Source: Acrasis kona (lineage: Eukaryota; Heterolobosea; Eutetramitea; Acrasida; Acrasidae). Taken from it: 29,662 nt of DNA. Made by a program: the position numbers and the translations under genes. Below the pieces are notes generated by a model. It made no database searches and was not told the DNA's origin. It was given only the letters and a program-made list of their open reading frames with translations. The stretch lies in assembly GCA_026419775.2 (NCBI GenBank), contig JAOPGA020001611.1, positions 1 through 29,662 on the forward strand, written 5' to 3'. This document shows positions 1-29,662 of the stretch, in pieces (positions within the stretch are counted from its first letter, which is position 1; each line of letters starts with the position of its first letter).

Positions 1-1354
1 AGAATTTACAAAGAGAAGTTTCTAGGATGGATTTGGCCTCTGATGGATTATTATTTTCATGAGGGGGCTGAGGTCCAATCAAAGACTCTAAATTTGGCAT
101 CAAGTCAACCAAGTATCTACCTGTTACACCAGCAAGACCGGTCAGAATTCGATCTCTAATATCATTACATTTATCTTGGTCACGAATGATTAAATCAACC
201 AAATCTCTTAGTGCATCCGAAAGAGCGCTGAATGCAACGTTACGATCCAATTGGTCATATTTGCCACAACAATACACGCCGCCGTGGTCCTGGGCATATT
301 TTTGTAAAATGTTAACCAAACTGCTTTTGCCGACGCCAGATGATCCCTTGATGACGATCACCTCACGTTGACCATCTTTACAAACTTTGTGAAAAGTATC
401 TTTGAGATGATTTACTTGAATTTCTCTACCATACAATTTTTCGGAAAAGATTAGTTTTTGTATTTGGTCATGTTGTGCGATTGTAAAATCCTTCACTACA
501 TTATATTTATTAAAAGATTGTTTACACATTTCAAGGTCATGTAGAATACCAGAGCAGGTTTGATAGCGGTCACAGGGGTCCTTGTTGATGAGCTTGAATA
601 TGATTGTTTGAATGACGGCTGGAATGCGCGCCGAAAGTGGTTGTGCTTGCTGCGCAATGTGACTGTGTATTAGTGTCATGTGGTCGTTCGATTCGAATGG
701 GAGGTAACCTGCCAATAATTGATACATTGAAATTCCTAACGAATAAAAGTCTGTTCGGTAGTCTACTGGGTGATTGGTGCGACCAGTCTGCTCTGGACTC
801 ATGTAAGATATGGTTCCGACTCTTGTTTCTAATGTAATCGTTTTGGAAGTGTTTTGTATTCGGGAACACCCAAAGTCAATAATTAAAAGTTTGTTATCAC
901 TCGACCGTAGCATGTTGCTTGGCTTAACGTCAGAGTGAATGTATCCGCACTTGTGTATAAATGTTAATCCCTGCACACATTGTATAGAAATGTCCAAGAA
1001 TGTTGGTACGTCAAATCCTTCAGTGGGGATGTTGTCCAATAAATTGCCTCCTTTTGCAAACTCCATTAAAATCGAAATAATTATTCCGTCTTGCGTTTTA
1101 CATTCATGCATTGCATGATATCGTGGAAAATTATTACTCATTGAAGATAATTCTTTTCCTATCAAAAATTCTCGTCTCAATCTGCTTTCCTGTGCTTCGC
1201 TTGCGTGTTTTGAGGGATGTGTCTTGACTATAATAATATCGTTCTTGTTTAATACGATGGAGCCATTATTGTACAGTTCGTCCCCTTCGTAGATTGCACG
1301 AACAATTTTAGAGGTGGCGCTTAAATGAACTACATCTAAAGTCCTGTAATTCAT
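1..1354 (-). CDS. Ser/Thr protein kinase fused to an AAA-type ATPase (3' part off the window)
   Basis: An uninterrupted frame runs from the ATG at 1354 to the window edge (451 residues visible). Residues ~1-275 are a eukaryotic-type protein kinase: candidate ATP-binding Lys44 (IIIVK), catalytic loop HSDVKPSN at 140-147, DFG at 160-162 and MSPEQTG at 185-191. The HRD arginine is Ser, so it is a non-RD kinase. Residues ~308-451 are an AAA_16-like ATPase, with a P-loop GSSGVGKSS at 337-345 followed by GKYDQ. This order is known from multidomain signalling kinases that go on to GAF and histidine-kinase modules; any such domains would lie outside the window. The ATG is the first Met after an in-frame stop and leaves a normal N-lobe length. 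No intron is seen. It probably couples ligand or stress sensing to phosphorylation; the substrate is unknown. Confidence 0.88.
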   Translation of the reverse strand, partial: MNYRTLDVVHLSATSKIVRAIYEGDELYNNGSIVLNKNDIIIVKTHPSKHASEAQESRLRREFLIGKELSSMSNNFPRYHAMHECKTQDGIIISILMEFAKGGNLLDNIPTEGFDVPTFLDISIQCVQGLTFIHKCGYIHSDVKPSNMLRSSDNKLLIIDFGCSRIQNTSKTITLETRVGTISYMSPEQTGRTNHPVDYRTDFYSLGISMYQLLAGYLPFESNDHMTLIHSHIAQQAQPLSARIPAVIQTIIFKLINKDPCDRYQTCSGILHDLEMCKQSFNKYNVVKDFTIAQHDQIQKLIFSEKLYGREIQVNHLKDTFHKVCKDGQREVIVIKGSSGVGKSSLVNILQKYAQDHGGVYCCGKYDQLDRNVAFSALSDALRDLVDLIIRDQDKCNDIRDRILTGLAGVTGRYLVDLMPNLESLIGPQPPHENNNPSEAKSILETSLCKF

Positions 1355-1434
1355 CAAATGCGTGTATTGGTGTGCTTTTTCAGAAAAAGAAGTAATGAGT
1401 CCATATTAATTATTAACATTCTACGATTACAACT

Positions 1435-2075
1435 GTGAATGACGTCATGCGGATAATCAGCGGCATTATGCCTTATTACAAGACAACAGACAGAACACTC
1501 CAAAACATTGTTGACAGCCATAACAAATATGAAAAGAGGAAACACACTGAAGAATTTCTAGAAACTCAGTGGGCAAAGGACTTGGATGGTTTTTTTGAAG
1601 GAGCACATTTAGAAGAAAAGAGACGAAAGATTGAAAAAGTCTACTAAGCGACCTACCAAATGAAGATAAAACAGTAACGATAATGCTGACAAGTAAGAAC
1701 AACAAATTATCGATTTACTAAACATTTTAAAGCAAAAGAGTCAGATGTGAGTAGCGAATTAATCAACATTTTTTCAACACATCCGAGGTGTTGGGTCCTT
1801 ATTGTGATTTAGAATTAAGTAAGAACAAAAAGCTCTTTACTTTTAACCCTAGCAGACAAGTTGAGGGACGAATCGTTGAGTTAGCAAAAGACATTCAGGA
1901 AATAGCACGCAGAAATTTAGTCTTGGAGGAGGAGAATGGCATTTTGAAGAGAAGGAAAGGTTGACTTTGATGCTTACATCAACTAATCCCGAAACGAGCG
2001 ATCATGACGAGCAACGTGGTGAAGAAGCGGGATGAGGAGAGTGAAGAAAGCGGTGATGATGGACATGATTTTTAA
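1435..2075 (+). pseudogene. Degenerate unrecognised coding remnant
   Basis: Protein-like sequence continues through this stretch but changes frame. About 70 residues rich in Lys/Glu are open in frame 1 to a stop at 1645-1647. A frame-3 piece follows (about 1641-1718), then frame 1 again (from 1720, KHFKAKESDVSSELINIF), then frame 3 from about 1776 with a charged helix-like segment (ARRNLVLEEENGILKRR) ending in a stop. The end is an acidic tail (EESEESGDDGHDF) stopping at 2075. There is no convincing start codon and splicing with GT-AG introns does not join the pieces cleanly. I do not recognise the family. It could be a decayed gene, or a real gene with unusual introns. Confidence 0.35.
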
Positions 2076-2304
2076 TTTTGTAGTACAAGTTTCCATGTTT
2101 CATCCCAAGATTAATGAAACGTGATGATAATTTGCTATGCTCAAATATTAACAGTAGCAATAATATAATTAAAAACACTTTATTCATCAAATGCTTGTTG
2201 AAAGATTAACAAAATCATTATTAAACGCACCAATTCAAAACTTCCTTTTTGTTATAATAGATCGACCAAAACTATCACCAAACGATTCTATTAATTAAAT
2301 GAAT

Positions 2305-2502
2305 GGGTGTACTGCGCCTCGAGGTTAGTGCAAGACGAGGGCAATACAGCCAATAAGGTGTCTCAAACCGTTTCCGGCGAGACAGCACCTATCAGCCCCT
2401 AAGAAAAATTAAGTTAACATCGTGCGCTCTATGAGACGCTATCAGATATTAATCAGATAAGAACAGATACTACACTTGATCTAAGCCGAAGCCGAGAAAG
2501 AT
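2305..2502 (-). ncRNA. U2 spliceosomal snRNA
   Basis: The minus strand carries the most conserved block of U2. It has a 5' stem I region (TCTCGGCTTCGGCTTAGA), then ATCAAGTGTAGTATCTGTTC containing the GTAGTA branch-site recognition element, then the stem II region with ATTAATATCTGAT. Stem IIb is GCG-CTC/GAG-CGC. An Sm-type site AATTTTTC follows, then a stem III with a GAAA tetraloop, and a terminal stem IV (CCTCG/CGAGG) whose loop TCTTGCACTAACCT resembles the U2A'/U2B'' site. It ends in GTACACCC, like other U2 RNAs. Ends are inferred by homology; about 198 nt. Its branch-recognition element fits the TACTAAC-like motifs seen in several introns of this window. Confidence 0.95.
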
Positions 2503-3201
2503 GTTTTATGAGTTAGAGTTGATGAAAGTTATATGCAGTTTAATTTTCTTTATGTTTCGTTTCTTGAATGTGGGTCTTACAATAAATCTTCAAGTTGGTT
2601 GAAGTGAGATTGAAGGAATGCATGTGGGAATTTCCCTAATTATTTGAGGAAAATGAAGCTGGGAGGGGTGAAAATGTGCCGCATAGAGATGATTTCCTAA
2701 TCCCGAATAGCAATCTCGCCCAATTGAAAGTGCAAGCAGCAAGTTCAATAATTGTATAGGAAATTTTCTTGTACCGAGGCTCAGACATAGTGCATTGACA
2801 CTTACCAGTACACATGGATTTTTTTAAACCTTACAACAATCAAATTCCAACACTTCAAACACAAACATATCAAGCACGATGGTAGAATAATATAAAAAGC
2901 AGAGTTATCTCCAAAAAACAAGAAATTCATAATAATAAACACTTTGANGACAATCATCAAAATTGAATCAACAATACACCATCTAATCCTTCGCTTTATC
3001 AAAAAGAAATTAGACTTATTAAATAATAATTTCATTAGCTATATTAAATTGAGCAAGTTCAATTGCTATTAAAATGATGTTTTAATGTATATTTAATTAA
3101 TAAAATTCAAGGCAACAATCGAAAGGTACGACAACACATCACGAAAAAGAAGATTAAGGAATGTAGTACACATATTACATTACAAATTAATATTTTGTAA
3201 T
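2503..3201. other. Intergenic spacer between U2 snRNA and tRNA-Ala
   Basis: I see no convincing gene in these ~700 bases. The only open frames are short (for example a 51-codon minus-strand frame at 2636-2790) and resemble nothing known. One ambiguous base (n) is present at 2948. The U2 promoter should lie just above 2502, but I cannot point to a recognisable proximal sequence element. Confidence 0.5.
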
Positions 3202-3289
3202 GGGGATGTAACTCAGTTGGTCGTATTATACAACAAAGAGTGCCTGCTTTGCATGCATGAAGTCCAGGGTTCGATTCCCTGTATCTCCA
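3202..3289 (+). tRNA. tRNA-Ala (TGC anticodon) with a D-loop insertion
   Basis: The acceptor stem GGGGATG pairs with TATCTCC (two G-U pairs), with A as discriminator. D stem ACTC/GAGT is perfect. The anticodon loop TTTGCAT carries TGC at 3250-3252. The T arm CAGGG-TTCGATT-CCCTG is perfect. A box and B box are intact and a T6 Pol III terminator follows at 3291-3296. The D loop is 23 nt long; removing 3222-3236 leaves a standard 8-nt loop (AGTTGGTA) and a standard 73-nt tRNA. The anticodon stem has one mismatch (C3244 opposite T3258), so reduced function is possible, but the Pol III signals argue for expression. Confidence 0.88.
3222..3236 (+). other. Putative 15-nt tRNA intron in the D loop
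   Basis: The insertion lies between GGT and AGAGT of the D arm. GTTG (3216-3219) pairs with CAAC (3231-3234) to form a 4-bp helix. It is followed on the 5' side by GT|C and on the 3' side by the three-base bulge AA|A before the D stem. Cutting after the second base of each, as tRNA splicing endonuclease does in bulge-helix-bulge or bulge-helix-loop substrates, removes exactly the 15 extra bases. That agreement is seen in the sequence; that it is spliced is inference. Confidence 0.6.
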
Positions 3290-4199
3290 CTTTTTTAAAT
3301 TTTGCGGACATTACAGGTCTAATGGAACATCTCAGCCACGTAGGCAGACAATAATAGAGGCCAGCTGAACCAAAATGAACACCGAATGAAAGAATGTCGT
3401 TCAGAAGATATAAGAGCACTAGACAAACTTGCCACCCTAGAGGAGTTATATTTCTCTGTAACCAAAAACTGGTCAGGACCGTTGTTACTCTCACAATAAA
3501 AAAGAACTACGCCTGGTAAAAACATTCCAGGAAGACTAGCATCAGAAGAGTGCACCCAACTGTGTTTACGCATACATTGCTCAATGTGGGTCTCTATTAG
3601 TAAGTCACTTTTCCAAAACACTAATCTCATCCAGAGGTCACTAGAGAGCGCCTTCAAGGAAAACAACGGTGGAAAGGTAGTGATAGTGATGTCAAACTCA
3701 ACTTTTATGCTACCATTACTGAAGAATAGTGACTCAGAAGAAGATCGTTACTCACAGAGCAGGAATACATCCACATCCCAACATCACTTGAGTACAGACT
3801 TGTCGCAAGAGCTATGTGCGGAAAAGATCTAGAGAATTCCATCCTCGTAAAACTCAGCGCTAAGAAGGTAAGTTCCGCAATAACATTTGTACATTAGCAT
3901 TACATTAAGTCGCGTCGAAGGTCGAGTCTTACAAACATTACATTTCAATAAAACATAAAGCTTCTACTTGTAACAACTATGTTTATGTTGGTCAAGTCGC
4001 TCGCTCTCTGTTGGCAGTAAAAATTTTCGTATCAATCAATTGACACAACTTTCCAATACTGCTAAACTGAATCAGATACGCACATGTATAGCGCCGTGCA
4101 TGTCCGTCAGACTCACATGTGGACATCATGTAAAACAAATGTTAATGATATTGTGAGCTCTTCCATGATACAAATTCTATGTTTATTGATAATCTTCCT
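3290..4199. other. Gene-poor region with a decayed ORF downstream of the tRNA
   Basis: On the plus strand a frame from about 3345 to 3832 reads like protein but holds an in-frame TAA after WSGPLLLSQ (about 3495) and no clear start. Its second part, from about 3584, contains KVVIVMSNSTFMLPLLKN. The layout is faintly reminiscent of a retroelement polyprotein segment, but I cannot assign it. The opposite strand is also open for 115 codons and equally unrecognised. From 3840 to 4199 I see nothing that looks functional. Confidence 0.4.
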
Positions 4200-4385
4200 T
4201 TACTTCTTGTAAATTGTGTCGCACACCCCATAGCAATTCAATCTCACTTTGACCTGCTCATTACCCATACAATTCTTTCTACAAGCTGCCCATCCTCCAA
4301 GCACGTAGGTCACCAATAGTGCAATTACGACTGCCATTAACCACCTCATCTTGTTTTTCTTTGTTGTTGTCTGAAACCAACTCAT
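4200..4385 (-). CDS. Small Cys-containing secreted or membrane-anchored peptide
   Basis: The product is 61 residues from the ATG at 4385, or 49 from the internal ATG at 4349. A short basic segment (KKNKMR) precedes a hydrophobic stretch (WLMAVVIALLVTYVLGGWAA). A ~28-residue tail follows with four cysteines in a C-x3-C...C-x3-C arrangement. That suggests a signal peptide or anchor followed by a small disulfide-stabilised peptide. An AATAAA signal lies just downstream of the stop on this strand, supporting a real transcript. No family is recognised. The function is unknown. Confidence 0.55.
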   Translation of the reverse strand: MSWFQTTTKKNKMRWLMAVVIALLVTYVLGGWAACRKNCMGNEQVKVRLNCYGVCDTIYKK

Positions 4386-4545
4386 TTGATTGACATGACT
4401 ATTTATGCGAGTAGAAATGGCGAACTCTTTGAACTCTAGAAAACTTCACCAATGGGGTTGTTTGGTGTCTTTCAATCAAAACGATCATTTAAAAACAGAA
4501 AACTAAGTTCTCATTCTCATAATACAAAATTAATTTTATTTACAT

Positions 4546-5376
4546 TTATCTACGTGCTGCAATTTGCAACAAGCCGGCAATTAGATACAATGAACCTGCA
4601 ATGACCCACAAGACACCTGCTTCAGTTTGGAATGACCTGCTGAAGAAGGTTCTGAGGAAACTAGTCCATGCGATGGCACCTAATAACAATAGAACTGAAG
4701 CGACAGTGTACATGACTGTTGCAATACCGTTCAAATATAAACTTGAGATTAAACTCTTTGGTGCAACTTCAAAGGTGGTGGCACCGTTAGTGCGACTGGT
4801 TAAGTTGTTCATGTAGGTGTGGTACAAGTAGATACCATCAACAATAGCTCCATAGTTTCTCAAGAGGAAGTAGGCAAGGATTAACGAAGAACCAATAATC
4901 CAAATGATAGTACCGGCGTTGAAAGTATCGAATCTGCCTGTGCCTGATAACCATAAAGCTGCACCAATAATCATAAGGATGCTTCCTAGGAAGAAGGCAA
5001 TACTTCCGATAATGTTCAAAAAGTGATATGGTGTTCTTGAGTTCTTGTTTCCAAGGTCGAATCCTCCAATGAAGGAGAATACAGATGCTAGAGTGAAGAA
5101 GGAGAAGGCAATAATCCAGAGAACACCACTGGCGACGTAGTGGTATCCAAAGTCAGCCAAACTGATGGCGGCACCGACTAGTAGTAGAACACCTCCAATA
5201 AACATGGATAAACCCATGAGGGCACCCATGATTTGGGATAGTACTTGTGACTTGGCTTCGACTGGTGCGGCATAAGCTGTTTGTGTGACTGTTGTTTGAG
5301 TGACGGTGGTTGCTCCTGGACCGTCCAAAACTTTTGTTGGTGCAGTTGTTGGTAATAGTGTGTTTGCTGTCGACAT
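4546..5376 (-). CDS. Six-helix membrane protein with YrhK-like hairpins
   Basis: The product is 276 residues from the ATG at 5376, which is the first ATG of the frame and is preceded by AAC. A polar Thr/Ala-rich N-terminus (~1-45) is followed by six hydrophobic helices near 50-72, 83-105, 118-144, 155-173, 214-238 and 253-272. They form three hairpins with repeated GS-x-F-x-x-G / W-I-x-GS patterns, such as IGSIAFFLGSILMIIG and IIWIIGSS. This resembles the small bacterial YrhK-type membrane domain, here apparently triplicated; the relationship is an inference. The N-terminus is probably cytosolic. An AATAAA follows the stop. No enzymatic residues stand out. Confidence 0.75.
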   Translation of the reverse strand: MSTANTLLPTTAPTKVLDGPGATTVTQTTVTQTAYAAPVEAKSQVLSQIMGALMGLSMFIGGVLLLVGAAISLADFGYHYVASGVLWIIAFSFFTLASVFSFIGGFDLGNKNSRTPYHFLNIIGSIAFFLGSILMIIGAALWLSGTGRFDTFNAGTIIWIIGSSLILAYFLLRNYGAIVDGIYLYHTYMNNLTSRTNGATTFEVAPKSLISSLYLNGIATVMYTVASVLLLLGAIAWTSFLRTFFSRSFQTEAGVLWVIAGSLYLIAGLLQIAARR

Positions 5377-5837
5377 GTTGTTGTGTTTTTTTTTGTGCTT
5401 TGAGAAGATAATTGTCTTGTTCTTTAAATAGGTCAAACTAAAAATAAATAGTTAAAAATACATATTCTTTTCTTTTTAGAGAAGGACGGAAAAAAGTGTC
5501 AATTTACGACAGTGAGATGTCGTATTCATTCATTTTTCCAAGAATTGGTTTATATTTGGGACCAAATCAATGATTTTTAAAATATCCTTGATGGTACTAG
5601 AAAAAGGATTTAGATGTAACATTTGTTGTGCTCCATTAGTGGATGTAATAAAAGAGTCAATATGTGATATGTTGACGACAATTGTAAAAACGTAATCCAG
5701 TTGAGCATAGGGAAGTCCAAATACCGAAAGTTAACAATTGTCATGAGATGAACAAGAAACAATAATTATTATTAGGAGTTTTTGAGACGACAATAATGGA
5801 TGAATGTAATCAATTATTTATTTACATTTGATTTATT
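5377..5837. other. Spacer with a possible coding remnant at 5530-5730 (minus)
   Basis: On the minus strand a frame of about 66 codons between TAA (5731-5733) and TGA (5530-5532) reads like genuine protein, ending in LVPNINQFLEK. It has no ATG except one 30 codons before its end, and no splice acceptor AG lies upstream before the next gene's stop codon. I read it as the surviving 3' end of a lost gene, or a chance ORF. The rest of the spacer should hold the promoter of the 4546-5376 gene. Confidence 0.35.
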
Positions 5838-6515
5838 CTAGTTTGATTCTTGTTCGCTTTGTTTCTTTAGTTTTGGTACCCACAATCTTTTCCGCGAGTT
5901 GGTGAACCAGTTCGAAACTTGTAAGTATGTTAATCCCGTCTTCCTGCTCAATTCCTCTTTATCAGACGACGTAGGATAGGGGTGCTCTATATTATCTTGA
6001 AACCATTCTCTTAGAATATTTACAGCATCAGAGCTTAAAAAATGTGTGTTTCTCTTCCGGGACTTCTGAACTTTTGTGTCCTCCCAAAGCTTAGTCAAGA
6101 CTACTTTTTGTATTGTCTCTGGAGTAATCCTTTGTATTAGTTCTTTATCTTTGGTCATCTTGTCTCTTGATACGGGGCTATGAAACTCAAACAAATCAGA
6201 TTGGGTCCGTTTTCGTTTAGCATGTGGGCTGCAGTTATCGCTCGCTTCCCAATGGATCTCATTACTATATGGACTTAGTAGTGAATCATAGATGTACTCT
6301 TCTCTCTGCCTCTTTATTCCAGAAGTTTGTCGCACACAGTCAGAAATGTATGGCAGTACGGGGGGTTGGTTATAAAAGAAGTCATCTGAGCAATAATTAA
6401 GAAGTGTGTGAATTCCCGGCAATCTAAACTCTTCACACTGTTGTGGAATGTGATTGTATGGATGTGAGGACGTCATCGTTGCTTTTTTTTGTTTTGCCGG
6501 CAGGGTGGAGTGCAT
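5838..6515 (-). CDS. TALE-class homeodomain transcription factor
   Basis: The product is 225 residues from the ATG at 6515 (an alternative ATG is at 6476). Residues ~153-211 form a homeodomain with the three-residue loop extension typical of TALE proteins (HPYPT at 178-182) and a recognition helix VSNWFTNSRKR. The DNA-contacting Asn51 (WFTN) is kept, while position 50 is Thr where TALE proteins commonly have Ile. The first 150 residues are polar and unrecognised; a basic patch KRKR-like at ~100-103 could be a nuclear localisation signal. No MEIS/KNOX/PBC domain is seen. AATAAA directly follows the stop. It is probably a nuclear regulator of developmental or life-cycle genes. Confidence 0.9.
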   Translation of the reverse strand: MHSTLPAKQKKATMTSSHPYNHIPQQCEEFRLPGIHTLLNYCSDDFFYNQPPVLPYISDCVRQTSGIKRQREEYIYDSLLSPYSNEIHWEASDNCSPHAKRKRTQSDLFEFHSPVSRDKMTKDKELIQRITPETIQKVVLTKLWEDTKVQKSRKRNTHFLSSDAVNILREWFQDNIEHPYPTSSDKEELSRKTGLTYLQVSNWFTNSRKRLWVPKLKKQSEQESN

Positions 6516-6978
6516 CTTTTTTATTGCACGAACAAGTCCTATTTCGGAGCTGTCAAGTCATCCTCTAATGACAGGTCAACATCACCACCATATAATGATC
6601 TGTCACAGGGTCAATTAAGAAACATAATACCAAATGAGGCTGTGTTAGCTAAAATCGATTATGAAAAATGATGAACAACAACATAACGACGAATTGGTTA
6701 TATTTTGACTGCATTTGTGTCCGTTGATTTTAGCAATGCTTCTCAGCAGAACAGTTTGTTAGACGATTTTCTGATTGAACGCTACAGCGTTTCGAACTCC
6801 GGAGTTACTCCCATCACTATTACCTTGTATGGCAAGTCATTGGGTGCAACTTCATGTTACACACGTAACCGTATTTTTAACATTATCTCCCTGTTCTCCT
6901 GCATCTCCTAAAATCTTAGGTATTACAATGAGTGAATGTGAATCATGAAGCTCAACATTTTTGTGCAACCCTTTTATT
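6516..6978. other. Divergent intergenic region (homeodomain / HD phosphohydrolase)
   Basis: This 463-bp spacer separates two divergently transcribed genes and should hold both promoters. Two plus-strand frames (about 6489-6671 and 6705-6911) have protein-like composition but lack an ATG and cannot be joined to each other or to the downstream gene with a convincing intron. I do not call them genes. Confidence 0.4.
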
Positions 6979-7644
6979 ATGAACATCATCGAGCAGACAG
7001 TTCAATACGTGAAGGATTCTCTTTCATCAAACGACGCTTCCCATGATTATGCACACATAGAACGTGTCTATAAAATGGCCATAAAGATTGCTCATGACGA
7101 GTCTGTAGAATCCGAACTAGATTTAGAAGTTATCAAGCTTGGCGCTCTTTTGCACGACGTTCATGATTATAAATACAGTGGAAGTGAAACTGCCGGACCC
7201 GAGGCTGTGCAAAAGTTCTTAAATGAAGCTGGGTATCCTTCAAATTTAACAGACAGAGTAGTGTACATTGTCAAAAACATATCTTACAGTAAAGAGATGG
7301 AAAGCAATGGTAATCATGTCGAAACACCCCTTGAGCTTCGCATTGTTCAGGATGCCGACCGTTTGGATGCTCTCGGCGCCATTGGTATCGGGAGAACAAT
7401 GGTATTTTCAGGAAGTAAAGGAAGACCCATGTACGACCCCAACATCAAGCCAAACATTAACATGTCTAAGAAAGAATATATGGACAAGAAAAACGACACA
7501 GCCATTAATCATTTTTATGAAAAATTGTTCAAACTCAAGGATTTAATGAAGACGGAGAGCGGAAGAAGAATTGCACAAAAGCGACACGAGTTTATGGAGC
7601 TTTACGTGGATCACTTTAAAAAAGAATGGGAAGCTGAAATATAA
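6979..7644 (+). CDS. HD-domain metal-dependent phosphohydrolase
   Basis: The product is 221 residues from the ATG at 6979. The HD-superfamily metal site is complete: H22 and H26 (SHDYAHIERV), HD59-60 (ALLHDVHDY) and D125 (QDADRLDALGAIGIGRT). The arrangement and length match the small YedJ/YpgQ-type stand-alone HD phosphohydrolases, which are soluble proteins thought to act on nucleotides or other phosphates; the true substrate is not predictable. There is no signal peptide or intron. Its stop lies only 6 bp from the stop of the convergent gene on the other strand. The overlapping AT-rich stretch there carries AATAAA for this gene. Confidence 0.88.
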   Translation: MNIIEQTVQYVKDSLSSNDASHDYAHIERVYKMAIKIAHDESVESELDLEVIKLGALLHDVHDYKYSGSETAGPEAVQKFLNEAGYPSNLTDRVVYIVKNISYSKEMESNGNHVETPLELRIVQDADRLDALGAIGIGRTMVFSGSKGRPMYDPNIKPNINMSKKEYMDKKNDTAINHFYEKLFKLKDLMKTESGRRIAQKRHEFMELYVDHFKKEWEAEI

Positions 7645-7650
7645 ATAAAT

Positions 7651-8511
7651 TTATAGTGTTTCTGATTGTGTCTGTGGTGAACTAAGACTGTCCACCAACC
7701 CTCTATAGTATGATAATTCTTCGTTGATTCTAGAATCGTGAACTCTTTGTTTCGTCCTTTTTCTATATTCATTTCTAACAATCTCTTTTTGTGCCTTTTG
7801 TTGCATCCTCAATAAAGTTTGTTCTTTGTACAATTCTCTTCTTCTTTTTTCCTTCTCTTGCAGTTGTATTAGCTTTAGTGTTCTCTGCGCCTCTAAATTT
7901 GCCAATCGGTTTTTGTGACAATTTTTTCTTTCATAGGTAGCCCTACTCGTGACGTCGAATTTGCTTGAGCATGTAGATGTTGTGCAACTTAGATCCAAGC
8001 TGGTTGACAAGCAACTGTTATCCATATAATCAAAGCTATTATGATTGATGTATTCAATTGCTGACTGTGCTTTCTCAACTGACAATCGTTTCATTATCGG
8101 TAATTTAGGAATTTCTGGTGTTGAATTTGTTACGCACAAACTATGGACTTCTAAATGTTCAGGCTCTGTTGGTGTGGATATCTGTGCTTCTTCATCGACA
8201 GGTATCATGATGCCTATTTGGACATCACTATCATGTTCGACTTGTAAATCTTCCATACAATCAATCACAGCCTCCACTGAAATAATGGTAGGTGCTTCTT
8301 GTGGTTTTTCTGGGGGGTCACCAATGTTAGGAACTATAATTTGAGAAGTTGCCTCCTCTACAACATTTGGAATATTATCTACAGATCCAGGCCTAGGCTT
8401 AGGTATATCAAGCACCTCTTCAACCCTTATAGGTACAGCATCCGTAGTTTTCCTCTTCTCTTTGGTATGATGTGATGTAAAACATCTTTTAAAGAGAGCT
8501 GGGAAGCCCAT
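7651..8511 (-). CDS. Uncharacterised charged protein with C-terminal coiled coil
   Basis: The product is 286 residues from the ATG at 8511. The first ~190 residues are low-complexity, rich in Pro/Glu/Ile/Val and probably disordered. Residues ~195-265 are strongly Arg/Lys/Glu/Gln-rich with heptad-like spacing (LQEKEKRRRELYKEQ), predicting a long helix or coiled coil. The N-terminus starts MGF, which is poor for N-myristoylation because of the bulky third residue. No enzyme motif or transmembrane segment is seen, and no family is recognised. The gene shares a 197-bp divergent promoter region with the glycoside hydrolase at 8709. Confidence 0.75.
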   Translation of the reverse strand: MGFPALFKRCFTSHHTKEKRKTTDAVPIRVEEVLDIPKPRPGSVDNIPNVVEEATSQIIVPNIGDPPEKPQEAPTIISVEAVIDCMEDLQVEHDSDVQIGIMIPVDEEAQISTPTEPEHLEVHSLCVTNSTPEIPKLPIMKRLSVEKAQSAIEYINHNSFDYMDNSCLSTSLDLSCTTSTCSSKFDVTSRATYERKNCHKNRLANLEAQRTLKLIQLQEKEKRRRELYKEQTLLRMQQKAQKEIVRNEYRKRTKQRVHDSRINEELSYYRGLVDSLSSPQTQSETL

Positions 8512-8708
8512 CTTTAATTTTGATAATCGATTTGGGCGCCAAATAACCGAACCGTTATTTTTAATAATGTTTTGAATATTTCATTAGGTATTAAACAATC
8601 TATTGGCTGAGATATTGTTATTGTCGAGTATACCTTATAAGACTGACTCAGTTCATGACGTAAATCATGTGAACTATGAAGATCGAATTGTGTTACAAAG
8701 AAATCAAA

Positions 8709-9732
8709 ATGAATGCATTTGGATTGATCGTTTACATAGCCGTCCTCGGTATGGCTATTGCTGACTACCAGAATCCAACAATATTGAACAATGTTCCTGA
8801 TCCCGGCGTACACTATGATCGTGCATCCGATCAATACTATGTAGTAACCACTTCAAGTTTAGCTGGAATAAGGGATCAAGGTAACTTTCCCATTCACACT
8901 TCAAAAGTTTTTTACTCTTTATCAACGTTTTATTTACTAACGTTTCTAGAATTTAGCAAATTGGACCCACACAGGTTATGCATTCCCCAAAAGCGCGAAC
9001 CCAAAGTGGGGCGTTCTTAATTATTGGGCACCAGAAATTCATACTATCACCCCCGGACTTCACCATTTGTACTTTACTGCTAGAGATGCCAATAATGTAC
9101 TTTGTATTGGAGTGGCGACTGCTAAAAATTTGTTGGGGCCTTATAAGGACGCTATTGGGAAGCCATTAGTTTATAATGCAGAAATGGGTTACATTGATGC
9201 AACAATCATGCGCAATAAAAAAGACATTTATTTGGTGTGGAAGTCTGACGGAAACGCTGTTGGCAAAAGGACTCCCATCTGGAGTGCCAAATTAAATGCT
9301 GATGGGTTTTCGTTCGCAGAGCCCTTCAAACCGGTTCAACTCTTAACAAACGATCTTCAATGGGAAGGACCTCTAGTAGAGGCACCTTGGCATTTGTACA
9401 AAGAGCCTTACCACTACATTTTCTACTCTGCGAATGCATTCCACGGAAATCTTTATGCCGTAGGTGTCGCTAGAAGTAAGCAACCAGAGGGACCTTACGA
9501 AAAGCATTTGAAACCAATTTTAACTTCGAATGAAAAATGGAGTGGACCTGGCCATTGCAGCGTCGTCACAACAAGGCAAGGTAAATATGTGATGGTATAT
9601 CATGCTTGGCCAAAAAATACTTTTAATTTGGGAAGGAACATGCTTGTTGACGAAATGTTCTGGGACGAGTCGAATTGGCCTTACTTTAAATCCGATGCAC
9701 CAAGTTGGAAACCAAAGCCCATACCACTCTAA
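8709..9732 (+). CDS. Secreted glycoside hydrolase family 43 (arabinanase/xylosidase-like)
   Basis: Exons are 8709-8906 and 8950-9732, giving 326 residues. The 43-nt intron has a perfect TACTAAC branch site 8 nt before its TAG, but a weak GTTTTT donor. The start at 8709 gives a clean signal peptide (MNAFGLIVYIAVLGMAIA); an in-frame upstream ATG would spoil it. Five-bladed-propeller GH43 landmarks are present: catalytic base D31 (PDPGV), the SKNLANW and NYWAPEIH motifs, the supporting Asp D149 (YIDATI) and the acid in VEAPWHLY (E210). The C-terminal GPGHCSVV region also fits. It should hydrolyse arabinose- or xylose-containing plant polysaccharides outside the cell or in a digestive vacuole. 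Exact specificity is not readable. AATAAA lies at 9762. Confidence 0.92.
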
Positions 9733-9930
9733 TTTTTTTTCCCACTCGAGTAAAGACTAAAAATAAACACTCTTTCGAAAATTTTCAGTTTGTAACAATA
9801 AGCGGATGGATACATTACAAGCGGGTACTGATTTTGTGCGGGTCGATGGAAACACGTATGCGGAAATGGTATTAGGGCACATTTAAAAAACATGTAACTA
9901 GTAACTAGATTTCAATACATAAAACAAATC

Positions 9931-12900
9931 ATGTCAGATGTTCAACTTGATATGACCGACAGGTCCATGACTCCTGACCTTGTTACGGAAGCAAAAATGG
10001 AGAATGAAGAGTTGGTTCATAAGGCAGAGGAAGTGCAACTCACAGACAGTCGCGAACCCAAAGTGAGAACATCGCTTCAAATCATGCTTGTGTTTGGGTG
10101 GTTTAATCTGTTTTTGATCCTAAATGGAATGTTCTGGGTAAGTCAAATTTACTTGTCAATCTTTATGACATGGAAAGGCAGGAGGAGCAGGTATCATTCC
10201 CATTGTTTTCTTTTACGTGATGGGCGATGGTCTCGGTGAACTCGGAACAGCAACGCCAGCAGCAATTGGACAAGTGACTTCTACTTTGGGACTCAACATT
10301 ACATACATTGCCATAGCATCAGCCTTTGCAGGATTCTTTAGCAACTTTTTCTTCAGCACCGCGCAACAGCTCATGAACAACAAACTTAAACAAGCTTATT
10401 ACGACTCGTGTATCAAACAAGAAATTGGTTTCTTCGACATTAAGAAAGCAGGTGCACTCACTCACGCACTAAGCGACGACGTGAACAAGGCAACTGAAGT
10501 TTATTCGACTCACCTACAAACACTAACTCAGTGCCTATGTCAAGTGATCGTTGGGTTCGTCTTGGCCATGATTGCCAACTGGGCAATGACCCTCCTAGTG
10601 CTCACCAGCATTCCGCTAGCAGTCTTCATCATTGTAGTATTCTCTGGCATCTTGAGATTCTTGGCGACAAAAACAAGTAACATCATGTCTGATTCGGTTG
10701 CTTGTGCCAACGAAGTGATTGGAAGCATGAGGACCATTAGAAGCATGGCCGGAGAAGAGAAGGAATTGAGTCGCTATTCAAACAACTTGGACAAGGTTCA
10801 ATACTACGCATTCTTTAATTCCCTAATCAAGGGGTGTATTTTGGGACCCATCATCTTTTTCATCTGGGGAGGAGTCTCTTTGGGATTTTGGTACGGTGGT
10901 CAATTGTTACAAGCAGGCACTCTAGATGCCGGCAACTACATTAAAGTATTTGGTTTTTGTTTGATGACCATCATGGGTTTGTTACAAACCGTTGGCATTG
11001 TTCCTGAATTCATCAAGGCACAAGCATCTGCTTCTTTATTGTTAAAGGTTATACTTCGTGAGCCAGCCATTAGGTTCAGAGGTGGCGTGAGCCCTGACCA
11101 GTTGACAGGTCACATTAGCTTCAAAAATGTTACGTTCAGATATCCTGCCAGACCCAACATTGCAGTGTTAAAGAATTTCAATTTGGAGGTCAAAGCGGGC
11201 ACATCAGTCGCTCTTGTTGGACAGAGTGGTTCCGGAAAATCAACCATTGTTGGTTTGGTTGAGAAATGGTACGAACCAGAATCGGGCGTGGTTGAAATTG
11301 ACGGTGTTGATATTCGTGAGATTGATAGTTTGTGGTTACATCGTTACTTGGGAATCGTATCACAAGAGCCAACGTTATTCGCAACAACCATTCGACGCAA
11401 CATTTCATACGCGGTCGATACCATCAACATGCACATCCGCACTCAAGCCAAAAAGAACAACAAGTATGCCACCAATGAAGAAATCGAAAAGTTATTGATT
11501 CCAGTCAACCAAGAGATTATCGAAAAGGCAGCAACAGATGCAAACTGTCACGAATTCATCATAAGGTTACCCGATGGTTACGACACTGTCATTGGTGAGA
11601 GAGGAGTTAGTTTGAGCGGTGGACAAAAACAACGTATTGCCATTGCCCGTGCCGTTCTTCAAAATCCAAAAATGTTGTTACTGGACGAAGCCACATCAGC
11701 ACTAGATACCAAATCCGAAGCACTCGTACAAGAAGCACTCGATAAGCTCATGAAGGGAAGAACCAGCGTAGTGATTGCACATCGATTGACGACCATTCAA
11801 GATTGTGACAACATTGTAGTGATGCGCCAAGGAGAAGTGGTGGAGATGGGCACCCATTACGAAATGCTAAAAAGAGTAGGAGGACCCTATTACAACCTCG
11901 CCAGCAAACAAATGAAGTTCGGATCTCACACGGACGAATCCTCATCAGCAACAGATGACGCATCAACCGAAGAACTCGACAGCGCGGTGTTGGAACTCGA
12001 AAAGGATCAAGACGTCCAAAGTGCCAATCAAGCGCTATTAATGACCACAAACATTCAAGCCATACCCAACATTCCAAACACCATTCAATCCATCAAAAAC
12101 GAAACAGCACATGTCGACAATGAACTAGTCGACGCACTCGACAACAAGAAGAAAAAGAAGAGAAGAAACAAAAAACACACCCGGTTAGATCAATTCACAA
12201 ACGAACAAGATCTAGTGGACGTTCACGAACCAAAGATTAGAAATCCACTTTACATTTTCAAAGTGATCGGTCTCATCGATGGTTTCATACTCTTATTGGG
12301 ATTAATAGCAAGTGCAGCGACTGGCGCAGCACCCATTCTCAACTTTTATTTCTTCGGTCGCATCATTAATGCATCTTCGCCACCACGTAATGCCGATGGT
12401 GCTTTCGTTCCGTTCCCACCTGGTTATCGCATCGACACTGTGGTATCGGAGAATGCAGGTTGGTTGGCCATCGTGGCCGCTGCATCAGGTATTGCTAATT
12501 TATTAGCACAATTCTTTACCAACTGGGCCAACGAACGACTCAACGTACGCATGAGAAAATTATACTTTGCATCCATCGTCAAACAAGAAATGGGTTTCTT
12601 CGACATTAAGAAGACTGGAAAGCTGTTGGCCACTCTAGGAGAGGACATACAAAGCATGAACGATGGAATCACTCTCAAATTGAGTTTGTTCTGTCAACAC
12701 ATTTCACAATTTGTTGTTGGAATTATATTTGCGTTGGTGGCATCGTGGAAAACTGGTCTGGTCATGTTGGGAGGTGGCATTCCCACTGTGGGAGGCGCCA
12801 TCATTATAGGTGGTGCATTCATTAGTAAATTAAACACGCTAGTCATGCACAGCAGCGGTAGTGCACTATCGACCAGCACAGAAGTAATCGGTGCCATTAG

Positions 12901-14059
12901 AACCGTTCGTAGCATGGGTGGAGAAGAACGCGAGTCTAATCGCTTTAAAAATGATTTGAATCAGATTAGAAGTTATGGATTGGGCAAAGCTGTGGTGTTG
13001 GGTGCAATGATGGGCAGCATGCAGTTCTTTATATGGGGCGATGCTGGATTGGCATTCTGGTACGGAGGAACGCTCGTGGCAAGTGGAGAATTACAGGCCG
13101 GTAGTTTATTACAAGTGTTCGGTAACATGTTGTTCGGCGTGTTGGGCGCTAGTATGGCTTTATCAGAGGTACAACACTTTGTAAAGAGCGCTAGTTGCTT
13201 AAAAGAGGTCATGAGGGTCACAAGTCGCTCTCCTCCCATTCCCTTCAAAGGAGGTCTCAAACCAGAGCGTGTCATTGGTAATTTGGAGTTTAGGGACATT
13301 ACGTTTAGTTACCCTAGTAGACCTAACGTTGTAGTGATGAAGAACTTTAATTTACAAATCAGACAGGGACAACATGTAGCGTTGGTTGGTGAATCTGGAT
13401 GTGGAAAGAGCACCATTACTGGATTGATCGAACGCTTTTATGAACCTTCGAGTGGTTGTACGTTATTGGACGGAGTCGAATTGAGTAAACTAGATCCTCA
13501 GTGGCTACACAAGAACGTAGCGATCGTTACTCAAGAACCAGTGTTATTCGCCACTACCATTCGAAAGAATATTACTTATGCAGTGGGCGACGAGAATGTT
13601 ACTTTAGAAAGAGTTCATCAGTGCGCAAAGGACGCCAACTGTCATGATTTTATTATGAACTTACCTAATGGCTATGATACCATGGTGGGCGAGAGAGGCG
13701 TAAGTATGAGCGGTGGACAAAAGCAGCGCATAGCTATCGCCAGAGCAATGATCCAGGACTCAAAGATGTTGTTGCTTGATGAGGCTACTAGTGCCTTGGA
13801 TACTGAGGCTGAGAGTTTGGTGCAGTCGGCGTTGGATAAGTTGATGGTGGGTAAGACTACCATTGTGATTGCTCATCGTTTGAGCACCATTAAGGATTGT
13901 GATTTGATTGTAGCCATGAAGAGTGGTGAGGTTGTTGAGATGGGCACTCATGATGAGTTGGTGGCCAAGAGGGGCATGTACTTTAAACTTGCTCAGAAGC
14001 AGATGCAATTTGGACAATCTGGAGGTGGGTCAAGTGTTAAATTGACAGAGGATGATTAA
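9931..14059 (+). CDS. ABCB-type full ABC transporter (P-glycoprotein-like)
   Basis: Exons are 9931-10137 and 10178-14059 with a 40-nt intron (GTAAGT...AAAG), giving 1362 residues in the TMD-NBD-TMD-NBD order. NBD1 has Walker A GQSGSGKST (~415), signature LSGGQKQR (~547) and Walker B MLLLDEATSALD (~567). NBD2 has GESGCGKST (~1139), signature MSGGQKQR (Leu to Met) and MLLLDEATSALD (~1266). Both H-loops (IAHRL) are present, so both ATP sites look competent. The two halves share KQE-GFFDIKK near the start of each TMD. A ~100-residue charged linker with a KKKKKRRNKK cluster joins them. The likely role is ATP-driven export of hydrophobic or amphipathic compounds at the plasma or a vacuolar membrane. 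AATAAA lies at 14074. Confidence 0.95.
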
Positions 14060-14238
14060 AGTGTAGAATTTGTAATAAAATGAATTTGTTGTTATTGTGA
14101 TGTCTTTTGAAAGTTGTGTTGATCTTATTATAAATCTAATTTGTTACTCAAAATTATTTATTTGCTTTACAATTTATACGTCTATTTATATTCTTGTTTT
14201 ACCAAATAATATATGAAAGTAAATTCGACTACGCCATA

Positions 14239-15526
14239 ATGAAACTTATGATACTGCTGCTAATTGCTGCGGCTCTTTGCCAGCAGAAACCTTTAGCGTT
14301 TTCCGAAGGAAGATATATGTATGTTTTGAACACGACTGTTCCAAATGTATTATTTCGTTTGACCATGCCGGATCTAGCAGCATACTCACGACTTGTATTT
14401 AATCCGCCCTTCACAACAGATTCGCAACAACAATTATCAATCATCACTGGAAGTAGGTACATGTTCTTCGCCACCACAACAATATTAGTTAAGGTGGATA
14501 TAACAACACTTACAGAAGTTAAGCGAGTCAGTATACAGGCACCAGGTTTATCACGGCTATTGATTAACGACGAAAACATTTACATTGTTCAAAACGAATT
14601 CAGCTCCACAAGAGCACCCACATTCCTCACTGTATCACAACAAACTTTGATATCATCAACAAATGGAACTGGCCCAGTGATAAACATGGCTTTTTTATCT
14701 GTAACAAATTATGGAACATGCTTCTATTATACTAGAAATTCCTTCAGCTCTAGAGGTACCTACTTCAACATCTATACCATGCCTCTATCAACTTTGGAAT
14801 TCAGCTCGCCGATATCATTTTATAATCCAAACTTCGCAGACCTAAAACTATTAAGTTTGGATGGGAAGAAGTTATTTGTGGAGTCGACGCTTTTATCAAA
14901 AGCCACTTTAGCTACTTATACTGTTAGCGGTACAACAATAACTCCCGATAACACAAATCTAGATGTAGCATCGTACGCCACGGCATGTATAAATGGCATG
15001 TGTGTGCACGATGGGAATTATTACCAGCCAGATTATTTCGGAACGCAGGACATCTACTACTGGTTCCATAAAAGTTGGAACGGACAAGGATATGGGCCAG
15101 TTACAGTGACGAAGGTATCAGCCGTAAATATTAACACAGTTGGTAATTCCTTCAGTTTACAAGAGAGCAAGAGTGATTCAAATAGTGGACTGGCATCCCA
15201 GTCCTAGTATAGCCAATGGTTATATATATTATGAATCTTTCATGACATCTGATGATGACCCATCTGTGTTAACTTCATTGGCCATATACTGCTACGAAGT
15301 AAGCACTGGTGCTGTTAATTTTAGACAGCTCGTTGGACTAGTCGACGACAATGGACCAGCATCAGGTACTTTTCCATCTACTTCAGGGTCAGTAGGGTGG
15401 CCGACCACTACTTCAATTATACCTACCCAAACAAAGCCAGCAAGATCCAGCGTTACGAATTTTTCTCCTGGGTGGACCCTTTTAGCCCTATCTTTTGGTG
15501 TTATCATGTTGAAGTTTTCGTTTTGA
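14239..15526 (+). CDS. Secreted, probably GPI-anchored surface protein
   Basis: Exons are 14239-15142 and 15186-15526 (43-nt intron GTAATT...AATAG, phase 1), giving 414 residues. The intron restores one frame: the first exon otherwise ends prematurely and the second has no start. The protein has a signal peptide (MKLMILLLIAAALC), a Thr/Ser-rich ectodomain with segments such as LVKVDITTLTEVKRVSI that resemble beta-propeller blades, a few cysteines, and a Ser/Thr/Pro-rich stem. A C-terminal hydrophobic tail without a charged cytoplasmic end (WTLLALSFGVIMLKFSF) fits GPI attachment. No enzyme motif is seen, and the function is unknown. Its 3' end converges on the oxidase gene. Confidence 0.8.
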
Positions 15527-15674
15527 TAATATTGGAAGCATGTTCGCCTCTCTATGCTCTACTGTTTGGAACACATCACAATCAGTTCTATGCCAACAAA
15601 CAAATAATTTTGATGTGCTATTTATTATTTCTTATTTTAACAAATAAAAATAAGGATGTTTACAATTTTAATAT

Positions 15675-16962
15675 TTATTTATGCTTGTCAAATCTACTAA
15701 TTCTGAACAAACTTGTGTCATATCCAGGTGTTCCGTCATGAACCATATTTGACAAAATCTCACCAATAACACTACAAAATTTAAATCCATGACCAGAAAA
15801 TCCACCAGCTATTATGATGTTTTCGTTACAAGGTAAGAAATCAATCACAAAATGTTCATCATAAGAATTGGTAAACATGCATTCCTTCATCATGTTCGTC
15901 TTACCGGTGGCTAATGGGAAATACATACTTGTATATTTACGCAACAGATCTTCATCCCTCTTTGCAGGCATTGTATTGTGCCTCACGTCGGGATCAATTT
16001 CTTCATTGAAATGACCATACACACCAATTTTAAAACCATTGTAATGAATGTGTTCGGAGTTGACAACAGGAAATCCATAGAGGCTGATGCGTTCCTCTTC
16101 ATCACGATGTTCAACTTTTGTATCAATCAAAAAGATGGGAAATTTATTGTCAACATGAAATAGACCAGGTATTTTTGGCTCGAACCATCCAATAACTTGC
16201 CTTTCAGGCTTACCTACTTCAAACTCTTTTCCATTCAAATCAAATTTTATGAATTTATTAGACCACGCACCCACAGTCAGCACCAATTTTTTACACTGGT
16301 AAGTACATTTATTTGTTATAACCTGTATGTGGCCATTATCTAAATTATTGTACTCTACCATGCGTTCATGTGTTTTTATTACTGCACCGTGCTTTTGTGC
16401 CATTTCACTGTATTTTACGACGCACCTTTCTGCGAACAAGAAACCAGCATCCTTTTGGTAAATGGCATGAAAGTTACTTGGAAGTTCAAATCCTGGGAAT
16501 CTTTTACTCTATGTAAAGTTAGTTATTTGTGATTACAAATTTAATTACGAGTTCCTCTGAATTCAAAACTTCATCTATTCTATTGAGTAAATTTTTATTT
16601 TGCAAGGACTTACAGTCGATGTTATGCTCGATACAAGAACGTTTCGAGCCCAAAAACAGTTCTCCATCTATTGGACCAGCATCAATACCACCAGTTTTGA
16701 CAAGAAGTTGTTCACACGATTCTTTTTCTAGTTCCGTCCAGTTCTCATATGAGCGTCTCAAAAGAGGAACATAAGATGGATGCTCGAAATATGCTAATCT
16801 TATAATGCGAGTATCTCCATAAGACCCCTTTGAGTGGGGAATATCAAACTGCTCTATACCTAGAACTTTTGTTCCTGGTTTTGCCAAATGATAGCATGCT
16901 GCGCTTCCCATTGACCCCACACCAACAACAATCACATCGTACGTTGTGTTTGAACTGGACAT
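15675..16962 (-). CDS. FAD-dependent sarcosine / N-methyl-amino-acid oxidase
   Basis: Exons are 16549-16962 and 15675-16508 with a 40-nt intron (phase 0), giving 415 residues. It belongs to the DAO-type flavoenzymes of the MSOX/MTOX/PIPOX group. Evidence is an N-terminal Rossmann motif VVGVGSMGSAA, then GSYGDTRIIRLAYFEHP, SKRFPGF, and a C-terminal GGFSGHGFKF. Cys348 in ECMFTNSYDEHF sits where these enzymes attach FAD covalently. Such enzymes oxidise sarcosine, pipecolate or N-methyl amino acids to aldehyde or imine plus H2O2. The C-terminus (DKHK) is not a standard PTS1, so peroxisomal location is not supported. A downstream donor GTAATC would give a 28-nt intron; the 40-nt version fits the family better. 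Confidence 0.92.
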
Positions 16963-17016
16963 TTGACCCTTACAATAAAAATCAATCTTACAACAAAATG
17001 CATTGAACAATCTTTT

Positions 17017-20000
17017 TTATTCAAAGAACAATGCTGCCTTCTCTCTTAAATCAGGAGGGAACCTTTTCGAAAATGAGAACCTGGCGTCAAAGTCCTGTCC
17101 CGGATCATAGTTTTTAATAAAACTGACAAGCATGTCTGTACTCATTTCACATTCAAGTATATCCTTATTATCATTATTTTCGTAGCAAATACAAACAAGG
17201 GTCGGCATCAAAACTTGTTTGTACCTAGGATCAGTGAAATATTGGATTGGAAGACTACAAAGACGTTGCAAAAGACTCACATCCCTTCCATTACTGTGCT
17301 GTACCATTTCCTGATTTTTATTATTTTGGGTAGTAAAAAACCCAATAAGCAGGATAGTCTCTGACAACAAATCTCTTATTGCTTGTCCTCTCACATCAGT
17401 TTCATTCTTGTCTATAACATCAGCAATTTCATTGCAACAAAATCCTAATGCATGAGGCAGCACATAAGAGAGTTCGGATAAGAATGTTTCGGTACCCAAT
17501 TGCATTTGAACATGATCTAAATCAGTAATACACAAGTTATTTAAAATCTGAAAGGAGTCAAAAAAAGCAAAAAAACAAAAAAGAGTACTTTGAATATTTG
17601 AATAAACATATTTAAACCTTCCTCTGACATTTCCGTCGCATCTTTATTTTTTAACTGAAGTAGAGACCCCATCAGCACGTGTATCATGTCCGGAGAGTCA
17701 CGATGAGTGAACTTTCTGGTTTGAGTTACGGCCTCCAACAATTTTAGATACGGAAGAGATGAATTTAAACGCAAAGAGTTGAGAACCTCCTCGGGTATAC
17801 CCAACGTCAACATGAAACTTTTTATTGTAACAAAAACAAACAGCCTGAAGACTTACTTGATGGTTTCTTCTTTAATTGTCTTTTGGTCCTCTGTACCCTT
17901 CACATCAGCACATAACTCTTTGCCAATGATTTCCATCAGCGGGGCTTGGTTAAGTCTCAATTCATAAGGAAGCATGAGGACATCATATAGAGTTTGTAAC
18001 AATGGAAGCATGAGGAGGTTTGTAGTGAGATAGGTAGTCCCAGGAAGAACCAACAAGTTCAAGATCTGATAAGACAAATCCCTAGCAGTGACCAACTTTG
18101 ATGTTGATTCGCTGGTACAAAGAGAGATGAGCGAATCAATACACTCCTCTTGTTTCAAAACCTCATAATCATTCAAAGAGGTCTAAAGAATAAATAATAT
18201 AATTGTAACAAGAAATACTTTGGGAGAGACAAGTTTTAAGAGTTCCTGTAGCGTTTGTACAACATCTGTTCTATTATTTCTCAATTGACTTTGCAAGTCT
18301 TGAGCAATTTTACGGAGTTTAGGATTTTTAAATCTGGAAAACAAATATAAAAATAGAAATTATTGTAAAAATATACTTTGAAAGAATTGGAACGCTCGGA
18401 CTTCCTGCCTCTGGAGTGACTGGCGTGTCAACCTTTTTTTTCAAGGACAACAAACGCTGCCGTATCTTTTTCATTTTCTTACGGGCCAACTTTCTTGCTT
18501 GATCCTTCAGAGATTGCACTTGGTATTCCATGATTGGACTTGAGATGATTGGAACAGAACTGTCTTTTGGACTCGTCATGATGGAAATGCTATTTGATGG
18601 GCTCAAGGAATCAATGGGACTTTCTTTTCGTTTGATTACTTCGATTACTTTAGTGAGCTCTAATTTGGCCTTGCTTCTTTTGCTTTCTAGCGATAATGTT
18701 TTTCTATGTGCAACGGCTTCCATTTTCAGTTCAATGTTTTGTCTTGCTTGTTGTGCCTTCAAAGTGTTGTTTTCGTTTAATTGTTTGATTTTCTTTTGCA
18801 TCTCTAACGACTTGTTCGAACGTATTTGAACCTATGAGCGAATATGAATAAATGTGAAAATGTGAAAATCAAATACTTGTTTGTGTTTTTCTTCTTGAAG
18901 TCGTTCCTCTTTTTCTTTTTTGATTTTGATGGCCTCCTCAAGTTCTTTCCTTCTAGTCTCTTCCATCTCTTCGCGTTTCTTTTTTGCTGCTTGTTGATTC
19001 ATTGAATCCTTGCTTACCTAAGAAAAATGTTACATGTTACGTTTTCAAGTAAGTTACTTTTTCGATTTTCTTCTGATATTCCTTCTTTCTACGTAACTCT
19101 GATTCTTCGAGTTTTTTTTCTAATATTAGTTCGTTATTTACATTGTTCATTTGTCGCAAGAAGGCAATCTCTTTGCACTTCATGTTCTCATTTTTTGCAT
19201 CTTCTGCCTTCTTTTTGGTGATGGCTGCTTGGTTCTGAAAAAAGTAAGTATTTTGATGACTGTATTAATGCGAACCCTTTGTGCCTGCTGTTGTTTCTCC
19301 TCTGTTTGTTTTTGTTTTTGGTTGATGATTTCCTCACGACGTTCTGCAACATCCCTCATCCTTTCGTAATCTTTCATCAATTTATTTTGTTTCTGTAATT
19401 GCTGTGATGTTCTGTTCCATTCTGCTTTTGCCTAAAAATCACATTAATGTCTTGTTTACAAAATGTAATTACCAATTTTTCTTCAATGTTTGATTTTAAA
19501 TCTTGCGGTGATGATTTCGGTTTTGTGGGTGATGATAATCTATGCTGAATGGCAGCAGTCGCGGATACTGGTCTACGCATAGGACTTCTTTGAGGGGATA
19601 CAGTTGGAGACTCCTCCAACGAACTTGCAAGATTTATTAAAAATTAATTAATTCATGTAACATACACATCTGCCCATGATCTACCGCCGGTACTATATTG
19701 GGATCCAAATTGAGAAACTTGACCGAATTGTATACCAGCAAGCAACCATGCTGCTAAATCTACATTCTCTGGCATTTCAGGGTGACCACTCGGGGAAATT
19801 GTTTTACGTAAACTCCAAGATATACTTGTTTGGTCTCTGCTCTTCTAGTTTTAGAATACATTCAAAACATAATTAAAAACCTTTTCGTAAATTTCCTGCT
19901 TCTTAATTCTATCCACTAGTTGGTGAAAGTCGTGAACCGCAGTGTTTAGTACATTTAATGCATCTTCACAATGTGCAACGTCATCCCTCGCGTCACATTC

Positions 20001-20336
20001 CCCGTAAAGTTGGTCAATTGCTCCCCTCAACCCAACGATTAATGCCCTCCATTGAATATTGCTCCTGTTATTTGCATTGTAGTTTTTGCTAGAAAGGCCC
20101 ATTGTCTCATCTGTATCTACAACCATATCATTTAGCTGTAACATTCTCTTTGCAGAAGTTCTTTTGGGAGAATTTGTATTGCTTCCATGACCGACAGGAG
20201 ATGCTCCATCTTTTTTGGTTGGGCTTACTACATCATGTGCAACTCTGAAGCTCAATAAGTTCTTGTTGTCATAAGATACGAGGGGATCACTCTCAATATT
20301 CATCAATTCCACATTCCCATCATCACGATCGGGCAT
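17017..20336 (-). CDS. SCAPER: SCAPER orthologue (S-phase cyclin A-associated protein, ER)
   Basis: Eleven exons: 19881-20336, 19666-19844, 19473-19623, 19276-19431, 19058-19234, 18877-19017, 18377-18831, 18219-18333, 17857-18182, 17589-17817, 17017-17547. They give 971 residues. Introns are 36-45 nt with GT-AG ends, and phases close exactly. Residues ~93-200 match the SCAPER N-terminal domain (VGLRGAIDQLYGEC, VHDFHQLVDRI, SISWSLRK, then RSWADV). A long Lys/Glu/Gln coiled coil follows, then the helical C-terminal region (LCSLPIQYFTDPR, DLREKAALFF). Metazoan SCAPER is ~1400 residues with a central C2H2 finger; I see no such cysteine pair here. SCAPER is linked to cyclin A/CDK2 regulation and to co-translational mRNA control at the ER. 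An upstream non-coding exon is possible. Confidence 0.9.
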
Positions 20337-20491
20337 GATTTCTCTTTGAGAAACTCTGTACACAATCAATTAACTTTTACCGCCACATCAGAGGCTTAAG
20401 AATGAACTCATGTTACAATGACTAAACTTGTAAAATATTGATTTATTTTTATACATTGATATGGGTACATTTCTGCGATTACCTTTCACTT

Positions 20492-21313
20492 TCACTCATC
20501 ATCGGCTTCTTCGTCTTCTCCATCGTCGCCACTCAAATCATCTTCTTCTTCCTCCTCAACGTCTTCTTCATAAGAATCATCCTCTTCAATTTCAAAGTCA
20601 TAGTCACCATTGTCGATGGGTGTGGAAGGAACTTCAATTTTTTTTGGTTTAGGCATTTCAAAATCAGAAGGAAGTGCGGCGTTGGCTTTTTCAATTAATT
20701 TCTTAACACGGACTTTGAAGGCTTCTCTCTTGTCTCTGTACTCAACACCAGCATCTACGTTTGCAGGAGAGAAAATGTTTGGATCACTTAAAAGTGATAT
20801 AATACTTAAAAGGATCGTTTCTGGTGTTTGTGTTGGGTTCCATCTCTCTTCTGGGCGCTCACCGCTCATCTCATCTTCACCAGGAGCGTGTAAAATACTA
20901 ATACAAACTTTACCGTTTGACTCTACATTGGGATGCCAGAACCCTGATGTAAAAGTGAGGGTTGGTGGTTCAAAAGGGTAAGACTAACATAAGTACATCT
21001 TGCTTAATGTGAATGCTATCGCTTACCTCTGGAAAGACCATTTCTGCCTGTACGTAAAGAGAGAATGTAAAACAAAAAGTTAATTAGTTTAGTTAAGAAA
21101 AATATACCCTAGATCGTGTAAGAATAAATGATCGCGTTGTTTTTAGACATACTGGAAGATACCGCCTTGATATGGAGTGTCAGGTGGACCTTGAATGTAA
21201 CATCTCCACTTGTATATGTCTGAATCATCGCATAATTCTACCTTAAACCCTTCGACGGGTTCCTTAAGCATAGTTTTTAGTTGGTTCTGAAGGAGCTTTT
21301 GTGATGCCTGCAT
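20492..21313 (-). CDS. CDC34: CDC34/UBE2R-type ubiquitin-conjugating enzyme E2
   Basis: Exons are 21153-21313, a single base at 21108, 21027-21047 (21 nt) and 20492-20983, giving 224 residues. The UBC fold is clear: GPPDTPYQGGIFQAEMVFPE, YPFEPP, HPN at 78-80, catalytic Cys88 (GKVCISILH), then the acidic insertion ILHAPGEDEMSGERPEERW typical of CDC34/UBE2R/UBE2G. NVDAGVEYR follows, and the C-terminal tail is very acidic, as CDC34 uses to bind cullin-RING ligases. It should build Lys48 ubiquitin chains with SCF. The ATG at 21313 has A at -3. An alternative 5' exon (21356-21412) spliced into 21307 would add 19 residues in frame, but its ATG context is poor. Confidence 0.92.
21108..21108 (-). other. 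Putative single-nucleotide exon (G) of the E2 gene
   Basis: The 105 bases between TTC-CA (ending at 21153) and GCA-GAA-ATG (starting at 21047) cannot be removed as one GT-AG intron while keeping the conserved GGIFQAEMVFPE sequence. They split into a GTATGT...CTAG intron (21109-21152, 44 nt), one base G, and a GTATAT...ACAG intron (21048-21107, 60 nt). Joining CA+G+GCA restores the codon CAG exactly. Both donors match the best donors elsewhere in this window. Confidence 0.6.
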
Positions 21314-21722
21314 GTTTTGGAATGAAAAAAAATATTTGATGAGTCAACCACGTACTTGTAATTGATGTGTCTTTCGAAATGGAACGTCACAATCAGTGGT
21401 GGTTACAAACATGCACAACCGAATGGTCAGCGCATCATTCAATTCATGTCAAATGCTATTGTAACAGCGCATCAGCATTTTGATGATGGTTTTGACCATA
21501 AATTACTTCTCACCCAACCACTACACTAAAACCAATACCGAATCAAATGATCTGAAACGATAGATACGGATTAAATGATAAATAGGCCTTATACAGATAA
21601 ACCTACTACCATATCACCTAACCGGTATATAAATCATATGGCTTTTCTAAGTATAAAATGGCCATCAAAGAATAATTAATATCATCAAAACAACAACACA
21701 AACACAAACAAAAGAATTAATC
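21314..21722. promoter_or_regulatory. Divergent promoter region (E2 / repeat protein)
   Basis: About 400 bp separate the divergent E2 and repeat-protein genes. On the plus strand two TATA-like elements (TATATAAA near 21634 and TATAAAA near 21652) lie 70-90 bp before the ATG at 21723, and the leader after them is A-rich. The half nearest the E2 gene may include an extra 5' exon of that gene (see its entry). No other coding signal is seen. Confidence 0.45.
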
Positions 21723-23150
21723 ATGAGACTAGTAGTTATGTCATTTGCTTTATTCTATTCCTTGTTTGTGGTATGCGCCAAAGCACAAACAAGAATTATT
21801 GGAGCTGGTAATATTCTAGGTGGCAATGGTGGTAGTGTCATGGGTGGTAACGCAGGAAATTCTATTAACTCAGGAGTGGGAGGTCCCTCATACACCAACG
21901 ACGAAGGAATTCTGAGTAATGTTGGAGTATTAAACATTGGTGCCCTCAACGATTTAGTCGCTTTGAACAGCGCAAGAAAGCAGAGAATTATTGGATTAGG
22001 TAATGTTCTTGGAGGTAACGATGGTAGCATTATGGGTGGTAATGCTGGAAGCTCCGTGAATTCTGGTTCCTCTGGACCAACTTACGTGAACGATGAAGGT
22101 GTTCTAAGTAACGTTGGTGTGTTGAATGTTGCAGCTGCCAATGATTTGGCTTTGTTAAATAATGCAAGGAAACAAAGAATCATTGGATTAGGAAACATTC
22201 TTGGAGGTAACGGCGGTAGTATTATGGGAGGTAACGCAGGTAGCTCGATCAATTCTGGTTCCTCAGGGCCTACTTATATCAACGATGAAGGAGTGGCCAG
22301 CAACCTTAATGTCTTGAATGTTGGTGCTGCAAATGACGTTGATTTGTTAAACAGTGGAATCAAAAGAAACAATAGGTCTTTAAGACAAAGAATCATTGGA
22401 CTTGGCAACATTCTAGGAGGCAACGATGGTAGCGTTATGGGCGGAAATGCAGGAAACTCAGTAAATTCTGGAGTAGGTGGACCAACATACATCAATGACG
22501 AAGGAGTATTGAGCAATGTTGGTGTTTTAAATGTCGCAGCTGCCAATGATTTGGCTTTGTTAAATAATGCAAGGAAACAAAGAATCATTGGATTAGGAAA
22601 CATTCTTGGAGGTAACGACGGTAGTATTATGGGAGGTAACGCAGGTAGCTCAGTAAATTCTGGAGTAGGTGGACCAACTTACATCAATGATGAGGGAATT
22701 TTGAGCAACGCCAATGTGTTGAATATTGCTGCCGCCAATGATCTAGCCCTACTAAACAGTGCAAAGAAGCGCATTCTAGGTGTAGGTAACATTCTCGGAG
22801 GTAATGGAGGAAGCGTTATGGGAGGAAACGCAGGAAGCTCCATCAACTCTGGAGTAGGAGGACCAACCTACGTAAACGATGAAGGAATCTTGAGCAATGT
22901 TGGTGTGTTGAATGTTGGAGCATTGAACGACTTGGCTGCATTGAACAGTGCAAAAAAAAGAATCATTGGATTAGGTAACATTCTAGGAGGCAACGATGGT
23001 AGCGTTATGGGTGGAAATGCAGGAAACTCAGTAAATTCTGGAGTAGGTGGACCAACATACATCAATGACGAGGGAGTATTGAGTAATGTTGGTGTCTTGA
23101 ACATTGCTGCACTAAATGACTTAGCTGCATTGAATAGTGGCAAAAAATAA
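21723..23150 (+). CDS. Secreted protein of seven tandem repeats separated by basic sites
   Basis: The product is 475 residues: a signal peptide (MRLVVMSFALFYSLFVVCAKA) and then only seven repeats of 64, 64, 71, 64, 63, 63 and 63 residues. Each repeat reads roughly R-I-I-G-x-G-N-I-L-G-G-N, GS-(V/I)-M-GGNAG, NSG-x-x-GP-(T/S)-Y, NDEG and NVGVLN, ending in a hydrophobic ND-LALLN stretch. Repeat boundaries carry basic residues: ARKQ|R, SLRQ|R, AKK|R. They look like furin/kexin-type sites, so the protein could be a precursor of ~60-residue secreted peptides. Alternatively the Gly/Asn-rich repeats may form a beta-structured extracellular coat. There are no cysteines. No family is recognised. A single exon, ending in AAAAAATAAAC. 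Confidence 0.85.
   Translation: MRLVVMSFALFYSLFVVCAKAQTRIIGAGNILGGNGGSVMGGNAGNSINSGVGGPSYTNDEGILSNVGVLNIGALNDLVALNSARKQRIIGLGNVLGGNDGSIMGGNAGSSVNSGSSGPTYVNDEGVLSNVGVLNVAAANDLALLNNARKQRIIGLGNILGGNGGSIMGGNAGSSINSGSSGPTYINDEGVASNLNVLNVGAANDVDLLNSGIKRNNRSLRQRIIGLGNILGGNDGSVMGGNAGNSVNSGVGGPTYINDEGVLSNVGVLNVAAANDLALLNNARKQRIIGLGNILGGNDGSIMGGNAGSSVNSGVGGPTYINDEGILSNANVLNIAAANDLALLNSAKKRILGVGNILGGNGGSVMGGNAGSSINSGVGGPTYVNDEGILSNVGVLNVGALNDLAALNSAKKRIIGLGNILGGNDGSVMGGNAGNSVNSGVGGPTYINDEGVLSNVGVLNIAALNDLAALNSGKK
21792..23147 (+). repeat. Seven-copy tandem repeat (~190 bp unit) inside the coding sequence
   Basis: Units start at about 21792, 21984, 22176, 22389, 22581, 22770 and 22959. Homogenisation is visible: 22131-22246 and 22536-22651 are identical over 116 bp except for one base, and the fourth and seventh units differ mostly at synonymous sites. 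This indicates recent unequal crossing-over or gene conversion with the reading frame kept. Confidence 0.9.
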
Positions 23151-23285
23151 ACATTTGGTTGAGGTAGTGAACGTGTTAATTAAACTTCTCATCAATCTAT
23201 TTGTATTTATTTTGCAAATTTTAACAGACTTCATGAACTCGTATAAAGACGAGGAAAATAGTGGTATTGCTATCGCTTCTGATCG

Positions 23286-26200
23286 CTATAAATGGCCAAT
23301 AACCACTAAATTGGTTTCAAATATACAAAATTTCTTTTTCCTGTAAGAGTTGTCCGACGTATCAGCAGCTTGAGAGGATTTATTGTTTCTCCTCAACTTT
23401 CTACTCATGAACGCCATCTCATTAAAGTCCCTTCCAGCTTGTTGAGGAGATTCTGGACTCAAAATACTAGATGGTGCCACAGTTGATCGATTATGCTGCA
23501 TTCCCTCTATAACATCTACAAATGATGTTAAAATACCTTCATTGTGTACTAGATTATTTTTAAACACCCCATGTAGTCTCTTGATTGTTTTTGCCTTCTC
23601 TTCTTTTTCAATATCTTGAGTGGAAGTTATTTTATTAGAGTTGGTAATGGCTATAACTTCCAATCTCTTTGTAAAGTTAGATTTTCTATCACCTATTAAT
23701 ACAGGTGAAGCTACATGATCTTTGTGGAAAGGTTCAACATGACCAAGTTCATATTTTTCAGCTTCATCATTATTGTTCTTATTGTCAATATTTATATTGA
23801 ATAACTCAAATTGGGGGTGATGAGGAATATATGGTAAGCTATTGTTTTCATTGTTTATAAATAAAGGCGTTTGAGGAGTAATGTTGCTAAACTCGGGTGC
23901 ATCATCATAACAATCTAGACTATTTGCATTATTGTCTTCTTTTATCCTTGCTCTTCTTCTTCTTATAAATATCACAGCAAGCACAATAGTTACAAATATA
24001 CAAAGAAGCACCAGCACAATTACTATAATGGATATATAGATCGCCATCATTATAGGTCGATTTACCAGTTGATTAGAAAATAAAGTAATGTTTAGTGTTT
24101 GAACAAATATAACTTTGGCACTGTATTCCAATATTGTAGACAAGTGTTGATACTGTAAAATTACTAATCGATTGCTTTACTATCCTTGACTCATCTCCAA
24201 CACTCTGAGACAGCCCTATCATGTATTTATTAACAAGAAACGAAATTGGAATGTTTCGAACAACGGTAGATGTTGTTTTACATATTGGTTGTAATGTCTT
24301 TAATCTCAATAAATCAACTTGAAATATTGCTGAATTATTTATATAAAAGTCAGAAGCTGTAATAATTTTTATAACCATTCTATAATCCTCTTTTAACTCA
24401 AAATAACAATTATTTTTAATGTTATTTAAAAATCCAGAAATATTGTAATTAATTGACATGTGCAGACCACTTGTTTTATTTTCTAGTGCACCATAAAAAT
24501 AACCACTTTTATTAGAAAACATCCACAACTCCATTATATTACTTTTAACAACATTATCAACAACCATAAAATCTACAAAGCTTTCTTGATATTGAATGTT
24601 GTATTCACTCTTTGTTAATAATGCTCTTCTTTGATTTGTTTGTGATGTAAAAGAAGATTTTAACACGACATAGTTATAACTAGGAATAATTGATATCTCA
24701 TCATTGCAAAAAGGAAGTTGATTTGAATTGCCTATTAATTCACTAACTATTTGAGATGATGTGACAAAGAGTTGAATATAATTGGGAATTAGATACATTA
24801 ACAATTTCGATTCATTACAAAATAAAAGTCCGTCATCATTAGATACAGTCAAGTCAACAAATTGTGAAAATGTATTATTCAGTAATGGTGCTACACAAAT
24901 GATTGATGATTCATTTATGTATATAGCACTAACTATTACATTAATCGCTGAATAGAATAAAGATTGACTAAATTTACATACTAGTGAAGACGTGTTTTGA
25001 AAGTTGCTTCCATAAACATATATATGGGTATTAAAGCCTCCTTGTATGGGATATATATCATATATTGTAATATGGGGCATTTGAGTTAGTGTAACCGTAG
25101 GTGACAATGAGGCTGTAAGAGTGGTAGTTGATGTAGCTGTATGTGTTGAAGTGGGAGTTAAAGTTACTGATGCAGTGGAGGTTGATAGTAGTAAAGTAGG
25201 TGTGGGTGTTGGAGTCAGTAATGGTGTGGATGTAGGTGATGAACTTGATATTATAGGGGTGGGAGTGGGCACAGTAGTAGTGGTAGACATATAGGTGGAA
25301 GTGGTTGTTGGTGCTGAGGTGGGTGTAGGTATTGGTGTCAGTGTAGTAGCAACTGTAGGAGTAGACGTGATCGTTAGAGTATATGTTGGTGTTTGAGTTA
25401 GTGCTGAAAGAGTGGGAGTAGCAGTCGGCGTGAGCGTTTGTGGAACAGTAATCGTTGTGGTCGTTGAAGCAGTGGGTGTAGGAGTTAGTATCGGAGTATG
25501 TATCGGTGTGGGAATAGGTGTTGAGGTAGCCGTGGGAGTTAATGTAGCTGTTGGTGTGGGAGTTGGAGCAGGAGTTGGAGTAGATATCGGAGTGGGTGTT
25601 TGTGTTGGAGAGGCCGTAGGACTTGAAGTAGAGATCAAAATGAGTGTTGGCGTAGTAGTTAGAGTAGCTGTTAAAGAGGGAATAGAAGTTGGTGTGGGAT
25701 TGAGTGTATGTATTAGTGTTGGTGAAGGAGTAGGTGTATATGATGGCGTTGGTGTTTGGGTAGGTGTAGGTGTGGGAGTATTTGTTTGTGTATCTGCTAA
25801 TGTTGACGTGAGAAATAATGTTGCAGTCGGTGTTGAAGTAAGTACCAATGTAGGAGTTATAGTGAGTGATATTGTAGACGTAAAAATGAGTGTTGGCGTA
25901 GGTGATAGAGTAGGTGTTGATGTCTGAGTAGGTGTGAATGCCAATGTAGGAGAAGGTGTTTGTGTGATAATTTGAGTTGATGTGATGGTGGGTACTTCCG
26001 TATGCGTCGGAGTTGATGTAGGTATTGGCGTTATTGTTTGTGTTGGTGTAGGTGATTGAGTGATAGAATAAGGCATTGTGCTGGACGTTGGTGTCAATGT
26101 AGGCACTGTTGTGGGGGTAGGTGTATCTATCTGTGAAGGAGTGGGGGTTGGAGTAGGTGTATCTGTAGGTGTTGGAGTGGGAGTAGGTGTATCTCTAAGT

Positions 26201-28260
26201 GTAGGTGTGGGAGTAGGTGTATCTGTAACAATAGATGTGGTTGTGGAGTAAATTGTATCAGTAGGTGTTGGAGTAGGCGAAGGAGTTGGTGTTGGAGAAG
26301 GGGTAGGTGTTAGAGTGGGTGTAGACGTTGGGGTGAGCGTTGGTGTAGGTGTATCAGTGATTGTCGGAGTAGGAGTGGGAGTAGGTGTAGGAGTGGGTGT
26401 AATAGTGGGTGTAAGAGTTATACTAGGCGTTGGCGTTGGATTAGGTGTTGGCGTACGTGTCGGTGTTTCTGTGGGTGTCGGTGTATCAGTAGGTGTCGGA
26501 GTGAGAGTAGGTGTAGGTGTTGGAGAAGGGGTAGGTGTTAGAGTGGGTGTAGACGTTGGGGTGAGCGTTGGTGTAGGTGTATCAGTGAGTGTCGGAGTAG
26601 GAGTGGGAGTAGGTGTATCAGTAGGTGTTGGGGTGGGAGTAGGTGTAGGGGTCGGTGTTTCTGTGAGTGTTGGTGTACTAAACACAGTTGAAGTAGACAC
26701 ATTACATTGAACACCAATTGTATTCAAATTACACATACACACATCAGGACTGATACATGATCCATTTCCACTGCACACCATACTATCATTTCTATCAACA
26801 CCAAAACAACTCCACGAATCACAAGTATTGCCATAATACCCATGATAACAAGTACAATTATCAAATGATCCACAAGTACCATTACCAGAGCACACAGCCG
26901 TTGAATTATATAAAACGTGATTACAATGGTAAACTTCACAACTATTGCCTTCATAGCCAACGTGACATGAACATTTATTAGGTGAATCACAAGAGCCGTG
27001 ACCACTACAAACATTATCAAGGTCGTAATTTACAACACCACTACAATTATAATAACTACAATCGGGTCCAAAATAGAGGCTATTAGTGCAGTTACACATG
27101 TTATATTCGATGCAGGTGCCATTTTTATAATTACAAACACTATCGTCAAGAGAAGAAATATTATTACAAGTGTAGGTTGAGCAGTTGGAAAGACCATAAC
27201 CAGTCATACACTGACATGTTTGGTTTCCCACACAATACCCGTTCCACATACAATTATTTATTGTAGAACAATCAAAATCTGTTCTTATGTACATATTTAC
27301 CTGCATGCAGGCAGTCGCGATAAAACCGACCCCATACTCTCCTCTATTACCACTAAATGTAGGAAAATTATTAATTGTAGATTTTCCATATCCACCTATA
27401 CCGATGAATGAATCGGGCGTATTGCAGTCATTTTCATTATTTCCCATGAATCCCATTCGAAATCGGTTGCGTATGTAAAGGTCGGATGTGTTTTGATTTA
27501 CTCCCTCTCTGTTGCAATATGATTGCAAAACACCTCCCCCACCCACCCTACTTTGTGAGATGTTTCATAAAAAATGCATCACTCACCATTTTATCCAATT
27601 ACTCCTTCCTTGTGGATACCACGGCATAAAATTCAGCCTTTGGTTAAATAATCCACTTACGGTCATTGGTTGATAAACCGCCGTGTTTAGATTCAATGAT
27701 ATGTTTGTTGAATTCTTTTACAATATTATTATAATGTCAAAGATTATGTTTTACCATGAATAATGGTGTTAAAACGCGACCAGTCAAATACATTAACGTA
27801 TAAGGTACATCATTGAAAGCTGAGAATTTAGAATTACCCTGATCTAGATTTGTTAGGGTTTTCACTTCGCGAAGACGTACCTAAATCTTTGGTTGTCGTG
27901 TTAAAAGAGGATCCCGAGTCTGTCCAATGTATAGAAGTGTAATTAAATGTGCTGCTGGTTCCGTCTATTTTCATGACTAATGTATATCCTTTGTTCTGCA
28001 TATCGCAATGTGTTTGGTAAGGTGTTGATTCATAAGTTACGGACGACAACCAATACCACCCGTCAGGCGGTGTTAGTTGATAATAACCTTTCCAAAACTG
28101 GTATATATCTCTGCAGCTGCGACCAGGTTTATCATACGCTTTATATTGTCAGAAATGAACCGATGTAATACTTACACGAGCCATCCTGATACATCATCAT
28201 TTTTGATAATGCTAGGGGTATGAGCGCTACAAGCATAAGCTTGAGTGCCGGTATTACCAT
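23286..28260 (-). CDS. Mosaic surface receptor: fibrinogen-like head, EGF modules, Thr/Pro stalk, TIG, one TM helix
   Basis: Proposed exons: 28176-28260, 27881-28138, 27755-27843, 27587-27714, 24181-27547, 23286-24152; 1597 residues. The first four introns are 37-40 nt; the last is uncertain (28 nt at 24153-24180, or another GT-AG pair within ~24090-24210). Order: a signal peptide ([19 protein letters not shown]), a fibrinogen-like domain (~29-265: [17 protein letters not shown], then [12 protein letters not shown] and [10 protein letters not shown]), five Cys-rich EGF/tenascin-type modules ([19 protein letters not shown]), a ~540-residue Thr/Pro stalk, an IPT/TIG-like domain (IYPIQGG, YVYGSNF), a helix ([16 protein letters not shown]) with RRRR stop-transfer, and a ~220-residue cytoplasmic tail. 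It is probably an adhesion or phagocytosis receptor. Confidence 0.82.
25090..26700 (-). repeat. Low-complexity Thr/Pro-encoding minisatellite
   Basis: The plus strand is almost wholly G/T/A (variants of GGTGTAGGAGTG) and the minus strand encodes TPTPTPTP with hydrophobic and Ser substitutions. Longer higher-order copies are visible: blocks around 26284-26360 and 26520-26600 share nearly the same sequence. It forms the extended, probably heavily O-glycosylated stalk of the surface protein. Long open frames on the plus strand here are antisense shadows. Confidence 0.92.
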
Positions 28261-28394
28261 ATGGTTTTTCCAAATTTGTTTTACAGTTATTTTGCTTACA
28301 ATATACCTATTTCATATTAAAAAGGACGAAATACAAAACCAACAGAAACAAACATCTTTGATAACTCCTGTTTATTAATTAACGCTTTGATAGC

Positions 28395-28712
28395 TTACAA
28401 ATATTCTCCCCACATGACTATAATCACAGCACCTACAACGACGCCGGCTGTCAGCACTATTTGGGTTATCACGAACCAAGCTATGAACCAACCCAATGGT
28501 ATCGATGTAGTAAAGCATATCGAAAAAAGTCCAAGGCACACCCAACTTTCTCTATGACTCATGCGAATTGCATTACCTCCTTCCAAATCTTCATACGCCT
28601 TGGTTTGTCTTTTCCATAGTTTGTATATAAAGTAAATTGTGTGTAATACTATCAGTACCGACCATATACTTTCGTAAGCAAGCAAATATCCTAGTGTTGA
28701 TGTATCTGACAT
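28395..28712 (-). CDS. Small multi-pass membrane protein, unrecognised
   Basis: The product is 105 residues from the ATG at 28712, which has an A-rich leader (AAACA before ATG). Three hydrophobic segments are visible: ~13-31 (IWSVLIVLHTIYFIYKLW), ~57-75 and ~78-100 (WFVITQIVLTAGVVVGAVII). A polar loop rich in charged residues sits between the first two. The C-terminus is short (WGEYL). AATAAA follows the stop on this strand. No family is recognised, and nothing indicates transport or catalysis. Confidence 0.65.
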   Translation of the reverse strand: MSDTSTLGYLLAYESIWSVLIVLHTIYFIYKLWKRQTKAYEDLEGGNAIRMSHRESWVCLGLFSICFTTSIPLGWFIAWFVITQIVLTAGVVVGAVIIVMWGEYL

Positions 28713-28915
28713 TGTTTTCTTTGTGTTTAATTTTTCTGTGACAGATATTTCACAGCATTACAAATATACCGAAGTTGATTTGATTGGAAATGATTATATA
28801 TATCTACATAAAGATGTGCATGTCATGCTTGTTGACATTTCAACTCCTCGATCTCCAGGAAATCCGACTTCTCCGGGTTTCACTTTTTTATTTACAAAAT
28901 TTACAAAAACTCTCT

Positions 28916-29662
28916 TCACGCACTTGCTCTTGGATCAGCATTATGGTATCTTTTAGTTTTCCTGTATATACTTTTAGTTTTGGGTTCCAAAATGTACAGA
29001 AAATTAATGAGGAGCTTCATCTTCAACACGCAAAAAGGAATGAATGGAAGTAATATTCTCGTAAGAAGTACAAACATCTCAGAGACAAAGTAGTCAAAAA
29101 AATCCATCTCGTAGCCATATTCTTTCCTGAGGCAATCTGGTATCAAAGATTTGTTTAGAGGACGAAGTATGTGACTGCCGAGTTTAAACAAAAATGTTCC
29201 GTTTGTAGGATACATGGTTTCTCTTACAAGCGTCTCGGACTCTTCTACTTTCTTAAAAGATGAAAATAAGGAATACATTTCGGTCCACAATTCTTGGTAT
29301 GTGGCTGGGTAGTCATCATTCGTTCCTATGTATTGCACACCAACCTTACAAAGTCTTTCATAAAATTTCTGAAGAGTCTCGGAAGTGGGAGGATATACAA
29401 ACCTGTTGTTTTTCGGTATCACCCCATATATAACAGTTTTCCACACAAATGTTACCCCACACTTATTAAATCCAAATTCTTTTTCATCGATTAATGTTGG
29501 TGTAAATCTTTTATGAATGTTGTGATAGAACTGTATGGCCTGTCTAACTTTATCAGCCTCTTTTGCTGCTTTGGAGCTATGTTCGGTTTGTTTCTCTTGT
29601 GGTACATCCACCTCTGCTGCAGAGATTCCCTTTATGAACTCGATGGTCCTGATGAACCTTGA
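28916..29662 (-). CDS. DUF2236 / mpaB-like oxygenase domain protein (5' part off the window)
   Basis: The frame is open from the right edge to the stop at 28916-28918 (248 residues visible, no stop codon upstream, so the start lies outside). It is mostly helical, with QAIQFYHNIHKRFTPTL, then TFVWKTVIYGVI, and a dialog of conserved-looking W/Y/P residues (DDYPATYQELWTEMY). That order resembles the DUF2236 family (ER-bound oxygenase mpaB and latex-clearing-protein relatives). A hydrophobic stretch near the end (FVLLTRILLPFIPFCVLKM) could anchor it to a membrane. Assignment is from pattern only and moderately uncertain; substrate unknown. Confidence 0.62.
   Translation of the reverse strand, partial: SRFIRTIEFIKGISAAEVDVPQEKQTEHSSKAAKEADKVRQAIQFYHNIHKRFTPTLIDEKEFGFNKCGVTFVWKTVIYGVIPKNNRFVYPPTSETLQKFYERLCKVGVQYIGTNDDYPATYQELWTEMYSLFSSFKKVEESETLVRETMYPTNGTFLFKLGSHILRPLNKSLIPDCLRKEYGYEMDFFDYFVSEMFVLLTRILLPFIPFCVLKMKLLINFLYILEPKTKSIYRKTKRYHNADPRASA

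Follow-up and report, generated by a model that had tools for sequence, protein, structure and literature searches.

A candidate one-nucleotide exon in a CDC34-type ubiquitin-conjugating enzyme gene of Acrasis kona

What pattern of splicing removes the 105 nt that interrupt the conserved core of a ubiquitin-conjugating enzyme (E2) gene in Acrasis kona, a heterolobosean amoeba, and leaves the encoded protein intact? The gene lies on the reverse strand of the window, by which we mean the whole stretch of DNA analyzed (29,662 nt of contig JAOPGA020001611.1, assembly GCA_026419775.2), and a DNA search found the E2 locus once in the assembly. An earlier note on this DNA had read the interruption as two canonical introns flanking a single base, and the coordinates, lengths, and sequence that it gave (a 44-nt GT-AG intron, G 21108, a 60-nt GT-AG intron, and a 21-nt exon) are exactly those found here (Table 1). 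The assembly comprises 37.35 Mb in 1021 contigs, against the 44.02 Mbp estimated in the genome paper (PMC11589745).

With both introns removed and the lone G retained, translation of the spliced gene gives a 224-aa protein (224 codons plus stop). The protein carries a UBC fold domain (PF00179, UQ_con; 154.7 bits versus a cut-off of 27), with a Pfam UQ_con match at 21152-21292, and its best PDB match is UBE2R2 (205.7 bits, residues 1 to 222). A catalytic Cys region, a nearby acidic-loop insertion, and an acidic C-terminal tail define the CDC34/UBE2R class. The CISILH motif (C88 to H93) is invariant across the 18 aligned rows, the acidic-loop segment GEDEMSGE..ERW aligns with UBE2R2, and the acidic tail is also present. 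By its sequence, the A. kona protein is an E2 of the CDC34/UBE2R type.

Table 1. Positions of the E2 gene parts and of other features in the window
Feature	Position	Strand	Description
Exon 1 of E2 gene	21313-21153	-	161 nt, ATG to TTC CA, ends within the Gln-54 codon
Candidate intron 1	21152-21109	-	44 nt, GTATGT...GATCTAG, phase 2
Candidate one-nucleotide exon (G)	21108	-	completes CAG (Gln-54)
Candidate intron 2	21107-21048	-	60 nt, GTATAT...CGTACAG, phase 0
Exon 3	21047-21027	-	21 nt, encodes AEMVFPE
Intron 3	21026-20984	-	43 nt, GTAAGC...GTTAG, phase 0; length typical for the genome
Exon 4 to stop codon	20983-20492	-	SYPFEPP..., CISILH catalytic region, acidic loop, acidic tail
U2 spliceosomal RNA gene	2302-2504	-	Rfam, 108.1 bits over the whole model
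tRNA call	3202-3289	+	Rfam, 51.3 bits, 88 nt; no ARAGORN call
475-aa open frame	21723-23150	+	diverged repeats LGNILGGN..MGGNAG..NSG..GPTYINDEG, period 189 to 213 nt
1157-aa open frame	24073-27546	-	EGF-like, TPTPT-rich by eye

We built five gene models with a single GT-AG intron, the two-intron model, and one that reconstructs the deposited protein. None of the five fits the relatives without a gap or an insertion. With a single canonical 104-nt intron the frame shifts and ends at a stop after 80 aa, two further models stop after 61 and 63 aa, a GTATCT...GCAG intron gives 219 aa without GIFQA, and a GTCTAA donor (intron of 101 nt) leads to 225 aa, one of them an added Tyr. Loss of GIFQA and gain of Tyr were the outcomes that the note had assigned to the last two alternatives, and building the models confirmed both. 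Two introns around one G yield the protein segment GGIFQAEMVFPE, and among the GT-AG models built only this arrangement matches the relatives with neither gap nor insertion. Scored with an E2 profile that was built without the Acrasis E2 sequence under study, the two-intron model with its G reached 269.1 bits, followed by the extra-Tyr model (263.1), the deposited protein (256.7), and the GTATCT...GCAG model (248.3). The alignment has 18 rows, in which 14 relatives span the place once the deposited protein and two fragments are set aside; within AEMVFPE, the residues FP are kept in all 14 and A in 10. Exactly one base stands between the acceptor AG and the donor GT (AG-G-GT at 21110-21106), and this G at 21108 is required for the frame and the conserved residues, as its omission leads to a stop after 80 aa or to another irregularity.

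A spliced aligner supplied with signals trained on other genes picked the 44-nt intron, the G, and the 60-nt intron unprompted in 4/4 distinct settings (five runs, one of them a repeat). When splice signals were ignored, the same aligner preferred, in 3/3 settings, the single 101-nt intron with a GTCTAA donor, which would set an additional Tyr after Gln and before Ala (FQYAEMVFPE) and which keeps an open frame of 225 aa just 6 bits below the best model. We consider this extra-Tyr reading very unlikely. The GTCTAA donor scores -3.9, lower than every one of the 135 sampled donors (a partly circular comparison, since the sample was chosen partly by donor score and under-counts weak donors), a length of 101 nt is far beyond the sampled intron lengths, and none of the 14 relatives spanning the place has an insertion at the Gln/Ala junction, the deposited protein aside.

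The NCBI protein deposited for the locus (P0001, "ubiquitin conjugating enzyme E2 [Acrasis kona]") does not contain the one-base exon. A structure with a 104-nt intron, an out-of-frame stretch, and a 45-nt non-canonical intron gives GGIFQQKWSFQSYPF and matches this protein at every residue. An exact match to the deposited protein is what such a structure has in its favor, and yet it exchanges AEMVFPE for the out-of-frame QKWSFQ, lacks the FP kept in 14/14 relatives, scores 12 bits lower on the E2 profile and 11 lower in Pfam, and calls for over-long and non-canonical introns although a canonical 43-nt intron 3 exists. The reading of QKWSFQ in another frame seems to be a forced repair, and the chance that the deposited protein is right appears to us the smallest of those weighed here; the one-base-exon model would correct a deposited protein. 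A single 105-nt non-canonical intron (GT-CA or TA-AG) is hardly more probable. It would yield the right mRNA, and a protein identical to that of the two-intron model, without a second intron, and the genome authors retained non-canonical sites in some cases, once RNA and coverage had been checked (PMC11589745). Against it, odd intron ends would be combined with extreme length, while two ordinary introns suffice.

Intron lengths were sampled by aligning profiles of four gene families to the DNA, with GT-AG introns and frameshifts allowed, at 123 loci (23 E2, 44 kinesin, 41 Ras, and 15 CCT) that include a few redundant copies, identical introns being counted once. This profile-guided spliced alignment, some of whose long "introns" are artifacts, was used in place of ab initio gene finding on codon usage, which gave too little signal (0.14 nats per codon) and called too many introns. 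An intron was called forced if its length was not a multiple of three or if it held an in-frame stop; the sample covers GT-AG introns only. In the second pass, 131 of the 135 forced introns were 34 to 48 nt long (median of 40 nt) across the four families, and the other four, all kept in the 135, measured 28, 53, 56, and 63 nt. One forced intron reaches 60 nt, and none reaches 100 nt. Inspection of the printed sequence by eye showed that the 56-nt intron (L051) contains a 38-nt GTGAGT...ACACAG and that the 63-nt intron (L114) contains a 45-nt GTATGT...AATAG followed by coding sequence; both are apparent artifacts, and the 28-nt intron (L055) is doubtful. A further 21 unforced stretches (in frame and free of stops, including stretches of 117 and 228 nt) were excluded as coding inserts by eye. 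The longest credible intron in the sample is believed to be that of 53 nt (L119), which the 60-nt candidate intron 2 exceeds, a point against the one-base exon. Predicted A. kona introns span 9 to 95 bp according to the genome paper (PMC11589745), and a tail of longer introns may have been missed by our sample. With 131 of 135 introns at 34 to 48 nt and the longest at 63 nt, a single intron of 101 to 105 nt would be exceptional and out of character for this genome, whereas 44 nt is a typical length; the deposited protein, for its part, needs an intron of at least 104 nt against the annotated range of 9 to 95 bp. These intron statistics strengthen the earlier reading of a one-nucleotide exon, which we regard as probable.

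Among 14 forced introns in other Acrasis E2 genes, none occupies the equivalent place. Elsewhere in the window, a sarcosine oxidase gene (P0121, 15675-16911, reverse strand) has an intron of 40 nt at 16548-16509, and its protein implies by eye a second intron of ∼39 nt upstream; both lengths are typical of the sample.

The four splice sites of the twin introns are ordinary and score like those of real introns. With position weight matrices trained on introns of other genes, donor 1 scored 5.9, acceptor 1 4.7, donor 2 4.9, and acceptor 2 3.5, compared with a median of 5.4 and a lower quartile of 4.05 for the donors of the 135 introns and a median of 4.6 and a lower quartile of 3.4 for their acceptors. 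Both sites lie above the lower quartiles in 76/135 real introns. Intron 1 contains TTCTTAC. The A of this motif, at 21119, is 10 nt short of the last intron base, at a place where other introns are enriched in A, and it is a possible branch site.

How often such a pattern would arise by chance was estimated for one 105-nt intron with a random interior of intron composition and at least 34 nt on either side (300,000 simulations). The expected number of AG[G/A]GT matches per intron was 0.0088, falling to 0.00023 with both sites above the lower quartile and to 0.00003 with both sites as good as those observed. Shuffles of the actual stretch (50,000; 104 nt) gave 0.006, 0.0005, and 0.00006 for the same three levels.

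Another explanation for the frame conflict is an assembly error, in which one G is missing at the boundary of exon 1 and the true sequence is CAG|GTATGT...ACAG|GCA with one ordinary 105-nt intron. The assembly reads CAGTATGT at 21154-21147, where a sequence with the missing G put back would read CAGGTATGT; the genomic string as assembled is TTCCAGTATGTC, and with the G restored it is TTCCAGGTATGTC. A GG at the boundary would give an ideal CAG|GTATGT donor. Sequencing by 454 miscounts runs of one base, although a run of two is a low-risk site. The A. kona assembly is a MIRA hybrid of 454 and Illumina data, according to the genome paper, which also includes RNA-seq of 2 x 100 nt (PMC11589745), and a kinesin gene (L029) contains at position 741 of its trimmed locus an extra T in a run of six that breaks the conserved kinesin frame and is likely an error of the 454 type. 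Near-identical pairs on different contigs were also compared. L011/L012 (99.1% identical) differ by one 21-nt deletion plus substitutions, L003/L004 are identical over 754 nt (100%), and L027/L028 match at 99.8% and 97.2%; the pairs are copies that are either redundant or allelic. One base of L028, at position 1434, is absent from L027; it lies outside a long run and 66 nt ahead of the kinesin domain. Another 0.5-kb piece of this pair is gapped at five places. Since single-base indels do exist in the assembly, whether as errors or as alleles, the assembly-error explanation keeps a small share of our belief.

Several observations weigh against it. The error would leave a 105-nt intron, yet 0/135 introns in the sample are as long as 100 nt. 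Over 92,197 nt of aligned coding sequence, with redundant copies counted, no net missing base was left unexplained; the rule of three then puts the rate at ∼3e-5 per base or less (3 per 92,197), with the reservation that gaps or introns in the alignment may conceal indels. Over these 92,197 nt, six frameshifts in five loci, L029 among them, were called in the second pass. Frameshifts in L035 and L053 are explained by introns, some of them doubtful, in the first pass; that in L054 falls in a divergent kinesin; in L073, a -1 is followed or preceded at five nt by a +1, with a net of zero; and a frameshift in L022 was called in the first pass only. Finally, a chance AG[G/A]GT with good signals (0.00023) would be needed on top of the missing G, and it is improbable that an error would hit the very boundary of an over-long intron in which a good AG-G-GT also lies. 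A one-nucleotide exon is the best reading of this gene, and a probable one.

Under the one-nucleotide-exon reading, two very short spliceosomal introns of 44 and 60 nt would be separated by a single nucleotide, and the lone G would serve as an exon and supply the third base of the Gln-54 codon (CA|G). We infer that both introns are spliced in vivo. They would be removed one after another by intron definition, because acceptor 1 and donor 2 overlap and spliceosomes cannot hold both at once. The 44-nt intron would most likely leave first, as its removal would join TTCCA to the G and give the 60-nt intron a textbook donor, CAG|GTATAT. Once the 44-nt intron is gone, the context of donor 2, which had been AGG|GTATAT, becomes CAG|GTATAT and the donor 2 score goes up from 4.9 to 5.2, whereas the score of acceptor 1 stays at 4.7 if the 60-nt intron is removed first; the gain in donor 2 favors the order of 44 nt before 60 nt, although it is small. 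The predicted mRNA junctions are TTCCAGGCAGAAATG with the G included, TTCCAGCAGAAATG with the G skipped, and TTCCAGTATGCAGAAATG with the extra Tyr, and the predicted splicing intermediates are TTCCAGGTATATTTTTC if the 44-nt intron is gone first and GATCTAGGGCAGAAATG if the 60-nt intron is gone first.

The candidate belongs to a known and very rare kind of exon with precedents in plants and Fusarium. The earlier note was right about the rarity, but the single plant precedent that it named was an incomplete account: nuclear one-nucleotide exons are described in APC11 (PMC4674806), in APC11 and VPS55 of plants (PMC8831610), and in CYP621A of Fusarium (PMC12940212). The plant APC11 and VPS55 exons resemble the A. 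kona E2 exon in that one base stands between AG and GT, is required for the frame, and was missed by annotation. Those exons are conserved across land plants and are backed by cDNA, reporter, or RNA-seq data, and in Arabidopsis APC11 the base is an A within a stretch once annotated as a 422-nt intron; the A. kona case, by comparison, comes from one amoeba, is known from DNA alone, spans 105 nt, and has a G. The APC11 authors propose sequential splicing by intron definition (PMC4674806), and for APC11 a change made to the single base was shown to turn up in the mRNA. Fusarium CYP621A shares the AGGGT form and was likewise suspected from an over-long intron (139 nt versus a median of 56 nt), but is backed by ∼20 orthologues and RNA reads (PMC12940212), where the A. 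kona exon is known from its own DNA.

Fungal stwintrons, as described in PMC12403724, are also pairs of short introns excised consecutively, the first excision completing the donor region of the second, and a one-step product removes an intron smaller by one G. In the [D1,2] class described there, the internal intron lies between G1 and U2 of the external donor, and the criterion is a GGT or GGC start. In the A. kona E2 gene both GT-AG pairs are intact, the first intron lies further out, between exon positions -2 and -1, and the intervening sequence begins GTATGT after CA, with no GGT; since no GT or AG is split, this is not a [D1,2] stwintron. Stwintrons are also the subject of PMC5639578, and the term single-nucleotide exon is used in a placozoan mitochondrial case (PMC5436844) and in two fungal mitochondrial papers (PMC12308204 and PMC8208691). 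Our searches, which covered open-licence papers, found no one-base exon in a discobid. The fuller proposal, that a one-nucleotide exon exists in a discobid through an obligatorily ordered twin intron in which the lone G completes CAG|GTATAT, is tentative, and we think it somewhat more apt to fail than to hold. If true, it would be a donor-completing twin intron that lies outside the fungi, differs in type from the [D1,2] stwintrons, and belongs to a genome where almost all sampled introns measure ∼40 nt.

As to origin, Nelson and Syed propose that a boundary base was lost and that a cryptic AGGGT made up for the loss, and two independent intron gains one base apart are an alternative. Tandem duplication of the two introns found no support, as their similarity score of 14 was equalled or exceeded in 180/262 comparisons with other introns. 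A scan of viral_contigs found no relative.

A pattern search for twin introns, covering part of the donor types and thus no census, returned 26 matches genome-wide, including the E2 site, against 47 for a reversed control, so that the pattern is not enriched. None of the 12 inspected among the other 25 matches convincingly needs a second intron: in five (L128, L130, L134, L135, and L138), one intron alone leaves the frame open for 111 to 405 nt, and the other seven have no convincing frame that needs both introns. The short and uniform sampled introns of this genome make over-long introns with a frame conflict a cheap route to hidden microexons. In the E2 gene, the candidate exon lies within a conserved strand of an E2 of the cell-cycle type, where a failure of splicing would be costly.

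The other features of the window are listed in Table 1. The call at 3202-3289 is possibly a tRNA with an intron or a long variable arm, and the product of the frame at 24073-27546 is perhaps a surface protein. The 475-aa frame at 21723-23150 is divergent to the E2 gene, ∼410 bp from its start, and by eye begins like a signal peptide.
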